Shown here one piece after another: positions 1 to 64,000 of a DNA stretch of 64,000 bases; the first letter of the stretch is position 1, and every line of letters begins with the position of its first letter. Origin of the DNA: Tepidiforma thermophila (GTDB lineage Bacteria; Chloroflexota; Dehalococcoidia; Tepidiformales; Tepidiformaceae); assembly GCF_002563855.1 (NCBI RefSeq), contig NZ_PDJQ01000001.1, forward strand, positions 310,001 through 374,000, written 5' to 3'. The position numbers and the translations under genes were made by a program. Below the pieces are notes generated by a model that was given only the letters and a program-made list of their open reading frames with translations, did no database searches and had not been told where the DNA came from.

Positions 1-1
1 G

Positions 2-283
2 TACCTGGCGATGTTCGAGTACTTCGACCCGACGACGCTGGACGGGCAGGTGTGGGGGTACTACCACCCGGCGAAGTTCAAGATTGAGCGGCGGCGGCTG
101 CACTTCAATTTGAATTTCGATACGGTGCGCCCGGGGCGGGTGCGCGCGGTGGTGGGGTGGGTGCTGGACCGGCTGGCGAACCGGAGCGAGCGGTGGCTGT
201 ACGTGTGCGAGCGGTGGTGGGGGAACTGGGTGGGGATGGAGGAGGCGGAGATCTGGCTGCGGGCGCTGAAGCCGGGGGGCTGA
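2..283 (+). CDS. 3' part of a hypothetical protein, cut by the window edge
   Basis: An open frame enters from the window edge and ends at a TGA at 281-283; the start codon lies outside. The visible 93 residues are rich in Trp, Arg and Tyr (for example YVCERWWGNWVG) and end in LKPGG. I do not recognise the family. The ATG at 11 is in frame, but nothing shows that it is the real start. No membrane segment or signal is visible. The frame has the G/C-ending codon use of its neighbours, which supports it being a real gene. Confidence 0.5.
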   Translation, partial: YLAMFEYFDPTTLDGQVWGYYHPAKFKIERRRLHFNLNFDTVRPGRVRAVVGWVLDRLANRSERWLYVCERWWGNWVGMEEAEIWLRALKPGG

Positions 284-355
284 GGGGGCGGGGGGCCACT
301 GCACGAATGCCCGGAATTGCGGAGTGCCAGGGCCCTGGTATCCTGGGCGGCCAGG

Positions 356-1063
356 ATGCGCCCGGGGGATATCGTCACGCACCAGGAGATGTGCGCGGCG
401 GAGGGAGTGGGGATGCTGCAGCGGGGCATGTACTTCCGCGAGCCCCCAAACCACGGCGTCATCTTGATGTCCCTTCGGCCGAACGCGCCTTATGCCGATG
501 CCGTCGAACCCGACGGGACCATCTGGTACGAGGGCCACGACGCGCCGCGCTCGGCGAAGACACCGGACCCAAAGCGGCTTGACCAGCCGAGGACTTCGTC
601 CGCCGGCACCCTGACACAGAACGGGCGGTTCGCGGAGGCGGTCGAGCGGTTTCGCCAAGGCAAAGCTCCGCCGGCCCGGTTCCATGTCTACGAGAACCTG
701 CGCAAGGGAATCTGGGTCTTTCGGGGCGCCTACCTTTTGACCGACTACCGTTTCGAGTGGTCAGCACGCGAGGGACGGAACGTCTTCCGTTTCCGGCTGG
801 AGCCGGCCCTGGAAACGAGCGAGGCGTCGTGGATGCCGGAATCGAGCGCGAACCTGGAGGCAGAGCGGCGCATCCCTGGGTGGGTTCAGGCGGAGGTGTA
901 CAAACGCGACCGCGGGCGGTGCGTGAAGTGCGGTGCGACGAACGACCTGCACTTCGACCACATCCTTCCGTACTCGAAGGGCGGTTCGAGCCGCGACCCG
1001 AACAACATCCAACTCCTCTGCGGGCGGCATAACCTGGAGAAGGGCGCGGGCTTCGGCGAGTAG
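356..1063 (+). CDS. SRA-like plus HNH endonuclease, probable modification-dependent (type IV) restriction enzyme
   Basis: 235 residues. The N-terminal two thirds resemble the SRA/YDG-like modified-base reader of ScoMcrA-type enzymes (segments GDIVTHQEM, GTIWYEGHD, FHVYENLRKGIWVFRGAYLL). The C-terminus is a compact HNH nuclease: a zinc CVKCG knuckle, then HFDHILPYSKGG, then NNIQLLCGRHN. Family knowledge predicts cleavage of DNA carrying modified cytosine, but the substrate here is unknown. I chose ATG 356 because a TATCCT -10 box lies at 339-344; an in-frame TTG at 317 is possible. No methyltransferase gene is adjacent, which fits a stand-alone type IV enzyme. Confidence 0.75.
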   Translation: MRPGDIVTHQEMCAAEGVGMLQRGMYFREPPNHGVILMSLRPNAPYADAVEPDGTIWYEGHDAPRSAKTPDPKRLDQPRTSSAGTLTQNGRFAEAVERFRQGKAPPARFHVYENLRKGIWVFRGAYLLTDYRFEWSAREGRNVFRFRLEPALETSEASWMPESSANLEAERRIPGWVQAEVYKRDRGRCVKCGATNDLHFDHILPYSKGGSSRDPNNIQLLCGRHNLEKGAGFGE

Positions 1064-1145
1064 GGTTCGAGCCAGGCCACCCCCACGGGCCGGGGCGGAA
1101 GGCGGTATAGTTCGGGCCACACGAAGGTTCGGAGGCCCCTGCACC

Positions 1146-2321
1146 ATGCGGTTCCGGTATGACCCTGAGATTGAGGCGTTCCGCGAGGAGGTTCGCCAGT
1201 TCATCCGTGAGCACCTGCCGCCGGAGGAGGAGCGGCTCCGCCGCGGCTTCGAGGGCGGGTTCCGTTCGCCCGAGGAGGAGAAGGCGTACGTCATGGGCTT
1301 CCAGCGGAAGCTCGCCGAGCGGGGCTGGCTGGCGATGGCCTGGCCGAAGGAGTACGGCGGGGGCGGCGCTTCGCACATGAAGCAGCTCGTCTACAACGAG
1401 GAGATGGCCTACGCGCAGGCCCCGGTCGGCAATATGGGCATCGCCTGGGTGGGCCCGAGCCTGATGCTCTACGGGACGGAGGAGCAGAAGCGCACGTTCA
1501 TCCCCCGGATCGCGCAGGCGCAGGACTGGTGGTGCACGCTCTACAGCGAGCCGGGCGCCGGTTCGGACCTGGCGGCGCTGCAGACGCGGGCGGTGCGCGA
1601 CGGCGACGATTATGTCATTAACGGCCAGAAGATCTGGACCTCGGGCGGGCACCTGGCGGACTGGGGGTGGCTGGCGGCGCGGACGGACCCGGATGCGCCG
1701 AAGCACAAGGGGATCACGATGTTCATGGTGAACATGAAGAGCCCGGGGATTACGGTGCGTCCGCTGATCAATATGGCGAACCGGCACGGCTTCAACGAGG
1801 TGTTCTTCGAGGATGTGCGGGTGCCGGCGACGCAGGTGGTGGGGGAGGTGAACCGGGGCTGGTATCACATGGCGGTGGCGCTGGATTTCGAACGCTCCGG
1901 CATCCAGGCGTTCGCGGGCGGCCGGCGCTCGGTGGAGCGGCTGGTGGCGCTGGCGAAGGAGCGACCGGAGCTGGTCCGGCGGCGGCCGAGCATCCGGCAC
2001 GAGCTGGCGGACCGCGCGGTGGAGGTGAACGTGGGGACGTTCCTGGCGTACCGGGTAGCGACGATGCAGGCGCGCGGGCTGGTGCCGAATACGGAGGCCT
2101 CGGCTTCGAAGCTGTTCGGGAGCGAAATGAGCCAGCGGATTGCGCTGACGGGGATGCACCTGCTGGGAATGGCGGGTCAGCTGCGTGACGGGAGCCCGTA
2201 CATGGTGATTGACCAGGCGACGGGCTATCTGCAGGCGGTGAGCGCGACGATTGCGGCGGGGACGAGCGAGATCCAGCGCGGGATTATCGCGACCCGCGGG
2301 CTCGGGCTGCCGCGCGGGTAG
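1146..2321 (+). CDS. acyl-CoA dehydrogenase family protein
   Basis: 391 residues, normal length for the family. It should be an FAD enzyme that oxidises an acyl-CoA to the 2-enoyl-CoA. Visible signatures are the N-terminal helical domain (FREEVRQFIREHLP), the FAD/substrate motif YSEPGAGSDLA near residue 133 with INGQKIWTSGG after it, and the C-terminal GTSEIQRGIIATRGLGLP. A TATAGT -10 box is at 1106-1111. The gene stops 4 bases before the HAD gene, so the two are probably co-transcribed. The acyl substrate cannot be read from the sequence; the long insertion-free form resembles the dehydrogenases of branched or cyclic acid degradation. Confidence 0.92.
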   Translation: MRFRYDPEIEAFREEVRQFIREHLPPEEERLRRGFEGGFRSPEEEKAYVMGFQRKLAERGWLAMAWPKEYGGGGASHMKQLVYNEEMAYAQAPVGNMGIAWVGPSLMLYGTEEQKRTFIPRIAQAQDWWCTLYSEPGAGSDLAALQTRAVRDGDDYVINGQKIWTSGGHLADWGWLAARTDPDAPKHKGITMFMVNMKSPGITVRPLINMANRHGFNEVFFEDVRVPATQVVGEVNRGWYHMAVALDFERSGIQAFAGGRRSVERLVALAKERPELVRRRPSIRHELADRAVEVNVGTFLAYRVATMQARGLVPNTEASASKLFGSEMSQRIALTGMHLLGMAGQLRDGSPYMVIDQATGYLQAVSATIAAGTSEIQRGIIATRGLGLPRG

Positions 2322-2325
2322 GGGC

Positions 2326-3120
2326 ATGCGGTATCGGCTGCTGGCGATCGACCTCGACGGCACGCTGCTGAACGGGGCGGGCGGGCTGTCACCTCGGACG
2401 ACGGAGGCGCTGCGCCGGGCTGCGGCGGCGGGGCTGGTGGTGGCGCCGGCGACGGCGCGCTGGTACCAGGCGGCGGTTCGGCCGTTTGCGGCGGCCGGGC
2501 TGGAGGCCGCCGCGATCGCCTCGGCGGGGGCCGATGTGCGGGCGCCGGGCGGGCAGACGGTCGCGCAGGCGCCGCTGCCGGAGGAGTTCGCGCGGTTCAT
2601 TGCGGCGCTGTGCGACCGGGCGGGATGGCCGGCGACGGTGGCGCTGCCGGAGTTCGCCTACCGGCGGGCGAACGAGCTGCCGCCGTGGGCGGCGAACGCG
2701 CCGGAGTGGCTGCGGCCGGTGACGTCGCTGCGGGATGCGGACCTGCGGGGGGCGCTGGCGGTGCTGGCCGAGCCTGGGGCCGAGGACCCGCACCTTGCGG
2801 AGCTGCGCAGCTGGCGCGACCGGGTGGAGCTGTTCGATGCGCTGGCGTTTACGGGCGAGGGGATGGTGAGCGTCACGGCGAAGGGCATCGACAAGGGGGC
2901 CGGGCTGCGGGCGCTCTGCGCGGCGCTGGGGATCGACCCGGCGGAGGCGGTCGCCATCGGGGATTCGGAGGTGGATGTGCCGATGTTCGAGGCGGCGGGG
3001 CTGGCGGTTGCGGTGGCGACGGGCACGCCGGCGGCGAGGGCGGCGGCGCAGGAGGTGATCCCCGGGCCGGAGGAGGAGGGGGTGGCGCAGTTCATCGAGG
3101 AGCTGCTGCGGCGCGAGTGA
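2326..3120 (+). CDS. HAD-superfamily (Cof-type) phosphatase
   Basis: 264 residues. Motif I is DLDGT with the catalytic Asp pair at residues 9 and 11. Motif IV is GDSEVDVPMFEAAG near residue 211, and KGIDKGAGLRALC just before it carries the conserved Lys. The large insertion between them is a type-C2 (Cof) cap. Such enzymes hydrolyse sugar phosphates or other small phosphoesters in the cytoplasm; the substrate is unknown. It starts 4 bases after the acyl-CoA dehydrogenase stop and is probably translated from the same mRNA. Long Ala/Gly-rich stretches reflect the high GC. Confidence 0.88.
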   Translation: MRYRLLAIDLDGTLLNGAGGLSPRTTEALRRAAAAGLVVAPATARWYQAAVRPFAAAGLEAAAIASAGADVRAPGGQTVAQAPLPEEFARFIAALCDRAGWPATVALPEFAYRRANELPPWAANAPEWLRPVTSLRDADLRGALAVLAEPGAEDPHLAELRSWRDRVELFDALAFTGEGMVSVTAKGIDKGAGLRALCAALGIDPAEAVAIGDSEVDVPMFEAAGLAVAVATGTPAARAAAQEVIPGPEEEGVAQFIEELLRRE

Positions 3121-3206
3121 GGCGGGTGGGGCTCGGCTGCCGGTGAGCGGGACCGCCTGCCCGGGGGCAAGACCAGACGCAGGCATCGACGGCGCGCCGG
3201 GCAAGA

Positions 3207-3243
3207 CCAGCGCCCGCCGCGAACTGCGTACGGCGGGCGCTGG
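3207..3243. terminator. 13-bp GC hairpin between convergent genes
   Basis: Positions 3207-3219 and 3231-3243 are exact inverted complements (stem starting CCAGCGCCCGCCG) around an 11-base loop. It sits between the HAD gene (+) and the CZB gene (-) and could end transcripts from both sides. No T-tract follows, so this would be an L-shaped or factor-assisted terminator. Confidence 0.6.
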
Positions 3244-3292
3244 AGGCGGCAGACCCGGCTCGGCGCGGTGACCGGCAGGCTATAGGGCGGGG

Positions 3293-3655
3293 TCAGGCAG
3301 CCTGGAGCTTCTTCAGGGCGTTGACGAGCGCCGTTGAGATCTTGCTGTAGGGCGTGCCCATGGCCATGGCGGCTTCGGCTTCGGCGCGCTTGCCGAGGAG
3401 GGCGAGGGTGAGGATTTTCGCAGCCTCCTGGTGGAACTCGGCGTGGAGCTTCCGAACCTCTTCGACGCCGGGGTGGCCGGGCATCTGGGCCTTCGCCTCG
3501 TTGTAAATCCACTTGCCGAGGTCGCAGGCGTTATCGGTCTTCACGACCTCGGGGCGGAAGTCGCTCTTGCCGGTGGCGGCGGCGTCGCGCAGGCGCTGCT
3601 TCCACTGGCCGTGGGCGGCGATGGCTTTGGTGATGACATCGGTGCTGACGGGCAT
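3293..3655 (-). CDS. CZB (chemoreceptor zinc-binding) domain protein
   Basis: 120 residues that form a stand-alone CZB domain. The zinc ligands of this family are all present: His15 (AIAAHGQW), Cys44 (ACDLGKW), His71 and His75 (RKLHAEFH). CZB domains bind zinc and sense it or hypochlorous acid, usually at the end of chemoreceptors or diguanylate cyclases; here no output domain is attached. The start at 3655 has a strong AGGAGG ribosome site directly upstream. The partner is unknown; no chemotaxis gene is adjacent. Confidence 0.85.
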   Translation of the reverse strand: MPVSTDVITKAIAAHGQWKQRLRDAAATGKSDFRPEVVKTDNACDLGKWIYNEAKAQMPGHPGVEEVRKLHAEFHQEAAKILTLALLGKRAEAEAAMAMGTPYSKISTALVNALKKLQAA

Positions 3656-3789
3656 TCGGTTCCTCCTTGGGGCTCCTGTGCGGGGAATTCCTCCGATCGT
3701 TTCGGCCAGAACGGTCGGGGACTTGAGACCCGGTTCGGAAGCGCGACGGGGGCTATGCTGGAGGATCACTGACGCATGGAGGATTTGGA

Positions 3790-4293
3790 ATGCCGCTGAT
3801 ACTGCATGACCTTGCGCCGCTGCACTGGGCGGTTGCCGGCGCCGGGATTGCGCTGGTGACGCTGGCCCTGCTGGCGGTGGCGAGCCACCGGCTCGGGGTT
3901 TCGACGGGGTTCGAGAACGTGTGCGGGCTGGTGGTGAAGGCGCCGTATTTCGGGCGGGAGGCCATTCGGGGTTCGAACGGGTGGCGGCTGCCGCTGCTGG
4001 GCGGGCTGGTGCTTGGCGGGTTTGTTTCGGCAGTGCTCGGCGGGGGCTGGGAACCGACGTGGGCGCTGGGGATGTTCGATACGGAGATCGGCTGGGGGCC
4101 GGCCGGCAAGGTGGCCTGGATGTTCGTCGGCGGGGTGCTGATCGGCTTCGGCACGCGGCTGGCCGGGGGCTGCACGAGCGGACACGGGATTTTCGGGCTT
4201 TCGAACCTGGAGCTGCCGAGCCTCGTGTCGACCGTGAGCTTCATGGCTGCCGGGGCCGTCACGACGAATTTCATCTACCGCGTGCTGGTGTAA
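3790..4293 (+). CDS. YeeE/YedE-type sulfur transporter, first half
   Basis: 167 residues with about four hydrophobic segments and the family signature GGCTSGHGIFG. In full-length YeeE/TsuA proteins this Cys-containing loop carries thiosulfate through the membrane; here the transporter is split over two genes, as in PmpA/PmpB pairs. The second half follows 12 bases downstream. A TATGCT -10 box lies about 30 bases upstream. The cargo is probably thiosulfate or another sulfur species, by family only. No rhodanese or TusA gene is next to it. Confidence 0.85.
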   Translation: MPLILHDLAPLHWAVAGAGIALVTLALLAVASHRLGVSTGFENVCGLVVKAPYFGREAIRGSNGWRLPLLGGLVLGGFVSAVLGGGWEPTWALGMFDTEIGWGPAGKVAWMFVGGVLIGFGTRLAGGCTSGHGIFGLSNLELPSLVSTVSFMAAGAVTTNFIYRVLV

Positions 4294-4305
4294 CGGGGGA
4301 CGGCG

Positions 4306-4752
4306 ATGGCAGTGTTCTACCTGGTCCTGGGGACGGCGTTCGGCTTCATCCTGAGCCGCTCGGGGGCGGCGGATTACAACTACATCCAGGGGATGTTCCT
4401 GTTCGAGGAGTTCCAGCTCTACGGGATCATCGGGACGGCGGTGGTGCTCACGGCGCCGGGGATCTGGCTGCTGAAGCGGTACGGGAAGACGGTGACGGGG
4501 CGGCCGCTGGTCATCGAACGGAAGGCAGGGCACCGCGGGAACGTGCACGGGGGCATCCTGTTCGGCGTGGGGTGGTCGATCACGGGGATGTGCCCGGGCC
4601 CGGTGCTGGTGAACGTGGGCGAGGGGAAGGTGTATGCGCTGGCGGCGCTGGCGGGGGTGCTGGTGGGCGCGGCCGTTTTCGGCTGCTCGTACCGGGTGCT
4701 GGCGCGGCCGTTCCGTCTGCCGCCGCTGGCGGTGGGGACCGGGGAAGGCTAA
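4306..4752 (+). CDS. YeeE/YedE-type sulfur transporter, second half
   Basis: 148 residues with several membrane segments. It carries the second conserved Cys loop, GWSITGMCPGPVLVNVG, matching the C-terminal half of YeeE/YedE transporters. It starts 12 bases after the first-half gene, so the two products very likely assemble into one transporter. The central region (KRYGKTVTGRPLVIERK) is a cytoplasmic loop. Nothing indicates truncation. Confidence 0.85.
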   Translation: MAVFYLVLGTAFGFILSRSGAADYNYIQGMFLFEEFQLYGIIGTAVVLTAPGIWLLKRYGKTVTGRPLVIERKAGHRGNVHGGILFGVGWSITGMCPGPVLVNVGEGKVYALAALAGVLVGAAVFGCSYRVLARPFRLPPLAVGTGEG

Positions 4753-4765
4753 GGCGGCCGGGGAG

Positions 4766-4856
4766 GGAACTGTTCAGTCCCGTGATCGGATGAAAGGTTG
4801 TTGCCACCCCGGCGGGCGAGGTGAAAGGTTGGGGCTGGAACCTTTCAGGGTGTGGT
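4766..4856. repeat. 91-bp direct repeat, copy 1 (upstream of fic)
   Basis: This 91-bp stretch recurs at 6033-6123 in the same orientation, ungapped, with about 9 mismatches. It holds three copies of one 9-mer: TGAAAGGTT at 4791 and 4822, and its reverse complement AACCTTTCA at 4839. The last can pair with either of the first two. The 4822/4839 pair forms a 9-bp hairpin with an 8-base loop that ends 20 bases before the fic start, where an operator or attenuator would act. Two of the mismatches between copies fall in this loop, so the stem is conserved. Confidence 0.85.
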
Positions 4857-4861
4857 AGGCT
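4856..4861 (+). promoter_or_regulatory. -10 box TAGGCT for fic, leaderless start
   Basis: TAGGCT ends six bases before the GTG at 4868, so transcription should begin at the start codon. The AACCTTTCA half-site of the repeat lies just upstream in the -35 area, where a bound repressor would block polymerase. Confidence 0.5.
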
Positions 4862-4867
4862 CGCGCC

Positions 4868-6025
4868 GTGAAGGCAGAGGACTTTGCGGCGGAGCAGCGG
4901 CACTGCCTGGTCGCCATCAGCGGGGGCGTGGCGTTTGTGCCGCCGCCAGCGCCGCGCGACCTGGATGTGCCACGGGAGCTGGCGCGGCTCGAGGCAGAGG
5001 CGCTCCGGCAGATCGGCCGGCTTGAGGAAGTGGCGGCAGCGTTCACGGTCGAGCAGGCGCTGTTTCCGCTGCGGCTGCGCGAGGCACAGCTGAGCAATGA
5101 GATCGAGGGGACGCACACGCAGGTCGAGGAGCTGCTGACGGCGGTCGCCGCACCGCGCGCTGTGTCATCAGCCGCCGTCCAGGAGGTGCTGGCGACTGCC
5201 GGGGCCCTGGAGACCGGCACGACATGGGTGCTCGAAGGCCGGGGATTGAGCCATTCGCTGGTGCTCGAACTCCACCGACAGATCCTCGGGGGAGGCCGCG
5301 GGAGCCAGCTCTCCGCGGGGGCGTACCGGACCCGGCAGGTGGTCATCGGCCAGCGCGGCGACACACCGGCGACAGCACGGTTTGTTCCCCCGCCGCCGGA
5401 GCTGGTGCGCCCGCTGATGGACGACCTGCTGGAGTTTGCTGCGGAGGAGCGGGTCGGGCCGGTGCTCGATGCGGGTATTCTGCATTACCAGTTTGAGGCG
5501 ATTCACCCGTTCGAAGACGGCAACGGCCGGCTCGGGAGGGCGCTGGTGCCGCTGCTCTGGCTGGCGCGGGACTTCCTGGAGCGCCCGCTGGTGTACGTCG
5601 GTGGCTATCTCGCTGAACGGCGGAGCGAGTACATGGAGCGTCTGCTCAGGGCCAGCACCGACGGGGACTGGACGGGCTGGCTCGCGTTCTTCACGCGCGG
5701 CGTCATCGCCGAGGCGGAGCGGACACAGGCCCGGCTGAAGGCTGCCCGGGAACTCCTCGAACGGTACCGGCAGGCGCTGGTCGCGACGACAAAGTCGCCG
5801 ACCGCGCGCGATGCGCTGCCGCTGCTGCTGGAGCGGCAGGTGGTCGGCGCGGCGGACGTACAGCGGTACACGGGGGCGTCGCGGCCCGCGGCCCGCCAGG
5901 CGATCGAAGCGCTGGTGCAGGTTGGCGCTCTCCGGCCGCTGGGGCGGGTCGCGGGGGCAGCGATGTACCTCGCGGAGGAGTTCGAAAGGGCGATTTTCGG
6001 GAGCCCGCCCGGCGCGCAGGGCTGA
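4868..6025 (+). CDS. Fic-family protein (class II, probable AMP transferase) with C-terminal winged helix
   Basis: 385 residues. The Fic core motif HPFEDGNGRLGR is near residue 213, and the N-terminal autoinhibitory motif SNEIEGT is present, placing it in class II. The C-terminus (SPTARDALPLLL to RPAARQAIEALVQVGALRP) is a winged-helix DNA-binding domain. Family knowledge: Fic proteins AMPylate Ser/Thr/Tyr of target proteins; the target here is unknown. The start is GTG 4868, six bases after a -10 box. The gene is bracketed by 91-bp direct repeats, which suggests either a transposed cassette or binding sites for its own winged helix. Confidence 0.9.
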   Translation: MKAEDFAAEQRHCLVAISGGVAFVPPPAPRDLDVPRELARLEAEALRQIGRLEEVAAAFTVEQALFPLRLREAQLSNEIEGTHTQVEELLTAVAAPRAVSSAAVQEVLATAGALETGTTWVLEGRGLSHSLVLELHRQILGGGRGSQLSAGAYRTRQVVIGQRGDTPATARFVPPPPELVRPLMDDLLEFAAEERVGPVLDAGILHYQFEAIHPFEDGNGRLGRALVPLLWLARDFLERPLVYVGGYLAERRSEYMERLLRASTDGDWTGWLAFFTRGVIAEAERTQARLKAARELLERYRQALVATTKSPTARDALPLLLERQVVGAADVQRYTGASRPAARQAIEALVQVGALRPLGRVAGAAMYLAEEFERAIFGSPPGAQG

Positions 6026-6032
6026 GGAGCGC

Positions 6033-6123
6033 GGAACTGTCCAGGGGGGTGATCGAATGAAAGGTTGTTGCCACCCCGGCGGGTGAGGTGAAAGGTTGGG
6101 CCCGGAACCTTTCAGGGTGTGGT
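6033..6123. repeat. 91-bp direct repeat, copy 2 (downstream of fic)
   Basis: Same length and order as the copy at 4766-4856, with about 9 substitutions and no gaps. It lies between the fic stop (6025) and the stop of the convergent esterase gene (6139). The hairpin arms TGAAAGGTT/AACCTTTCA are unchanged; the loop differs. Here it cannot be a promoter for an adjacent start, so it may act as a terminator, or it may simply be the second end of a duplicated or inserted segment. Confidence 0.85.
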
Positions 6124-6138
6124 CCGCCGGCCAGCGGC

Positions 6139-7080
6139 TCAGACGGCGAACTGGCGGGCGAGCCACTCCTCCATGTCGCGACGGGCGAGGCGGGCAAGAC
6201 GGGTGCCGGGGGTGAGGCCGTCGAAGCCGTGCGGGGCGCCGGCGTAGAGGCGGAGGTCGGCGGGGACCCCGGCGTGGGTGAGCCGCATGGCGTAGTCAAC
6301 GTCTTCGTCGAGGAAGCCGTCGAGGCTGCCGACCATGACGTACGCCGGGGGAAGGCCGCGGAGGTCGCCGGCGCGGGCGGCTGCCGCGTACGGCGGGACA
6401 TCGCCGCCGAAGCGCGGACCGAGGTAGGCGCGCCAGCCGGCTTCGTTCGACCGGGGGGTCCAGACGGGGACCTCCCAGCGGCTGGAGGGGGTGGTCATGC
6501 GGTCATCGAGCATGGGGTAGATGAGGAGCTGGAAGGCGATGGGGAATTCGCCGCGGTCGCGGACGAGGAGGGCGAGGGCGGAGGCGAGCCCGCCGCCGGC
6601 GGAGGCGCCGCCGATGCCGAGCCAGGCGCGGTCGATGCCGAGGTCGGCGGCATGTTCGTACACCCACCGGAGCCCGGCGTAGCAATCTTCGAGCGGCCCG
6701 GGGTAGGGCGTTTCGGGTGCGAGGCGGTATTCGACGGAGATGCCGACGCAGGAGAGGGCCGGGCACCAGCGGTCGAAGCGGAGGTCATCCATGGCGCGGG
6801 ATCCGAAGACGTAGCCGCCGCCGTGCATGTGGTAGAGGGCAGGCAGAGGGCCGGCGGCGCCCTTCGGGCGGTGGATGCGGATGACGACGTCGGGAGCGCC
6901 GGCCGGGCCGGGCACGGTGAGGTCGCGCCGCTCGACGGCGTCGGAGAGCTGGACCTGGGCAAGCATGGCTTCGCGCTGGGCGCGGAGGGCGGGGAGCTCT
7001 TCGAAGGAGAAGCCGTCGAAGGAGGGCATCCCGGCGAGGGCTTCGGCGATTTCGGGATCGAGGAGGGCGCGGGCGTCCAT
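6139..7080 (-). CDS. alpha/beta hydrolase, hormone-sensitive-lipase-type esterase
   Basis: 313 residues. It has the oxyanion motif HGGGYVFGS, the nucleophile elbow GGASAGGG, an Asp in SLDGFLDEDVDY, and the His in GAPHGFDG, the complete HSL-family set. These are cytoplasmic carboxylesterases acting on short to medium acyl esters. No signal peptide is present. The gene converges with fic and is divergent from the luciferase-like gene. A TACCAT -10-like box lies about 40 bases upstream of the start at 7080. Confidence 0.9.
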   Translation of the reverse strand: MDARALLDPEIAEALAGMPSFDGFSFEELPALRAQREAMLAQVQLSDAVERRDLTVPGPAGAPDVVIRIHRPKGAAGPLPALYHMHGGGYVFGSRAMDDLRFDRWCPALSCVGISVEYRLAPETPYPGPLEDCYAGLRWVYEHAADLGIDRAWLGIGGASAGGGLASALALLVRDRGEFPIAFQLLIYPMLDDRMTTPSSRWEVPVWTPRSNEAGWRAYLGPRFGGDVPPYAAAARAGDLRGLPPAYVMVGSLDGFLDEDVDYAMRLTHAGVPADLRLYAGAPHGFDGLTPGTRLARLARRDMEEWLARQFAV

Positions 7081-7178
7081 GGGCGGGCTCCGGGGCGGGC
7101 TGGCCGGGATGGTAGCGCGCCGGCAGCGAACCGCAAGGGCAGGGTAGGATGGACGGCACCGCCTCGGGGAGGTTCGCG

Positions 7179-8132
7179 ATGCAGATTGGACTGATGGTCG
7201 AAGGACAAAACGGGCTGACGTGGGAGCGCTGGCTGCACATCCTGCGGCTGGCCGAGCGGCTGGGGTTCCCGACGCTGTTCCGGTCGGACCATTACTTCAT
7301 CGGGCCGCAGCAGGATTCGCTGGAGGCGTACCTCTCGTTCGCGGTGGCGGCGCGGGAAACCTCGCGCATCCGGTTCGGGCCGCTGGTTTCGCCGGTGACG
7401 TTTAGGACGCCGGTGGATGTGGCGCGGATGGCGGCCCAGATCGACCTGCTGGCCGGCGGACGGTTCGTGATGGGGCTGGGCGCGGGGTGGAACGAGGCGG
7501 AGCACCGGGCGTACGGCATCCCGTTCCCGCCGATCGGGGAGCGGTTCGCGCGGCTGGAGGAGGCGATCCGGCTGATGAAGACGCTCTGGAGCGAGGGGCC
7601 GGCGGATTTCGACGGGCGGTTCTACCGGCTGGAGAGCGCAAACCTGCTGCCGAAGCCGGCGGCGGGCCGGCCGCCCATCCTCATCGGCGGGAGCGGCGAG
7701 AAGAAGACGCTCCGGCTGGTCGCGACCTATGCGGACGAGTGGAACGCGGTGAACCTTTCGCCGGAGGCGTACGCCGCGAAGGTCGCGGTGCTGGAGCGCC
7801 ATTGCGAGGCGGTTGGCCGGGACCCTGCCACCATCCGGCGGTCGCTGATGGCGTTCGCGGTCATCGGGCCGGACGAGCGCACGCTGGACCGCGCGACGGA
7901 GCGAATGATGCGGATGTGGGGCGCCCCGGCAGGAACGACGCCAGCGCAGTACCGGGAGGGACTGCGTGCGCGGGGGATGATTGTCGGCGGCAGGGAGGAA
8001 ATTCTCGACGCGCTTGGCCGGTACGCGGAGCACGGGTTGCAGGAGGTACAGTTCCAGCACTTCGTGTTCGAGGACGACACGGTGCCGGAGTTCCTCGCGG
8101 CGGAGGTTGTGCCGGCCGCGGCGGCGCTGTAA
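7179..8132 (+). CDS. LLM-class (luciferase-like) flavin-dependent oxidoreductase
   Basis: 317 residues forming a bacterial luciferase-like TIM barrel (GLMVEGQNGLTWERWLHI, RFGPLVSPVTFRTPVDVAR, GLGAGWNEAEHRAYGIPF, LIGGSGEKKTLRLVA). It binds FMN or F420; the sequence alone does not decide which. I chose ATG 7179 because GGGGAGG stands 6-7 bases upstream; an in-frame ATG at 7149 sits on the TAGGAT box (7145-7150) and would be upstream of transcription. The substrate is unknown. Confidence 0.88.
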   Translation: MQIGLMVEGQNGLTWERWLHILRLAERLGFPTLFRSDHYFIGPQQDSLEAYLSFAVAARETSRIRFGPLVSPVTFRTPVDVARMAAQIDLLAGGRFVMGLGAGWNEAEHRAYGIPFPPIGERFARLEEAIRLMKTLWSEGPADFDGRFYRLESANLLPKPAAGRPPILIGGSGEKKTLRLVATYADEWNAVNLSPEAYAAKVAVLERHCEAVGRDPATIRRSLMAFAVIGPDERTLDRATERMMRMWGAPAGTTPAQYREGLRARGMIVGGREEILDALGRYAEHGLQEVQFQHFVFEDDTVPEFLAAEVVPAAAAL

Positions 8133-8313
8133 CCGGAGCGTCACGGACGGTCACCGTGCGGCTGCGGAGGGGCCGCTTTGCGCGGCGTTGGCAGCCGGTT
8201 TACGGGCCGTTTGCAGTTCGGCGGGGCTGTTCCGGGGGCTCTACCGGCGTGTTACCGAACCGGTTTTGGGGGGCCTGTTGGGGCCGGGGCGGGGTGCCGT
8301 CTTTGCGAATACG

Positions 8314-8697
8314 ATGCGCCGCCTGCAGCCGGTCCCGCGGTCTGATGAGCTGCCCGCCGAGGGCGAGCGGGTGACGCTGGTTGCGGGCGAGCGGCGGCGG
8401 GTGCTGTACGTCGAGGGCGACGCCTCGCTCGAGGTGATCATGGCAGCACTCGAGGCCTGGGGGCTGCGGGTGCGGGCAGAGCGGGAGCGGCAACAGGCAG
8501 CCCCGGGCGGCGCGGGCGAGCCGGCCCCGGGGACGGACCAGGCGGAGGGAGTGCCGGCGTGGGTGACGCAGCGGCCGGCGCTGCCGAGGGTGAACCGGCT
8601 GGAGAACGTGCTGTCGCCGCTCTGGTTCCCGGCGCGGCGGCCGGTGAGCGGGACGGAGCCGGTGACGGCGTTCAGCTGGTTTGGGCGGGCGGCGTAG
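8314..8697 (+). CDS. small hypothetical protein
   Basis: 127 residues with no recognised domain. It begins MRRLQPVPRSDELP and has a short beta-rich stretch (RVTLVAGERRRVLYVEG) followed by a Gly/Ala-rich linker. There is no convincing ribosome site at ATG 8314, and the same frame stays open upstream, so the start is uncertain. No signal or membrane segment is seen. Its stop is immediately followed by the heptamer-repeat element. Confidence 0.45.
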   Translation: MRRLQPVPRSDELPAEGERVTLVAGERRRVLYVEGDASLEVIMAALEAWGLRVRAERERQQAAPGGAGEPAPGTDQAEGVPAWVTQRPALPRVNRLENVLSPLWFPARRPVSGTEPVTAFSWFGRAA

Positions 8698-8699
8698 CG

Positions 8700-8769
8700 G
8701 GGAGCGGGGAGCGGGGAGCTGGGAGCTTGAAGCTTGGAGCTTGAAGCTTGGAGGTAGGAGCGGGGAGCT
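8700..8769. repeat. ten tandem heptamers (GGGAGCT-type), locus A
   Basis: Ten in-phase 7-bp units starting right after the stop of the preceding gene: GGGAGCG x2, GGGAGCT x2, TGAAGCT, TGGAGCT, TGAAGCT, TGGAGGT, AGGAGCG, GGGAGCT. The same unit forms a 61-copy array at 57594-58020. The middle units drift to TGRAGCT, which contains HindIII-like AAGCTT palindromes. Confidence 0.85.
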
Positions 8770-8787
8770 GGTTCGATGGGCGCACCT

Positions 8788-8850
8788 GTCCAGTCAAGCT
8801 CCAACCTCCAAGCTCCAAGCTGGGGCGGGGTGGCCGGCGGGGCGGGGAGC
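8788..8850. repeat. inverted heptamer tail and conserved flank, locus A
   Basis: After an 18-base spacer, heptamers recur in the opposite orientation (AGCTCCA, ACCTCCA, AGCTCCA, AGCTGGG), followed by CGGGGTGGCCGGCGGGGCGGG. A closely similar tail (CCTGTCAAGCT..., then CGGGTGGCCGGCAGGGGCGGG) follows the long array near 58043-58100. The opposed arms could form a hairpin or cruciform. The rest of this roughly 280-base gap up to the ABC gene shows no gene. Confidence 0.7.
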
Positions 8851-8979
8851 GGGATTGGTGAATGGCGGTTAACTATTGAGCGGAGCGGGCGTTTGGATAA
8901 GTGATAAGTATCGACGATGAAGGCGGCGGCGCCTGCGGCGCTGCTGCGTGGTCGCTCCGGCGCTCACCCGGGAGGCAGC

Positions 8980-10728
8980 GTGACCGAGGAGGCTTTAGAT
9001 CTGCGCGCGGGCAGGGACCTCATCCTGCGTCACCTGCGCGCGCGCTGGCCGATGCTGGCCGTGGCCTTCGTCGCAGGCCTGAGCTGGGGCCTGCTGCGGC
9101 TGGTGGAGCCGTACCTGGTGGGGCTGGCGATCGACCACGCCATCGTGGAGCGGGACCTCGGGAAGCTGACGCAGTACGTGGCCATCTTCATCGCGGTGGC
9201 GGCAGTGCTGGCGGTCTGCGCGGGCACGCGGCGGTACTGGGCGATGCGGACCAGCTACCGGATCGAGACCGACCTCCGGCTCGAGCTGTACGACCGGGTG
9301 AACCGGCTCTCATTCGATTACCACGACCGGACGGCGACCGGGCAGCTGATGTCGCGGGGGAGCGCGGACCTGCGGGAGATCCAGGCGTTCCTGGTGAACA
9401 TCCCGATCAACTCGGCCTACCTGCTGATGGCGGTCGGGGCGTTTGTCCTGCTTGTGCTGACGAGCGTCACGCTGGCGGTCCTGGCGATGGCAGTGTTCCC
9501 GGTGGTGACGTGGCTGAGCGTCCGGTTCTTCAACCGGCTGGAGCCGGGGACGAAGCGGGTGCAGCAGGACCTCGCGGACGTGGCGAGCGTGACGGAGGAG
9601 ACGATCGCAGGGGCGCGGCTGGTCCGGGCGTTCGGGCGCGAGGAGCACGAAATCGGGCGGATGCGAGCGGCAGCGGAGCGGGTCCGGAAGGACGCGATGG
9701 AGGTGGTGCGGCTGCGGACGGTGTACGGGCCGCTCTTCTTCCTGCTGCCGGGGCTCGGGCAGCTGGTGGTGCTGGCGTACGGCGGCTGGCTGGTGCTCGA
9801 CGGGCAGATGACGCTGGGCGCGCTGGTGGCGGCGCTGCAGTACCTGGGCATGCTGGCGTGGCCGGTGCAGAGCCTCGGCGAGATGATCGCGTCGGGGCAG
9901 CGGGCGGTCGTCTCGGCGGCGCGGGTGTGGAACGTGCTGAAGGAGGAGCCCACCGTGAAGGAGCGGCCGCATGCACGGCCCCTGCCGCCCGGCAACGGGC
10001 AGATTGTGTTCGACCGGGTGACCTTCGGGTACCGGGCCGGGCTGCCGGTGCTGCGGGAGTTTTCGCTGGAGGTGCCGGCCGGGCGATCGGTGGCGCTGGT
10101 GGGCGCGACGGGGAGCGGGAAATCGACGGTGGCGCGGCTGCTGCCGCGGTTCTACGACGTGGACGAGGGGCGGATCCTGCTCGATGGGGCAGACATCCGG
10201 ACGCTGCGGCTGCGGGAGCTGCGGCGGAGTATCGGCATCGTCTTCGAAGACACGTTCCTGTTCAGCGATACGGTGCGGAACAACATCGCCTACGGGCGGC
10301 TGGATGCGACGGATGAGCAGATCGTGCGGGCGGCGAAGCTGGCGCACGCGCACGAGTTCATCGAGCAGCTCGAGCACGGCTACGACACGGTGGTCGGCGA
10401 GCAGGGGTTCTCGCTCTCGGGCGGGCAGCGGCAGCGAATTGCGATTGCCCGGGCGATCCTGATGGAGCCGCGAGTGCTGATCCTCGACGACGCGACCTCG
10501 AGCGTGGACGCGCGGATGGAGGAGGAGATCCGGACGGCGCTGCGGGAGGTGATGGCCGGGCGGACGACGCTGATCATCTCGCACCGGCTTTCGACGATTG
10601 CGCTGGCGGACCAGGTGGTGCTGGTGGACGAGGGGCGGGTGGCGGCGACCGGCACGCACGAGGAGCTGCTGCGGAGCTGCCCGCGCTACCGGGAGGTGCT
10701 GGGGCAGGTGGAGGCGATGGCATCGTGA
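8980..10728 (+). CDS. ABC exporter half-transporter A (degenerate Walker B)
   Basis: 582 residues: six transmembrane segments, then a nucleotide-binding domain. Walker A is GATGSGKST, the Q-loop position reads VFEDTFLF (Glu for Gln), the signature is canonical LSGGQRQRIAIA, and Walker B ends LILDDATSS with Asp in place of the catalytic Glu. GTG 8980 has GGGAGG correctly spaced upstream; an ATG at 8917 lacks a ribosome site. It pairs with the next gene to form a heterodimeric multidrug/lipid-type exporter in the cytoplasmic membrane. The cargo is unknown. Confidence 0.9.
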   Translation: MTEEALDLRAGRDLILRHLRARWPMLAVAFVAGLSWGLLRLVEPYLVGLAIDHAIVERDLGKLTQYVAIFIAVAAVLAVCAGTRRYWAMRTSYRIETDLRLELYDRVNRLSFDYHDRTATGQLMSRGSADLREIQAFLVNIPINSAYLLMAVGAFVLLVLTSVTLAVLAMAVFPVVTWLSVRFFNRLEPGTKRVQQDLADVASVTEETIAGARLVRAFGREEHEIGRMRAAAERVRKDAMEVVRLRTVYGPLFFLLPGLGQLVVLAYGGWLVLDGQMTLGALVAALQYLGMLAWPVQSLGEMIASGQRAVVSAARVWNVLKEEPTVKERPHARPLPPGNGQIVFDRVTFGYRAGLPVLREFSLEVPAGRSVALVGATGSGKSTVARLLPRFYDVDEGRILLDGADIRTLRLRELRRSIGIVFEDTFLFSDTVRNNIAYGRLDATDEQIVRAAKLAHAHEFIEQLEHGYDTVVGEQGFSLSGGQRQRIAIARAILMEPRVLILDDATSSVDARMEEEIRTALREVMAGRTTLIISHRLSTIALADQVVLVDEGRVAATGTHEELLRSCPRYREVLGQVEAMAS

Positions 10729-10745
10729 GCGAGGAGGTCCGGGCG

Positions 10746-12497
10746 ATGCCGAGGGTGAACGGCCTGGCGGCGGCGCTGCGGATGCTGGCGCCGCGCTGGC
10801 CGATGCTGCTCCTCGCGACCGCGGCGATTGTGGTCTTCACGGCGGCGAGCCTGGCGCGCCCGCTGGCGATCCAGCATGCGCTCGACGAGGGTGTGGCGAA
10901 GGGCGACCGGGCCGAGCTGGTCCAGGCCTGCCTGGCGTTTGGGGCGCTGCTGCTGCTGGTGTACGTGTTCCAGGGACTGAGCACCTGGATTGTCAACCGG
11001 GTGGGGCAGGACTTCCTCTACGACCTGCGGATGCGGCTGTTCGAGCACTACCAGCGGATGTCGCTGGCGTTCTTCGGGCGGGAGAATGCGGGACGGCTGG
11101 TCGCGCGGATGACGAGCGACGTGACGACCGTGAACGACGTTTTGAACAACGGCTTCCTGGTCGTGGTGCAATCGCTGCTGACGCTGGCGGGGGCGACGGT
11201 GATCCTGCTGACGTTGAGCGTGCGGCTGTCGCTGGCGGTGGCGCTGATTCTGCCGCCGCTAATCGTGGCGACGGCGATCTTCCGGGTGTATTCGAACCGG
11301 GCGTACAACCGGGTGCGGGAGCGGATTGCGGATGTGATGGTGCACATGCAGGAGACGTTTTCGGGGCTGCGGGTGGTGCAGGCGTTCGCCCGGGAGCAGA
11401 AGAACCGGGAGCGGTTCGGGGAGATCAACGAGCGGAACTTCGAGGCGAACGTCTCTACCGTGAAGCTCTCGTCCCTGTACTTCCCGTTCGTGGAGTGGCT
11501 GCGGGGCGCGGCGATTGGGCTGATCCTGTACTTCGGCGGGCGGCAGGTGGCGGGCGACGCGGTGACGGTGGGCACGGTGGCGGCGTTCGTGTTCTACCTC
11601 GAATTCATCTTCCAGCCGATTCAGAACCTCTCGCAGGTGTTCGACATGGTGCAGAGTGCGAACGCGGCGCTGGGGAAGATCTTCGGGGTGCTGGCGGTGG
11701 AGCCGGACGTGCCGGAGCCGGAGCGACCGGCGAGGGTGCAGCCGCCGCTGGAGGGCCGGATCGCGCTGGAGGGCGTGACCTTCGGGTACGACCCGGACCG
11801 GCCGGTGCTGCGGGAAATCGATCTGGTCATCGAGCCGGGGCAGCATGTAATGCTGGTGGGGCCCACGGGCGCAGGGAAATCGACGCTGGCGAAGCTGATC
11901 ACGCGGATGTACGACCCGACGGCGGGGACGGTGCGGATTGGGGGATACGACCTGCGGACGCTCCGGCTGGCCGACCTGCGGCGGACGGTGACGATGGTGC
12001 CGCAGGAGGGCTTCCTGTTCACGGGGACGATCCGGGAGAACATCCTGTTCGGGAAGCCGGGCGCAAGCGACGCGGAGGTGCGGGCTGCCTGCGAGCGGCT
12101 CGGAATCGACGGGTTCATCCGCTCGCTGCCGAACGGGTACGAGACGCTGGTCAGCTTCCGCGGGTCGCGGCTGAGCGCAGGAGAGAAGCAGCTCGTCTCG
12201 ATTGCGCGGGCGTTCCTCGCGGACCCGCCGGTGCTGGTGCTCGACGAGGCGACGTCGAGCCTCGACCCGCACACCGAGGAGCAGGTAGAGCAGGCGCTGC
12301 GGACGCTGCTGGAGGGGCGGACCAGCGTGGTGATCGCGCATCGGCTGAGCACGGCCGAGCACGCCGACCGGGTGCTGGTGGTGGATGGGGGCCGGATTGT
12401 GGAGGACGGGCGGCACGATGAGCTGGTGCGGCGGGGCGGCTACTTCGCGGCGCTTTACCGGCAGTGGGTGGCCGGGCGGGCGGCCAAGACGGCCTGA
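10746..12497 (+). CDS. ABC exporter half-transporter B (canonical Walker B, altered signature)
   Basis: 583 residues: six transmembrane segments and a nucleotide-binding domain with Walker A GPTGAGKST, Q-loop VPQEGFLF and Walker B VLDEATSSLD with the catalytic Glu. The signature is LSAGEKQLVSIA rather than LSGGQ. ATG 10746 follows GAGGAGG by 8 bases; a GTG at 10725 overlapping the previous stop is the alternative. In the heterodimer, this Walker B plus partner A's LSGGQ makes one active ATP site; the other site is degenerate on both faces, as in TM287/288-like exporters. Confidence 0.9.
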   Translation: MPRVNGLAAALRMLAPRWPMLLLATAAIVVFTAASLARPLAIQHALDEGVAKGDRAELVQACLAFGALLLLVYVFQGLSTWIVNRVGQDFLYDLRMRLFEHYQRMSLAFFGRENAGRLVARMTSDVTTVNDVLNNGFLVVVQSLLTLAGATVILLTLSVRLSLAVALILPPLIVATAIFRVYSNRAYNRVRERIADVMVHMQETFSGLRVVQAFAREQKNRERFGEINERNFEANVSTVKLSSLYFPFVEWLRGAAIGLILYFGGRQVAGDAVTVGTVAAFVFYLEFIFQPIQNLSQVFDMVQSANAALGKIFGVLAVEPDVPEPERPARVQPPLEGRIALEGVTFGYDPDRPVLREIDLVIEPGQHVMLVGPTGAGKSTLAKLITRMYDPTAGTVRIGGYDLRTLRLADLRRTVTMVPQEGFLFTGTIRENILFGKPGASDAEVRAACERLGIDGFIRSLPNGYETLVSFRGSRLSAGEKQLVSIARAFLADPPVLVLDEATSSLDPHTEEQVEQALRTLLEGRTSVVIAHRLSTAEHADRVLVVDGGRIVEDGRHDELVRRGGYFAALYRQWVAGRAAKTA

Positions 12498-12519
12498 CGC
12501 GGCGAGGCGGGCAGCCGGG

Positions 12520-14229
12520 CTAGCGGTCGGGGTCGGTGTCGCCGGCCTGGAGGGCGTCGCGGGCGCCAAGGTCGCGGCCCATGAGGCGGAGTTCGCGGGA
12601 GAAGCGGGTGGTCTTCTCGGCGATGCCGGCCATGTACGTGCGGGAGGGCGTGACCTTCACCCAGAGGCGGCGCCGGGGGACGTAGAAGGTGATGCCGAGG
12701 CCGACCATCGCCATGGCGACGGCGACCCAGATGAAGGTATCGCCGGGGTCGCGGCGGACGCTGACGCCGGAGGCTTCGACGCGGCCCTGGAAGAGGTAGG
12801 TGTAGCCGGCGGCGGTGGTGACGGCCTGGCCCTGCAGGAGGATGACGTTCCGGTCGTCGATGCCGGAGACCATGAGGTAGGGTCTGCCGTCGCCGCCGAG
12901 GGGCATCTGGACGACGGCGCCGGCGTCGCTCGTGGCGCCGGGCATGTCGAGGACGGTGGTTGCGGGAATCGCAGCGGCGCCTTCGAAGCGGATGCGGAAC
13001 TCGCCGGCCTGGCCCTCCTCGCCGGGGCGGAGGACGACGGGGTCGAAGTCGGGGCTGGTAACGGTGAGCACCATGCGGCCATCGCGGAATTGCCAGGCGA
13101 CGGCATAGCTAACGAGGTTTTCGGCGGCGGGCGCCGACGGGAAGACGAGGAGCGCGAGGGCGGTATCGTCGCGGCGGTCTGCGGGGTCGAGGCCGGGGTC
13201 GGTGGCCATCTGGGGGAGCTGCTGGGCAATGAGCACCTGCCCCGCGGCGTTCGTGACACGGAGGACGGGGATGACGGCGGTGCGCCCTTCGAAATCGAGG
13301 ATGTCGTCGTAGAGGACCTGGCCGCTGGGGGCGGTGATCCGGATGCGGGCGATGTCGTCGAACCAGGCGGCCTGGTGGACCTTGTAGCCGAAGGCACTGC
13401 AGGGGTCGTTGACGGTGGTTTTGCAGCGGACGGTTTCGTCGCCGCGGCGGACTTCGATGATGGAGTGGTAGTCGATGATGTTGCCGTCGGCGTCGAGGCC
13501 GCGGTTGGCGTCGATCATTTTGATGAAGAGCTGGTTCGGGCCGGCCTGGGCGAAGACGGGCGCGGCGGGGGTGGTTTCGGCGATGACCATGGTGCGGTCG
13601 AAGCCGGCGAAGACGGTGAGCATGCCGCCGAGGAGGAGCATGAGCAGGGCGAGGTGGGAGAGGAAGGTGCCGTACTGGCTCCAGGGGTAGCGGTCGGCGA
13701 AGAGGTAGACGGCGCCGGGCTCTTCGCGGACGCGCTGGACGGTGTAGCGGCGCTGGCGGAGAAGGCGTTCGACGGCGTCGGCGCCGCCGGGGTGGGAGAA
13801 ATCGGCGCGGTGGTGGGCACGCTCGAAGTAGGCGTCGGGGACGCGTTTCGGCGGATTGCGGACGGCGCGGATGGTGGGACGGAGGCGGGAGACGGTGCAG
13901 ACGGTGACGGCGACGATGATGAGGAACCAGAGGCCGTTGAACCAGGCGGTGTGGAAGACTTCGAAGAAGCCGAGGCGGTCGAAGAGGCCGGTGAGCGGGC
14001 CGTACTGGCTGCGCTGAAGTTCGAGCCAGGCGGAGCGGGCTGCGGGGTTGCCGCGCATCGGCCCGGGCATCTGGGGAAGGATGGTGCCGATCAGTCCGGC
14101 GACGCCGGCGAGGCCGACGAGGAGGAGGGCGAACTTGACGTTGGTGAGGAGCTGCCAGGCCCAGCGGAGGGGGTCGAGGCCCGAGGGCTGGAGGGTGGAA
14201 GCGGAGGTGGCGCGGGGTGCGGCGCTCAC
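12520..14229 (-). CDS. resB: ResB-family cytochrome c biogenesis protein
   Basis: 569 residues. Three N-terminal membrane segments (around LLTNVKFALLLVGL, FNGLWFLIIVAVTV and HLALLMLLLGGML), a large extracytoplasmic domain and a last membrane segment (IWVAVAMAMVGLGITF) match ResB/Ccs1. With CcsA/ResC it delivers heme to apocytochromes (system II). The GTG start at 14229 overlaps the stop of the upstream resA-like gene by four bases, so translation is coupled. No ccsA follows; the next gene is convergent, so the heme channel partner must lie elsewhere. Confidence 0.9.
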   Translation of the reverse strand: MSAAPRATSASTLQPSGLDPLRWAWQLLTNVKFALLLVGLAGVAGLIGTILPQMPGPMRGNPAARSAWLELQRSQYGPLTGLFDRLGFFEVFHTAWFNGLWFLIIVAVTVCTVSRLRPTIRAVRNPPKRVPDAYFERAHHRADFSHPGGADAVERLLRQRRYTVQRVREEPGAVYLFADRYPWSQYGTFLSHLALLMLLLGGMLTVFAGFDRTMVIAETTPAAPVFAQAGPNQLFIKMIDANRGLDADGNIIDYHSIIEVRRGDETVRCKTTVNDPCSAFGYKVHQAAWFDDIARIRITAPSGQVLYDDILDFEGRTAVIPVLRVTNAAGQVLIAQQLPQMATDPGLDPADRRDDTALALLVFPSAPAAENLVSYAVAWQFRDGRMVLTVTSPDFDPVVLRPGEEGQAGEFRIRFEGAAAIPATTVLDMPGATSDAGAVVQMPLGGDGRPYLMVSGIDDRNVILLQGQAVTTAAGYTYLFQGRVEASGVSVRRDPGDTFIWVAVAMAMVGLGITFYVPRRRLWVKVTPSRTYMAGIAEKTTRFSRELRLMGRDLGARDALQAGDTDPDR

Positions 14230-14869
14230 GGCAGGCGCTCCTCGAGTTCGCGCAGCTGCTCGAAGGTGATGCGGCCGATGTAGACGCGCTGGATGACGCC
14301 GTCGGGGCCGATGAGGTAGGTGCGGGGGAGGCCGCCGACGCCGGTGGCATAGGCCTGGGAGACGGCGCCGGAGGTGTCGAGAAGGATGGGGTAGGTGACG
14401 CCGAACTGGGCGGTGAACTGGCGGGCGGTGGCGGCGTCCTCCTGCTGGTTGACGCCGATGACGACGATGTTGCGGTCGAGGTTGCGGGAGAAGAAGTCCT
14501 GGAGGTCAGGAGTTTCGGCGCGGCAGGGGCCGCACCAGGATGCCCAGAAGTTGAGGAGGACGTAGCGGCCGCGGAACTCGTCGAGGGCGCGGGGCGGGCC
14601 ATCGAGGGCGGCGAGGCGGAAGTTGGGGGCGGCGCGGCCTTCGCGGGCGGCGGGGGCTGGCCGGTGGGGTTGCGGTGATCGGGGAGGGGGATGATGCCGA
14701 GACCGCCGGAGCTGTGGGCGGTGCCTGCGGAGGGGTCATCGCGGAATTCCAACCACCAGAGCCCGAGGCCGACGACCGCGATGACGAGCGCGGCGAGGCC
14801 GAGGGTGGAGGCGGGGCCGGAGTATTCGCGGCGGCGCTGGGGGCGTTCGTCGGGGAGGGGTTCGGACAT
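14226..14869 (-). pseudogene. resA: ResA/TlpA-type thiol-disulfide oxidoreductase, reading frame disrupted
   Basis: The N-terminal part (MSEPLPDERP, then membrane anchor STLGLAALVIAVVGLGLWW) starts at 14869 in one frame. The catalytic thioredoxin domain (NFWASWCGPCRAE, GVGGLPRTYLIGPDG) lies in the -1 frame and runs to the TGA at 14226-14228. That frame has no start codon before the CXXC and is closed upstream, so both parts belong to one gene joined in the linker near 14650-14700, which has runs of five G on the + strand. This could be a one-base deletion, a sequencing slip or programmed frameshifting. Role: reduces apocytochrome c for heme attachment with ResB. Confidence 0.8.
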
Positions 14870-14923
14870 GGCGGTGCAGGTTGAGGGTAGCACCGCGGAG
14901 GGTTGTGGGGGGTAAGGGGCGAG

Positions 14924-15778
14924 CTAGCGGTCGGCCTCAGTCCAGATGAGCAGGTTCATGGACTCCATGCCCGCGGGTGCACTGAGGAACAGAAGTTCGA
15001 ACGTCCCCTGCTGGCCGGACGCCAGGGTGCTCGGGGTCGCGAAGTCGAAGTCGACACGTACCACGAGTCCGGCCGAGTTGACGTAGGCGCCGTAGACCTC
15101 GACAAACCTGTACGTGGTGGGGGAGTCATTGCGAACCGTGCCGACAACGTGGAGGACCCCGATGCTGTCCCGGTAGACGTTGGTGACGGTGGCGTTGAGG
15201 CCGGTGATGGGTAGCCGGGAAGAGATGTCGTAATCGGAGATGAGGGCCTCGACGCTGACGATGCCGGGCGGGGGGTTCAGGAGCAGGACCGAGAACGGGG
15301 AGCTCCCGCCAGCCGGGATGATGGTGATGTTAGCGAAGCTCCAGTCGGTGGCCAGGAGCTGGCCGGAGGCGCCGTAGAAGCGGGCCGAGACTTCGACGAA
15401 CTCGACCGGCGTTGAGAGCCCGTTGATGACCAGGCCAACGACCCAGATGTTCCCCAGCGAGTCGACGTACCAGTTGACGCCCTGGAGGCGCACCCCTGAA
15501 GGCTGGGGCGTCGGAGTGGGCGTCGGCGGCCGCGAGGTGGGCGTGGCGGCCGGTGCGGTGGGCGTCGGCGTGGACGGGCGGGGTGTCGCCGTCGCGGTCG
15601 GCGGGAGCGGCGTCGGGGTGGGAGGCGGCGGTGCGGCGCCTTCGTCGCGGGCCACCATAGGGACAATTGCGCGGGGCGCGAAGGCCTGGCTTTCGGCCCC
15701 GGGGCTATCGAGGGCGACCACCGCAATAAGGGCGGCGACGGCCAGGAGGGCGGCGAGAAGGGGCGCGGGTCGAGGCAC
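14924..15778 (-). CDS. secreted or anchored protein with two FxLYD-like beta domains
   Basis: 284 residues. An N-terminal hydrophobic signal/anchor (LLAALLAVAALIAVVAL) is followed by a long Pro/Thr-rich linker of PTPT type. Two related beta domains follow (GVNWYVDSLGNIWVVGLVIN and VYRDSIGVLHVVGTVRND), resembling FxLYD domains of extracellular proteins. GTG 15778 has AGGAG seven bases upstream; in-frame ATGs further up lack a ribosome site. The function is unknown; probably a cell-surface structural or binding protein. Confidence 0.75.
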   Translation of the reverse strand: MPRPAPLLAALLAVAALIAVVALDSPGAESQAFAPRAIVPMVARDEGAAPPPPTPTPLPPTATATPRPSTPTPTAPAATPTSRPPTPTPTPQPSGVRLQGVNWYVDSLGNIWVVGLVINGLSTPVEFVEVSARFYGASGQLLATDWSFANITIIPAGGSSPFSVLLLNPPPGIVSVEALISDYDISSRLPITGLNATVTNVYRDSIGVLHVVGTVRNDSPTTYRFVEVYGAYVNSAGLVVRVDFDFATPSTLASGQQGTFELLFLSAPAGMESMNLLIWTEADR

Positions 15779-15923
15779 GGTCCGCTCCTGCAGGCAAAGA
15801 TGCCGCGGCATCATCGCAGATGAACGCGACACCTCCTGACGCCTTTTGCTTCCACAACACATTTGCTTGCGCGGGGGGCGGCCTGCGGGCAGAATGCGAA
15901 CATCTGTGCGAGGAGTGCGCGCC

Positions 15924-18233
15924 ATGGCGAAGCCGCCGCCCAGCTACCCCGTCCCGGCCGTGCGGCCAATCCCGCCTGCGGTGGTCGCTGAGCGGCTGGT
16001 GGGCGACCTCGTGCAGAAGGGGTCAGAGACGTGGGTTCGCCGGCTGGCGGAGGAGCCGGCCCAGTTCGCCGACTGGCCGGAGGGGCTCGATGCGCGGCTG
16101 CTGGAGGCGCTGGCGCGGCGGGGCATCGCCCGGCCGTACACCCACCAGGCGCGGGCCATCGCGGCAGCGCTCGATGGGCAGAACACGGTGGTGGTCACCC
16201 CCACGGCGAGCGGGAAGACCCTCTGCTACAACGTGCCGGTCCTCGACCGGGTGCTGAAGGACCGGTCGGCGCGGGCGCTCTACCTGTTCCCGACGAAGGC
16301 GCTGGCGCAGGACCAGCTGGACGAGCTGCACGGGCTGGTCGGCGCGGCTGGGGCAGCGATCGGGACGTTCACGTACGACGGCGACACGCCGGCCGACGCG
16401 CGGCGGGCGGTGCGGCAGGCGGGGCACATCGTGCTGACGAACCCGGACATGCTGCACACGGCGATCCTGCCGCACCACACGAAGTGGGTGCAGCTGTTCG
16501 AAAGCCTCGAATTCGTGGTGATCGACGAGCTGCACACCTACCGCGGGGTCTTCGGGAGCCATGTGGCGAACGTCATCCGGCGGCTGCGGCGCATCTGCCA
16601 GTTTTACGGGAGCGACCCGACGTTCATCCTCTGCTCGGCGACGATTGCGAACCCGGGCGAGCTGGCGGCGCGGCTGATCGGCGACGCGGTGGAGGTTATC
16701 GACGAGAACGGCGCGCCGCGGGGCGAGCGGATCGTGGTGGTGCACAACCCGCCGGTGGTGAACCGGGAGCTGGGCATTCGGCAGTCGTCGCTGAAGGCGG
16801 CGCGGGATATCGCGGCGCAGCTGATCCGCTCGGGGGTGCAGACGATCGTGTTCGCGCCGAGCCGGGTGCGGGTGGAGCTGCTGCTGACCTACCTCCGGGA
16901 GGCGCTGCGCGAGAAGCCGGGCGACCCCGAGCGGGTGGCGGGCTACCGCGGCGGCTACCTGCCGAACGAACGCCGCGCCATCGAGCGGGGGCTGCGGGAG
17001 GGGACCGTGCGCGGGGTGGTGGCAACGAATGCGCTCGAACTGGGCATCGATATCGGCGGGATGGGTGCGAGCGTGGTGACCGGCTACCCGGGGTCGCTGG
17101 CGAGCCTGTGGCAGCAGTTCGGACGGGCCGGGCGCGCGCGGGAGAGTTCGCTGGCGGTGCTGGTCGCCTCGTCGAACCCGCTGGACCAGTACGTAGCGAA
17201 CCACCCGGAGTTCCTGTTCGAGCGCGGGGTGGAAGGGGCAGCGATCGACCCGGACAACCCGTACATCCTCGCGAGCCACCTGAAGTGCGCGGCCTTCGAG
17301 CTGCCGTTCGCGAACGGGGAGCAGTTCGGGGCGCACGGCGAGGTGATGCTCGACATCCTCGTGGAGGAGGGGGTGCTGCAGCAGGCGAACGGGCGGTACT
17401 ACTGGATGTCGGAGGCGTACCCGGCGGAGGAAGTTTCGCTGCGGACGGCGAGCACGGACAACTTCGTCATCATCGAACAGGGGCCGAAGCCGCGGGTCAT
17501 CGGCGAGTGCGACCGGCCGAGCGCGCCGCTGCTCATCCACGAGGATGCGATCTACATCCACCGGGGCCAGCAGTACCAGGTGGAGCACCTGGACTGGGAC
17601 GACAAGAAGGCGTATGTGCGGCCGGTGGCGGTGGACTACTACACCGACGCGCAGCTGGCGGTGGAGCTGAAAGTGATTGCGCGGGAGCGGGAGGCTGCCG
17701 CCGCCGCGGGGGCCTGGGAGCTCGGCGAGGTGGCGGTGACCTTCCTTGCGACGATTTTCAAGAAGGTGAAGCTGCACACCCACGAGAACGTGGGCTGGGG
17801 GCAGATCGCCATCCCGGAAGAGAACATGCACACGGCGGCGGCGTGGCTGACGTTCGACGAGCGGGCGACGGCTGGCCTGGGGCGGGACGAGCTGGCGCTC
17901 GGGCTGGAGGGGATTGCGCATGTGCTGCGGAACCTGGCACCAGTGTTCTGCCTGTGCGATGCCCGTGACCTTGGGGCAGACGCGCAGGTGCGGTCGCCCT
18001 CGACCGGGAAGCCGACGGTGTACCTGTACGACATGGTGCCGGGCGGCATCGGGCTGGCGGAGCGGGTGTTCGAGGCGCGCGACCGGATCGCCGCGGCGTG
18101 CCTGGAGGCGGTCCGGGGGTGCGGGTGCGAGAACGGCTGCCCCTCGTGCGTGGGGCCGCAGGCGGAACGGAACAGCCCGGCGAAGCGCTCGGCAGCGGTG
18201 CTGCTGGAGCGGGTCGCCGGGCCGCGGGGATAG
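15924..18233 (+). CDS. DEAD/DEAH-box helicase of the MrfA (DUF1998) family
   Basis: 769 residues. The helicase core shows Walker A TPTASGKTLCYN near residue 95, the DELH box (VIDELHTYRG), CSATIANPGE, an ALELGIDIGG motif and the motif VI GRAGRARE. The C-terminus has the DUF1998 zinc cluster CGCENGCPSC. Such enzymes unwind DNA 3' to 5'; MrfA of Bacillus repairs mitomycin C lesions. No MrfB-like exonuclease gene is adjacent. ATG 15924 follows GAGGAG by eight bases; the in-frame ATG-less extension upstream is not needed. Confidence 0.92.
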   Translation: MAKPPPSYPVPAVRPIPPAVVAERLVGDLVQKGSETWVRRLAEEPAQFADWPEGLDARLLEALARRGIARPYTHQARAIAAALDGQNTVVVTPTASGKTLCYNVPVLDRVLKDRSARALYLFPTKALAQDQLDELHGLVGAAGAAIGTFTYDGDTPADARRAVRQAGHIVLTNPDMLHTAILPHHTKWVQLFESLEFVVIDELHTYRGVFGSHVANVIRRLRRICQFYGSDPTFILCSATIANPGELAARLIGDAVEVIDENGAPRGERIVVVHNPPVVNRELGIRQSSLKAARDIAAQLIRSGVQTIVFAPSRVRVELLLTYLREALREKPGDPERVAGYRGGYLPNERRAIERGLREGTVRGVVATNALELGIDIGGMGASVVTGYPGSLASLWQQFGRAGRARESSLAVLVASSNPLDQYVANHPEFLFERGVEGAAIDPDNPYILASHLKCAAFELPFANGEQFGAHGEVMLDILVEEGVLQQANGRYYWMSEAYPAEEVSLRTASTDNFVIIEQGPKPRVIGECDRPSAPLLIHEDAIYIHRGQQYQVEHLDWDDKKAYVRPVAVDYYTDAQLAVELKVIAREREAAAAAGAWELGEVAVTFLATIFKKVKLHTHENVGWGQIAIPEENMHTAAAWLTFDERATAGLGRDELALGLEGIAHVLRNLAPVFCLCDARDLGADAQVRSPSTGKPTVYLYDMVPGGIGLAERVFEARDRIAAACLEAVRGCGCENGCPSCVGPQAERNSPAKRSAAVLLERVAGPRG

Positions 18234-18245
18234 GGCCGCCGGGGG

Positions 18246-18764
18246 TCAGGCGGTGACGATGTCCTTCTCCATGGGGCCGAGAAGGCCGAGGAGTTCGTTC
18301 TTCTCCCGCTCGGGGACTTTGAACTGGTCGAGAGCCTTGACGAGGTCTTCGACGAGTGCGTCGAAGTCTGCTTTCGTAATCATCAGGCCGGCATGAGCGG
18401 TCTTCATATCCCGGCCGGTGTACTTCTCGGGACCGCCGGTTGCTTCGCCGATCTGGTTGACGAGGTGCATTTTGAGGGTGGGGATATCGGTACTGGCGAA
18501 GAACCGGTTGATGCGGGTATCGGCGGCGACATTGGCGATGAAGGCATCCACGACGGCAGTGATGGCCGGCTTTCCACCAAGGCGGTCGTAGAGCTTCGCC
18601 TGCCCCGGCGCCGTCGGGACGGGCGTTGGCATGGATTTTTTGTCGTCGTCGCTGCAGCCGACGACGAGGAAGGCGCCGCCGAAGACGGCGACGGCCCCCG
18701 CGGTGCGGAGGAAGGCGCGGCGGTTTTGGGCGCCGCGGGCGATGATGGAACGGGATTCGGACAC
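18246..18764 (-). CDS. exported, lipid-anchored truncated hemoglobin
   Basis: 172 residues. The N-terminus is a Tat-like lipoprotein signal (NRRAFLRTAGAVAVFGG) ending in lipobox VVGC with Cys37, followed by SDDDKK. The mature part is a group-I-type truncated globin: LYDRLGGKPAITAVVDAF, the FFASTD turn and the proximal His124 in MKTAHAGLM. Truncated globins are normally cytoplasmic and bind O2 or NO; an anchored extracytoplasmic one is unusual. It converges with the helicase gene and stands near a thioredoxin-like gene. Confidence 0.85.
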   Translation of the reverse strand: MSESRSIIARGAQNRRAFLRTAGAVAVFGGAFLVVGCSDDDKKSMPTPVPTAPGQAKLYDRLGGKPAITAVVDAFIANVAADTRINRFFASTDIPTLKMHLVNQIGEATGGPEKYTGRDMKTAHAGLMITKADFDALVEDLVKALDQFKVPEREKNELLGLLGPMEKDIVTA

Positions 18765-18844
18765 CTGGTGCGACTCCTTGCTGCGAAAGCTGACCGGTAC
18801 TACGCAGGTGAGGCGCGGGGTGATGAACCGGGCGGCGCGGGCCT

Positions 18845-19384
18845 TTACCGGGCGTTTCCGCCGGGCGGCGGGACGAAGGGGCCGAGCGCCGCTTCGAGCC
18901 GCTCGTACTCGCCCGGGAGGAAATTGCGCGGCCCGCAGCCGGGGCGCCAGGCGGGGAAGGCGTCCCAGTCGACCTGCGGGGGTTCGGCGCCGGTGATTGC
19001 CTGGAGGCGCTCGAAGAGCGCCTCCCAGTCGGCCCGGGCGAAGCCGACGAACCGGAGCAGCTCCTCGCCGCCGGGGTCGGCGAGGATGACGGTGGGCACG
19101 GCGTCGATGCCGTAGCGCCAGGCGGTTTCGAGGGCGGCGTCATCGAGCATAGGGCAGCCGAAGCCGGCGGCTTCGAGGGCGGCGCGGTCGGCAGGCGGGT
19201 CCTGGGTGACGAGCCAGGCATCGATGACGGAGCCGTACGCGCCGCAGACGGCGGCGAGGACGGGGAGGGAGAGCTGGCAGGTGGGGCACTCGTGCCACCA
19301 GAAGACCAGGAGGGCGTGCCGGCCGGACGGGAAGGCGCGCGGCTGCCCGGCCTGGTCCGGGAGGGTGAAGGGCGGGAGCGGCAT
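18845..19384 (-). CDS. thioredoxin-fold protein with a CPTC active site
   Basis: 179 residues. A thioredoxin-fold core carries the redox motif WHECPTCQ near residue 36, the cis-Pro segment DAVPTVILAD and a C-terminal extension of about 60 residues ending GPFVPPPGGNAR. No signal peptide is visible, so it is probably cytoplasmic. ATG 19384 follows AAGGAGG. The CPTC motif resembles AhpC/TlpA-like reductases more than classical CGPC thioredoxin; the partner is unknown. The purH gene lies 17 bases upstream on the same strand, so the two may be co-transcribed. Confidence 0.8.
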   Translation of the reverse strand: MPLPPFTLPDQAGQPRAFPSGRHALLVFWWHECPTCQLSLPVLAAVCGAYGSVIDAWLVTQDPPADRAALEAAGFGCPMLDDAALETAWRYGIDAVPTVILADPGGEELLRFVGFARADWEALFERLQAITGAEPPQVDWDAFPAWRPGCGPRNFLPGEYERLEAALGPFVPPPGGNAR

Positions 19385-19401
19385 GGCGGCCTCCTTGCGG
19401 G

Positions 19402-20976
19402 CTAGTGGCGGAAGTGGCGGACGCCGGTGAAGACCATCGCGACGCCGTACTGGTTGCAGCAATCGATGCCGTCCTGGTCGCGCAGGGCGCCGCCGGGGTG
19501 GGCAATGGCAGCGATGCCGGCCTGGCAGGCTTTCTCGATGCTGTCGTTCCAGGCGAAGGGGAAGAAGGCGTCGCTGGCGAGGACGGCCCCACGCACCTCG
19601 TCGCCGGCCTTTTCGAGGGCGATTTCGACGCTCTTGACGCGGTTCGGCTGGCCGCTGCCCATGCCGAGGAGGCGGCCGTCTTTGGCGACGACGATGGCGT
19701 TGCTCTTCACGTGCTTGACGACGCGCCAGGCGAAGCGGAGGTCGTCGAGCTGCTGCGGGGTGGGCTGCTGCTTTGTGACGACGCGGAAGTCGACCTCGTC
19801 GGCCGGTAGGTCGTCGGGGTCCTGGACGAGCCAGCCGCCGCCGACCTGGCGGAGGGCGAGTCCGCCGCGGGCGCGGGGCTGCGCTTCGAGGATGCGGAGG
19901 TCCTTCGACTTGCCCTTGAGGGTGGCGAGGCCCTCCGGGGTGTAGCCGGGGGCGATGACGATTTCGTAGAACATGCGGGTCTCGCCGTCGTTGGGGCTGC
20001 GGAACTCCCGGATTTCGCGGGCGAGGGCTTCATCGACGACGCGGTTGAAGGCGACGATCCCGCCGAAGGCGCTGGTGGCGTCGGCGCGGACGGCGAGGCG
20101 ATAGGCTTCGCGGAGGTCATCACGGGTGGCGACGCCGCAGGGGTTCGTGTGCTTGACGATGACGCAGGTGGGGCCGGGGAACTCGTTGACGCAGTTCCAG
20201 GCGGCATCGGCATCGAGGTAGTTGTTGTAGGACATCTCCTTGCCGTGGTGCTGGACGGCGGTGGCGATGCCCCCGCGGCCGTGTTCGGCGAGGGAGCGGT
20301 CGAGGTAGAAGGCGGCGCGCTGGTGGGGGTTCTCGCCGTAGCGGAGGGACTGCACGCGTTCGAGGGGGACGGTGAGGCGCGGCGGGAACTCGCCGGGGTG
20401 CTGCTGGGCCCAGAGCCACTCCGCGACGGCGCTGTCGTAAGCGGCGACATGGGCGAAGGCCTTCCAGGCGAGTTCGCGGCGGAGGGCGGCATCGACGGTG
20501 CCGGCGCGGAGCGCTTCGAGGACGCGGCCGTAATCGGCGGGGTCGACGACCGGGAGCACGGCCTCGTGGTTTTTGGCGGCGGCGCGGAGGAGGGTCGGCC
20601 CGCCGATGTCGATGTTTTCGATGGCCTCGGCGAAGGCGACGCCGCCCGGGCGGGTGACGGTGGCGTGGAAGGGGTAGAGGTTGCAGGCGACGAGGTCGAT
20701 GGGGCCGATCCCGTGGGCTTCGAGGGCGGCCATGTGGGCGGGCAGGTCCCGGCGGGCGAGGATGCCGGCGTGGACAGCGGGGTGGAGGGTTTTCACGCGG
20801 CCATCGAGCATCTCGGGGAAGCCGGTGAGCTCTTCGACCTTGCGGACGGGGAGGCCGGCGGCCTGGAGAGCGGCAAAGGTGCCGCCGGTGGAGACGAGCT
20901 CCCAGCCGAGGTCGGCGAGGCCGCGGGCGAAGGTTTCGATGCCTGTTTTGTCGTAGACGCCGAGGAGTGCGCGCAT
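19402..20976 (-). CDS. purH: bifunctional AICAR transformylase/IMP cyclohydrolase
   Basis: 524 residues, normal for PurH. The N-terminal IMP cyclohydrolase domain has VYDKTGIETFARGL, STGGT and KTLHPAVHAGIL; the transformylase domain has SLRYGENPHQ, KHTNPCGVA, and the catalytic KHVKSNAIVVAK and FFPFAWND segments. It performs the last two steps of IMP synthesis in the cytoplasm. It starts at ATG 20976. The purA gene, which uses IMP, lies far away at 49-50 kb. A TACACT -10-like box lies about 130 bases upstream. Confidence 0.97.
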   Translation of the reverse strand: MRALLGVYDKTGIETFARGLADLGWELVSTGGTFAALQAAGLPVRKVEELTGFPEMLDGRVKTLHPAVHAGILARRDLPAHMAALEAHGIGPIDLVACNLYPFHATVTRPGGVAFAEAIENIDIGGPTLLRAAAKNHEAVLPVVDPADYGRVLEALRAGTVDAALRRELAWKAFAHVAAYDSAVAEWLWAQQHPGEFPPRLTVPLERVQSLRYGENPHQRAAFYLDRSLAEHGRGGIATAVQHHGKEMSYNNYLDADAAWNCVNEFPGPTCVIVKHTNPCGVATRDDLREAYRLAVRADATSAFGGIVAFNRVVDEALAREIREFRSPNDGETRMFYEIVIAPGYTPEGLATLKGKSKDLRILEAQPRARGGLALRQVGGGWLVQDPDDLPADEVDFRVVTKQQPTPQQLDDLRFAWRVVKHVKSNAIVVAKDGRLLGMGSGQPNRVKSVEIALEKAGDEVRGAVLASDAFFPFAWNDSIEKACQAGIAAIAHPGGALRDQDGIDCCNQYGVAMVFTGVRHFRH

Positions 20977-21147
20977 GGGGATGCTCCCGGGAGAGGTGAT
21001 GTGGCGCCGGGTGCAGCGGCCCGGGCCGGCCCAGGCGAGCGGCCATGCGCGAGGCCGGGCTCCCCCGCGGTGCTCCGCGTGACGCCAGTCGCCCGGCAGG
21101 GTTGAGTGTAGCAGCGGGCGGGGGTTCGCCGCAGGGAGCCGCGGGGG

Positions 21148-21153
21148 TAGGCT
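21148..21153 (+). promoter_or_regulatory. -10 box TAGGCT, leaderless start for the nudix gene
   Basis: TAGGCT ends exactly six bases before ATG 21160, so the mRNA should begin at or next to the start codon. No Shine-Dalgarno sequence lies between. Confidence 0.5.
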
Positions 21154-21159
21154 TGGGGC

Positions 21160-21645
21160 ATGCTGCACAGGGTGCTGGTCGCCGCGGAACGGGCCGCCCG
21201 GAAGGGGATGTGGGAGGGGGAGCGGCTGCGCTGGCGGCTGTTCCACCCGGTCACGGTGGGCGCGCGGGTGATTCTCATGCGGGAGGGGCAGGTGCTCCTG
21301 GTGCGGCACGGCTACCGGCCGGGGTGGTTCCTGCCGGGCGGGGGCGTGGATAAGGGAGAGACGCTGGAGGAGGCGGCCCGCCGGGAGGCGAAGGAGGAGG
21401 CGGGCGCGACGCTGGACGAGGTGCGGCTGCTGGGGGTGTACGCGGACTTCCCGGGCGGGAAGGACGACTACATCGCCGTGTTCGGGAGCGAGCGGTTCGC
21501 GTGGGAGCCGCCGCGGCCGGGCGGCGAGATCGTGGAGGTGCGGTGGTTCGAGGCGGAGGCGCTGCCGGCCGACATCGACCCCGGGTGTGCGCGGCGGGTC
21601 GCGGAGTGGCGTGGCGGGGGCGGGCCGTTCGCGGGGCGGTGGTGA
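21160..21645 (+). CDS. NUDIX hydrolase
   Basis: 161 residues. The nudix box runs from GGVDKGETLEEA through RREAKEEAGA (G-x5-E-x7-REUxEExG), with FLPGGG before it. It hydrolyses a nucleoside diphosphate linked to another group, using Mg bound by the box Glu residues; the substrate is not predictable. The N-terminal 30 residues (LRWRLFHPVTVGARVILM) form the usual first strand region. The start at 21160 appears leaderless. It converges with the nitroreductase gene, stops being 3 bases apart. Confidence 0.9.
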   Translation: MLHRVLVAAERAARKGMWEGERLRWRLFHPVTVGARVILMREGQVLLVRHGYRPGWFLPGGGVDKGETLEEAARREAKEEAGATLDEVRLLGVYADFPGGKDDYIAVFGSERFAWEPPRPGGEIVEVRWFEAEALPADIDPGCARRVAEWRGGGGPFAGRW

Positions 21646-21648
21646 GGG

Positions 21649-22605
21649 TCAGGCGGGGACGAATTCGGCGAACTCGGCGACGGGGCGGCGCCGGCGGGGG
21701 CCTGGCGGCTCGACGGGCCGGCCGAGGCGGAGGCAGACCTGGGTCATGCGGCCGGGGGTGAAGGCGCCGGCGAGGCGCTCGCGGAGGTCGGGGAGCTGGA
21801 GCGGGCCCTGGAGATAGCCGGCGTGGATGTCGTGGAGGGCAGCGCGGAGGAGCACCCGCTCAAGGGCCTGGCCGGCGCGGAGCCAGTCCAGCGGTTCGTC
21901 GCCGGGGGTGCCGAGGAGGACGACAGCGGGCGCGTGGAGGACGAAGACTTCGTCGCGGCCGGCGGAGGTGCCGCCGAAATCGAAATGGCCGACGAGGAAG
22001 CGCAGGGCGCGGCCGCCGAGGCGGGAGGCGGGGAGGCCGTCGGCGGTGCGGCCGGGGTGGATCCAGCGGGCCTGTTCGCGGCGCCAGGCGGGGTCGTGGT
22101 GAAGGCGGCGGTCGGCTTCGGCGACGAGGTCGGCGAGAGCCTCGCGGGCGGCGCGGCCGTCGACGGGCAGGAGCTCAGCGCCTTCGGCGGCGGCCTCGGC
22201 GGCGAGGGCCTCGAGCAGGCCGGCGGGCAGCGGTTCGTGCTCGAGTGCGCGGCGGGTGCTGCGGCGGCGTTCGATGGCTGGTGCGAGGGCGGCGAGGGCG
22301 GCATCGGCCGGGCCCTCGGCGAGGCGCACCCTGGCGAGGAGGTCGGGGCTGGCCGGGTCTGGCAGGGGCTCGACGGTTTCGTCGCAGCCGGAGGCGGCCC
22401 CGGCGGCGCGCAGGTTGAGCAGGGCGCAGCCGCAGGCGATGGTGCGCTCGCGGCCGGCGGGGTCGGCGACGGGGAGGCCGCGGGCGGGGTCGGACCAGAG
22501 TTCGATGTGCGACGGGGTGACGCGGAACCGCCAGGGCTGGGTGTTGAGGGGTGACGGCGCGAGGGCAGCGAGCCGCAGCCAGGCATCGACCTGGACGAAT
22601 GTCAT
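21649..22605 (-). CDS. nitroreductase-fold protein of the Acg type
   Basis: 318 residues made of two nitroreductase-like halves. The N-terminal SPLNTQPWRF at residues 18-27 is the typical FMN-contact segment, followed by GCALLNLRAAG; the second half has RFLVGHFDFGGTSAGRDE and RAGQALERVLLRA. Acg proteins bind FMN but some sequester rather than reduce. Its role here is unknown. A TACACT -10 box lies seven bases before ATG 22605, so the transcript is probably leaderless. Confidence 0.75.
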   Translation of the reverse strand: MTFVQVDAWLRLAALAPSPLNTQPWRFRVTPSHIELWSDPARGLPVADPAGRERTIACGCALLNLRAAGAASGCDETVEPLPDPASPDLLARVRLAEGPADAALAALAPAIERRRSTRRALEHEPLPAGLLEALAAEAAAEGAELLPVDGRAAREALADLVAEADRRLHHDPAWRREQARWIHPGRTADGLPASRLGGRALRFLVGHFDFGGTSAGRDEVFVLHAPAVVLLGTPGDEPLDWLRAGQALERVLLRAALHDIHAGYLQGPLQLPDLRERLAGAFTPGRMTQVCLRLGRPVEPPGPRRRRPVAEFAEFVPA

Positions 22606-22635
22606 GCCGGGGAGTGTACCGCGGCGGCGGGCGGT

Positions 22636-23511
22636 TCAGTCGCGGGCGATGGCCGGGACGAGGGCGCGCCGCGGCAGGGACGGCGGGGGCTGGCGGCCGT
22701 AGAGGGCGAGGAGCCCGGCGAGGTCGTCGGGCTGGGGTTCGGTGAAGACGGTGGCGAGCTCGCCCGCGCACATGGCGGCGCCGGGGCAGCGGTCGCTGTG
22801 GCCGAGCCCGAGGGCGTGGCCGAACTCGTGAAGGGCGAGCGCCTGCAGGAGGTCGCCGGTATAGGGATAGCGGGGGTCGAGGACGATGTCGAACTCGAGG
22901 AGTTCGAAATAAGGGGTGCCTTCGACGAGAGAGGCGGAGCGGACCCAGCAGGTGTAGCCGAGGTAGTTGCCGGGGATTTCGTCCCAGCCGACGACATTGC
23001 GGCCGTCGGGGGTGTAGCTGACGGCTGCCGGGTCGCCACGGCAGCCGGGGCCGTCGGCAGTTTCCCCGCGGTAGTCGAAGCGGACGGGCGTGCCGCCGGC
23101 GCCGTTCCAGGTTTCGGCGGCGCGGCGGATCCGTTCGAAGGCTTCGCCGGGAGGCAGGGACGGCGGGGCGCCGGCCGGAGCGTAATACCACGGCACGAGC
23201 GGGTCGCGCCAGCGGACGCCATCGAGGACGTACGCGGCCGAGGCGGACCGCGGCGGGAGGGGAATGGCGCCGGGGTGGGCGGCCCGGATGGCGGCGGCGA
23301 GGGCGGCCGGGTCGGCAGGGCGGCCGGGGGCAGCGACGGCGGCGACTTCGAGGATGCGCGGGCCGGCCGGCCCCGTGAGAAGGAAGGCGAAGCGCGCGCC
23401 GGGCGGGGCTGGAGGCTGCGCCGCGGTGCTGCCGCGGAGAGCGGCGGACGGGAGGAGCACCGCAGCGGCGAGCATGGCTGCGGCGAGGATGGCGCGGCGG
23501 ACGGGGGCCAT
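22636..23511 (-). CDS. secreted matrixin-like zinc metalloprotease
   Basis: 291 residues. An N-terminal signal peptide (RAILAAAMLAAAVLLPSAAL) precedes a metzincin domain with the zinc site LHEFGHALGLGHSD (HExxHxxGxxH) and a following Met in GAAMCAGEL. Upstream are typical matrixin features: DPLVPWYY, FERIRRAAETWN and the EIPGNYLGYT strand. It should cleave extracellular proteins. A CATACT -10-like box lies nine bases before ATG 23511. No prodomain Cys switch was recognised. Confidence 0.82.
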   Translation of the reverse strand: MAPVRRAILAAAMLAAAVLLPSAALRGSTAAQPPAPPGARFAFLLTGPAGPRILEVAAVAAPGRPADPAALAAAIRAAHPGAIPLPPRSASAAYVLDGVRWRDPLVPWYYAPAGAPPSLPPGEAFERIRRAAETWNGAGGTPVRFDYRGETADGPGCRGDPAAVSYTPDGRNVVGWDEIPGNYLGYTCWVRSASLVEGTPYFELLEFDIVLDPRYPYTGDLLQALALHEFGHALGLGHSDRCPGAAMCAGELATVFTEPQPDDLAGLLALYGRQPPPSLPRRALVPAIARD

Positions 23512-23584
23512 GGGAGAAGGAGTATGGCACAGGACCGCGAGGGCAGGGGGCGCTGATTTTTCACAGATGGGCTGGCGGAGGGGG

Positions 23585-23635
23585 TTGACACTGCCCTGAA
23601 AATGAACAACTATTCATTCAGTGAATTGAGATTCA
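23585..23635 (+). promoter_or_regulatory. promoter with overlapping ATTCA/TGAAT operator
   Basis: TTGACA at 23585-23590 and AACTAT at 23608-23613 are 17 bases apart. Right behind lie ATTCAGTGAAT (23616-23626, an 11-bp palindrome) and TGAAT-N4-ATTCA (23622-23635). Low-GC palindromes here are unlike the surroundings and are placed where a repressor would block RNA polymerase. The TetR-family gene 220 bases downstream is the likely binder. Confidence 0.65.
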
Positions 23636-23655
23636 CTTTCACGGAGGGCAGGACG

Positions 23656-23826
23656 ATGCTGTACGAACTGATGATGGCGCGGCAGCGTGAGCTCGAGGCG
23701 ATGGAGCGGGAGATTGCCCAGCGGCAGACGCTGGAGCGGCTGCTGCAGGTGGAGCGGCTGGAGCGTGCGCTGAAGCGCGTGCGCGCTAAACTGCAGGCGT
23801 TCCCGGACCTGGCGACGGCGAACTAA
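23656..23826 (+). CDS. small coiled-coil protein
   Basis: 56 residues, MLYELMMARQRELEAMEREI and onward, almost all helix-forming with Leu/Glu/Arg heptads; probably a short coiled coil. ATG 23656 was chosen over an in-frame ATG at 23602 because the latter overlaps the promoter. It is the first gene of the unit controlled by the TTGACA promoter, 26 bases before the TetR-family gene. Function unknown. Confidence 0.6.
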   Translation: MLYELMMARQRELEAMEREIAQRQTLERLLQVERLERALKRVRAKLQAFPDLATAN

Positions 23827-23852
23827 GGCCAGGCTGCGGGAGCGGGGGAAGC

Positions 23853-24476
23853 ATGGCGAAGGTATCGCAGGCACACCTCGATGCGCGGCGGCGGAGCATC
23901 CTGGACGCCGCCGCCAAGGTGTTCGCGGAGAAAGGCGTCGCTGCGGCGACGATGGCGGAGATTGCGCAGGAGGCGGGGATTTCGCCGGGCGCGATCTACC
24001 GGTACTTCCCGAGCAAGGAGGACCTTGCCCGGGGGTGCATGCAGGGTTCGGCCGAGGCCGTGAAGGCGGCCTGGCAGCACCCGGAGCAGGTGGAGACGGA
24101 TTTCCGGACGCTTTCGCGGGCAACGTTTGCAGAGCTTGAGCGGCCCGGCGCCGATGCAGACACGAGGCTGCTGCTGGAGCGGGCGCTGGTTGCGGTACGC
24201 GATGACGATGCGGCGATGGTGGAGGAGTTCGGCACCGAGCTGCAGCGGATTGTGCGGGGTGTGGCGTTCCTGCTGCGGCGCGATTTCGGCGCGCGGCTGG
24301 AGGGGCTGGACCTGGAGGCGCTGGCCCAGGCGCTCTACTCGTTCTACTGGGGTGCGCGGTTTATGCGGCTGATGGCCCCGGAGGCGGTGGCGCCGACACG
24401 GCAGCTCGAGGCGCTCCAGGCGCTGATGGAAGCTGCCTTCACGGCAGACCGGGAATCTGACAGCACGGAGCGGTGA
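23853..24476 (+). CDS. TetR-family transcriptional regulator
   Basis: 207 residues. The N-terminal helix-turn-helix domain is clear: RSILDAAAKVFAEKGVAAAT, EIAQEAGISPGAIYRYFPSK. The C-terminal ligand domain is helical and includes ALAQALYSFYWGARFMRL. It is probably an autorepressor acting on the palindromes at 23616-23635. The convergent thiolase gene suggests, weakly, a link to acyl-CoA metabolism; the ligand is unknown. Confidence 0.9.
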   Translation: MAKVSQAHLDARRRSILDAAAKVFAEKGVAAATMAEIAQEAGISPGAIYRYFPSKEDLARGCMQGSAEAVKAAWQHPEQVETDFRTLSRATFAELERPGADADTRLLLERALVAVRDDDAAMVEEFGTELQRIVRGVAFLLRRDFGARLEGLDLEALAQALYSFYWGARFMRLMAPEAVAPTRQLEALQALMEAAFTADRESDSTER

Positions 24477-24509
24477 GGGGCGGGCCGGGCGCTTCGCCCC
24501 CGCGGCGCA

Positions 24510-25685
24510 TCAGACCCGTTCGATAAGAATTGCGTCGCCCTGGCCGGTGCCGGAGCAGATGGCGGCGGCGGCGTAGCGGGCGCCGGACTCCTGGAGCTGG
24601 TAGGCGGCGGTGAGGACGAGGCGGGCGCCGCTGGCGCCGATCGGGTGGCCCATGGCGACGGAGCCGCCCCAGCGGTTGACGCGCTCGGGGTCCCAGCCGA
24701 GCTCCTGCCCGCAAATCAGGGGAACGCAGGCGAAGGCTTCGTTGACTTCGATGATGTCGAAGTCGTCGATGGCGAGGCGGGTCTTTTCGGCGAGACGGCG
24801 GAGCGCGAGGGCGGAGGCGATGGGGTACTCCGCGGGACGGGTGGCGGATTCGGCCCAGCCGACAACCCGGGCGAGCGGGGTGAGCCCGTGCCGGCGGCCA
24901 GCCTCCTCGGACCCAAGCAGGAGGACGGCGGCGCCGTCGTTCGTGCCGGGCGCGTTGCCGGCGGTGATGGCGCGCGTGCCGTAGACGGTCGGGATGCGGG
25001 CGAGGCGCTCGACGGTGGAGTTCGGGCGGGGGCTTTCGTCGCGGGCGAGGGCGACGTGGTTGGGATCGCGGCGGTTGGGGACGGGGGTGATTTCGCGGTC
25101 AAAGTGACCGGCTTCGAAGGCGGCGCCCCACCGGCGCTGGCTGCGGACCGACCATGCGTCCATCTCTTCGCGGGAGATTTCGCGGCGGGCGGCCATGTCG
25201 TCGGCCTGGTTGGCCATGTGGACATCGTCGAAGGCGCACCAGAGACCGTCGTAGACCATGCCGTCGACAAGGGTGCGGTTGCCCATGCGTGCGCCCCAGC
25301 GGGTATCGCGGTCGTAGTAGGGGACGTTGGACATGGACTCCATGCCGCCGGCGACGACGAGGTCGGCCTCGCCGAGCTGGACGAGTGAGGCAGCGAGGGT
25401 GACGGCGCGCATGCCGCTGCCGCAGACCTTGTTGACGAGGGTGCTGGGCGTGGAGACGGGGAGGCCGGCGTGGATGAGGGCCTGGCGGGAGGGGAGCTGG
25501 CCGGCGCCGGCCTGGAGGACCTGGCCGAGGATGACGTTGTCGATGGCGGCCGGGTCGAGGCGGTTGCGCTGGACGAGCGTGCGGATGAGGAGGGCAGCGA
25601 GTTCGCTTGCGGAGTACTCTTTGAGGGCGCCGCCGAACTTGCCCCACGGGGTGCGGGTCGCATCGTAGATGAAGGCGGCAGGCAT
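24510..25685 (-). CDS. thiolase (acetyl-CoA acetyltransferase family)
   Basis: 391 residues, normal length. The acyl-accepting Cys is in NKVCGSGMRAV, the catalytic His in GGSVAMGHPIGASGARL, and the second Cys in AAICSGTGQGDA, with NEAFA before it. It joins or cleaves acyl-CoA and acetyl-CoA. The start is ATG 25685, with TACGCT nine bases upstream, perhaps leaderless. It lies between tetR (convergent) and the Fur-family gene (same strand, 49 bases upstream). Whether it works in beta-oxidation or synthesis is open. Confidence 0.94.
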   Translation of the reverse strand: MPAAFIYDATRTPWGKFGGALKEYSASELAALLIRTLVQRNRLDPAAIDNVILGQVLQAGAGQLPSRQALIHAGLPVSTPSTLVNKVCGSGMRAVTLAASLVQLGEADLVVAGGMESMSNVPYYDRDTRWGARMGNRTLVDGMVYDGLWCAFDDVHMANQADDMAARREISREEMDAWSVRSQRRWGAAFEAGHFDREITPVPNRRDPNHVALARDESPRPNSTVERLARIPTVYGTRAITAGNAPGTNDGAAVLLLGSEEAGRRHGLTPLARVVGWAESATRPAEYPIASALALRRLAEKTRLAIDDFDIIEVNEAFACVPLICGQELGWDPERVNRWGGSVAMGHPIGASGARLVLTAAYQLQESGARYAAAAICSGTGQGDAILIERV

Positions 25686-25734
25686 GGCGGGTCCAGCGTA
25701 GCCCGCGGCGCGGCGAAGGTACAGGAGCGGGAGG

Positions 25735-26178
25735 TCAGGCGGGCGCAGCTGCGCAGGCGCTGCAGAGGCCGTTGACGCTGAGCGAGACGGAGCGCGCCTG
25801 GAAGCCGCCGGTGCTGGCGGCGCGGGCGATCAGGGCTTCGAGGTCGGGGTCGCCGACGAGGACATCGGCGATGCTGCCGCAGGCGGTGCAGACGAGGTTG
25901 ACATGGGGACGGGCGACGGGCCCGTAGCGGGAGCCGTCGGGGGTTTCGAGCTTTTCGATGAGGCCGGCGTTGCCGAGGGCGGCGAGGTTGTTGTAGACGG
26001 TGGCGCGGCTCAGGGTGGGGAGCTCGCGGGAGAGCTCGCGGTAGAGGTCTTCGGCGGAGAGGTGGCGGTCGTGCGAATCGAGGACGGCCGCGAGGAGCGC
26101 GACCCGCTGGGTGGTGGCGGCGAGGCCACGGCTGGCGAGGAGCTCGAGCAGTTCGCTGGTCGGGCGGGTGGACTTCAT
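25735..26178 (-). CDS. Fur/PerR-family metalloregulator
   Basis: 147 residues. The winged helix (TTQRVALLAAVL, LSRATVYNNLAALGNAGLIEK) is followed by the dimer domain with two zinc CXXC pairs, CTACGS and CSACAA, and RPHVNLV carrying a regulatory-site His. Such proteins sense iron, zinc, manganese or peroxide. The HDRHLSAEDLY segment is typical of PerR/Fur. The exact metal cannot be stated. No clear Fur box was recognised in the 216-base gap upstream. Confidence 0.9.
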   Translation of the reverse strand: MKSTRPTSELLELLASRGLAATTQRVALLAAVLDSHDRHLSAEDLYRELSRELPTLSRATVYNNLAALGNAGLIEKLETPDGSRYGPVARPHVNLVCTACGSIADVLVGDPDLEALIARAASTGGFQARSVSLSVNGLCSACAAAPA

Positions 26179-26394
26179 CCGTCTTCCAGTTTCGCGCCGG
26201 GGGAGAGTCGATTCAACCTGCGGGGGCGGCGCGGACAGGAGCGGTTCCGGGTTTCGGCTGATTTTTCGGCTGGACCGGGTCTACCGGGGGCTGCGGCGGC
26301 ATGGTTCGAAGGGGTACGCGGCGCCTATACTTTGCCGTGGCCGCCGGTTCGGCTCCGGAGGAGCGGTGCGGGCAGGCCAGGGAGGTACTCCGCC

Positions 26395-26505
26395 ATGAAG
26401 AAAGTGCTCGGAATCCTTGCGCTGCTCGGGGCGCTCGCCGGTGCGGTGATGTTCTGGCGCCGCCGGCAGAGCGACGACGAATTCCTCGATGAGGAGCTCG
26501 ACTAG
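26395..26505 (+). CDS. 36-residue single-span membrane peptide
   Basis: MKKVLGILALLGALAGAVMF is a membrane segment, followed by WRRRQSDDEFLDEELD, a positive then acidic tail similar in style to actinobacterial DLW-39 peptides. GGGAGG lies 10 bases upstream, and a TATACT -10 box about 70 bases upstream. The TAG stop is in the same frame as the following ketosynthase-like gene, which starts at once. Function unknown. Confidence 0.65.
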   Translation: MKKVLGILALLGALAGAVMFWRRRQSDDEFLDEELD

Positions 26506-27657
26506 CTGACCGACGGGGCCAGCCTCGAAGGAATTCGCCCGGTCATCACCGGGTTTGGCGTCACTGCAGCTGCGGCGGCGGGCGGCGATGCGTGGGAGCG
26601 GCTGCTGCGGGCGGAGCCTGCGGCAGGGCAGTATGCGCCCGGGGGCGAGGGTGCGCCCCTCGCCGGCATCGGGATGCCGGAGGAGTTCCGACCGCACCCC
26701 GGCATCCCGCGGAACGTGGTGCATTTTCTCGACCAGGGGTCGCTCCTGGCGCTGGATGCGGCGCTGCGCGCGCTCGACGCGGCCGGGCTTGGGAGCGGCG
26801 CCGGGGACGCGCGGCGGTTCGCGGTCGCGGACGGGCTTCCGTACCGGGCGCCGGGCCAGGGCGCGATGTTCGTGCCGTACGGGCACCTGGTGGCGCGCAC
26901 GCTGGGCGTCCGCGGGCCCGTGGTGACGGTGGCGGGCGCGGAGGCGAGCGGGATGGCGGCGATCGTCCAGGCGGCGCGGATCATCGCGCGGGGCGACGCC
27001 GACGTGGTCATCGCTGGGGCGGCCCAGGCGCTCCAGCGGCCGCTGCTGGAGCATCTCCAGGGGCTGAGCGGGGATCGCGCCCTGCCGTTCGACCGCGGCC
27101 ACGCGGGGATGGTGGCAGCGGAGGGCGCTGCCTACCTGGTGATCGAGGCGGAGGAGCACGCGCGACGGCGGGGCGCTGCGGTGCTGGCGCGGGTGGCTGC
27201 CGCGGCCGAGACGTTCGACCCGCTGGCAGAGCCGACGGCGGTGCCCGACGCCAACGAAGCGGGACGGCTGATGCAGGCGATTCTCGGGGCGGCGGGCTAC
27301 CTGCAGAACCAGGTCGACCTGCTGGTTTCGTGCGCGGATGGCCGGCCGGCGGTCGATGTGGCGGATGGTTTCGGGGCGCTGCGGACGTTCGGGCGGCATG
27401 CGTACTATGCGGATGTGACGGCGACGGCTGGCTCGCTGGGCCAGCTGCTGGCGGCGAGCGGGCCGGCTGCGGTGGCGATGGCGGCCGAGGCGATGCGGCG
27501 GGGGCAGGTCTGGCCGATTGCCGGGCTGGAGACGCCGGTCGAGGGGCTGGAGCTGGCGTTCGTGCGCGAGGCGAAGGCAGTGAAGCTGGACTGCGTGCTG
27601 GTCACGTCGCTCGGCACCGGCGGCGTGGGCGCGGGCGTGCTGCTGACGGCGCCCTGA
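26506..27657 (+). CDS. beta-ketoacyl-synthase homologue without catalytic residues
   Basis: About 383 residues with thiolase/ketosynthase fold: the N-terminal RPVITGFGVT strand, ADVVIAGAAQAL and C-terminal SLGTGGVGAGVL. The nucleophile motif that normally reads TACASG is GAEASG here, with Glu in place of Cys, and the HGTGT and GHxxGAAG His motifs are absent (VSCADG, ATAGSLGQ). It therefore cannot condense acyl chains; a chain-length-factor-like or scaffold role is possible. No ATG or GTG precedes residue 57; CTG 26506, right behind the TAG of the small peptide and ten bases after GAGGAG, is the most likely start. Confidence 0.65.
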   Translation: MTDGASLEGIRPVITGFGVTAAAAAGGDAWERLLRAEPAAGQYAPGGEGAPLAGIGMPEEFRPHPGIPRNVVHFLDQGSLLALDAALRALDAAGLGSGAGDARRFAVADGLPYRAPGQGAMFVPYGHLVARTLGVRGPVVTVAGAEASGMAAIVQAARIIARGDADVVIAGAAQALQRPLLEHLQGLSGDRALPFDRGHAGMVAAEGAAYLVIEAEEHARRRGAAVLARVAAAAETFDPLAEPTAVPDANEAGRLMQAILGAAGYLQNQVDLLVSCADGRPAVDVADGFGALRTFGRHAYYADVTATAGSLGQLLAASGPAAVAMAAEAMRRGQVWPIAGLETPVEGLELAFVREAKAVKLDCVLVTSLGTGGVGAGVLLTAP

Positions 27658-27706
27658 AACCGATCAGCAGGCTGATCCGAACGTTTCGGGTAATGGCGAA
27701 GCGGGA

Positions 27707-27712
27707 TACGAT
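27707..27712 (+). promoter_or_regulatory. -10 box TACGAT, leaderless start for the MBL-like gene
   Basis: TACGAT ends six bases before GTG 27719. No Shine-Dalgarno sequence is present between box and start. Confidence 0.45.
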
Positions 27713-27718
27713 GGGCGC

Positions 27719-28342
27719 GTGGCGCTCGAGATTGTGTTCCTCGGCCGGACGTGCTTTCGCCTGAAGGGGCGGGACGGCACGGTGCTGATGGATCCGCTGC
27801 CGCCGGATTCGGGCTTCGCGCTGGGCAAGCAGGAGGCGGGCATTGTGACGCTCAGCTGCGCCGACGACCCGCGCTACGGAGATCCCTCGGTGGTGAGCGG
27901 CGAGCCGAAGGTGCTGGACGCGCCGGGCGAGTACGAGATCGGCGGGGTGCTGGTGACGGGCACGGCGATGCGGCGCGCGGACGGGCGCCGGACCGTGAGC
28001 TTCGTGGTGGAGATTGACGGCATCCGGGTCGGGCACCTCGGACTGCCGACCGGGACGAACCTCGCCGAGCTGAAGGATGTTGATATCCTGCTGCTCCCGG
28101 TGGGGGGCGATGGGTCGCTCTCGGCGGTGGCGGCGGCCGACGTGATGACGCGGATCGAGCCGAAGATCGCCATCCCGATGCACTACAAGGTAGGGCCGGA
28201 AACGCTGGAGCTGGAGCCGCTGGAGAAGTTTCTGAAGGAGACGGGGACGAAGCCGGACGCCCAGCCGAAGCTCCAGCTGACGCGCAGCCAGCTGCCTGCC
28301 GACCTGACGGTGGTGGTGCTGGAGCCGCGGCTGACAGGCTGA
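27719..28342 (+). CDS. metallo-beta-lactamase-fold protein lacking the HxHxDH metal motif
   Basis: 207 residues. The COG2220-type layout is visible (EIVFLGRTCFRLKG, VLDAPGEYEIGGVLVTG, GLPTGTNLAELKDVDILLLP, IPMHYK), but the place where HxHxDH should stand reads LSCADDPRYGD. Two or three zinc ligands are therefore missing, so hydrolysis is doubtful. GTG 27719 is the start, six bases after a -10 box. The strand signals agree with co-orientation to the ketosynthase-like gene, which also has lost its active site. Confidence 0.8.
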   Translation: MALEIVFLGRTCFRLKGRDGTVLMDPLPPDSGFALGKQEAGIVTLSCADDPRYGDPSVVSGEPKVLDAPGEYEIGGVLVTGTAMRRADGRRTVSFVVEIDGIRVGHLGLPTGTNLAELKDVDILLLPVGGDGSLSAVAAADVMTRIEPKIAIPMHYKVGPETLELEPLEKFLKETGTKPDAQPKLQLTRSQLPADLTVVVLEPRLTG

Positions 28343-28360
28343 GGGGCGGGGCCCGGCGGG

Positions 28361-28972
28361 TTAGACGGGCTGCTGGATGACGCGGAGAGGGAAGCTGGCG
28401 ACGGTCTCGTAGCTGGCGCCGGCCTCGGAGAGGCGGCTGCGCATGAGGGAGACCTGGGCGGTGCGCCAGCTGACCTGCGGGATTTCCGTTTTGCCGACGG
28501 CGACTTCGATTTCGGCGCGCTGGCGGGTGGAGACTTCGTCGCGGACGCGGCCGAGGGTGAGGTGCGGCCGGAACGGTCTCCGCTCGGGTTCGAAGCCGAC
28601 GACGCCGAGCGCGGCATTGACCGAGCGGACGAGCGCTTCGAGGCGGAGGACATCGCCGGCGACGCCGATCCACATGAGGCGGAGCCCCTCCCGGCCGCCG
28701 AAGGTGCCGATGGTCGAGAACTCGAGTTCGAAGGGGGAGTGGCCGACGACGGCCTCCTGGATGGCGAGCTTGACGTGGGGCAGCTTCCGGGTCGGGACCT
28801 CGCCGAGGAATTTGAGGGTGATGTGGACGCCCTCGGGGCGGACCCAGCGGACGGCGTTGCCGGAGCGGGCGCGGAGGTCTTCGATGACGGAGCGGATAGC
28901 GTCTTTGACATCGTCCGGGACTTCGCAGGCAACGAAGAGGCGGACGGACTCCTGGTGCGATGCATCGCTCAT
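28361..28972 (-). CDS. thpR: RNA 2',3'-cyclic phosphodiesterase
   Basis: 203 residues of the 2H phosphoesterase superfamily. The two catalytic motifs are HITLKF (HxTxK-type variant) and HLTLGR, about 85 residues apart. The usual N-terminal RLFVACEVPDDVKDAI is present. The enzyme opens 2',3'-cyclic phosphates of RNA. Its ATG at 28972 overlaps the stop of the upstream amidohydrolase gene (ATGA), so the two are translated together. The physiological substrate is unsettled for the whole family. Confidence 0.9.
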   Translation of the reverse strand: MSDASHQESVRLFVACEVPDDVKDAIRSVIEDLRARSGNAVRWVRPEGVHITLKFLGEVPTRKLPHVKLAIQEAVVGHSPFELEFSTIGTFGGREGLRLMWIGVAGDVLRLEALVRSVNAALGVVGFEPERRPFRPHLTLGRVRDEVSTRQRAEIEVAVGKTEIPQVSWRTAQVSLMRSRLSEAGASYETVASFPLRVIQQPV

Positions 28973-29820
28973 GGGTGCGGCAATCCAAAGAAAAGAGATG
29001 CGGCATTCCCGCCGCAGACCCCGGCAACGGCATCGGGCGGGAGTTCCGCGATGATGCGTTCGAGCTGGCGCCGCGGGGCGAGCAACGGGAAATCGGAGCC
29101 GAAGAGCACGCGCCCCGGGCCGGCGAGGGCAACGACGCGCGCGACAGTACCTTCATCATACAACAATGATGCGGCGGCGGTATCGAAATAGATATTTCCG
29201 ATAGCCTGCCGAACCTCGGGCATCTGCAGGTAGAAGGGGAGGCCGCCGCCCAGGTGGGCAGCGACCATGCGGGCACCGGGGACGCGGGCGGCAAGTTCGC
29301 ACAGTTCGGCGGGGGAGATGCCGCCGCGTTTGCCCGGGTAGGCGTGGCCGACCGGTTCGGAGACGTGCCAAAGGAGGACGGCGCCGGTCTCGGCGGCGAG
29401 GTGCGCAAGGCGGAGGGCGTCGGGGCCGAGGGGGTCCCAGCCCTGGTTGTGGGGGCGGAGTTCGCCGAAGCCGCGCGCGCCGCGTTCGAGCCAGCGGGCG
29501 GCGTCGGCCTCCCAGCCGGGGAGGGCGAGGTTGAGACAGGGGAGGGGGGCGAGGACGCCGGGCGCCTCTGCGGCGGCGGCGAGCAGATACTCGGCCTGCT
29601 CGGCGAGGCAGCGGGCATCGCGGAAGGCGAACCCGGCGATGACGGCGCGGTCGATGCCGGCGCGGGCCATGGCGGCGCGGAGGGCCGGGGCATCGGCGAG
29701 CTTGGCGCGGGGGTCGCGGTACATCTCGGCGAAAGTGGGGTCGGCATCGGCCAGGGCCTCGCGGCGGGCGGCCTGTGCCGGGGGGAAAAGGTGGGTATGG
29801 GCATCGATGCGGGGCGCCAC
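28969..29820 (-). CDS. amidohydrolase (TIM-barrel, PF04909-type)
   Basis: 283 residues. The metal-binding HxH is in IDAHTHLF (residues 8 and 10); further ligands are in LLWHVSEP, MVAAHLGGG and LFGSDFPLL. This matches the decarboxylase/lactonase-like amidohydrolase-2 family. GTG 29820 was chosen because a TACCAT -10 box ends six bases before it and the HxH strand begins immediately. It overlaps thpR by four bases. The substrate is unknown. Confidence 0.85.
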   Translation of the reverse strand: MAPRIDAHTHLFPPAQAARREALADADPTFAEMYRDPRAKLADAPALRAAMARAGIDRAVIAGFAFRDARCLAEQAEYLLAAAAEAPGVLAPLPCLNLALPGWEADAARWLERGARGFGELRPHNQGWDPLGPDALRLAHLAAETGAVLLWHVSEPVGHAYPGKRGGISPAELCELAARVPGARMVAAHLGGGLPFYLQMPEVRQAIGNIYFDTAAASLLYDEGTVARVVALAGPGRVLFGSDFPLLAPRRQLERIIAELPPDAVAGVCGGNAASLFFGLPHP

Positions 29821-29826
29821 GGCGGC

Positions 29827-29832
29827 ATGGTA
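29827..29832 (-). promoter_or_regulatory. -10 box TACCAT, leaderless start for the amidohydrolase
   Basis: Read on the minus strand, TACCAT ends six bases before GTG 29820. No ribosome site lies between. Confidence 0.45.
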
Positions 29833-29896
29833 GCAGGGCCGAGGTGGCAGGGGCCCCGGGTTCGGTGCGAAGTATTCGACGTTTTCGAACGAACGA

Positions 29897-29925
29897 TTGA
29901 CAGCGGGCGGACGGGGCCGCAGGAT
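29897..29925 (+). promoter_or_regulatory. candidate promoter of the first solute-binding protein gene
   Basis: TTGACA at 29897-29902 is a perfect -35 box, and CAGGAT stands 17 bases later as a weak -10. It lies in the divergent gap between the amidohydrolase and the solute-binding protein gene. Confidence 0.4.
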
Positions 29926-30008
29926 TCCCGCATCATTCGGCGCATGGCCTATAGCACGCATCAACGACGTGAATGGCTAAACATGCGCGTCTGCAAGGGG
30001 GTTCAGCA

Positions 30009-31793
30009 GTGTCGGGGTACTGGGATCGGTTCTGGAGGGAGCGCCGCTCGCGGCGGCGGTTCCTCGGCGCAGCAGGCGGAGTCGCGGCCGGCGCGGCCGG
30101 GCTGGCGCTGGTCGGCTGCGGCGATGATGACGACGATGAGGGCGCGACGCCCACGACGGCCGGGGGAGCAACGGCGACGGCTGCACCGCAGGCCACGCCC
30201 ACGCCGAGCGACCCGTATGCGAGCGCGAAGCGCGGCGGCATCCAGAACCTGCAGGCCACGGGCGACCCGCCCTCGATCGACCCGTACGGGAACGCGTCGT
30301 TCCTGACGAAGGGCGTGGCGGCCTATGTGTACAGCCGGCTGTTCAAGTACAACGCCGGCCTGGGGGTAAAGCAGGCCGACCTGCGGCCGGTGGGCGACGC
30401 AGCCGTGAGCGCGGAGGCGAGCCCGGACGGGCTGACCTGGACGATCAAGCTGCGGCCGGACATGAAGTTCCACAACGTGGCGCCGGTGAACGGCCGGGCG
30501 ATCGGGACGGACGACATCAAGTACTCGTGGGGGCGGATGACGGCGGAGACTTCGACGAACCGGTCGCAGGTGGCGTTCGTCGACCGCCTGGAGTACCCGG
30601 ACGCCTCGACGGTGGTGTTCAAGCTAAAGGAGCCCAACGCGGCCTTCCTCGACGTGCTCGCCGACGCCAACCTCTTCTGGATCGTGCCGAAGGAGGCGGA
30701 CGGCGGGTTCGACCCCTCCAAGACGATGATCGGCTCGGGGCCGTGGATCCTGGAGTCGTACACGCCGGCTGTCGGGTTCAAGTTCAAGAAGAACCCCGAG
30801 TGGTACATGAAGGGGTTCCCGCTGACGGAAGGGGTATCGCTGCAGATCATCCCCGAGTACGCGAACCGGCTGGCCCAGTTCCAGGCCGGCAACTCGGATG
30901 CTGCGGGGCTGAACGCGGAGGATCTGATCAACGTCAAGAATGCGCTGCCGAGGGCGCAGCTCTACGGCGAAGTCTCGCAGCTGCTCTCCATCATCTACAT
31001 GGACCCGAAGCCGGATTCGCCGTGGAACAAGGACCCGCGGGTGCGTCTCGCCATCTCCATGGCGACGGACCGGGCCGCCCTCCTCGACCTCGCCTACAAC
31101 GTCAAGAAGCTGAAGGAAGCCGGCCTCGCCGTCTCCGAGCGGTGGAACAACCTCATCCCCGCCGGCCTCGTCCGCTTCTGGCTCGACCCGCTCTCCCCCG
31201 AGCAGGGCGAGACCTCGAAGTACTTCAAGTACGACCCGGCCGAGGCGAAGAAGCTCCTGGCCGCCGCCGGCTACCCGGACGGCTTCAGCACCGTCTACCA
31301 GTACACCGCCAACCGCTACGGCTCCGCCTTCAATACGGTGGCCGAGGCGAACATCCAGTACCTGAACGCCATCGGCATCAAGACGACGACCGACGTCCAG
31401 GATTACTCCTCGAAGTACATCACCCAGACGTTCACAGGGAACTTCACGGGCATCGCCTTCGGGTACGAAACCCCGTTCCCGGAGGCTGGCAGCTACCCGG
31501 TCCGCCTCTTCACCGACAACCCGCTGAACCACAGCCGGATCAAAGACCCGGAGCTCGAAGACCTCGCCCGCAAGCAGCAGCGGGAGCTCGACCCGGCCAA
31601 GCGCAAGGAGCTCTTCTTCGAGATCCAGCGCAAGAACGCGGCCAAGATGTGGTACATCCCCCAGAACCAGGGCGCCGGCACCGCCTGGACTGGCTACCGC
31701 GAATGGGTGAAGAACGTGGAGATTCAAACGGTGCCGGGTTCGTACGGCGGCGCCACCGAGGTGCTGCCCTTCCGTTGGCTCGATAAGGCCTGA
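30009..31793 (+). CDS. ABC transporter solute-binding lipoprotein (peptide/nickel type), orphan
   Basis: 594 residues. A Tat-lipoprotein signal (RRSRRRFLGAAGG) ends at LVGC with Cys37, followed by GDDDDDEG. The mature part is an SBP_bac_5 domain (GGIQNLQATGDPPSIDPYG, TIKLRPDMKFHNVAPVNG). GTG 30009 has AAGGGGG upstream and matches the start of its paralogue at 54539. No permease or ATPase gene is adjacent. From about 30957 to 31707 it is nearly identical in DNA to that paralogue, and there the codons switch to C-ending (CTC, GCC), unlike the CTG/GCG-rich first half. Confidence 0.92.
   Translation: MSGYWDRFWRERRSRRRFLGAAGGVAAGAAGLALVGCGDDDDDEGATPTTAGGATATAAPQATPTPSDPYASAKRGGIQNLQATGDPPSIDPYGNASFLTKGVAAYVYSRLFKYNAGLGVKQADLRPVGDAAVSAEASPDGLTWTIKLRPDMKFHNVAPVNGRAIGTDDIKYSWGRMTAETSTNRSQVAFVDRLEYPDASTVVFKLKEPNAAFLDVLADANLFWIVPKEADGGFDPSKTMIGSGPWILESYTPAVGFKFKKNPEWYMKGFPLTEGVSLQIIPEYANRLAQFQAGNSDAAGLNAEDLINVKNALPRAQLYGEVSQLLSIIYMDPKPDSPWNKDPRVRLAISMATDRAALLDLAYNVKKLKEAGLAVSERWNNLIPAGLVRFWLDPLSPEQGETSKYFKYDPAEAKKLLAAAGYPDGFSTVYQYTANRYGSAFNTVAEANIQYLNAIGIKTTTDVQDYSSKYITQTFTGNFTGIAFGYETPFPEAGSYPVRLFTDNPLNHSRIKDPELEDLARKQQRELDPAKRKELFFEIQRKNAAKMWYIPQNQGAGTAWTGYREWVKNVEIQTVPGSYGGATEVLPFRWLDKA
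30957..31707 (+). repeat. 750-bp near-identical tract shared with 52848-53597 (inverted)
   Basis: This part of the solute-binding protein gene matches the minus strand of 52848-53597 with only scattered differences, while sequence before (VKNALPRA/VKNALPNV) and after (NVEIQTVPGS/NIDIQTVPGA) diverges quickly. The sharp borders inside two homologous genes point to gene conversion. The two copies are in opposite orientation about 21 kb apart. Confidence 0.85.
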
Positions 31794-31825
31794 CCTTCAG
31801 ACCTTATTGAGAACCCCCCTGCTGG

Positions 31826-31863
31826 GGCCCCCGCCCTGCTATCGAGGGAGCGAGGCGGGGGCC
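31826..31863. terminator. 10-bp hairpin after the solute-binding protein gene
   Basis: GGCCCCCGCC at 31826-31835 and GGCGGGGGCC at 31854-31863 are exact complements around an 18-base loop. The position, 33 bases after the stop, fits a terminator, though no T-run follows. The rest of the gap to 32080 shows no gene. Confidence 0.5.
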
Positions 31864-32080
31864 TCGCACTGTGGATACGGCGGAGAGGGGCAGGGCGGAC
31901 GCATCGCGGCCGCCGCGGGGCGAGATGGGGAAGCCCATGACGACCCGCCGGAGCGGTGGGTGGAGGAAGCGGCGAGGCACCCGGTGTTTGCGGTGGTGGA
32001 GGGGTGAGGGCCGTTCGGCCGCAGCGAACGGGGGAGCGCGGCATGCGCTCCCCCTCGGTGTGTTCGCGCCGGGATGGAGC

Positions 32081-32809
32081 TCAGGGCGCCTCGAAGTAGA
32101 GGTCGTTCTTCAGGAAGATGTTCGGGTCGGCGCGGAGCCACTTGATGCCGGCGCCCTCGGGAACCTGGAAGTAGATCCAGCCCTGTTTCTTGCCGCCCGG
32201 GGTGAGGTCGCTGTAGAACGGGTCGAGGTCGGGCAGGTCGACGACGGGCCCCATGACGTCCTGCTCGTGTTCATTGTCGTTCGTGTCGCGGAGCTTCCAG
32301 TCGAAGGAGCCGACCTCCTTCGTGCCGATGTTTTCGTGGATGACTTCGATGCCGATCCAGCGCATGCCGGCCTTCGGCCGGGAGAACTGGTTGGTCGAGA
32401 CGACCGGGTCCATGATCTGCACGATGGTGACGCGAGATTTTTGGCCCGGGTTGCCCTCGGGGGCAATTTCGCCGGAGGAGCCGGGCGCGAGGGGCACGCG
32501 GACATCGCCCCTGTTCGTGCCCGCGGCCGGTGTACCGGAGGAGGAAGCGGTGCCGCCGGTGTCGTTGCTGTCGGAGCCGCCGCCGGCCGCCGCCGCGATG
32601 ATGACGACCACGATGAGGATGCCGATGAGCGCGCCGCAGCCGATGCCGACCTTCTTGAAGAAGCCGCCGCCGGACTTTTCGGCGGGGAGTTGGACCTGGC
32701 CGGAGATGATCGCCTGGCGGCGGGCGGCGTACTCTTCGTCGGTGATGCGGCCGCGCGCCTTGAGCTGGTCGAGCTCCTGGAGCAGTTTTTCGGTGGGTGA
32801 CTTGGCCAT
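32081..32809 (-). CDS. SHOCT-domain membrane protein with C-terminal DUF4352-like domain
   Basis: 242 residues. An N-terminal SHOCT motif (LLQELDQLKARGRITDEEYA) is followed by a single membrane segment (GALIGILIVVVIIAAAAGG), a Gly/Ser/Thr linker, and an extracytoplasmic beta domain (RVTIVQIMDPVV, MRWIGIEVIHENIG, GWIYFQVPEGAG) like DUF4352/telomeric-repeat-like Ig folds. Function unknown; probably senses or binds at the cell surface. Confidence 0.8.
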   Translation of the reverse strand: MAKSPTEKLLQELDQLKARGRITDEEYAARRQAIISGQVQLPAEKSGGGFFKKVGIGCGALIGILIVVVIIAAAAGGGSDSNDTGGTASSSGTPAAGTNRGDVRVPLAPGSSGEIAPEGNPGQKSRVTIVQIMDPVVSTNQFSRPKAGMRWIGIEVIHENIGTKEVGSFDWKLRDTNDNEHEQDVMGPVVDLPDLDPFYSDLTPGGKKQGWIYFQVPEGAGIKWLRADPNIFLKNDLYFEAP

Positions 32810-32898
32810 TCGCGATACCCCGCTGTGAGATGGCGGGGATTGTCGGGCGGCCGCGCGTCACCTCCTGACGTGCTGTCGCGCCGATTTCGCGAACTCTC

Positions 32899-33771
32899 TC
32901 ACGGGCCCGGGATTGCGGCGGAAACGGGGGCCGCGGCGACGACCCAGTAGCACGTGCCGGGCTGGAGGATGGCGAGGGTGTTCAGGCGGGGATGGAGGTG
33001 CGGGCTCCAGCGGAGCCAGCGGCCGCCGGCCGGGTCGTAGGCGTAGATGCCGCGGACAGCGCTTCCGGCGGGTCCGAACACCCCGGCGACGGGGGCATGC
33101 GGGCCCTGCCAGGTGAACGAGGCGACGCCGGCGCCGAAGGCCAGGGGCGGGGGTGCCGGTTGCCCGGCAGGAGGGGGAGGCGGGGCGGGCGCCGGCGGAG
33201 CGACGGACGGGACCGGAGTCGGCGTTGGAGCGGCCGACGATGCCGCGCTGCCGGGTGTGCCGTAGCCGAACACCAGGACCCAGTAGACGCCGTAGGTGCT
33301 GCCGGGCGCACTGTGACGGGCGACGCCGACGAGGGTGAAGGCGGCGTCGAGCATGATGGCGTTGTGGGCGGCAGAGCCCTGCCAGGCCGCGAGGACGGCT
33401 GCGGGTGCGGCGAGCGGCGTGCCCGCGGCAAGGTTTTCGCCGCCGGGGCGGCCGACGCCGCAATCGGCCATCCGGGTCCAGGGGGAGCGGCCAAGGGAGT
33501 CGGTGTGGCTGAAGGTGGAGCGGCCGCCGAGGTCGATGGCCATCCAGGTGGCGGCGCGGACGAGGGCGGTATCGACGGCGACGGGCTGGAGGCCCTGGCT
33601 GGTGCGGTACTCGTTCAGGAGCTGGATGAATGCCTGCTCATCGGCGTCGAGGGCGGCGTCGGGGACGTCGCAGTTCGCGAGGGCGCGGGATGCGCGGGGA
33701 GCGAGGGTGAGCAGGAGGGCTCCTGCGAGCGCAGCCGCGAGGAGCAGCTGACGGCGGACAGCGGGCGGCAT
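32899..33771 (-). CDS. secreted CAP (SCP/PR-1) domain protein
   Basis: 290 residues. A signal peptide (RRQLLLAAALAGALLLTLAP) is followed by a CAP domain: FIQLLNEYRTSQGLQPV, FSHTDSLGRSPWTRM, GGENLAAG, AAWQGSAAHNAIML, and YWVLVFGYG. Next come a Pro-rich linker and a C-terminal beta segment (GVASFTWQGPHAPVAGVFGP). Bacterial CAP proteins are extracellular, with unsettled roles in envelope and lipid binding. The start ATG 33771 has AGGTGAT upstream. Confidence 0.85.
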   Translation of the reverse strand: MPPAVRRQLLLAAALAGALLLTLAPRASRALANCDVPDAALDADEQAFIQLLNEYRTSQGLQPVAVDTALVRAATWMAIDLGGRSTFSHTDSLGRSPWTRMADCGVGRPGGENLAAGTPLAAPAAVLAAWQGSAAHNAIMLDAAFTLVGVARHSAPGSTYGVYWVLVFGYGTPGSAASSAAPTPTPVPSVAPPAPAPPPPPAGQPAPPPLAFGAGVASFTWQGPHAPVAGVFGPAGSAVRGIYAYDPAGGRWLRWSPHLHPRLNTLAILQPGTCYWVVAAAPVSAAIPGP

Positions 33772-34092
33772 GTATCACCTCCGGCCTGTGGCGGGGAGCG
33801 CGTGGGTCGGCAGGGGAACTGGTCAGCAGAGCGTGGTTCGTTCGTGTGCAGCGAGGTCCGGCGCTGTGGGCGGTTGCGCCGGGTGTGTACTCCTCCGTGG
33901 GGACGCCACCGAACCTACCGTAGCGGCAGCAGAGCGGCGGAAACGACCGGGATTTTCCCGATTCTTCGTAAACCGAGCGCAAATTTCGCGGGGACTGGCG
34001 GTGCGAGCACGCCTGCCACGCGGTCAGAGGATATGCGGCTATACTTGGCGCAATCCGGGGCCGGCCGTGGCCCCTTGAGCGAGGAGTGTCCC
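33772..34092. promoter_or_regulatory. 321-base divergent intergenic region with a TATACT box
   Basis: No gene is visible. On the + strand, TATACT at 34040-34045 is a good -10 box for the SPFH gene; no strong -35 was seen. Between it and the start, GGGGCC-GGCCGT-GGCCCC can form a small hairpin in the leader. A locally AT-richer stretch (around 33945-33990) may hold the promoter of the CAP gene. Confidence 0.4.
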
Positions 34093-35034
34093 ATGGCAGG
34101 TCTCATCATCCTCGGCGTTGCAGCGGTCATTGTGCTCGTGCTGCTGTTCGGTTCGCTGTTCACGGTGGAGCAGCAGACGGCGGCGATTGTCGAGCGGTTC
34201 GGGAAGTTCCGGCGGGTCGCCGGGCCGGGCCTGAACGTGAAAATCCCGCTCATCGAGCGGGTCGCGGGCCGGGTGAACCTGCGGGTGCAGCAGCTGGATG
34301 TGGCGGTTGAGACGAAAACGCTGGACAACGTGTTCGTCCACACGGTAGTGGCGGTGCAGTACCGGGTGATCCCGGACCGGGTGTATGACGCGTTCTACCG
34401 GCTCGACCAGCCGACCGTGCAGATCACGGCGTACGTGTTCGATACGGTCCGGGCGCGGGTGCCGAAGATGGAGCTGGACGCCGTCTTCGAGCGGAAGGAC
34501 GAGATTGCGATGGCGGTGAAGAACGAGCTTGCCGGTGAGATGAGCGAATTCGGCTTCCAGATCGTGCAGGCGCTCGTGACGGACATCGACCCGGACAAGA
34601 AGGTGAAGGAGTCGATGAACGAGATCAATGCGGCGCGGCGGCTGCGGGAGGCGGCGCTGGAGCGGGGCGAGGCGGACAAGATCCTGAAGGTGAAGGCGGC
34701 CGAGGCGGAAGCGGAGAGCAAGGCGCTCCAGGGGCAGGGCATCGCGAACCAGCGGCGGGCGATCATCGACGGGCTCCGGGACTCGGTCGACCAGTTCCAG
34801 CAGAGCATCGCCGGTGTGACGCCGGAGGCGATTATGCAGCTGGTGCTGATGACGCAGCACTACGATACGGTGAAGGAGATCGGGGCGGCCTCGCGGGCGA
34901 ACACGATCTTCGTGCCGTATTCGCCGGCGGGCATGTCGGACTTCTACGCGCAGATCCGGGATGCGCTCATCTCGGCGAACGCTGCGACGACGCAGGCGGA
35001 CGTGGACCAGGCGGACCGGCCGGGGCAGCCGTAG
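34093..35034 (+). CDS. SPFH-domain (stomatin/prohibitin-like) membrane protein
   Basis: 313 residues. An N-terminal membrane segment (LIILGVAAVIVLVLLFGSLF) is followed by an SPFH domain (VEQQTAAIVERFGKFRRVAGPG, TLDNVFVHTVVAVQYRV) and a long coiled coil rich in Ala/Glu (RRLREAALERGEADKILKVK). It likely oligomerises into membrane scaffolds that organise proteases or transporters. ATG 34093 has GAGGAG upstream. No NfeD gene is adjacent. Confidence 0.92.
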   Translation: MAGLIILGVAAVIVLVLLFGSLFTVEQQTAAIVERFGKFRRVAGPGLNVKIPLIERVAGRVNLRVQQLDVAVETKTLDNVFVHTVVAVQYRVIPDRVYDAFYRLDQPTVQITAYVFDTVRARVPKMELDAVFERKDEIAMAVKNELAGEMSEFGFQIVQALVTDIDPDKKVKESMNEINAARRLREAALERGEADKILKVKAAEAEAESKALQGQGIANQRRAIIDGLRDSVDQFQQSIAGVTPEAIMQLVLMTQHYDTVKEIGAASRANTIFVPYSPAGMSDFYAQIRDALISANAATTQADVDQADRPGQP

Positions 35035-35046
35035 CGCGGGGGCCGG

Positions 35047-35691
35047 TCAGGCGGGGAGGGCGGTGTCTTCGCTGCGCCAGAGGTAGAGGCAGGCGACGGT
35101 GGCGTGCGGGCGCCAGGGTGCGCCGATGGCGCGGACCTGCTCCGGCTTCGGCATGGCCGGGAGGCCGTAGCGGCGCATGATGGCGCGGTTGATGCCGAGG
35201 TCGTCGACGGGCAGCACGTCGGGCCGCTGGAGCTGGAAGATGAGGAACATCTCGGCGGTCCAGCGGCCGATGCCGCGGACGCGGACGAGGTGGGCGATGA
35301 CCTCCTCGTCGGGCCAGTGCTCGAGGCCGCGTTCGTCGAGGTCGCCGGCGACGAAGTGGGCGGCGAGGCTGTGGAGGGACGCGATCTTCTGGCGGGAGAG
35401 GCCGGCGGCGCGGAGCGTCTCCGGGGGCGTGGCGAGGACGGCGGCGGGCTCCGGGAAGGCGCCAGCGGGGCCGTAGAGCGCGCGGAAGCGCTCGAAGATG
35501 GCGCCGGCGGCGCGGCCGGAGAGCTGCTGGTAGACGATGCTGCGGCAGAGCGCTTCGAAGTGGCCCGGCCGGGGCGGGCGGAGGTCGAGCGGGCCGACGG
35601 CGCGGACGAGGCCGGCCATGACGGGGTCGGCAGCGGCGAGGTGGGCGGCGGCAGCAGCGAGGTCGATAGGCACACCGGCATGGTACGGCAT
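35047..35691 (-). CDS. HhH-GPD DNA glycosylase (AlkA-like 3-methyladenine type)
   Basis: 214 residues. The helix-hairpin-helix is LVRVRGIGRWTAEMFLIF, followed by the catalytic Asp region LPVDDLGINRAI. The IVYQQLSGRAAGAIFERF helix is typical of AlkA/MagIII proteins. It should excise alkylated bases. No iron-sulfur Cys cluster is present, which separates it from EndoIII/MutY. The start could be ATG 35691 or an in-frame GTG seven codons inside. Confidence 0.9.
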   Translation of the reverse strand: MPYHAGVPIDLAAAAAHLAAADPVMAGLVRAVGPLDLRPPRPGHFEALCRSIVYQQLSGRAAGAIFERFRALYGPAGAFPEPAAVLATPPETLRAAGLSRQKIASLHSLAAHFVAGDLDERGLEHWPDEEVIAHLVRVRGIGRWTAEMFLIFQLQRPDVLPVDDLGINRAIMRRYGLPAMPKPEQVRAIGAPWRPHATVACLYLWRSEDTALPA

Positions 35692-35755
35692 GGGGCGGCG
35701 TCAGCCGGGCCCGGCGAAGGTGATCGGTTCGCGGACGGCAGGGAGAATGGGGCGC

Positions 35756-36505
35756 ATGGAACGGTTCTCGCTATCGGGCAAGACGGCGCTGGTCACGGGC
35801 GGTTCGCGCGGCATCGGCTACGGCATTGCGAAGGCGTTCATCGAGGCCGGGGCGCGGGTAATCATCGCGGCGCGGAGCGAAGGGCCGCTGCAGGAGGCGG
35901 CCGCCTCGCTGGGCGCGAACTGCATCGGGCTGCGGTGCGACGTGAGCGAGCCGGCGGAAGTGGCGGCGCTGGTGGAGCGGGCGTGGCAGCTCGGGCCGCT
36001 GGATATCCTCGTGAACAACGCGGGCATCAGCCCCTACTACAAGCGCGCGGAGCAGGTGACGCCGGAGGAGTTCGACGCCGTGGTGCGGGTGAACCTGCGG
36101 GGCGCCTACTTCGCGAGCGTGGAGGCGGCGCAGCGGATGTTCGCCGCCGGCCGGGGCGGGAGCATCATCAACGTGACCTCGGTGGCGGGCATTGTGCCGC
36201 TCGAGCGGCAGGGGGTGTACGCGGCGACGAAAGCGGGGCTGCACCAGCTCACGAAGGTGATGGCGCTCGAATGGGCGGACCGGGGCGTGCGGGTAAACGC
36301 CATCGCGCCGGGCTGGGTGGAGACGGACCTCGTGGGCGCGCTGTTTGCGAGCCGCCACGGGGAGCGGCTGCGGGCCGACATCCCGCTGGGGCGGCTGGCA
36401 ACGCCGGACGACGTGGCGGGGGCCGCGGTCTGGCTGGCGAGCGACGCGGCGAGCTACGTAACCGGCAGCATCGTTGTCATCGACGGCGGGCGGCAGCTGC
36501 GGTGA
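35756..36505 (+). CDS. SDR-family oxidoreductase (FabG-like)
   Basis: 249 residues. The cofactor motif TGGSRGIGYGIAKA is near residue 14, NNAGIS near 88, and the catalytic Ser-Tyr-Lys set is TSVAGI and YAATKAGL. It is a classical NAD(P)-dependent dehydrogenase. ATG 35756 follows GGGAG by ten bases; ATG 35747 is an alternative. The stop overlaps the start of the inositol-phosphatase-like gene by four bases (GTGA), so they form one unit. The substrate is unknown. Confidence 0.92.
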   Translation: MERFSLSGKTALVTGGSRGIGYGIAKAFIEAGARVIIAARSEGPLQEAAASLGANCIGLRCDVSEPAEVAALVERAWQLGPLDILVNNAGISPYYKRAEQVTPEEFDAVVRVNLRGAYFASVEAAQRMFAAGRGGSIINVTSVAGIVPLERQGVYAATKAGLHQLTKVMALEWADRGVRVNAIAPGWVETDLVGALFASRHGERLRADIPLGRLATPDDVAGAAVWLASDAASYVTGSIVVIDGGRQLR

Positions 36506-37311
36506 GCGCTGACCCGCTGGGCCGCGAGCTGCTGGCGCTGGCGGAGGCGGCGGCGCGGGAGGCAGGCGCACTGATCGCGCGGTACGCGGCCGAGGGATTC
36601 GCGGTCGGGACGAAGACGACCGTGACGGACATGGTGACGGAGGCGGACCGGGCGGCCGAGCGGCTGATCGCGGAGCGGCTGCTCGGGGCCCGGCCGGGGG
36701 ACGGGTTCGTGGGGGAGGAGGGCGCACGGGAGGCAGGCAGTTCGGGCGTGCGGTGGGTGGTGGACCCGCTCGACGGGACGACGAACTTCATTTACGGCAT
36801 CCCGGCCTATGCCGTTTCGATTGCGGCAGAGCGGGACGGGTCAGTTGTGGCCGGGGTCGTGCACGACGTGGTCCACGGACTGACCTATGCGGCTGTCCGG
36901 GGCGGCGGCGCGACCTGCAACGGCCGACCGATCCGGGTCCGGGAGAGGGCGCAGCTGGCGACGGCGCTGGTGGGCACGGGCTTCGCCTACGACCCGGCCC
37001 GGCGGGCGGAGCAGGCGGCGGTGCTGGCGCGGGTGCTGCCGGCGGTCCGCGACATCCGGCGGATGGGGTCGGCAGCGCTCGACCTCGCGCACGTGGCGTG
37101 CGGGATGCTGGACGGCTACTACGAATACCGGCTGAACCCGTGGGACATTGCTGCGGGCGGGCTGCTCGTCGAGGAGGCCGGCGGGCTGGTCGGGGGGTTC
37201 GGCGGGCGGAGCTTCGCGGAGGGGTACGTGGTGGCGGCCGGGCCGGCGGTGTTCGCGGAGCTCAGCGCGCTGGTGGAGACGGCCTACCGGGCGGCCGCCA
37301 GAGGCGCGTGA
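36502..37311 (+). CDS. inositol-monophosphatase-family phosphatase
   Basis: 269 residues. Metal-binding motifs are complete: the GEEGAREAG Glu, DPLDGTTNF and WDIAAGGLLVEEAGG. These Mg-dependent enzymes hydrolyse inositol phosphate, histidinol phosphate or similar. GTG 36502 overlaps the SDR stop, giving translational coupling. The pairing with an SDR suggests a small polyol or sugar-phosphate pathway, but that is only inference. Confidence 0.92.
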   Translation: MSADPLGRELLALAEAAAREAGALIARYAAEGFAVGTKTTVTDMVTEADRAAERLIAERLLGARPGDGFVGEEGAREAGSSGVRWVVDPLDGTTNFIYGIPAYAVSIAAERDGSVVAGVVHDVVHGLTYAAVRGGGATCNGRPIRVRERAQLATALVGTGFAYDPARRAEQAAVLARVLPAVRDIRRMGSAALDLAHVACGMLDGYYEYRLNPWDIAAGGLLVEEAGGLVGGFGGRSFAEGYVVAAGPAVFAELSALVETAYRAAARGA

Positions 37312-37319
37312 GCCCGGCC

Positions 37320-37512
37320 CCGGGGCGCGCCGAATGCGCAGGCCAACATCTGCGTTTTCATCCCAGGGAAGCGGCTCCACGACCCGGATGCGGTGATTCA
37401 TGACGTCGGCGATGTAGAGGCGGGAGCCGTGAAGCGCCAGCCCGCCAGGCGGATGCTCTCCGGAGAGGGTTCTGCGGGGATGGCAGGGCGCAGCCGGACG
37501 GTCGGCAATGAC
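37320..37512 (-). pseudogene. NHL-repeat protein remnant
   Basis: On the minus strand, one frame reads TLSGEHPPGGLALHGSRLYI followed by ADVMNHRIRVVEP, a clear NHL beta-propeller blade (GLA...LYIAD..NHRIRVV). The frame is closed by TAG just upstream near 37530, has no start, and runs into the antisense of the inositol-phosphatase gene. It is most likely the debris of a deleted NHL gene. No other blade was seen. Confidence 0.55.
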
Positions 37513-37555
37513 AGACGTTGACCGGGACTTTCCCTATTTGTCATCCCGGCAAGCA

Positions 37556-37585
37556 GGAAGGGCGCCCGCATGCGGGCGCCCTTCC
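37556..37585. terminator. perfect palindromic hairpin downstream of dnaK
   Basis: GGAAGGGCGCCCGC and its complement meet around the centre at 37570-37571, giving a 30-base perfect palindrome 45 bases after the dnaK stop. It probably ends the heat-shock operon (minus strand). No T-tract follows on either strand. Confidence 0.65.
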
Positions 37586-37630
37586 TCATCACCGGTGCCG
37601 GGTGGGTGCGGCGTCCGGCCGCGGCCCGGG

Positions 37631-39517
37631 TCAGACCTCGCGGAACTCGCCTTCGACGGTGCCCTCCTCGGCGGGGCCGGAGCCGGACGGGCCGGACGAG
37701 GCGCTGCCGGCGCCGGCGGCGCCGTAGACGGCTTCGCCGATCTTCTGGAGGGAGGCGGAGAGGGCGTCCATGGCGGAGCGCATGCGGGCGACGTCGTCGG
37801 ACTCCATCGCTTCGCGGACGGCCTTCACCTTCTCCTCGACCTCGTCCTTGAGGTGGGACGGGATCTTGTCGGCGTTGTCGCGAAGGGTCTTTTCGGCCTG
37901 GTAGGCCATGGTGTCGGCGGTGTTCTTCACCTCGATGGCCTCGCGCTTGCGCCGGTCTTCTTCGGCGTAGAGCTCGGCCTCGCGCTGCATCCGCTCGATC
38001 TCCTCCTTGGTGAGGCCGGAGGAGGGCTGGATGGTGATCTTCTGCTCGCGGCCGGTGCCCTTGTCGCGGGCGGAGACGGAGACGATGCCGTTGGCGTCGA
38101 TATCGAAGGTGACTTCGATCTGGGGGACGCCGCGGGGCGCGGGGAGGATGCCATCGAGGATGAAGCGGCCGAGCGACTTGTTGTCGGCGGCCATGGGCCG
38201 TTCGCCCTGGAGGACGTGGATTTCGACGCTCGGCTGGTTGTCGGCCGCGGTGGAGAAGATCTGGCTCTTCGAGGTCGGGATGGTGGTGTTGCGCGGGATG
38301 ATCGGGGTCATCACGCCGCCGAGGGTCTCGATGCCGAGGGTGAGCGGGGTGACGTCGAGGAGGAGGACGTCCTTCACTTCGCCCTTGAGGACACCGGCCT
38401 GGACGGCAGCGCCGACGGCGACGACCTCATCGGGGTTGACGCCCTTGTGGGGCTCTTTGCCGAAGAAGTCGGCGACGAGCTTCTGGATGGCCGGCATGCG
38501 GGTCTGGCCGCCGACGAGGACGACCTCGTCGATATCGGAGGCCTTCTTGCCGGCGTCGGCGAGGGCCTTCTTGACGGGCTCGAGGGTGCTCTGGAGCAGG
38601 TCGTGGACGAGCTGCTCGAGCTTCGAGCGGGTGAGGGTGATGTTGAGGTGCTTCGGCCCGCTGGCGTCGGCGGTGATGAAGGGGAGGTTGATCTCCGTCT
38701 GCTGGGCGGAGGAGAGTTCGATTTTCGCCTTCTCGGCCTCGGCCTTGAGGCGCTGGAGGGCCTGGCGGTCCTGGCGGAGGTCGATGCCCTCCTGCTTCTT
38801 GAACTCGTCGATCAGCCAGTCGATGATGCGCTGGTCGAAGTCGTCGCCGCCGAGGTGGGTATCGCCGTTGGTGGAGAGGACCTGGAAGGTGCCGTCGCCG
38901 ATTTCGAGGATGGAGATATCGAAGGTGCCGCCGCCGAGGTCGTAGACGGCGATCAGCTCGTCCTTCTTTTTATCGAGGCCGTAGGCGAGCGAGGCGGCGG
39001 TGGGCTCGTTGATGATGCGCAGGACTTCGAGGCCGGCGATTTTCCCGGCGTCCTTAGTGGCCTGGCGCTGGGCGTCGTTGAAGTAGGCCGGGACGGTGAT
39101 GACGGCCTCGGTGACCGGTTCGCCGAGGTAGGCTTCGGCGTCGGCCTTCAGCTTCTGGAGGATCATGGCGCTGATCTCGGGCGGGCTGTAGGTGCGGCCG
39201 CCGAGGACGACCTGGCAGTCGCCGTTGGGCGCTGCGGTGACCTTGTAGGGGACGAGCTTGATGTCGCGCTGGACTTCGGGGTCGTTGAACTTGCGCCCCA
39301 TGAAGCGCTTGATGGAGAAGATGGTGTTTTCCGGGTTGGTGATGGCCTGGCGCTTGGCGACCTGGCCGACGAGCCGTTCGCCGGTCTTGGTGATGGCGAC
39401 GACGGAGGGGGTGGTGCGGGCGCCTTCCGCGTTGGGGATGACGACGGGCTCGCCGCCTTCCATGACGGCCATGCAGCTGTTGGTGGTGCCGAGGTCGATG
39501 CCGAGAACTTTACCCAT
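37631..39517 (-). CDS. dnaK: chaperone DnaK (Hsp70)
   Basis: 628 residues. The ATPase domain begins [20 protein letters not shown] and contains [15 protein letters not shown] and [13 protein letters not shown]; the substrate domain has [14 protein letters not shown]. The C-terminal tail is Gly/Ser-rich and ends [11 protein letters not shown], close to the usual EEVD-like acidic end. It refolds proteins with GrpE and a DnaJ partner. It is the last gene of hrcA-grpE-dnaK, 26 bases after grpE. No dnaJ follows, unlike many operons. Confidence 0.98.
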
Positions 39518-39543
39518 AGTGTGTGCTCCTGGTTGGGGTGGTA

Positions 39544-40155
39544 TCAGGTGCCGGACTGGCCGGCTTCGGGAGTGGTGCCGTCGCCAACGATGACCATGGC
39601 GGGGCGGAGGACTTTGCCGCCGAGGTTGTAGCCCTTCTGGACGACGTGGAGGACGCGGCCTTCGGGGCCGGCCTGGCGGGCGATGGCTTCGTGGCAGGCC
39701 GGGTCGAACTGGGCGCCTTCGGCGGGGATTTCGCTGACGCCCATGGATTCGAGGAGCCGCCAGAACTTCTGGTGGATGTTGATGATGCCCTGGACCCAGT
39801 TGAGGCCTGCGAGGTGCGAGTCGACGGAGGCGACGGCACGGTCGAGGTCATCGAAGACGGGAAGCAGGTTGATGACGAGGGCAGCGTTGGCGAGCCGGTG
39901 GGACTCGCTCCGCTCCTGTTCGACGCGCCGCTTGTAGTTGGCGAAGTCGGCGGCGGTGCGCTGCCAGTTGCGGAAATAGGATTCGGCCTTTTCGCGCTCC
40001 GCTTCGAGCTGCGCGACGGGGTCGGCGGCCGCGCTCTCGGCCTGGTCTGCTGGGCGTTCGGCGCTGCCGTTGCCGGCGAGGGCGCCGGGGTCGGCGGTGC
40101 GCTCATCGGGGTTGCTGGTGGTTTCGACGGTGCGGTCGTCACCGGGTTCGCTCAT
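39544..40155 (-). CDS. grpE: nucleotide exchange factor GrpE
   Basis: 203 residues. A low-complexity acidic N-terminus precedes the long helix ([28 protein letters not shown]) and the beta domain with [10 protein letters not shown] and [21 protein letters not shown]. It releases ADP from DnaK. ATG 40155 has AGGAGG directly upstream; an in-frame upstream ATG is less likely. It lies 22 bases after hrcA. Confidence 0.96.
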
Positions 40156-40177
40156 GGTGCCTCCTGGTCGGCGGGGG

Positions 40178-41212
40178 TCATTCGCCACCGCCGTAGAATT
40201 CGCGGATCAGTTCGGTGAGGATGTCGCTCACGTAGCGGACGTGGGCGACGGCATCGCTGTAGTGCATGCGGGTGGGGCCGAGCAGGCCGACGATGCCGGC
40301 GGCGCCGCCCGGCGGCCCGTAGCGGGCGAGGACGAAGGACATCTCCTGGTAGGGGCCTTCGCGGTTTTCGTCGCCGATGACGATGGCGACGCCGGCGTCG
40401 GAGACGGCTTCGGCAGGGATGGCGTCGCGGAGGCGGCGCTCCTCGACGGCCTCGAGGGCATCGAGGAGACGGTCGGCCTTCTCGAACTCGGGCTGGCGGA
40501 GGAGTTCGCGGACACCTTCGACGACGGGCTCCTCGACGCGGGCGGCCTGCTCGCGGAGGAGGAGGTCGGTGAGGGCGGCGATGACAGCGGTCTCGACCGC
40601 GCCGAGCGGCTCGGCGCTCTCCGTGCGCGGGAGTTCGGCGACGGTCTTGCCGCCGAGTTCGGCGTTGAGCCGGAGCGCCAGGCGGGAGAGGTACTCCTGC
40701 GAGGCGGCGACGGGGAAATCGAGGATGCGCTGGTGGACGCCGCCATCGGAGGTGACGACGACGAGGAGGGCGCGCGTTTCGGTCAGCTCGACGAGCTGGA
40801 GCTGCTTGAGGCGGACCTCGGCGACGCGGGGCTGGGTGACGAGGGCCATGTTGTGGAGGCTGTTGGCGAGGACGGAGGCCGCGAGGCCGACCCACTCCTC
40901 GAGGTCTCGCGAGGCCTGGTGGAACTGGTGGAGGATGGTGAACTGCTCCTGGGGGGAGAGGGAGCGTTCGGGCATGAGGGCGGAGACGTAGTAGCGGTAG
41001 CCGCGGTGGGAGGGGATGCGGCCCGCGGAGGTGTGGGGGTGGGTGATCATGCCCTCGTCTTCGAGCGCGGCCATCTCGTTGCGGACGGTGGCGGGGGAGA
41101 GGGGCAGGCGGTGGCGCTCGACGAGGGCCTGCGAGCCGACAGGCTGCGCCGAGCCGACGAAGTCGTCGACGATGAGTGCGAGGATGCGGGCCCGGCGCTC
41201 TGACAATGGCAT
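40178..41212 (-). CDS. hrcA: heat-inducible transcription repressor HrcA
   Basis: 344 residues. A winged helix (ILALIVDDFVGSAQPVGSQA, LSPATVRNEMAALEDEGMI, HTSAGRIPSHRGYRYYV) is followed by the GAF-like dimer domain with IVIGDENREGPYQEMSFVL. It binds the CIRCE element 22 bases upstream and so controls its own operon. ATG 41212 follows GAGGGG by six bases; a TTG six bases earlier is possible. Confidence 0.96.
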   Translation of the reverse strand: MPLSERRARILALIVDDFVGSAQPVGSQALVERHRLPLSPATVRNEMAALEDEGMITHPHTSAGRIPSHRGYRYYVSALMPERSLSPQEQFTILHQFHQASRDLEEWVGLAASVLANSLHNMALVTQPRVAEVRLKQLQLVELTETRALLVVVTSDGGVHQRILDFPVAASQEYLSRLALRLNAELGGKTVAELPRTESAEPLGAVETAVIAALTDLLLREQAARVEEPVVEGVRELLRQPEFEKADRLLDALEAVEERRLRDAIPAEAVSDAGVAIVIGDENREGPYQEMSFVLARYGPPGGAAGIVGLLGPTRMHYSDAVAHVRYVSDILTELIREFYGGGE

Positions 41213-41233
41213 TATCAACCCCTCGCTGCCATG

Positions 41234-41260
41234 TTAGCACTCCTTCCTCCAGAGTGCTAA
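41234..41260. promoter_or_regulatory. CIRCE operator
   Basis: TTAGCACTC at 41234-41242 and GAGTGCTAA at 41252-41260, nine bases apart, match the CIRCE consensus exactly. It stands just before hrcA and is where HrcA binds when GroEL/ES is free. A TACACT-like -10 box lies upstream on the minus strand near 41275-41280. Confidence 0.97.
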
Positions 41261-41341
41261 CCGTCGTGGGGATAGTGTACCACGGGCCGAAACGCGGGTG
41301 GAGCGGCCGGGGAGGCCGGGGCCGGGGGCCGGGACGGGGAC

Positions 41342-41560
41342 TTATCGGCGGCGGTGGCGGGTCTTCTCGTCGAAGCGGCGCCAGCCTTCGTCGAGGCCCT
41401 CGCGGGCGGCCTGGCGGCCGGCTTCGAGCATGTCGCGGGCGGTATCGCCGATGCCGAGGAGGATGGCGCGGGCCCAGGCGACGATGGGGTGTTCCTCGCG
41501 CTGCGGGGGCTCGGGGGCGAGCGGCTCGGGGGTGCGGGGGGCGGGCTCGTCGGGCGTCAT
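41342..41560 (-). CDS. small hypothetical protein
   Basis: 72 residues: a Pro/Glu-rich N-terminus (MTPDEPAPRTPEPLAPEPPQ) and an amphipathic helix (IVAWARAILLGIGDTARDML) ending in a basic tail (RRFDEKTRHRRR). Its ATG overlaps the stop of the upstream membrane protein gene (ATGA), so the two are translationally coupled and probably work together. No family recognised. Confidence 0.65.
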   Translation of the reverse strand: MTPDEPAPRTPEPLAPEPPQREEHPIVAWARAILLGIGDTARDMLEAGRQAAREGLDEGWRRFDEKTRHRRR

Positions 41561-42027
41561 TTCTTTTTCTTCCCGTGGCGGCGGCCGCGGATGCGGTCGG
41601 GCAGGCCGGTGACGGCTGCGAGGCCGGCGCGGACGCCTTTGGCGACGGCGTAGACGCGGATGATGGGGCTGGCGACCGTTTCGCCGGCGAACTCGGTGGT
41701 GCCGCGGATGGTATCGAGCGACTGGCGGAGGGAATCGAGGGCGGGGGCGGCGTTTTCGCGCACGACCTTGCGGACGACGAAGACGAGCGCAATGAGGGCG
41801 GCCATGAAGACGACGGCGAGGATGCCGGCGAGCAGCCAGAAGAGGCCGAGGAGGACGATCACGATGTCTCGCCATTCGCTCCAGGAGTCGGGGGCGGCCC
41901 AGGCATCGGGGACGGCGCGGTCAGGGATGATGTCGGCGCCGAAGTAGCCGTCGGCGATGGCGCCGACGACGAGGTAGACGAGGAAGAGGAGGATGGCCGC
42001 GAAGACGACGGTGGCGATAAAGCGCAT
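41557..42027 (-). CDS. two-span membrane protein of unknown function
   Basis: 156 residues. Membrane segments are ATVVFAAILLFLVYLVVGAI and DIVIVLLGLFWLLAGILAVV; the C-terminal half is a soluble helix (LDSLRQSLDTIRGTTEFAGE) with a Lys-rich end (RGRRHGKKKK). The layout resembles DUF948-like or phage-shock-type accessory proteins, but I do not assign it. It is coupled to the next gene by an ATGA overlap. Confidence 0.7.
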   Translation of the reverse strand: MRFIATVVFAAILLFLVYLVVGAIADGYFGADIIPDRAVPDAWAAPDSWSEWRDIVIVLLGLFWLLAGILAVVFMAALIALVFVVRKVVRENAAPALDSLRQSLDTIRGTTEFAGETVASPIIRVYAVAKGVRAGLAAVTGLPDRIRGRRHGKKKK

Positions 42028-42315
42028 GCGGGGCACCTCCAGGCGTTGGGGCGATGATAGGTGCGACCGGGCGGGTGAGCAAAGCGCTTCCGCCTGCGTA
42101 TTGGTTGCGTGACAATTCGGGAAATTCACGGGGAACTCTGTGCGGCGGCCGCTCCCTATCAGGGGAAACCCGAATGCCCGGTGGGCGGGTGGACGCGCAC
42201 AATGACGGCGAAAGGCAGCGCGAGATGCGCGAAAGGGTGAGGCGTGCACCTGGAGCTTCAACCAGCCGCCATGGCCAGGCCGGGGAGGCCGGGCGGGGGA
42301 ACGGAGGACGGGCCA

Positions 42316-42699
42316 ATGGCGGCAACGATCCTCGTCGTCGATGACGATGACCCGGTGCGGGTGATGCTGGCCCGGCTGCTGCGCACGCACGGCTTTACGG
42401 TGCTGCAGGCGGCACATGCGGCCGAGGCGCGCGCGATCCTCGAGCGGGAGCCGGTCGACCTGGTGATCTCGGATATCGTGATGCCGGGGGAGTCGGGCAT
42501 GGAGCTGCGCCGCGCGGTGCTGGAGACGCGGCCCGACCTGCCGTTCATCCTGATCAGCGGCTACAGCGCGGAAGGGCCGGCCGAGTTCGCAGCACGGACG
42601 CCGCGGACGATCTTCGTACAGAAGCCGTTTGCGGCGGACCAGTTCCTGCGACTGGTGGAGGCGACGCTCGGGACGGGGCATCAGCGCTCCGGCAGCTGA
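42316..42699 (+). CDS. single-domain response regulator
   Basis: 127 residues, a receiver domain only. The acidic pocket is VVDDDDP, the phospho-acceptor Asp is in LVISDIVMPGESG, the Thr/Ser switch is LISGYS and the Lys is in VQKPF. No output domain is attached, so it acts by protein contact (CheY/Spo0F style). No histidine kinase is adjacent. ATG 42316 is preceded by GGAGG about 10 bases upstream. Confidence 0.92.
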   Translation: MAATILVVDDDDPVRVMLARLLRTHGFTVLQAAHAAEARAILEREPVDLVISDIVMPGESGMELRRAVLETRPDLPFILISGYSAEGPAEFAARTPRTIFVQKPFAADQFLRLVEATLGTGHQRSGS

Positions 42700-42796
42700 C
42701 GGGGCCGATCGGCCCCAGGATCATGTCCGAACGGATATCGCGTCGATAACCAGCGGCCCGGCATGCTCGGCGTGAACCCACGTGGAGGCAGGAGCG

Positions 42797-43228
42797 ATGT
42801 CCAATCTTGTCCGCTGGAATCCGTTCGAGGAGTTCGGGAGCCTGGTGCCGCGGGAGTGGCTGGCGCGGTTCGGGTTCCCGGCAGAGACGGCCTGGAGCCC
42901 GCGCTGCGACGTGACGGAGCGGGATGATGCGTTCGTGGTGCACGCGGAGCTCCCGGGCGTCGAGGCGAAGGACATGGAGGTGACGGTGGAGAACGGCGTG
43001 CTGACGCTGAAGGGCGAGAAGCGCTCGGAGCGGAAGGAAGAGGAGAAGGGCCGGACGTACAGCGAGCGGTTCTTCGGGTCGTTCGAGCGGCGGCTGGCGA
43101 TCCCGGAGAGCGTGGACGTCGACCGGATTGAGGCGAAGCTGAAAGACGGGGTGCTGGAGGTGACGCTGCCGAAGCGGGCGCCGGAGCCGAAGGAGCCCGG
43201 GCGGAAGATCGAAATCAAGACCGGCTGA
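42797..43228 (+). CDS. small heat-shock protein Hsp20
   Basis: 143 residues. The alpha-crystallin domain runs from CDVTERDDAFVVHAELPGVE through VENGVLTLKGEKR to the KDGVLEVTLPKR motif. The N-terminus VRWNPFEEFGSL is typical for the family. It holds unfolding proteins for DnaK. ATG 42797 was chosen for the GGAGG upstream. It lies near, but on the other strand from, the heat-shock operon. No CIRCE is seen before it. Confidence 0.93.
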   Translation: MSNLVRWNPFEEFGSLVPREWLARFGFPAETAWSPRCDVTERDDAFVVHAELPGVEAKDMEVTVENGVLTLKGEKRSERKEEEKGRTYSERFFGSFERRLAIPESVDVDRIEAKLKDGVLEVTLPKRAPEPKEPGRKIEIKTG

Positions 43229-43418
43229 GCCGGCGGGGCGCGCCGGGGCGCGGGAGGCCCCGGGGAGGGCAGCAGGAGTGGCAGCACTGGCGGAGCAGGG
43301 CAGGGAGAGCGGGTGGTTTGTCGACCGGGCGACGGGGCGGGTGGTGCGCCGCCCGCTCCCCGGGGCGCATACTGGAGGAGCGGGGCAACCGGCCCGCGCA
43401 GCAGAGGAGGCACCGATC

Positions 43419-43691
43419 ATGGCTGAGAACGACCTCGACCCGCGCGAGGACCTGAAGGCGGCGAAGGAGTTCATCCAGCACCTGCATCCGCTGAAAGCGA
43501 TCAAGGAGGCGCTCATGGAGGGTGCCGAGCTGCTGGACCCGGCGGAAGCCGACCCGCGCGCGATTGTGCCGGAGCCGGGCACGGTCTCGGAGGTGGCCGA
43601 GGGCGGCCCTGGCGGGAAGCCGCCGAAGCCGCGGGAGGCGCATCCGATGCCGGACGCGAAGGAGCTGGAGAAGGAGCACCGGGGGTATTGA
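43419..43691 (+). CDS. small hypothetical acidic protein
   Basis: 90 residues (MAENDLDPREDLKAAKEFIQ...), one amphipathic helix followed by a Pro/Gly-rich acidic tail ending in KEHRGY. No domain recognised. ATG 43419 follows GAGGAGG. It lies just upstream of the structured-RNA unit. Confidence 0.6.
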   Translation: MAENDLDPREDLKAAKEFIQHLHPLKAIKEALMEGAELLDPAEADPRAIVPEPGTVSEVAEGGPGGKPPKPREAHPMPDAKELEKEHRGY

Positions 43692-43733
43692 GCGGGGCCG
43701 CAGCATTTTCACGCTGAACCCGCAATTGACCCC

Positions 43734-43761
43734 TTGACAAGCCCGGCGGAGGGACTAGCCT
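43734..43761 (+). promoter_or_regulatory. promoter of the structured RNA unit
   Basis: TTGACA at 43734-43739, a 16-base spacer, and TAGCCT at 43756-43761. Transcription should begin near 43768. This is the best -35/-10 pair in the area. Confidence 0.65.
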
Positions 43762-43767
43762 GTAAGG

Positions 43768-44143
43768 TGAGGATGCGATAGGCGCCCGGTGCTGAAGAGG
43801 CCCGGTCTCCGCCGACTCGCAGAGACTCGAAAGGAGGGACGGATATGCGGAACAAGCTGCACGCCCTCTACGGAGTCTTCATCGTGCAGAGGCCCGGCCT
43901 GCAGTAGGCAGGCCGAACGCCAGCCGCCGCGGGCCCGTATCCACGGTGTTGCCCCAGGTGCCCGGGTGCAGATGAAGTCCAGTGCGATGCTGGCGCCCCG
44001 GATCGCTCCGTGAAGGAGCGGCAACGGATACGGACGTCCCGGCCGAACGGCGGCAACCTCCAGCCGGTGCAGCGCCCGGCGGCCGGCTGAGGAGGCGAAC
44101 GGATACCGGACAGGCCCCGCAGGCGCGGGGCCTGTTTGCGTTT
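43768..44143 (+). ncRNA. candidate structured RNA, about 375 nt, or long leader of the cupredoxin gene
   Basis: No protein gene fits this 500-base gap, but its predicted transcript is full of compensating helices. CTGCACG/CGTGCAG (43857-43863 with 43883-43889) encloses a UACG-tetraloop stem. GGCCTGC/GCAGGCC pairs 43896-43902 with 43908-43914. A long arm combines GCCGCC/GGCGGC (43923/44049), CCGTATCC/GGATACGG (43935/44026) and GTTGCC/GGCAAC (43948/44020), capped by GCTCC-GTGAA-GGAGC. CAGCCGG/CCGGCTG pairs 44061 with 44082. It ends in an intrinsic terminator. It does not match RNase P RNA, tmRNA, SRP RNA or 6S RNA in sequence. A 20-codon frame at 43845 with AAGGAGG before it is a possible leader peptide. 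Confidence 0.6.
44111..44143 (+). terminator. intrinsic terminator of the structured RNA unit
   Basis: CAGGCCCCGC (44111-44120), loop AGGC, GCGGGGCCTG (44125-44134), then TTTGCGTTT. This is the clearest rho-independent terminator in the window. It ends 47 bases before the next start codon, so it could also work as an attenuator for that gene. Confidence 0.85.
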
Positions 44144-44190
44144 CTGCCCGGGGAAGCGCATTCGGCGGAGACGCAGTAGGCTTGGTCGCC

Positions 44191-44646
44191 ATGCGACGGG
44201 TGGCCTTCCTGGCGGCGGTGCTGGCGCTGGCGGCAGCGGCGGCATTGCCCGGGGCGCGGGCGTACGAGGTGCAGACCGTCGAGGTCTCGGAGGGCGGCTT
44301 CAATCCGGCGGTATGCCAGATGAACCGGGAGTACCTGCGGTTCAAGAACGTGGGGAGCACGCCGCGGCGGGTGGTCTGGCGGCCGCCGACGCCGGGCGCG
44401 GAGCCGCTGTTCGACAGCGGCTGGCTCGCGCCGGGGGAGGTTTCGAACGCGGTGTACATGGGCTTCCCCGGGACGTTCCGGTTCGAGGATTTCGAGAACG
44501 CGGGCAATTTCGTCATCGTGAAGACGCCGGTGTACTCGGCGACCTGGCCGGTGGAGTGCTGGCCGGACCCGGCGAAGCGGCCGCCGTCGCCGCCGTGCAC
44601 GGGCGCAGCGCACTGCCTGCGGGTCCCGGGCGTGGCGATGGACTGA
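44191..44646 (+). CDS. secreted cupredoxin-like protein
   Basis: 151 residues. A signal peptide (VAFLAAVLALAAAAALPGARA) precedes a beta domain like the next gene's product (VEVSEGGFNPAVCQMNREYL, FKNVGSTPRRVVW), similar to cupredoxins. A standard type-1 copper set (His, Cys, His, Met) is not evident, but several Cys are present. ATG 44191 lies eight bases after a TAGGCT box, so it may have its own short-leader promoter besides read-through from the RNA unit. Confidence 0.65.
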   Translation: MRRVAFLAAVLALAAAAALPGARAYEVQTVEVSEGGFNPAVCQMNREYLRFKNVGSTPRRVVWRPPTPGAEPLFDSGWLAPGEVSNAVYMGFPGTFRFEDFENAGNFVIVKTPVYSATWPVECWPDPAKRPPSPPCTGAAHCLRVPGVAMD

Positions 44647-44754
44647 CCCGGGAGCGAACAGCGGCGGGGCCTTGACCGGGCGGTGACACGATCGCCGGGG
44701 CTGCGGTACGCTCGGGGAGCCCCGTGGCGGGGTGTGGGGGACCGTGGAGGTTCG

Positions 44755-45303
44755 ATGAGCGAACACCGCTTCCGGCCGCTGCTGGCGGCCATTGCGCTCG
44801 CCATGGCGCTCGCGGGCGGGCTGAGCGTGGCGTTCTTCGGCGCGACGACGGAATCAGCCTCGGCGTATGACCGGTACACGATCGAGGTGAGCCGGGAGGG
44901 GTTCAACCCGCGCACCTGCCGGATCAACCGGGGCGACGAGATCCAGTTCCTGAACGTGGACACGGTGCCGCTGCGGGTCTACAAGCCGGGGCACGGCGGG
45001 CTGCCGGCCGACCCGGATTTCGTGCTGCAGCCCGGGGAACGGTCAACGGTGTTCAGCTACACGGCGGGCACAACGGACCGGTACTACACGGACGGCGGGC
45101 AGTCGGTGGAGGTGCTGACGCCGCCGCGTTCGAACACATGGCAGACGTCGTGCGCGAAAGAGGCCCCGACGCCGACGCCGACGCCCACGCCGACCGCGAC
45201 GCCGGTTGGCGGGCCGCCGGGGAGCGGCCTGCCGCCGAAGCCGGCGCGCTGCTGGGGGAACGGCTGCGCCGTCATGCCGAACCTCGCCACGGACGGGGAG
45301 TAA
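44755..45303 (+). CDS. secreted cupredoxin-like protein
   Basis: 182 residues. A signal/anchor (LLAAIALAMALAGGLSVAFF) is followed by a cupredoxin-like domain (YTIEVSREGFNPRTCRINRG, DEIQFLNVDTVPLRVY, PGERSTVFSY), a PTPT linker and a Cys-containing tail. It is a paralogue of the preceding protein (shared EVS-EGFNP-C core). ATG 44755 follows GTGGAGG. Copper ligands are not certain. Placement beside PCuAC and SCO genes supports a link to copper. Confidence 0.75.
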   Translation: MSEHRFRPLLAAIALAMALAGGLSVAFFGATTESASAYDRYTIEVSREGFNPRTCRINRGDEIQFLNVDTVPLRVYKPGHGGLPADPDFVLQPGERSTVFSYTAGTTDRYYTDGGQSVEVLTPPRSNTWQTSCAKEAPTPTPTPTPTATPVGGPPGSGLPPKPARCWGNGCAVMPNLATDGE

Positions 45304-45388
45304 CCGGCGGGGCCGGGCGGGCGCGTGCTGACGTGGAACGGCCCGGGAGCGGGGCTGCTCCCGGGCCGCATGGCATCCGCCGGGACGG

Positions 45389-45991
45389 CTACCGGGCGGG
45401 GGTTGGGGAGCCCATGCCGCTCATGCCGCCCATGCCGCCAGGTGGCGTCGAGTTGCCCATGCCGCCGCCGTGGCCGTGGTTCATGTCGGGGCTGGAGCCG
45501 GCGGCCTTCTTCACGGGTGCGGTGATCGTGATTTCGCCCGCCTCTTCAAACTTCAGGGTGATTTCGACGGTCTCGCCCTCCTTCGGTTGCTGCTTCAGGT
45601 CCATGAGCATGACGTGGTAGCCGCCGGGCTTCAGTTCGACCTGGCCGTTGGCGGGGACGGGGAAGCCGCCGGGCTTCTCCTGCATCTTGCTGGTGGCGCC
45701 TTCGGTGATGACCTCGTGGAGCTGGACCATGCCGGCGATGGGCGACGAGGCGCTGACGAGGGTATCGGCCGCGCCCTTGCTTTTGATGGTCATGTAGGCC
45801 GCGGTGACGTCGGTGGTCGTGGTGCGGACCCAGGGGTCGACGATGGTGAGGTCGCCGAGTGTGAATTGCTGCCCGGCACCTGCGGGCTCGTCATCGTCGT
45901 CATCGCCGCCGCAGGCTGCGGCGGCCAGCGCGGCGAGGAGGGCGACGAGCGCCATGAGGATGAAGGGGACGCGGGTGCGGTAGATGTTCAT
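45389..45991 (-). CDS. copper chaperone PCuAC family lipoprotein
   Basis: 200 residues. The lipobox is AAAACGGDDDDD. The domain has the PCuAC core (DPWVRTTTTDVTAAYMTIKS, MVQLHEVITEG, GGYHVMLMDL), giving the Met/His ligand set for Cu(I), plus a His/Met/Gly-rich tail (MNHGHGGGMGN) that may bind more copper. It passes copper to SCO and the CuA site of cytochrome oxidase. Its ATG at 45991 overlaps the SCO stop, so it is the last gene of the copper operon. Confidence 0.93.
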   Translation of the reverse strand: MNIYRTRVPFILMALVALLAALAAAACGGDDDDDEPAGAGQQFTLGDLTIVDPWVRTTTTDVTAAYMTIKSKGAADTLVSASSPIAGMVQLHEVITEGATSKMQEKPGGFPVPANGQVELKPGGYHVMLMDLKQQPKEGETVEITLKFEEAGEITITAPVKKAAGSSPDMNHGHGGGMGNSTPPGGMGGMSGMGSPTPAR

Positions 45992-46632
45992 TCGGAGCGG
46001 AATCCTTTCTTGACGAGGAGTGGGAGGTCGTTGAGCCATTCCTTCTGCCCCATGCCGGAGGGGTAGACGGTGTAGGCGTAGTTGTCTTTGGTGAAGGCCA
46101 TGACGTAGGCGGCGTGGTTGACGGCGTAGTTTCCGCCGCCGAGGTCGGTGCGGCTGGCGGGCTGGAGGCCGAGGGCGACCTGGAACTGGTCCATGAGGTC
46201 GCGGGTGCCGGTCAGCCCGATGAAGTCGGGGTCGAAGGTATCGAGGTACTGCTTGAGCTGCTCGGGCGTGTCACGCTCCGGGTCTGCCGTTGCGAAGACG
46301 ACCCTGACCTGCTTGCGGATGTCGGGGTCGAGCTTCTTGAGCGCCTCGCTGATTTCGTAGAGGTGCGTGGGGCAGATGTCGGGGCAGTGGGTGTAGCCGA
46401 CGTAGAGCAGCGTGACGTAGCCTTCGGTCTCCTTGCGGAGGTCGAAGGGCTGGCCGTTCTCGTCCATGAGGACGGCATCGGGCTTTTCGATGGGCGGCGT
46501 GACGATCGCCCCCATGTATTGCGCGTCGCCGGCCGCGCTGTCGTCGTCATCGCTGGAGCAGGCGACGGCTGCGGGGACAAGCGCGAGAGCGGCGAGGGCG
46601 AGGGCGAGGGTGCGCCAGGAGATCCGGGGCAT
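45988..46632 (-). CDS. SCO1/SenC-family copper/redox lipoprotein
   Basis: 214 residues. A lipoprotein signal ends in AVACSSDDDD. The thioredoxin-fold SCO domain carries the copper-binding CPDIC Cys pair (YTHCPDICPTHLY) and the His in NHAAYVMAF. SCO proteins load the CuA centre of cytochrome c oxidase with PCuAC. The ATG 46632 lies 100 bases after the upstream lipoprotein gene; its stop overlaps the PCuAC start. Confidence 0.93.
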   Translation of the reverse strand: MPRISWRTLALALAALALVPAAVACSSDDDDSAAGDAQYMGAIVTPPIEKPDAVLMDENGQPFDLRKETEGYVTLLYVGYTHCPDICPTHLYEISEALKKLDPDIRKQVRVVFATADPERDTPEQLKQYLDTFDPDFIGLTGTRDLMDQFQVALGLQPASRTDLGGGNYAVNHAAYVMAFTKDNYAYTVYPSGMGQKEWLNDLPLLVKKGFRSE

Positions 46633-46732
46633 CTGCTAGTTCCTTGGAGGGGTATTCCACATTCGAGTGTAGGGCTGCGTGACCTCGCTGGCTGCGGCCG
46701 AGCGGCCCGCCGGGCGGGGCCAGCGGCCCGGC

Positions 46733-47194
46733 TCAGTGCCCGTGTGCTGGTCCCTTGACCCCGGCTTTCTCGTAGAGCCAGCCCCAGGCGGCATCGGAGA
46801 ACTCATGCTGGGCGTCGTGGGCCTTCTTCGCGGCGGCGCCGGCCTTCGCGAGGTCGGGGCTGTCGCCTTCGAGGGCAGCAGCGAGGTCGCCGAGGATGCC
46901 GGCGAGGGCGTCGGCCTTCGGCTGGAGCTCGGCGGGCCAGGCGGTGGCCTTGACGACGGCCTGGCCTTTGAGCGCGGCCGTGCGGGCCGTGGCCGGGACG
47001 GTGCGGTCTTTGTTGATGGCGTCGTCGATGTCGTGGTAGCCGGCGCCATCGAGGAAGGTGACGGCGGCGAGGACGGCGGCGGTATCGCCGGCGTGCTCGT
47101 CGTCGTCGCTGCCGCCGCAGGCCGCGGCAAGCGGGAGGATGAGGAGCGCGGCGAGGCCTGCGACGAGGAGCCGCGCGGCTGAGGTCCGAAGCAT
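46733..47194 (-). CDS. lipoprotein of unknown function in the copper operon
   Basis: 153 residues. The signal (RLLVAGLAALLILPLAAAC) ends in a lipobox with GGSDDDEHAG after Cys. The mature part is helical (AVLAAVTFLDGAGYHDIDDA, DALAGILGDLAAALEGDS) with His at both ends (GVKGPAHGH). I recognise no family. It lies in the copper operon between a membrane protein and SCO, and may be a metal-binding accessory. Confidence 0.7.
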   Translation of the reverse strand: MLRTSAARLLVAGLAALLILPLAAACGGSDDDEHAGDTAAVLAAVTFLDGAGYHDIDDAINKDRTVPATARTAALKGQAVVKATAWPAELQPKADALAGILGDLAAALEGDSPDLAKAGAAAKKAHDAQHEFSDAAWGWLYEKAGVKGPAHGH

Positions 47195-47238
47195 GCAGGT
47201 TCCCTCGCGAATCTGGGGCGCGGCGGGCGCGCCGGGTA

Positions 47239-47634
47239 TCAGCCGGTGGCGGGCGCGAGGGCGGTGCGGCGGGGCGGGCCGGGCTCCGGGGCAGGCAGGT
47301 GCTGGAGGGCGAGCCGCGTGGTCGGGGCCCGGACCGGCAGGAGCGGCCCGCCGGGCAGGGCCAGGGCGATGGCCGCGGCGAGGAGGCTGACGGCGAGGGC
47401 GAACGACCCGGGGCCGCTCGAGCATTCGGCAGCGTCGGCGTGGCAGTGCTGGTGGTGGTCGCCGGCCGCGGTTTCGCCGCTGGCGAACGGCAGCGCCAGC
47501 ACTGCGGCGGTGCCGGGAAGCGGGATGGCGACCGCGGGCCAGTGGCCGAAGTAGGTAAGGGTCGGCAGCAGCGCGACGAGCAGCACGGCTGCGAGGCGCG
47601 GATGGGCGCGGGCCTTCCCCTGCGGGTTGTGCAC
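47239..47634 (-). CDS. hypothetical membrane protein with a His/Cys cluster
   Basis: 131 residues with three hydrophobic stretches (LAAVLLVALLPTLTYF, LPGTAAVLALPFAS, ALAVSLLAAAIALALPGG). A polar loop DHHQHCHADAAEC between spans could bind copper. The start is GTG 47634; no strong ribosome site is seen. It is 44 bases before the lipoprotein gene and probably first in the copper operon. Confidence 0.55.
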   Translation of the reverse strand: MHNPQGKARAHPRLAAVLLVALLPTLTYFGHWPAVAIPLPGTAAVLALPFASGETAAGDHHQHCHADAAECSSGPGSFALAVSLLAAAIALALPGGPLLPVRAPTTRLALQHLPAPEPGPPRRTALAPATG

Positions 47635-47708
47635 GAGGTCAGGATGGCAAAAGCCGGGGCATCGTGCCAGCGCGGGGCGGCGGGTTCCCCGCGGGGCGGG
47701 TGGTGTCG

Positions 47709-47737
47709 TAGACTGCCGGGCACCCTGTCATACAGGG
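47709..47737 (+). promoter_or_regulatory. -10 box with small palindrome before the SDR gene
   Basis: TAGACT at 47709-47714 could be the -10 box. CCCTGT-CAT-ACAGGG at 47723-47737 is a perfect short palindrome placed between promoter and ribosome site, where an operator would act. Confidence 0.4.
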
Positions 47738-47757
47738 AATGTACGGAGGGGCACTCG

Positions 47758-48621
47758 ATGAAGAATCTGCAGGACCGCGTCGCCGTGGTCACCGGGGCGT
47801 CGCGGGGGATCGGCACGTACATTGCGAAGGAGCTGGCGAAGGAGGGCTGCCACGTGGTGCTGGCGGCGCGGACGGTCCCGGCGCTGGAGGGGCTGGCGGA
47901 GGAGATCCGGGGGATGGGCCGGCGGGCGCTGCCGGTGGCATGCGACGTGGCCGATGCGGACAGCCGGCGGTCGCTGGTGTCGGCGGCGGTCGCGGAGTTC
48001 GGGCGGATCGACATCCTGGTGAACAACGCCGGGATCGAGGTGACGGCGCACTTCGAAGACCAGGACGACGAAGAGCTGGACCGGATTATCCGGGTGAACC
48101 TGATTGCGCCGATGCAGCTGACGCGCCTGGTGTTGCCGGGGATGCTGGAGCGGAAGCGGGGGCACATCGTGAACATTTCCTCGCTGGCGGGGAAGGTGCC
48201 GGTGCCGTACTCGTCGCCGTATGCGGCATCGAAGGCGGGGCTGATCGCGTTCACCGAGGGGCTGCGGGCCGAGCTGCAGGGCACCGGGGTTTCAGCGAGC
48301 GCAATCTGCCCGGGCTTCGTGGCCGATGCGGGGATGTACGCCGACTGGGAGCGGGAGACCGGGACGCGGGCCTCGTTCCTCGCCGGGACGGTGAAGCCGG
48401 AGCGGGTTGCGCGCGATGTGGTGAAGGCGATCCGGAAGAACCGGCCGGAGATGCTGCAGTTCTGGCTGCCGGCCCGGCCGACGGCGGTGCTGGCAGAGCT
48501 GGCGCCGGGGATGTTCGAGAAGATCTACCCGATTTTCGGGGTGAAGAAGACGTACGAGAAGATTGCCGACCGGCGGCGCGAGGAGAAGCGGAAGGCGCAG
48601 CAGGGTGCAGCCGCCGGCTGA
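47758..48621 (+). CDS. SDR-family oxidoreductase
   Basis: 287 residues. The cofactor motif TGASRGIGTYIAKE is near residue 13, NNAGIE follows, and the catalytic set is ISSLAG with YAASKAGL. The C-terminal extension (FGVKKTYEKIADRRREEKRK) is longer than in FabG and basic. GGAGGGG precedes ATG 47758. It is divergent from the copper operon; the substrate is unknown. Confidence 0.92.
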   Translation: MKNLQDRVAVVTGASRGIGTYIAKELAKEGCHVVLAARTVPALEGLAEEIRGMGRRALPVACDVADADSRRSLVSAAVAEFGRIDILVNNAGIEVTAHFEDQDDEELDRIIRVNLIAPMQLTRLVLPGMLERKRGHIVNISSLAGKVPVPYSSPYAASKAGLIAFTEGLRAELQGTGVSASAICPGFVADAGMYADWERETGTRASFLAGTVKPERVARDVVKAIRKNRPEMLQFWLPARPTAVLAELAPGMFEKIYPIFGVKKTYEKIADRRREEKRKAQQGAAAG

Positions 48622-48633
48622 GGCGCGCGGACG

Positions 48634-49374
48634 TCAGCCGGCCTGGCGGGCGACGGCTTCGGCTGCGGCCCGGGCGGCTTCGGGGTCGCCGAGGTAGCGG
48701 GAGCTGACCGGCCGGAAGTGCTCGTCGAGTTCGTAGACGAGCGGGATGCCCGTGGGGATGTTCAGCTCGGCGATCGCCTCGTCGCTGATGCCGTCGAGGT
48801 GCTTGACGAGGGCGCGGAGGCTGTTGCCGTGGGCGCCGACGAGGACGCAGCGGCCCGCGCGGAGGTCGGGGACGATCGCGTCGTACCAGTAGGGAAGCAT
48901 GCGGGCGACGACGTCCTTCAGGCACTCGCTCGCGGGGAGGAGGTCGGGCGGGAGGGCGGCGTAGCGGCGGTCGAAGCGGGGGTGGCGCTCATCGCCGGGG
49001 TCGAGCGGGGGCGGGGGGACGTCGTAGCTGCGGCGCCAGGCGAAGACCTGCTCGGGGCCGTAGCGCTCGCTGGTTTCCTTCTTGTTGAGGCCCTGGAGTG
49101 CGCCGTAGTGGCGCTCGTTGAGGCGCCAGTGGCGGCGGACGGGGATCCAGTGCTGGTCCATGACATCGAGGGCGATGTTGACGGTTTCGATGGCGCGGCG
49201 GAGGAGGGAGGTGTGGGCGACGTCGAAGGCGAGGCCTGCGTCGCGCATCAGTTCGCCGGCGCGGACAGCCTCGGCGCGGCCGGTGTCGGAGAGGGGGACA
49301 TCGTGCCAGCCGGTGAAGCGATTTTCGCGGTTCCAGGCGGATTCGCCGTGGCGGAGGAGGACGAGGGTGTACAT
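48634..49374 (-). CDS. gpmA: 2,3-bisphosphoglycerate-dependent phosphoglycerate mutase
   Basis: 246 residues. The phosphorylated His is in [10 protein letters not shown] (residue 9), the second His in [10 protein letters not shown], and the dPGM signature [16 protein letters not shown] is complete. It interconverts 3- and 2-phosphoglycerate in glycolysis and gluconeogenesis. It follows purA by 17 bases on the same strand. Confidence 0.96.
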
Positions 49375-49391
49375 GGCGCGTTCTGCCCGGG

Positions 49392-50696
49392 CTAGAGGAT
49401 AGGATTGACGATGACGGCCTGCTCGCGGGCGGGGCCGACGGAGATGAGGTCGACGGGGCATTCGAGGAGGTCTTCGACGCGCCGGATGAAGGCCTGGGCC
49501 TGGGGCGGCAGGTCGTCGAAGGAGCGGACGTGGGTGGTTGGCGTCTGCCAGCCCGGGAGCTCTTCGTAGACGGGGCGGACCCGCTCGAGTTCGGACTCGC
49601 GGGCGGGGAAGGTGTCGATGATGCGGCCGTCGAGTTCGTAAGCGGTGCAGATTTTGATGGAGGGGAGGGCATCGAGGACGTCGAGGCGAGTGAGGGCGAC
49701 GGCGGAGAGGCCGTTGAAGCGCACGCTGTAGCGGGCAGCGACGGCATCGAGCCAGCCGATGCGGCGGGGCCGGCCGGTGGTGGTGCCGTATTCGCCGCGG
49801 CCGAACTCTTTGCCGTGGTCGCGGAGCTGGTCGGCGGTGCCGTCGAACAGTTCAGTGGGGAAGGGGCCGTTGCCGACGCGGGTGCAGTAGCTCTTGAAGA
49901 CGCCGACGACGCGGCTGATATCGGTGGGACCGATGCCGACGCCGAGGGCGGCGCCGGAGCTGGAGCTGGAGGGGACGGAGGAGGTGACGTAGGGGTAGGT
50001 GCCGTGGTCGAGGTCGAGGAGTGAGCCCTGGGCGCCTTCGAGGAGGACGTACTCGCCGCGGCGGTGGGCTTCGAGGACGATCTCCTGGACGTCGCCGACG
50101 TAGGGGCGGAGGCGCTGGCCGTATTCGATGTACCGTTCGAGGCAGTCGCGGAAGTCGATCGGCTCGGCACCGTAGACGCCGGTGATGACGCGGTTCTGGT
50201 AGGCGAGGGCGGCTTCGATACGGGGGACGAGGTCGTCGCGGCGGAGGAGGTCGCAGATGCGGATGCCGCGGCGGGCGACCTTATCGGCGAAGCAGGGGCC
50301 GACGCCTTTGCCGGTGGTGCCGATGGCGTGGGCACCGCGGGCCTGCTCGTCGAGCTGATCGAGGAGGCGGTGCCACGGCATGATGACGTGGGCGCGGTCG
50401 GAGACGACGAGGCGGGAGGTATCGATGTTCTTCTGCTCGAGGCCTTCGATTTCGCCGAGGAGGACCTCAGGGTCGACGGCGACGCCGTTACCGATGACGC
50501 AGGTTTTTTCGGGGTAGAAGATGCCGGCGGGGACGAGGTGGAGTTTGAACTCGCCGAGTTCGTTGACGATGGTGTGGCCGGCATTATTGCCCGCGGAGTA
50601 GCGGGCGACGACACGGGCTTTGCGGGCGAGCAGGTCGACGATGCGGCCCTTGCCTTCGTCGCCCCACTGGCCGCCGACGACGACGACGATGGGCAT
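49392..50696 (-). CDS. purA: adenylosuccinate synthetase
   Basis: 434 residues. The GTP-binding loop is [14 protein letters not shown], followed by the active-site Asp/His region (NNAGHTIV), [14 protein letters not shown] and the IMP-binding segment [12 protein letters not shown]. It joins IMP and aspartate in AMP synthesis. It is co-oriented with gpmA; the upstream dppC-like gene ends 83 bases before it. Confidence 0.98.
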
Positions 50697-50779
50697 CAGA
50701 CAGACTCCGGGCCCCCGTTTTCCGGAGGCCCGTTGGGGAATTGTACCCGGGAATGCCCGGTGAGGCGAGCGGGGATGGC

Positions 50780-51694
50780 TCAGCGGGCGCCGCGGAGGCG
50801 CGGGTCGAGGACGTCGCGGAGGGCATCGCCGAACATGTTGAAGGCGTAGACGGTGAGGAAGATGACGAGCCCGGGGAAGATGGCGACGTGGGGGTACTGG
50901 GTGAGCCGTTCGCGGGCTTCATTGAGCATGCGGCCCCAGGAGGCGGTGGGCGGCTGGACGCCGTAGCCCAGGAAGGCGAGGGAGGATTCGACGAGCACCG
51001 CGCCGCCGACCTGGATGGAGGCGCCGACGATGAGGACGGGAAAGACGTTGGGGGCGACGTGCCGGAAGATGATGCGGAAGTCGGAGGCGCCGATGACGCG
51101 GGCGGCTTCGACGTACTGGTTCTGCTTGGCGGCGATGGCGGCGCCGCGGATGACGCGCGACTGGCTGAGGGCGACGAGCATGCCGACGGAGAGGACGATG
51201 CGGAGGTTGACGGGGATCTGCTGGATGGAGGTGACGAAGAGGATGATGAAGATGAGGCCGGGGAGGGCGATGCCGATATCGACGAGGCGCTGCAGGAGGA
51301 TATCGAACTTGCCGCCGAAGTAGCCGGAGACGATGCCGAGGATAAGGGCGGCGGTGGAGGAGATGGCGACGACGCCGAAGCCGATGAGAATGGAGTTGCG
51401 GGCGCCGTAGACGATGCGGGTGTAGAGGTCGCGGCCCTGCTGGTCGGTGCCGAACCAGTGGCTGGCCGAGGGGCCCTGGAAGCGTTCGGAGAGGACGCCG
51501 ATGTTCGGGTCTTTGCCGAAGGTGAAGGCCTGGGGGAAGGCGGCCATGAGGATGAGGAGGATGACCACGGCGGCGCCGAAGGTGCCGAGCGGCTTGGTGC
51601 GGATGAAGGTGCTCACCGAGCGGCGGATGCGGGCGGCGCGGGTGAGTTCGGCGCGGACGGCGTAGGTTTCGAGGACGTGGGCGTCGGTGGCCAT
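50780..51694 (-). CDS. ABC permease, OppC/DppC type
   Basis: 304 residues with six membrane segments. The N-terminal OppC stretch (FIRTKPLGTFGAAVVILLIL), HWFGTDQQGRDLYTRIVYGA and the EAA loop (EAARVIGASDFRIIFRHVAP) are typical. It forms the import channel together with the OppB-type gene two bases upstream. No ATPase gene follows; purA is next. Confidence 0.93.
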   Translation of the reverse strand: MATDAHVLETYAVRAELTRAARIRRSVSTFIRTKPLGTFGAAVVILLILMAAFPQAFTFGKDPNIGVLSERFQGPSASHWFGTDQQGRDLYTRIVYGARNSILIGFGVVAISSTAALILGIVSGYFGGKFDILLQRLVDIGIALPGLIFIILFVTSIQQIPVNLRIVLSVGMLVALSQSRVIRGAAIAAKQNQYVEAARVIGASDFRIIFRHVAPNVFPVLIVGASIQVGGAVLVESSLAFLGYGVQPPTASWGRMLNEARERLTQYPHVAIFPGLVIFLTVYAFNMFGDALRDVLDPRLRGAR

Positions 51695-51696
51695 GG

Positions 51697-52650
51697 CTAC
51701 GAGTACCGGATCCTTGGGTCGATGACGGAGTAGAGGACATCCACGGTCAGGTTGGCGAAGACGACGACGAGGGCGACGACGATATTGACGGCCTGGATGA
51801 CCGGGTAGTCCTTCTGGTCGATGGAGGAGACGTAGTAGCGGCCCATGCCGGGGATGGAGTAGACGGTTTCGATGATGACGGTGCCGCCGACGAGGACGGG
51901 GAGCTGGAGGCCGACGACCGTCACGACGGGGATGAGGGCGTTGCGCATGGCATGGCGGACGATGATGACGCGTTCGCGGAGACCCTTGGCCCAGGCGGTG
52001 CGGATGTAGTCCTGGCGGAGGACTTCGAGCATGGAGGAGCGGGTGAAGCGCATGACGGAGCCGCTGAGGGCGCCGCTGAGGATGACGGCGGGCATGAACA
52101 TGAGCTTGAGGTTGCCGACCGGGTCTTCGGTGAAGGGGATGTACTTGGCCGGGGGGACGCCCCACTGGAAGTAGCGGGCAGCGAGGGAGATGAGGAGGAT
52201 GGCGATCCAGAAGTTCGGGGCGGCGAGGAGGCCGATGGCGAAGCTTCGGCCGAGGTAGTCGGCCCAGGTATCCTGGCGGATGGCGGAGATAACGCCGACC
52301 GGGACGGCGATCAGGAGCGAGAAGAAGATCGCCATGGCGCCGAGCTGGAAGGTGACCGGCAGGCGGTTGCGCAGCTCGGAGGTGACTTCGCGGTTGGAGA
52401 TGAGGGAGTTTCCGAGATCGAACCGGACGATATCGCCGAGCCAGCGGATGTACTGGGCGACGATGTTGCCCTCGAGGCCGAACTCCTTGCGGATCGCCTC
52501 CTTGGTGGCCTGGTCGCCGGCGCCGAATTCGCCGAGGACGAGGTCGACGACATCGCCGGGGACGGCCCGGACGATGACGAAGACGACGAAGGTGACGCCG
52601 AGGAGGGTGGGGACCATCAGAAGGAGGCGGCGGAGGATGTAGCGTTGCAT
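51697..52650 (-). CDS. ABC permease, OppB/DppB type
   Basis: 317 residues. It starts MQRYILRRLLLMVPTLLGVT, as OppB proteins do, and holds the EAA-like loop (DYIRTAWAKGLRERVIIVRH) and the C-terminal VLYSVIDPRIRYS. It pairs with the OppC-type protein. The ATPase subunits are not in this window, so they are either elsewhere or shared with other importers. Confidence 0.93.
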   Translation of the reverse strand: MQRYILRRLLLMVPTLLGVTFVVFVIVRAVPGDVVDLVLGEFGAGDQATKEAIRKEFGLEGNIVAQYIRWLGDIVRFDLGNSLISNREVTSELRNRLPVTFQLGAMAIFFSLLIAVPVGVISAIRQDTWADYLGRSFAIGLLAAPNFWIAILLISLAARYFQWGVPPAKYIPFTEDPVGNLKLMFMPAVILSGALSGSVMRFTRSSMLEVLRQDYIRTAWAKGLRERVIIVRHAMRNALIPVVTVVGLQLPVLVGGTVIIETVYSIPGMGRYYVSSIDQKDYPVIQAVNIVVALVVVFANLTVDVLYSVIDPRIRYS

Positions 52651-52677
52651 GCGGTGCGAACCCGGCGGGCGTTGTGC

Positions 52678-52707
52678 GGGGTGGGCCGGTGGGAGCCGGC
52701 CCACCCC
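52678..52707. promoter_or_regulatory. 12-bp hairpin between the binding-protein and permease genes
   Basis: Arms 52678-52689 and 52696-52707 pair over 12 bp around a 6-base loop. Hairpins at this place often stabilise or attenuate the mRNA so that the binding protein is made in excess over the permeases. Confidence 0.55.
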
Positions 52708-52760
52708 GGGTGGCGTAGTGTAGGGGAATCTCGTTCCGTTGTGCTGCGGTGCTCCCTGGT

Positions 52761-54539
52761 TTAGGCCCTATCGAGCCAGATGAAGGGGACCTCTTCGGTG
52801 CCTGCGGAGTAGGCGCCGGGCACGGTCTGGATGTCGATGTTCTTGACCCATTCGCGGTAGCCAGTCCAGGCGGTGCCGGCGCCCTGGTTCTGGGGGATGT
52901 ACCACATCTTGGCCGCGTTCTTGCGCTGGATCTCGAAGAAGAGCTCCTTGCGCTTGGCCGGGTCGAGCTCCCGCTGCTGTTTGCGGGCGAGGTCTTCGAG
53001 CTCCGGGTCTTTGATCCGGCTGTGGTTCACCGGGTTGTCGGTGAAGAGGCGGATCGGGTAGCTGCCAGCCTCCGGGAACGGGGTTTCGTACCCGAAGGCG
53101 ATGCCCGTGAAGTTCCCCGTGAACGTCTGGGTGATGTACTTCGAGGAGTAGTCCTGGACGTCAGTCGTCGTCTTGATGCCGATGGCGTTCAGGTACTGGA
53201 TGTTCGCCTCGGCGACGGCGTTGAAGGCGGAGCCGTAGCGGTTGGCGGTGTACTGGTAGACCGTGCTGAAGCCGTCCGGGTAGCCGGCGGCGGCCAGGAG
53301 CTTCTTCGCCTCGGCCGGGTCGTACTTGAAGTACTTCGAGGTCTCGCCCTGCTCGGGGGAGAGCGGGTCGAGCCAGAAGCGGACGAGGCCGGCGGGGATG
53401 AGGTTGTTCCACCGCTCGGAGACGGCGAGGCCGGCTTCCTTCAGCTTCTTGACGTTGTAGGCGAGGTCGAGGAGGGCGGCCCGGTCCGTCGCCATGGAGA
53501 TGGCAAGCCGCACCCGCGGGTCCTTGTTCCACGGCGAATCCGGCTTCGGGTCCATGTAGATGATGGAGAGCAGCTGCGAGACTTCGCCGTAGAGCTGGAC
53601 GTTGGGGAGGGCGTTCTTGACGTTGACGAGGTCTTCGGCGTTGAGGCCTTCGACATCGGTGTTGCCGGCCTGGAACTGGGCGAGGCGGTTGGCGTACTCG
53701 GGAATGACGGAGATTTCGACCGCGTCCATGAGTGGGAAGCCGCTCATGTACCACTCGGGGTTCTTCTTGAGCTTGAAGCCGACCGAGGGGGTGTAGGACT
53801 CGAGCATCCAGGGGCCGGAGCCGATTGAGGTCTTGGAGGGGTCGAACCCGCCGTCCGCCTCCTTCGGCATGATCCAGAGGAGGTTGGCGTCGGCGAGGAC
53901 GTCGAGGAACGCCGCGTTCGGTTCTTTCAGTTTGAAGACGATGGTCTGCTTATCGGGGTACTGGACGCTATCGACGAAGGCGAGCTGGCTGCTGTTGGTG
54001 TTGGTCTCGGCGGTGGCGCGGCCCCAGGAGTACTTGACGTCGTCGGAGTCGACGGTGCGGCCGTTGACGGGCGCGACGTTGTGGAACTTGACGTTCGGCT
54101 TGAGCTTGATAGTCCAGGTGATGCCATCGGGGCTGGCTTCGGCGCTCTCGGCGATATCGGGCACGGGCCGGAGGTCGGCCTGGCGGACGCCGGGGCCGGT
54201 GTTGTATTTGAAGAGGCGGCTGTAGACGTAGGCCGAATAGCCCTTGGTGAGGAAGGAGAGGTTGCCGTAGGGGTCGATGCTGGGCGGGTCGCCGGTGAAG
54301 GTGATGCGGTAGGTGCCGCCGCGCTTGGCATTGGCGAAGGGGTCGGCCGGGGTCGAGGTGGCCTGGGGGCCCGGGGTCGAGGTGGCAAGGCCGGAGGGGC
54401 CGCCGTCGTCATCATCATCGTCGCCGCAGCCGACGAGTGCGAGACCGGCCGCGCCGGCGGTGAGGGCGGTGGCACCGCCGAGGAAGCGGCGCCGGGTGCG
54501 GCGCTCCTTCCAGTAGCGGTCCCAGTAGGAAGCGGACAT
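52761..54539 (-). CDS. ABC transporter solute-binding lipoprotein (peptide/nickel type)
   Basis: 592 residues. A Tat-lipoprotein signal (RRTRRRFLGGATALTAGAAG) ends at LVGC, followed by GDDDDDDGG. The SBP_bac_5 domain begins GGTYRITFTGDPPSIDPYG. It is the binding protein for the permease genes just downstream, so it opens an Opp/Dpp-type operon. A 750-bp part (52848-53597) is nearly identical to the orphan binding-protein gene at 30009-31793, but the N-terminal halves have diverged. Confidence 0.95.
   Translation of the reverse strand: MSASYWDRYWKERRTRRRFLGGATALTAGAAGLALVGCGDDDDDDGGPSGLATSTPGPQATSTPADPFANAKRGGTYRITFTGDPPSIDPYGNLSFLTKGYSAYVYSRLFKYNTGPGVRQADLRPVPDIAESAEASPDGITWTIKLKPNVKFHNVAPVNGRTVDSDDVKYSWGRATAETNTNSSQLAFVDSVQYPDKQTIVFKLKEPNAAFLDVLADANLLWIMPKEADGGFDPSKTSIGSGPWMLESYTPSVGFKLKKNPEWYMSGFPLMDAVEISVIPEYANRLAQFQAGNTDVEGLNAEDLVNVKNALPNVQLYGEVSQLLSIIYMDPKPDSPWNKDPRVRLAISMATDRAALLDLAYNVKKLKEAGLAVSERWNNLIPAGLVRFWLDPLSPEQGETSKYFKYDPAEAKKLLAAAGYPDGFSTVYQYTANRYGSAFNAVAEANIQYLNAIGIKTTTDVQDYSSKYITQTFTGNFTGIAFGYETPFPEAGSYPIRLFTDNPVNHSRIKDPELEDLARKQQRELDPAKRKELFFEIQRKNAAKMWYIPQNQGAGTAWTGYREWVKNIDIQTVPGAYSAGTEEVPFIWLDRA
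52848..53597 (-). repeat. 750-bp near-identical tract shared with 30957-31707 (inverted)
   Basis: Second copy of the conversion tract, on the minus strand. The tract uses C-ending codons far more than the rest of this gene. The same borders are seen in both genes (around QLYGEVSQLL and YREWVKN). Confidence 0.85.
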
Positions 54540-54562
54540 TGAGAATCCCCCTGCGAATGGTT

Positions 54563-54649
54563 GGTACGTGGACGGTACGTCCGGCGGGGCCGATAGGATG
54601 CGCCTATCTCCCGAATACGTACCGATAAGGTCACGCGATATGTACGTAC
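54563..54649. promoter_or_regulatory. cluster of TACGT sites before the Opp-type operon
   Basis: GGTACGT at 54563 and 54574, TACGTACC at 54616 and GTACGTAC at 54642 lie within 90 bases upstream of the binding-protein start. The self-complementary GTACGTAC core and the repetition suggest regulator sites. The whole divergent gap (54540-54830) holds no gene. Confidence 0.45.
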
Positions 54650-54830
54650 GGCCGAACCGGAGTGTCAATGGATGACCGGGCAAATTCGCTCGAAACCGAA
54701 CAGTATTCGCCAGATTGTCATCGCCGTTTTCGAAAAGGTTGACCGGCCAGTAGAGGAGCCGGGGCAATCGGGAGGCGTGCACCGGATCGTCCCTTCACCG
54801 CCGGGCGGAGCTGCCGACACTCAATGCGTG

Positions 54831-55700
54831 ATGGGTAAGGATGCTGCTGCGCTGCTCTCCCGTATCGATGACCTGCCGCCGCTGCCGGCCGTCGCCGCCC
54901 GGGTGATGGGCATGGCGGAGGATGAGCGCACAAGCGCGATGGACCTCGCGCAGGTGCTGGCGACCGACCAGGCGCTGACCGCGAAGCTGATCCGGATTTC
55001 GAACTCTGCGTTCTACGGGTTTGCCCGGCGGATTTCGACGGTGCGTGAGGCGGTCGTGATCCTCGGGTTCAAGCAGGTGCGCCAGGTGGCGGTTGGCGCA
55101 AGCCTGATGAACACATTCCGGAAGCTGCCGGGTGAGACGTTCGACCTGGACCTGTTCTGGGGGCACAGCGTGGCGGTGGCGGTGGCGGCCGAGGCGCTGG
55201 CGAAGAGGACGTTCACGGTGAAGCCGGAGGACGCGTTCACGGCGGGCATCCTGCACGATATCGGCCGGCTGGTGATCCGGCAGGTGATGCCGGCGGAGTT
55301 CGAGCAGGCGGTGCAGCTAGCGAAACGGGGCGAGGCACCGCTGCACGTGGCCGAGCTGATGACGACGGGCTACGCGCACGATGAGGTCGGGCGGGCCCTC
55401 GGGGAACGGTGGAAGTTCCCGGGGCACCTGGTGGAGGCGGTGGAGTGCCATCACAACGAGACCCTGACGCCGGAGCATGACGGGCTGGCCGGCGTGGTGG
55501 CCCAGGCGAACCGGCTGGTGCTGCACTACGGGCTCTTCTGCGGGTACGACCTGGAGGGGGGCGAGGTGGCGCCGCTGCCGCCGGACCTCGCAGCAGTTGA
55601 GGAGGCCTGCGGGGGAATCGAGCGAGTGCTGAACCGGGCGTTCTCGTTCATCGAGGCAGCGTCGGGCACGCCGGGCACCTGGTACGCGCGGGCGAGCTGA
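54831..55700 (+). CDS. HDOD-domain signalling protein
   Basis: 289 residues. The HDOD domain spans about residues 8-210: LPPLPAVAARVMGMAED, LTAKLIRISNSAFYGF, VREAVVILGFKQVRQVA, and AFTAGILHDIGRLVI. HDOD proteins relate to HD phosphohydrolases but usually lack the catalytic HD pair; they act in signalling and c-di-GMP networks. ATG 54831 was chosen; a GTG directly before it is an alternative. No receiver or GGDEF domain is attached. Confidence 0.9.
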   Translation: MGKDAAALLSRIDDLPPLPAVAARVMGMAEDERTSAMDLAQVLATDQALTAKLIRISNSAFYGFARRISTVREAVVILGFKQVRQVAVGASLMNTFRKLPGETFDLDLFWGHSVAVAVAAEALAKRTFTVKPEDAFTAGILHDIGRLVIRQVMPAEFEQAVQLAKRGEAPLHVAELMTTGYAHDEVGRALGERWKFPGHLVEAVECHHNETLTPEHDGLAGVVAQANRLVLHYGLFCGYDLEGGEVAPLPPDLAAVEEACGGIERVLNRAFSFIEAASGTPGTWYARAS

Positions 55701-55721
55701 CACGCGGCCGCCGCGGGGCGC

Positions 55722-55727
55722 TAGGAT
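55722..55727 (+). promoter_or_regulatory. -10 box TAGGAT, leaderless start for the CapA-like gene
   Basis: TAGGAT ends six bases before ATG 55734, with TGACAC 18 bases upstream as a possible -35. No ribosome site is present. Confidence 0.5.
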
Positions 55728-55733
55728 GCGCCC

Positions 55734-57482
55734 ATGGAGCATCCCGGGCCGGCGGGGGCGCGGAATCCGTGGCTGCCGTGGTTCGTCGCCAGCATCGCGG
55801 CGTTCGGCCTGAGCCTTGGCGCGCTCGCCTTCGTGCTGGTCGAAGCGGTGACCGACGGGACGGGCGGGCCTGCAGCGGGGGTGCCCCCGCCGGAGCCGAC
55901 CCCGGAGCCGCCGCTCCGCTACCAGGGCGCGCTCCCGGCCGCGGCGGCGGGGCTGGGGCTGGTGCCGGCCGGGCCCGGCGAGCCGGCAGACCTGGCGTTC
56001 GAACCCGCCGGGCCGGGCGGAGGGGTGCCGGTGCGGCTGTTCATCCCGGCGGCGGCCCCGGGCGCGGGGGTCGATGCGCTGGCAGGGGAACAGCTGGCCG
56101 CGGCGCTCCGGGGCGAGGTGGCGAGCTGGGCGGCCTTCGGCGGGTTCGACCGGGCGATCGAGCCGGGATTCCTCGGGGCGCCGGCGGAGGCGCAGGGGAT
56201 TCTCGAAGGGCTGGGCGCGGGCACATTCGACCTTTCGCGCTTCAGGTTCTTCGCGACAGCGGAGGAGCTGCGGGCGACGCTGGCGCTCGATTCAGGGATG
56301 CTGGCGATCGTCCCGTTTGAGGCGCTCCGCCCGCCGATGGTGGCGCTGGCCATCGATGGGATGGACCCGGCCCGGGGGTTCGGCGAGCCGGCCCGCTGGC
56401 CGCTGGCGGAACGGGTGGCGGTCCGGGCGCTGACCCCGGCCGGCGAGGCGGCGCGGGCCCAGGCGGAGGCCGCCATCGCCGTGCAGCTGCCGCCGGTGAC
56501 GCGGGTGGTGGCGACGGGAGACATCCTGATGTCGCGCTGCACCCTGGCGGCGATCCGGGCCACGGGGGACTGGGCGAGCCCGCTCCGTTCGCCGGTGGGC
56601 GACTTCCTCGCGGCGGCCGATATCGCGGCGGGCTCGCTCGACGGCTCGATCCAGGATTACGCGGAGCCGTACGGCTGCATCCCGACGACCAACCTGACCT
56701 CGCCGCCGGAGGTGATTGCGGCGCTCACTCACGCCGGATTTGACGTGCTGACGGTGGCGACGAACCACGTATTCGACTGCGCCGACGGCGGCTGCGGGGC
56801 GCGGGCGATGCTGCGGACCATTGATCTGCTGCGGGCGGCGGGCATTGCGACGGTCGGGGGCGGGGCAAACCTGGCGGAGGCGCTGGAGCCGGTCATCATC
56901 GAGCGGAACGGCGTCCGGTTCGGGTTCCTGGGGTTCGACGACATCGCGGCCGAGGATATCGGCGCGACGGAGACGGAGCCGGGGACAGCGCCGCTCGACG
57001 ATTCGTACGCGGATGAGCGGAGCACGCCGCCGCGGGAGCCGGCGTTCTACAAGCCGGCGGAGCTGCTCTCGCTCAGCCGGTTCGAGGGCGCGATTCGCGA
57101 CCTGAAGGCGAGGGCGGATGTCGTCATTGTGCTGGTGCAGTCGGGGTATGAGGACACGCACGAGCCGAGCCCGCGGAGCACCAAGGCGGCGCGTGCGGCG
57201 GTTGATGCGGGGGCCGATCTGGTGGTCGGGAACCAGGCGCACTGGGTGCAGTGGGTGGAGGTGCGGGGCGACGCGTTCATCGCCTATGCGCTGGGGAACT
57301 TCATCTTCGACCAGGTGTGGACGCCGGAGCACACGCAGGGGTACCTGCTGGAGGCGACGTTCCACGGGGCGAAGCTGTCGACGATCCGGATGCTGCCCTA
57401 TGTGATTGAGGGGCAGTACCGGCCGATGTTCGCGGAGGGGCCGACGCGGCTGAAGGTGATTCAGGATGTGCTGGGGAGGTGA
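55734..57482 (+). CDS. CapA-family (PGA_cap) metallophosphatase-like membrane protein
   Basis: 582 residues. An N-terminal membrane anchor ([20 protein letters not shown]) leads into an Ala/Gly/Pro-rich extracytoplasmic region of about 230 residues, then the CapA domain: [64 protein letters not shown] and [10 protein letters not shown]. CapA proteins help make or export poly-gamma-glutamate, though many single ones have unknown roles. No capB/capC is near. It is followed directly by the heptamer array. Confidence 0.88.
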
Positions 57483-57593
57483 GGGGGAGGGAGCACCGCC
57501 CGGCCACGGCACCGCCCCGAGGGAGGAGGGAGAAGGGAGGAGGGAGGAGGGAGCCCCGTCCCCGCGCAGCCTCCCCGCCGAGGGAGGGAGGGA

Positions 57594-58020
57594 GGGAGCT
57601 GGGAGCTGGGAGCTGGGAGCTGGGAGCCGGGAGCTGGGAGCCGGGAGCCGGGAGCCGGGAGCCGGGAGCCGGGAGCCGGGAGCTGGGAGCTGGGAGCTGG
57701 GAGCTGGGAGCTGGGAGCTGGGAGCTGGGAGCTGGGAGCTGGGAGCTGGGAGCTGGGAGCGGGGAGCTGGGAGCGGGGAGCGGGGAGCCGGGAGCGGGGA
57801 GCTGGGAGCGGGGAGCTGGGAGCTGGGAGCTGGGAGCGGGGAGCTGGGAGCGGGGAGCTGGGAGCTGGGAGCGGGGAGCCGGGAGCGGGGAGCTGGGAGC
57901 GGGGAGCTGGGAGCTGGGAGCTGGGAGCGGGGAGCTGGGAGCGGGGAGCTGGGAGCGGGGAGCCGGGAGCGGGGAGCTGGGAGCGGGGAGCTGGGAGCGG
58001 GGAGCTGGGAGCGGGGAGCG
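57594..58020. repeat. tandem array of 61 heptamers GGGAGC(T/C/G)
   Basis: The 427 bases are exactly 61 units of 7 bp, all sharing GGGAGC and differing only in the seventh base. The first part uses T and C; the second part alternates G and T, making a 14-bp higher-order unit. Because 7 is not a multiple of 3, every frame reads as a 7-residue repeat, but nothing else suggests coding. It lies between two + strand genes (57482 and 58223); the gap of 740 bases contains no gene. Confidence 0.95.
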
Positions 58021-58042
58021 AGTGTGGCCGGCGCTTTCGGCC

Positions 58043-58120
58043 TGTCAAGCTTCAAGCTCCAAGCTTCCAGCTGGGGGACGGGTGGCCGGCAGGGGCGGGC
58101 AAGCTTCAAGCTCCCCGCTC
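58043..58120. repeat. inverted heptamers and conserved tail after the long array
   Basis: CCTGTCAAGCTTCAAGCTCC, then AAGCTTCCAGCTGGGGG, CGGGTGGCCGGC, and another CAAGCTTCAAGCTCC. The heptamers here run opposite to the main array. The order (array, spacer, opposed heptamers, GGTGGCCGGC) is the same as at 8700-8850. Confidence 0.75.
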
Positions 58121-58222
58121 GGGGCGGCACGCCCGGGGGCTCGGGGGTTTCCCGACTGTTCTTGACGCGGCTTTGTGCCGTTCGCTACGGATAAGGGGAG
58201 AGTGCAGCAGGGAGGGAGGCAG

Positions 58223-59050
58223 ATGCCGGACCCGGAACTGTTGACGCAGGAGATTGCGGGGCTCCGCGAGACGATCCGCGCGCACGATGGGGCGAACGTG
58301 GCGACGAGCGCCTTCGTGCGGAAGGTCGACCAGCTGATCAGCGACTTTTATGACGATATCGACGAGCTGACGGCGCTGCGCCTGGGGGACATCCTGGACC
58401 TGTTCCTGATCAAGGCGCTGTATGTGAACCGGCGGAGCCGGGATGCGGAAACGCTGACCTACCTCGGGCGGCTGCTGGAGCGCTACCTTCAGGCGTCGGA
58501 GCTCTCGCTGGGGCCGGGGCGCGGCTTCCTGCCGTACCTGACGGACCTGATGGAGGAGACGGCCCGCCCGAGCGGGGCGTACCAGAACGCCTTCGAGGCG
58601 TACCGGAAGTACGGGGACAATGCCCTGTTCATCTCGGGGGTGTTCCCCTCGAGCCTGGGGCGGAAGCGCGGCGGCGGCCCGATGGGCGGGGCGCCGCACG
58701 TGGACCGGCAGTACTTCATTACGCTCGGGCGGCGCTACTACGAAATGGCCGCGCGCCACGACATGGCGGAGTGGGTCCGGCTGCGGGCGACGCTCGAGCG
58801 GCTGAGCCGGTTCTTCGAGATCTATGTGGAAGCGCTGAACGAAATCTCGGACCGGTACGTGATGGGCATTGACATGCAGCTGATTGCGGACAAGATGCTG
58901 GACGCCTTCAACCGGTACCGGGAGACGCGGGACGAGCGGCACCTCGAACTGGCGCGGAAGTATGCGGCGCTGCTGCGGCTGGACGCGCGGAACTGGCCGG
59001 CGCTGGCGAAGCTGGAGGCGCAGGCCGCAGAGGGCCCGGCCTACTACTGA
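58223..59050 (+). CDS. helical protein of unknown function
   Basis: 275 residues, almost all helix ([60 protein letters not shown]) with a short Gly-rich loop ([11 protein letters not shown]). No signal, no membrane segment, no family recognised. ATG 58223 has GGGAGGGAGG upstream. It stands alone between the heptamer element and a convergent binding-protein gene. Confidence 0.7.
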
Positions 59051-59132
59051 CGCCGGGGGCTGCGGGCCGGGGATGTCGGTGGTGCGGCCCGGTGTCGCGG
59101 CAGGTGCCCGTCGGCGCCCGGGAGAGAACAAC

Positions 59133-59159
59133 GGAGGCCGCCCGCAATGGGCGGCCTCC
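59133..59159. terminator. bidirectional 11-bp hairpin between convergent genes
   Basis: GGAGGCCGCCC (59133-59143), loop GCAAT, GGGCGGCCTCC (59149-59159). It lies between the stops of the unknown helical protein (+) and the binding protein (-), so it can end both. No long T-run follows. Confidence 0.7.
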
Positions 59160-59182
59160 TGCTGGTCGGCGAGGATGGCTGA

Positions 59183-61012
59183 CTAGGCCGGGCGGCCCTG
59201 CCAGGTCGGGTCGGTCTGGTCGAACCAGGATTCGGTGACGGCCTGGTGGCTGGTGACGAAGGGGACGATTTCGCCGGTCTTGAAGTAGTTCCAGCGCATG
59301 ATGCGGGAGACGGCGACGAGGGTGTAGGGGATGCCCGCGCCGTAGTTCTTGATGAGCTCGCGGACGATCTCCTTGTTCATCTCCTGGCGCTTGGCGATGT
59401 CGAACTCCTGCATGAGGGCGTCGGTGAGCTGGTCGACCTTGTCGATCTTGACGCCGAACTGCTGGAACTGCGGCTGCTTGGAGTTGTACTGGAGGTAGTT
59501 GAGGAGGGAGGGCTCGGGGTCGGTGATCTCGGTGATCCAGCCGAACCAGATGTTGTTCTTCCCGTTGCCGTACTCCTGTTTGACGATCTTCGTCGTGATG
59601 GTGGAGTAGGGCTCGATCTTGGCGGTGAACTTATTGCCGAGCACCTTCTGGAGCTGGTTGGTGATGAGGGCGGCGCCGCCGGAGTAGAGGCCCTCCCAGA
59701 TGTCGGGGATGTCGACGATGATTTCGCCGAGCGCCGGGCCGCCGCCGGCTTCCCACATCTTCTTCGCCTCGGCCTCTTCCTTGGCGCGGTCCTCCAGGTA
59801 GCCGGGGAAGGTGATGAGCTCCTTCTCCGGGATGGTGAACGCGGCCTGTGTGGGCGGGACGTTGCCGGAGAGGACAGCGTTGCCCTGGAGGAGCGACTGG
59901 ATGAGGGCGCGGCGGTCGAAGGCGCGGAAGATGGCGCCGATGAGGTTCGGGTTGTTCCAGGGAGCCGCGCCGCCGTAGTAGGTGCCGGCCTGGGGGTTCG
60001 CCGAGAACTGCTTATATTCGGTGATCTTGCCCTGGTACCGCTTCAGGAGGTCGTCGGCGACGGCGTTCTGGGTCGGCGAAAAGGAGTCGAGCTGCTTCTG
60101 CTCGAAGGCGGCGAGCTGGGCCGACTGGTCAGTGAAGAGGTTGAGGTACTTCACGCCGTCCCAGTTGACCTGCCTGTAGAACTTCTCGTTGCGGACGTAC
60201 TCCAGTTCGCCCTCGGCCTTGAAGGACTTCAGGATCATGCCGCCGGTGCCGATGACGAGCTCGGGCTTCAGGTTGGCGTAGTCCTTCTCGAAGGCGTCGA
60301 TCGCCTCGGGGGCCTGGACCTTGGCGTAGGCGCCGGCGAGCGTGTTCAGGAAGAAGGGGTTGGGCGTCTTGAGGGTAACCTTGACGGTCTTTTCGTCGAC
60401 GACCTCGACCTTGTCGACGACCTGGAAGGCGGACTTCCGGTAGAAGTTGGGGTCTTCGGTGCCGTCGCGGAGTTTGCCGGCAACGTTGCGCTCGATGAAC
60501 TTGGCGATGTCCTCTGCCTTTGCAAGGCGGCCGTTCACGGGCGGCTTATCGTGCCAGTAGACGTTGGGGCGGAGGGTGAAGACGATGGTCTGCTTGTCCG
60601 GCTGCTCCCACTTTTCAGCGAGCGCGCCGCCGATAACGCCCTTCGTATAGCTGTCCCACTGGACGACGCCGAGGTTCGTCCAGCCGAAGAGGGTGGAGAC
60701 CGGCGTGAAGCGGGAGCGGTCGATATCGAAGGTGTCCCAGGTGTTGCCGGCGGAGGTGAAGCGGGCGACGCCGCCCTTCTGCTTGGCGGCTTCGGTGGGC
60801 GATGCAGCGGCGGTGGGCGACCCCGACGGCGCAGTGGTTGCGGTCGGCAGGCCGCCGGTGTCGTCGTCATCATCGTCGCCGCAGCCGACGAGGCCGAGGG
60901 CGGCGACGCCGACGCCGGTGACGCCCGCGGTGCCGAGGAGCCGGCGGCGGGTCATACCCTTACGGGCGAGCTTACGGGTCCAGTAGTTGTCGGAATCAGG
61001 CACGGTGAGCAT
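59183..61012 (-). CDS. ABC transporter solute-binding lipoprotein, orphan
   Basis: 609 residues. The Tat-lipoprotein signal (MTRRRLLGTAGVTGVGVAAL) ends at LVGC and continues GDDDDDDTGG. The SBP_bac_5 domain (DRSRFTPVSTLFGWTNLGVV, QTIVFTLRPNVYWHDKPPVN, APWNNPNLIGAIFRAFDRRA) is clear but only distantly related to the two other binding proteins here. GAGGGGG precedes ATG 61012. No permease genes are adjacent. Confidence 0.93.
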   Translation of the reverse strand: MLTVPDSDNYWTRKLARKGMTRRRLLGTAGVTGVGVAALGLVGCGDDDDDDTGGLPTATTAPSGSPTAAASPTEAAKQKGGVARFTSAGNTWDTFDIDRSRFTPVSTLFGWTNLGVVQWDSYTKGVIGGALAEKWEQPDKQTIVFTLRPNVYWHDKPPVNGRLAKAEDIAKFIERNVAGKLRDGTEDPNFYRKSAFQVVDKVEVVDEKTVKVTLKTPNPFFLNTLAGAYAKVQAPEAIDAFEKDYANLKPELVIGTGGMILKSFKAEGELEYVRNEKFYRQVNWDGVKYLNLFTDQSAQLAAFEQKQLDSFSPTQNAVADDLLKRYQGKITEYKQFSANPQAGTYYGGAAPWNNPNLIGAIFRAFDRRALIQSLLQGNAVLSGNVPPTQAAFTIPEKELITFPGYLEDRAKEEAEAKKMWEAGGGPALGEIIVDIPDIWEGLYSGGAALITNQLQKVLGNKFTAKIEPYSTITTKIVKQEYGNGKNNIWFGWITEITDPEPSLLNYLQYNSKQPQFQQFGVKIDKVDQLTDALMQEFDIAKRQEMNKEIVRELIKNYGAGIPYTLVAVSRIMRWNYFKTGEIVPFVTSHQAVTESWFDQTDPTWQGRPA

Positions 61013-61027
61013 TCCCCCTCGTTCGTT

Positions 61028-61060
61028 CGGCAGGGTCTATAGCTGCCATAGATCCTGCCG
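61028..61060. promoter_or_regulatory. 33-base imperfect palindrome before the third binding-protein gene
   Basis: CGGCAGG-G-TCTAT, a 7-base centre, ATAGA-T-CCTGCCG. All positions pair but one. It lies 16-48 bases before the start, either as an operator or as a hairpin in the leader. Confidence 0.55.
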
Positions 61061-61118
61061 TCGCGGAGTATACGCATCATCGGCCGTTTGTCGATGCATC
61101 CGCTTTGCGGGTGCCGAA

Positions 61119-61775
61119 CTATTCCGTTCCGATCAGCGGGAGCCAGCGGGCGAGGAACGGGTTGGCGGCACGCTGGATGGCGAGGATGTCGCGCTGGGGC
61201 GACCCGGGAGGGTAGGGAGCGAGGTCGTCTTCGGTGCCGGAGTTGAAGAGGGCGCCGGCGGCCTGGAGGCCGGCGAAGATGGCGGCCGCCGCTGCGGCGA
61301 GGAGGCGGTCGGCCTCCGGCCAGGCGGGGGCGGCGGCGATGCGGGCGAGGGGGTCGGCGAGGCCGCCGCCGCGGATGGCGGGGGAGTGGCCGCGGGCGAG
61401 CCCCCAGTGGAGGTGGGGGCCGGTGCTCAGCCCGGTGGACCCGCACAGCCCGAGGCCGTCGCCGGGGCGGATCGGCTGGCCGGGCAGGACATCGACGCGG
61501 GAGAGGTGGGCGTAGAGGGTTCGCCAGCCGCCGGGGTGGGCGAGTTCGACCGCGTTGCCGAAGACGGGGTCGCCGGAACGGACGTCGATGACGACGCCGG
61601 GGGCGGGCGCGCGGACGGGCGTCCCCGCGGGAGCGCCGATATCGACGCCGGTGTGGCCGCCGGCGTGCTGGGGGATGGCGGCGGAGCCGAATGCCGCGGT
61701 GATGGTGCCGGAGATTGGCAGTCCGATATAGTTGGCGCCGTCGAGGAGGGCAGGTCCAAATTCGATGCTGCGCAT
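61119..61775 (-). CDS. M23-family peptidase (LytM-like)
   Basis: 218 residues. Zinc ligands are in GGHTGVDIG (HxGxD) and GPHLHWGL (HxH), with the usual APAPGVVIDV, LYAHLSRVDVLPGQPI and GLCGSTGLSTG. It would cut peptide cross-links of peptidoglycan. No signal peptide is visible at the chosen ATG 61775, which is odd for a wall enzyme; export may use another path, or the protein may act in the cytoplasm. Confidence 0.85.
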   Translation of the reverse strand: MRSIEFGPALLDGANYIGLPISGTITAAFGSAAIPQHAGGHTGVDIGAPAGTPVRAPAPGVVIDVRSGDPVFGNAVELAHPGGWRTLYAHLSRVDVLPGQPIRPGDGLGLCGSTGLSTGPHLHWGLARGHSPAIRGGGLADPLARIAAAPAWPEADRLLAAAAAAIFAGLQAAGALFNSGTEDDLAPYPPGSPQRDILAIQRAANPFLARWLPLIGTE

Positions 61776-61911
61776 GCCGGGAGCGTGAGCTTTCGACAGC
61801 GCAGCCCCAAGGGCGAGCCGTCACCGCGGGCGCGGATATCGGGGATTCCCCGATGCGCCGCGGCGCGGCTGCACCCGAGACTTACGGGAAGGGGGACAGG
61901 GACGCGAGACA

Positions 61912-64000
61912 ATGGCTCCCGGCCAGAGCGTGACACCCGGTGACCGGGCGCTCCTGCAGGAGCTTGCCGTGGTTGCCGCCGGCAGCGGGCCGCTCTCTGA
62001 GCGGTTCCCGCGGTTCGCCGCGCCGCTGTGCGAGGCCACCGGGGCTGACCTCCTGCTGCTGGCGGTGACGGAGGGCGACGGAGCGACCGCGCGGGTGGCG
62101 GGGTCGTGGCCGGTGGAGCATCCGCCGGCGCTCGTGGGGCGGGTCCTGCCGGCGGAGTCGCTCGGGCTGGAGCTGGGAGCGGCGCTGGCGCACGGGGAGG
62201 TGCTCCGGACGGGGGCGGGGGAGCACCCGGCTGCTGAAGCGCTGGCCGGGCTGGGCTACGGCACGGGCTGGGTTTGCACACTCGTTGACCGGGGCGAGCC
62301 GGTCGGCCTGGTGCTGGCGGCGTTCCGGGATGGCGCGCCGGATGAACGGGCGCGGGCGCTGCTGCGGGCGGCCGCAGACCTGCTGGCCGCTGCCGCGGCG
62401 CGGGAGCGGGAGATGCGCCGGGCGATGACCGCTGCCGCCCGGGCGCGGGCTGCGGCGGAGCTGGCCGCGGGCCTGAGCCGGGGAGACAGCTTCGAGACGC
62501 TGTTCACGGCGCTCGCCGGGCTGCTGCCGGAGGCGCTGCCGGTGGACTACCTGGGGCTGGTGCTGCGCGGGCCGGGCGGCTTCGCGCTGGTGGGTGAGAC
62601 GCCGGCGGGCGTGCACCGGGGGCTGCCGCCGACGGCCGAGGGGAATGCGTTCATCGAGCAGCTGGCGGCACAGGGCGATGTGCTGCAGTTCCGGCCGGAG
62701 GCGGGTGCGAGCCCGGACGACGGGCTGGCCCTGGCGGGCTACGGCCGGGCCGCAATCGGCGTCATTCGCGAAGGAGCCGCGACAGCCGGGCTGCTGATCG
62801 TGGCGCGGCAGTCGCGGCGGCGGTTCGACGACGAGGAGCTGGCATTCCTCGGCCTGCTGCGGTCGCTGCTTTCGCAGGCGCTGACCGGGCAGCTGCAGCA
62901 GCGCCGGGCCATGGAGGCGGCTTCGCGGGCGCGGGTGCTGAACGAGCTGGCGGTGCACCTCTCGGTTGGGACGCCGCTCGCTGTGGTGTTCCGGGAGCTG
63001 ACGCGGCTGCTGCCGGAGGCGCTGACCTTCGACTGGGTGGCGCTTGCCGCAGTTGACCCCGCAGGGGCGGCGCTGGAGGTCGTTGGGGCGGAACCCGAGG
63101 GCATGCTGCGGGCGGGGATGGCGTTCCCGCTGCAGATGGCGCCACCACCTCCTGTCGCATTCGGCGCAGACGGCATGTACGAGTATGACCCGGCGAAGGC
63201 CGTGACCGAGTTCGGGAAGGCCGTCGGCCGGGCCGGGTACCGGCGGGGGCTGGTGGCGCGGCTGTTCGACGAGGGCCGGCTGGTGGGGTCGCTCAATCTC
63301 GCGCGCCGGGAGGCGGCGCCGTTCAGCGCCGAGGAGCGGGAGTTCGTGGGGGCGCTGGCGCGGCTGCTGGCGGTTGCGGTCGGGAACCGGCGGCGGCTGT
63401 TCGAGGCGACGCGGCTGGCGGAGCGGACACGGATCCTGAACGAGCTGGCGCTCCTGCTGAACCAGGGCGAGGGGCCGGAGGCGTTCTTTGCTGCGCTTGC
63501 TCATCGGCTGCAGGCGGTGCTCGACTTCGACGGCCTGGGGCTCTGGGTGGCGAGCGGCCCGGAGCATTTCCGGGCGGTCGATAGCCTGCGGCGGAGGACC
63601 GTTCAGCCCGGGGACGTCGCACGCCGCGAGTCGTTCGGGACGCTCTTCGAACGGCTCACCGAGCGGACGGTGGTCGAAGCACCGATCGAGGACTTCGGCG
63701 GTCCCATTGCGGCACGGAGCCAGGCGGCTGGCGTGCAGCGGGTCGCCGCCGTGGCGCTGCGGCACGAGGGACGCGACGAAGGGCTGCTGCTGCTCTCGCG
63801 GATGAGCGAGCGGCCGTACGACGCGGAGGAGCTGGCCCACCTCGAGACGGTCGGAGCGCTGCTCGGGCAGGCACTGGCCAACCACCGCAAGGTGCAGGAG
63901 CGGCTGGGTGAAGCGGTGCGCCGGCAGGCGCTCTCCGAGATTACGGCGCTGCTGGAGGGCGGGAGCGACGTGCGGGAGCACTTCGACACGCTGGCGCAGA
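61912..64000 (+). CDS. multi-GAF-domain sensor protein, 3' end outside the window
   Basis: The frame from ATG 61912 stays open to the window edge (about 696 residues). It holds at least three GAF-like units, each introduced by a linker helix: ELAVVAAGSGPLSERFPRFA, VLNELAVHLSVGTPLAVVF, RILNELALLLNQGEGPEAFF; a fourth seems to begin at LSEITALLEGGSDVREHFDT. Strands such as WVCTLVDRGEPVGLVLAAF and GLVARLFDEGRLVGSLNLAR are typical GAF cores. Cys/His chromophore sites are not evident. The output domain (kinase, GGDEF or phosphatase) must lie past 64000. A 699-codon frame on the other strand is only its shadow. Confidence 0.8.
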   Translation, partial: MAPGQSVTPGDRALLQELAVVAAGSGPLSERFPRFAAPLCEATGADLLLLAVTEGDGATARVAGSWPVEHPPALVGRVLPAESLGLELGAALAHGEVLRTGAGEHPAAEALAGLGYGTGWVCTLVDRGEPVGLVLAAFRDGAPDERARALLRAAADLLAAAAAREREMRRAMTAAARARAAAELAAGLSRGDSFETLFTALAGLLPEALPVDYLGLVLRGPGGFALVGETPAGVHRGLPPTAEGNAFIEQLAAQGDVLQFRPEAGASPDDGLALAGYGRAAIGVIREGAATAGLLIVARQSRRRFDDEELAFLGLLRSLLSQALTGQLQQRRAMEAASRARVLNELAVHLSVGTPLAVVFRELTRLLPEALTFDWVALAAVDPAGAALEVVGAEPEGMLRAGMAFPLQMAPPPPVAFGADGMYEYDPAKAVTEFGKAVGRAGYRRGLVARLFDEGRLVGSLNLARREAAPFSAEEREFVGALARLLAVAVGNRRRLFEATRLAERTRILNELALLLNQGEGPEAFFAALAHRLQAVLDFDGLGLWVASGPEHFRAVDSLRRRTVQPGDVARRESFGTLFERLTERTVVEAPIEDFGGPIAARSQAAGVQRVAAVALRHEGRDEGLLLLSRMSERPYDAEELAHLETVGALLGQALANHRKVQERLGEAVRRQALSEITALLEGGSDVREHFDTLAQ

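Follow-up and report, generated by a model that had tools for sequence, protein, structure and literature searches.

Introduction

Known arrest peptides act as leaders of genes under their control. The described leaders ErmBL, TnaC and SecM are translated from very short ORFs led by a Shine-Dalgarno (SD) sequence, with a variable N-terminus and conserved C-terminal residues beside the stall. The stall on ErmBL has Asp10 in the P site and requires the residues Val9-Asp10-Lys11 (PMC4935803). The E. coli dnaX pausing and frameshift signal combines an SD-like sequence with a stem-loop further downstream, and its spacer is 5 nt (PMC8861025). Two types of bacterial RNA are also close. Downstream-peptide RNA, or yfr6, of cyanobacteria is a transcript of about 250 nt with a short conserved ORF whose product belongs to no known protein family, and its conserved RNA is a riboswitch-like motif in the 5' UTR (PMC2864571, RF01704). 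Stand-alone structured RNAs in Rfam, for example Chloroflexi-1, have their own promoter and terminator and covarying helices.

The locus presented here lies in a window of 64,000 nucleotides from Tepidiforma thermophila, a member of the Chloroflexota (contig NZ_PDJQ01000001.1, positions 310,001 to 374,000 of the forward strand), and all positions without a contig name count from the first letter of this window. A preliminary description had taken the unit for a structured RNA with no credible protein gene. The unit does exist and is conserved, but it is a coding one. It resembles the arrest leaders in its very short SD-led ORF, variable N-terminus and conserved C-terminal residues beside the putative stall; the VD[KR] likeness between Val9-Asp10-Lys11 of ErmBL and ..QVD[KRS] of the micro-ORF family is a lead and not a test of kinship. 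Unlike them, the micro-gene has no regulated cis gene or known drug and carries its own terminator, and it also possesses an SD-like codon and a hairpin at constant spacing. A stem-loop 5-7 nt past the codon entering the A site and an SD-like sequence upstream are shared with dnaX; however, the codons are not slippery, there is no frameshifted product, and the ORF of 13-21 codons is free-standing. In contrast to yfr6, the conserved elements are found inside and after the ORF, with no Rfam match. The promoter, terminator and covarying helices are those of a stand-alone RNA such as Chloroflexi-1, but the micro-gene is translated and matches no Rfam family.

Results

The features of the unit are as follows.

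43734-43761, plus strand: sigma-70-type promoter, TTGACA (43734-43739), N16, TAGCCT (43756-43761), read from the sequence
43830-43837, plus strand: SD AAAGGAGG, with the ATG 7 nt further on, read from the sequence
43845-43907, plus strand: micro-ORF MRNKLHALYGVFIVQRPGLQ and stop, core LYGVFIVQ, kept over 24 GTDB families with a third-position substitution pattern
43872-43875, plus strand: SD-like GGAG, formed by the Gly10 codon GGA and the first base of Val11, 8 nt before the Val14 codon
43884-43889, plus strand: Val14-Gln15 codons GTG CAG, putative pause site (V in the P site, Q in the A site)
43896-43914, plus strand: hairpin HP1, GGCCTGC/GCAGGCC, with C-G/U-A covariation
43923-44054, plus strand: long-range helix P2 with nested hairpins, long-range pairing in 22/22 family members
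43923-43929 and 44048-44054, plus strand: P2 block 1, GCCGCCG/CGGCGGC
43935-43942 and 44026-44033, plus strand: P2 block 2, CCGTATCC/GGATACGG
43948-43953 and 44020-44025, plus strand: P2 block 3, GTTGCC/GGCAAC
43979-43993, plus strand: nested hairpin inside CCAGTGCGATGCTGG, covarying columns 155-169 of alignment A4
44004-44020, plus strand: nested hairpin CGCTCC-GTGAA-GGAGCG, covarying columns 181-199 of alignment A4
44062-44088, plus strand: region of the late stem AGCCGG/CCGGCT, covarying columns 242-271 of alignment A4
44111-44141, plus strand: terminator-like hairpin CAGGCCCCGC/GCGGGGCCTG followed by TTTGCGT, from a terminator consensus scan and conservation

The micro-ORF consists of 20 codons, from ATG at 43845 to TAG at 43907. 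HP1 starts 6 nt past the Gln15 codon (spacer 43890-43895), and the stop codon is located inside the HP1 loop. The promoter and intrinsic terminator of the preliminary description are both present. The -35 box is kept in the relatives, whose -10 box is usually better than TAGCCT (for example TAATGT), while the terminator stem 44111-44120/44125-44134 is conserved from genus to genus and its tail has just three consecutive T. In 18 aligned members the outer stem is invariant and the tail nearly invariant. The terminator-region sequence CAGGCCCC to GGGGCCTG with TTTGCGT (44111-44141, A4 columns 293-325) is nearly invariant across genera, though its pairs could covary; a second, sequence-specific role is possible.

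The RNA of the unit folds better than its shuffles (z -2.9, 0/100 shuffles), as expected from the highly structured RNA that had been described. The composite arm at 43923-44054 is a genuine nested long-range helix, pairing in all 22 family members examined and usually through different sequences. The fold energy of this region has a mean z of -2.4 against shuffles, but is close to zero within the genus, which is very GC-rich. Compensatory changes within the family are seen in three further helices of the earlier description: the 7-bp stem 43896/43908 (HP1), the GTGAA-capped hairpin and the late stem (alignment A4). Two other proposed elements do not stand. The 7-bp stem 43857/43883 loses a pair in several genera (CTGCAC to CTTCAC) and shows no compensatory change, and the C(UACG)G tetraloop is simply the codons CTC-TAC-GGA, altered in about half of the relatives. 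Both are rejected as RNA elements and are by-products of the coding sequence.

A search of the window with Rfam 15, at gathering and permissive thresholds, gave no match in the unit, in agreement with the earlier statement that it lacks the signatures of RNase P, tmRNA, SRP and 6S RNA; at the gathering threshold there was also none among 20 diverse relative loci. The unit does not match RNase P RNA (RF00010), which maps elsewhere in this genome (C1:2303574-2303943). A ZMP/ZTP riboswitch (RF01750, 21022-21102, minus strand, 46.3 bits) is the sole gathering-level Rfam match in the window. Pfam and NCBIfam profiles gave no match to the peptide up to E = 10, and the PDB contained no relative. No described counterpart was found in the literature searched by motif string and topic, most subscription journals lying outside the scope of that search.

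The DNA of the unit is 87-97% identical within the genus and matches more weakly across the family, and the ORF, not the helices, is the best conserved part. Among 22 family members the differences are distributed over the three codon positions as 346/313/996, and 54% of the codon differences are synonymous, compared with 23% expected and 12-16% in shifted frames. These third-position changes and the synonymous excess show that the micro-ORF is under coding selection. The claim that no credible protein gene is present is wrong, the ORF behind AAAGGAGG being the most conserved section of the unit.

Peptide profiles A1, A2 and A3 were run over genomes of the class and phylum, and the hits were filtered for an SD and a short ORF. 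After this filter 85 loci remained, from 24 GTDB families of Chloroflexota. The peptides are 13-21 residues long, with the core [YFL]GV[WLF][QI]V[DQ]; the stop usually follows 0-5 codons past the core, and the N-terminus is free in length and sequence. Examples, each ending at a stop, are MRLHKLYGVWEVDK, MAQILYGVWQVDK, MVRLHKLFGVLQVDR and MNNRIRWGVWQVDW. Position 14 is Val in 82/85 loci and position 15 is Asp or Gln in 84/85. This is a short ORF with a constrained C-terminal peptide, as in arrest leaders. A strong SD at 4-10 nt spacing occurs in most loci, which were also filtered on the SD, so that this is no independent test. The weaker loci among the 85 are perhaps partly false; the GGA, hairpin and TTGAC comparisons below use features outside the locus selection. 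The 85 loci share ancestry, and the counts are descriptive and not independent trials. A narrower IVQ pattern, searched over 84,980 species, matched only in records of Chloroflexota/Chloroflexi, Tepidiforma, Dehalococcoidia, Thermoflexaceae, Anaerolinea or untyped 'bacterium'. It is almost certain that a conserved, coding, stand-alone micro-gene exists.

The constraint on the ORF extends to the codon level at one glycine. The Gly codon of the core is GGA in 69/85 loci and GGG in 12/85, against a GGA background of 10.9% in nearby genes, and a GGR codon is found in 23/24 families. Because Val follows this Gly codon, an SD-like GGRG is located 8 nt before the V codon. The first base of a hairpin is found 5-7 nt past the D/Q codon in 63/85 loci, compared with 3% of shuffles and 8/255 control positions, and this arrangement is seen in 21/24 families. 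The stop codon ends 3, 6, 18, 36, 54 or more nt (3-78) past the D/Q codon across the loci. Since this distance varies, the hairpin is placed by the decoded codon and not by the stop. With V in the P site and Q/D entering the A site, the same 63/85 loci have the hairpin 11-13 nt past the first V-codon base, and from this placement we infer a pause. The arrangement of dnaX-type signals, in which a stem-loop is placed 11-12 nt past the first base in the P site whatever the codon, is present here. The spacings of the cassette match those at which mRNA stem-loops pause ribosomes. The rare Gly codon, the peptide core and the hairpin at a fixed distance look built for a ribosome pause. The sequence gives good support for a ribosome-pausing cassette, which is more likely than not.

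The 3' region differs in other families, and in L045, L098, L105, L109 and L100 it consists of only a terminator; therefore it is not a universal part of the unit. A conserved internal-loop motif that is absent from Rfam, ACCTCAGGCTAnRCCC ... GGGTAGATGTCCTGAT-like sequence, recurs in the 3' domains of L093, L097, L134, L140 and L170. A second copy in the T. thermophila genome, L053 near C1:2082485 (minus strand), has two tandem micro-ORFs. The first retains the core without an adjacent hairpin, and the second stands beside a hairpin and has lost GVxxV. The two-tandem-ORF type also occurs at L018, L021, L054, L055 and L059; in this type the second ORF keeps an IHALxRxW-like stretch and the hairpin, without the GVxxV core.

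The promoter is found widely as well. The motif TTGAC occurs at -165 to -25 in 63/84 loci and in 6/82 control segments, and upstream of the ORF in 20/24 families; promoters scoring at least 9/12 were found in 49 loci and in 5 shuffles. In the genus and a few genera close to it, the next gene encodes a cupredoxin-like protein (with no Pfam match); in other lineages it is rpiB-, pyrE- or SIR2-like, by sequence. It is often on the opposite strand, and 7/7 such proteins tested were confirmed by Pfam (thiolase, threonyl-tRNA synthetase domain, racemase, JAB, VTT, phosphoribosyltransferase and oxidoreductase). A regulated same-strand gene downstream, which arrest leaders have, was not found, the neighbours varying among loci. 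Since they vary by lineage and are often on the opposite strand, the unit is a stand-alone gene and not a copper-responsive leader. The long leader responding to copper or redox that had been suggested is rejected, as the neighbours are not conserved and its support is limited to one neighbourhood. The other suggestion, a stand-alone undescribed structured RNA, is correct as to the unit's own promoter, terminator and covarying helices and the lack of an Rfam family, and incorrect as to its noncoding nature, given the 20-codon ORF at its heart.

Discussion

The arrangement of these elements allows us to propose a mechanism. Translation of the micro-gene transcript, about 43768-44141 (~375 nt), would begin behind the SD at 43830 and yield a peptide of 20 residues. 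With Val14 in the P site and Gln15 entering the A site, three elements at fixed spacings would act on one ribosome. The first is the SD-like GGAG, 8 nt ahead of the Val codon; the second is the conserved stretch LYGVFIV of the nascent chain inside the tunnel; the third is HP1, located at the mRNA entry and 12 nt past the first base in the P site. Their joint effect would be a pause of the ribosome, whose occupancy would then set the folding, function or survival of the structured 3' region. We infer both the pause and its control of the RNA from sequence, and give this reading, a micro-ORF on which the ribosome brakes at V14-Q15 and which is coupled to a structured RNA on its 3' side, a probability of roughly 0.55. 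Some findings speak against the pause. The position of HP1, +13/+14, equals or slightly exceeds the optimal pausing distance measured for stems of 11-12 bp, and HP1 often has only 7-9 bp; the two-ORF copies L018, L021 and L053-L055 have an intact core without an adjacent hairpin. The short versions L045, L098 and L100 have no long 3' structure, which therefore is not essential everywhere.

No feature of the family is more conserved than the peptide core, and copies with only an ORF and a terminator exist (the five listed above). This might indicate that the micropeptide itself is the product: 13-21 residues with a conserved C-terminal GVWQVD-like core, acting in the cell, while GGA and the hairpin only tune expression or mRNA stability. 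However, a mere product needs neither a codon-level Gly constraint nor a hairpin fixed to a codon and not to the stop; the N-terminus, free in length and sequence, is typical of arrest peptides, and the peptide has no Pfam, NCBIfam or PDB relative. We regard this explanation as unlikely. Somewhat less likely still is a dual-function small RNA, the 3' region of which would act in trans on RNAs or proteins with the ORF as a second or stabilising function. It would account for the covarying 3' domain in 22 family members, the nearly invariant terminator-region sequence CAGGCCCC to GGGGCCTGTTTGCGT and the stand-alone position of the unit, but the 3' domain is very different between families and missing in the short versions, while the ORF cassette persists.

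A role in cis, in which a ribosome pausing on the ORF would determine whether transcription passes the terminator into the following gene (here cupredoxin-like), is improbable, since the downstream gene changes by lineage and is often on the opposite strand (Pfam 7/7 tested). Close same-strand genes do occur in some lineages: the cupredoxin-like gene in the genus, a SIR2-like gene in f21, pyrE-like genes downstream of L160/L168/L169, rpiB-like genes downstream of L058/L061/L063, and genes with signal-peptide-like starts in G249. The SD-like sequence, spacer and hairpin also resemble the dnaX arrangement (PMC8861025), which would suit a programmed frameshift site. This is very improbable, because GUN-GAY and GUN-CAG are not slippery and neither length nor product is conserved in the -1 and +1 frames past the site; a programmed -1 frameshift was rejected, as both the slippery heptamer and a conserved alternative-frame product are missing.

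If the proposed braking is correct, a conserved arrest-like cassette that stands alone in 24 families of a single phylum and has no constant gene behind it would mean that ribosome pausing is put to a different use. Such a gene would be widespread and yet missed by annotation and RNA-family pipelines, being too short as a protein and too coding as an RNA. A broader and more tentative proposal, to which we give rather less than even odds, is that these are phylum-wide 'ribosome-parking' RNAs of a previously undescribed class: housekeeping micro-genes that would be translated solely to keep a ribosome at one codon through the combined action of SD-like pairing, nascent chain and hairpin. The ribosome so parked, or its release, would control a trans-acting structured RNA or report the translation state. 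The predictions are sharp and cheap: they concern a single synonymous codon, a single hairpin and a handful of residues.

Several individual loci should also be mentioned. At L160, L168 and L169, from two different families, copies with MNNRIRWGVWQVD[W] and a stop are found just 5' of a pyrE-like gene and are possibly a cis-regulated subtype. At L118, L142, L143 and L144 (G249) and at L114 (G257) the GVWQVD cassette occurs 5' of genes with signal-peptide-like starts or of a metalloprotease-like gene. In G249 the core runs in frame into the pseudoknot-like CCTGCCCTTCTGGCACAGGGATTGGGCGGG, followed directly by the genes, and the cassette may act there as a leader. Among L016, L034 and L039, another promoter with AAAGGAGGTGG stands immediately 3' of the unit in at least L016 and L039 and is possibly a second micro-gene.
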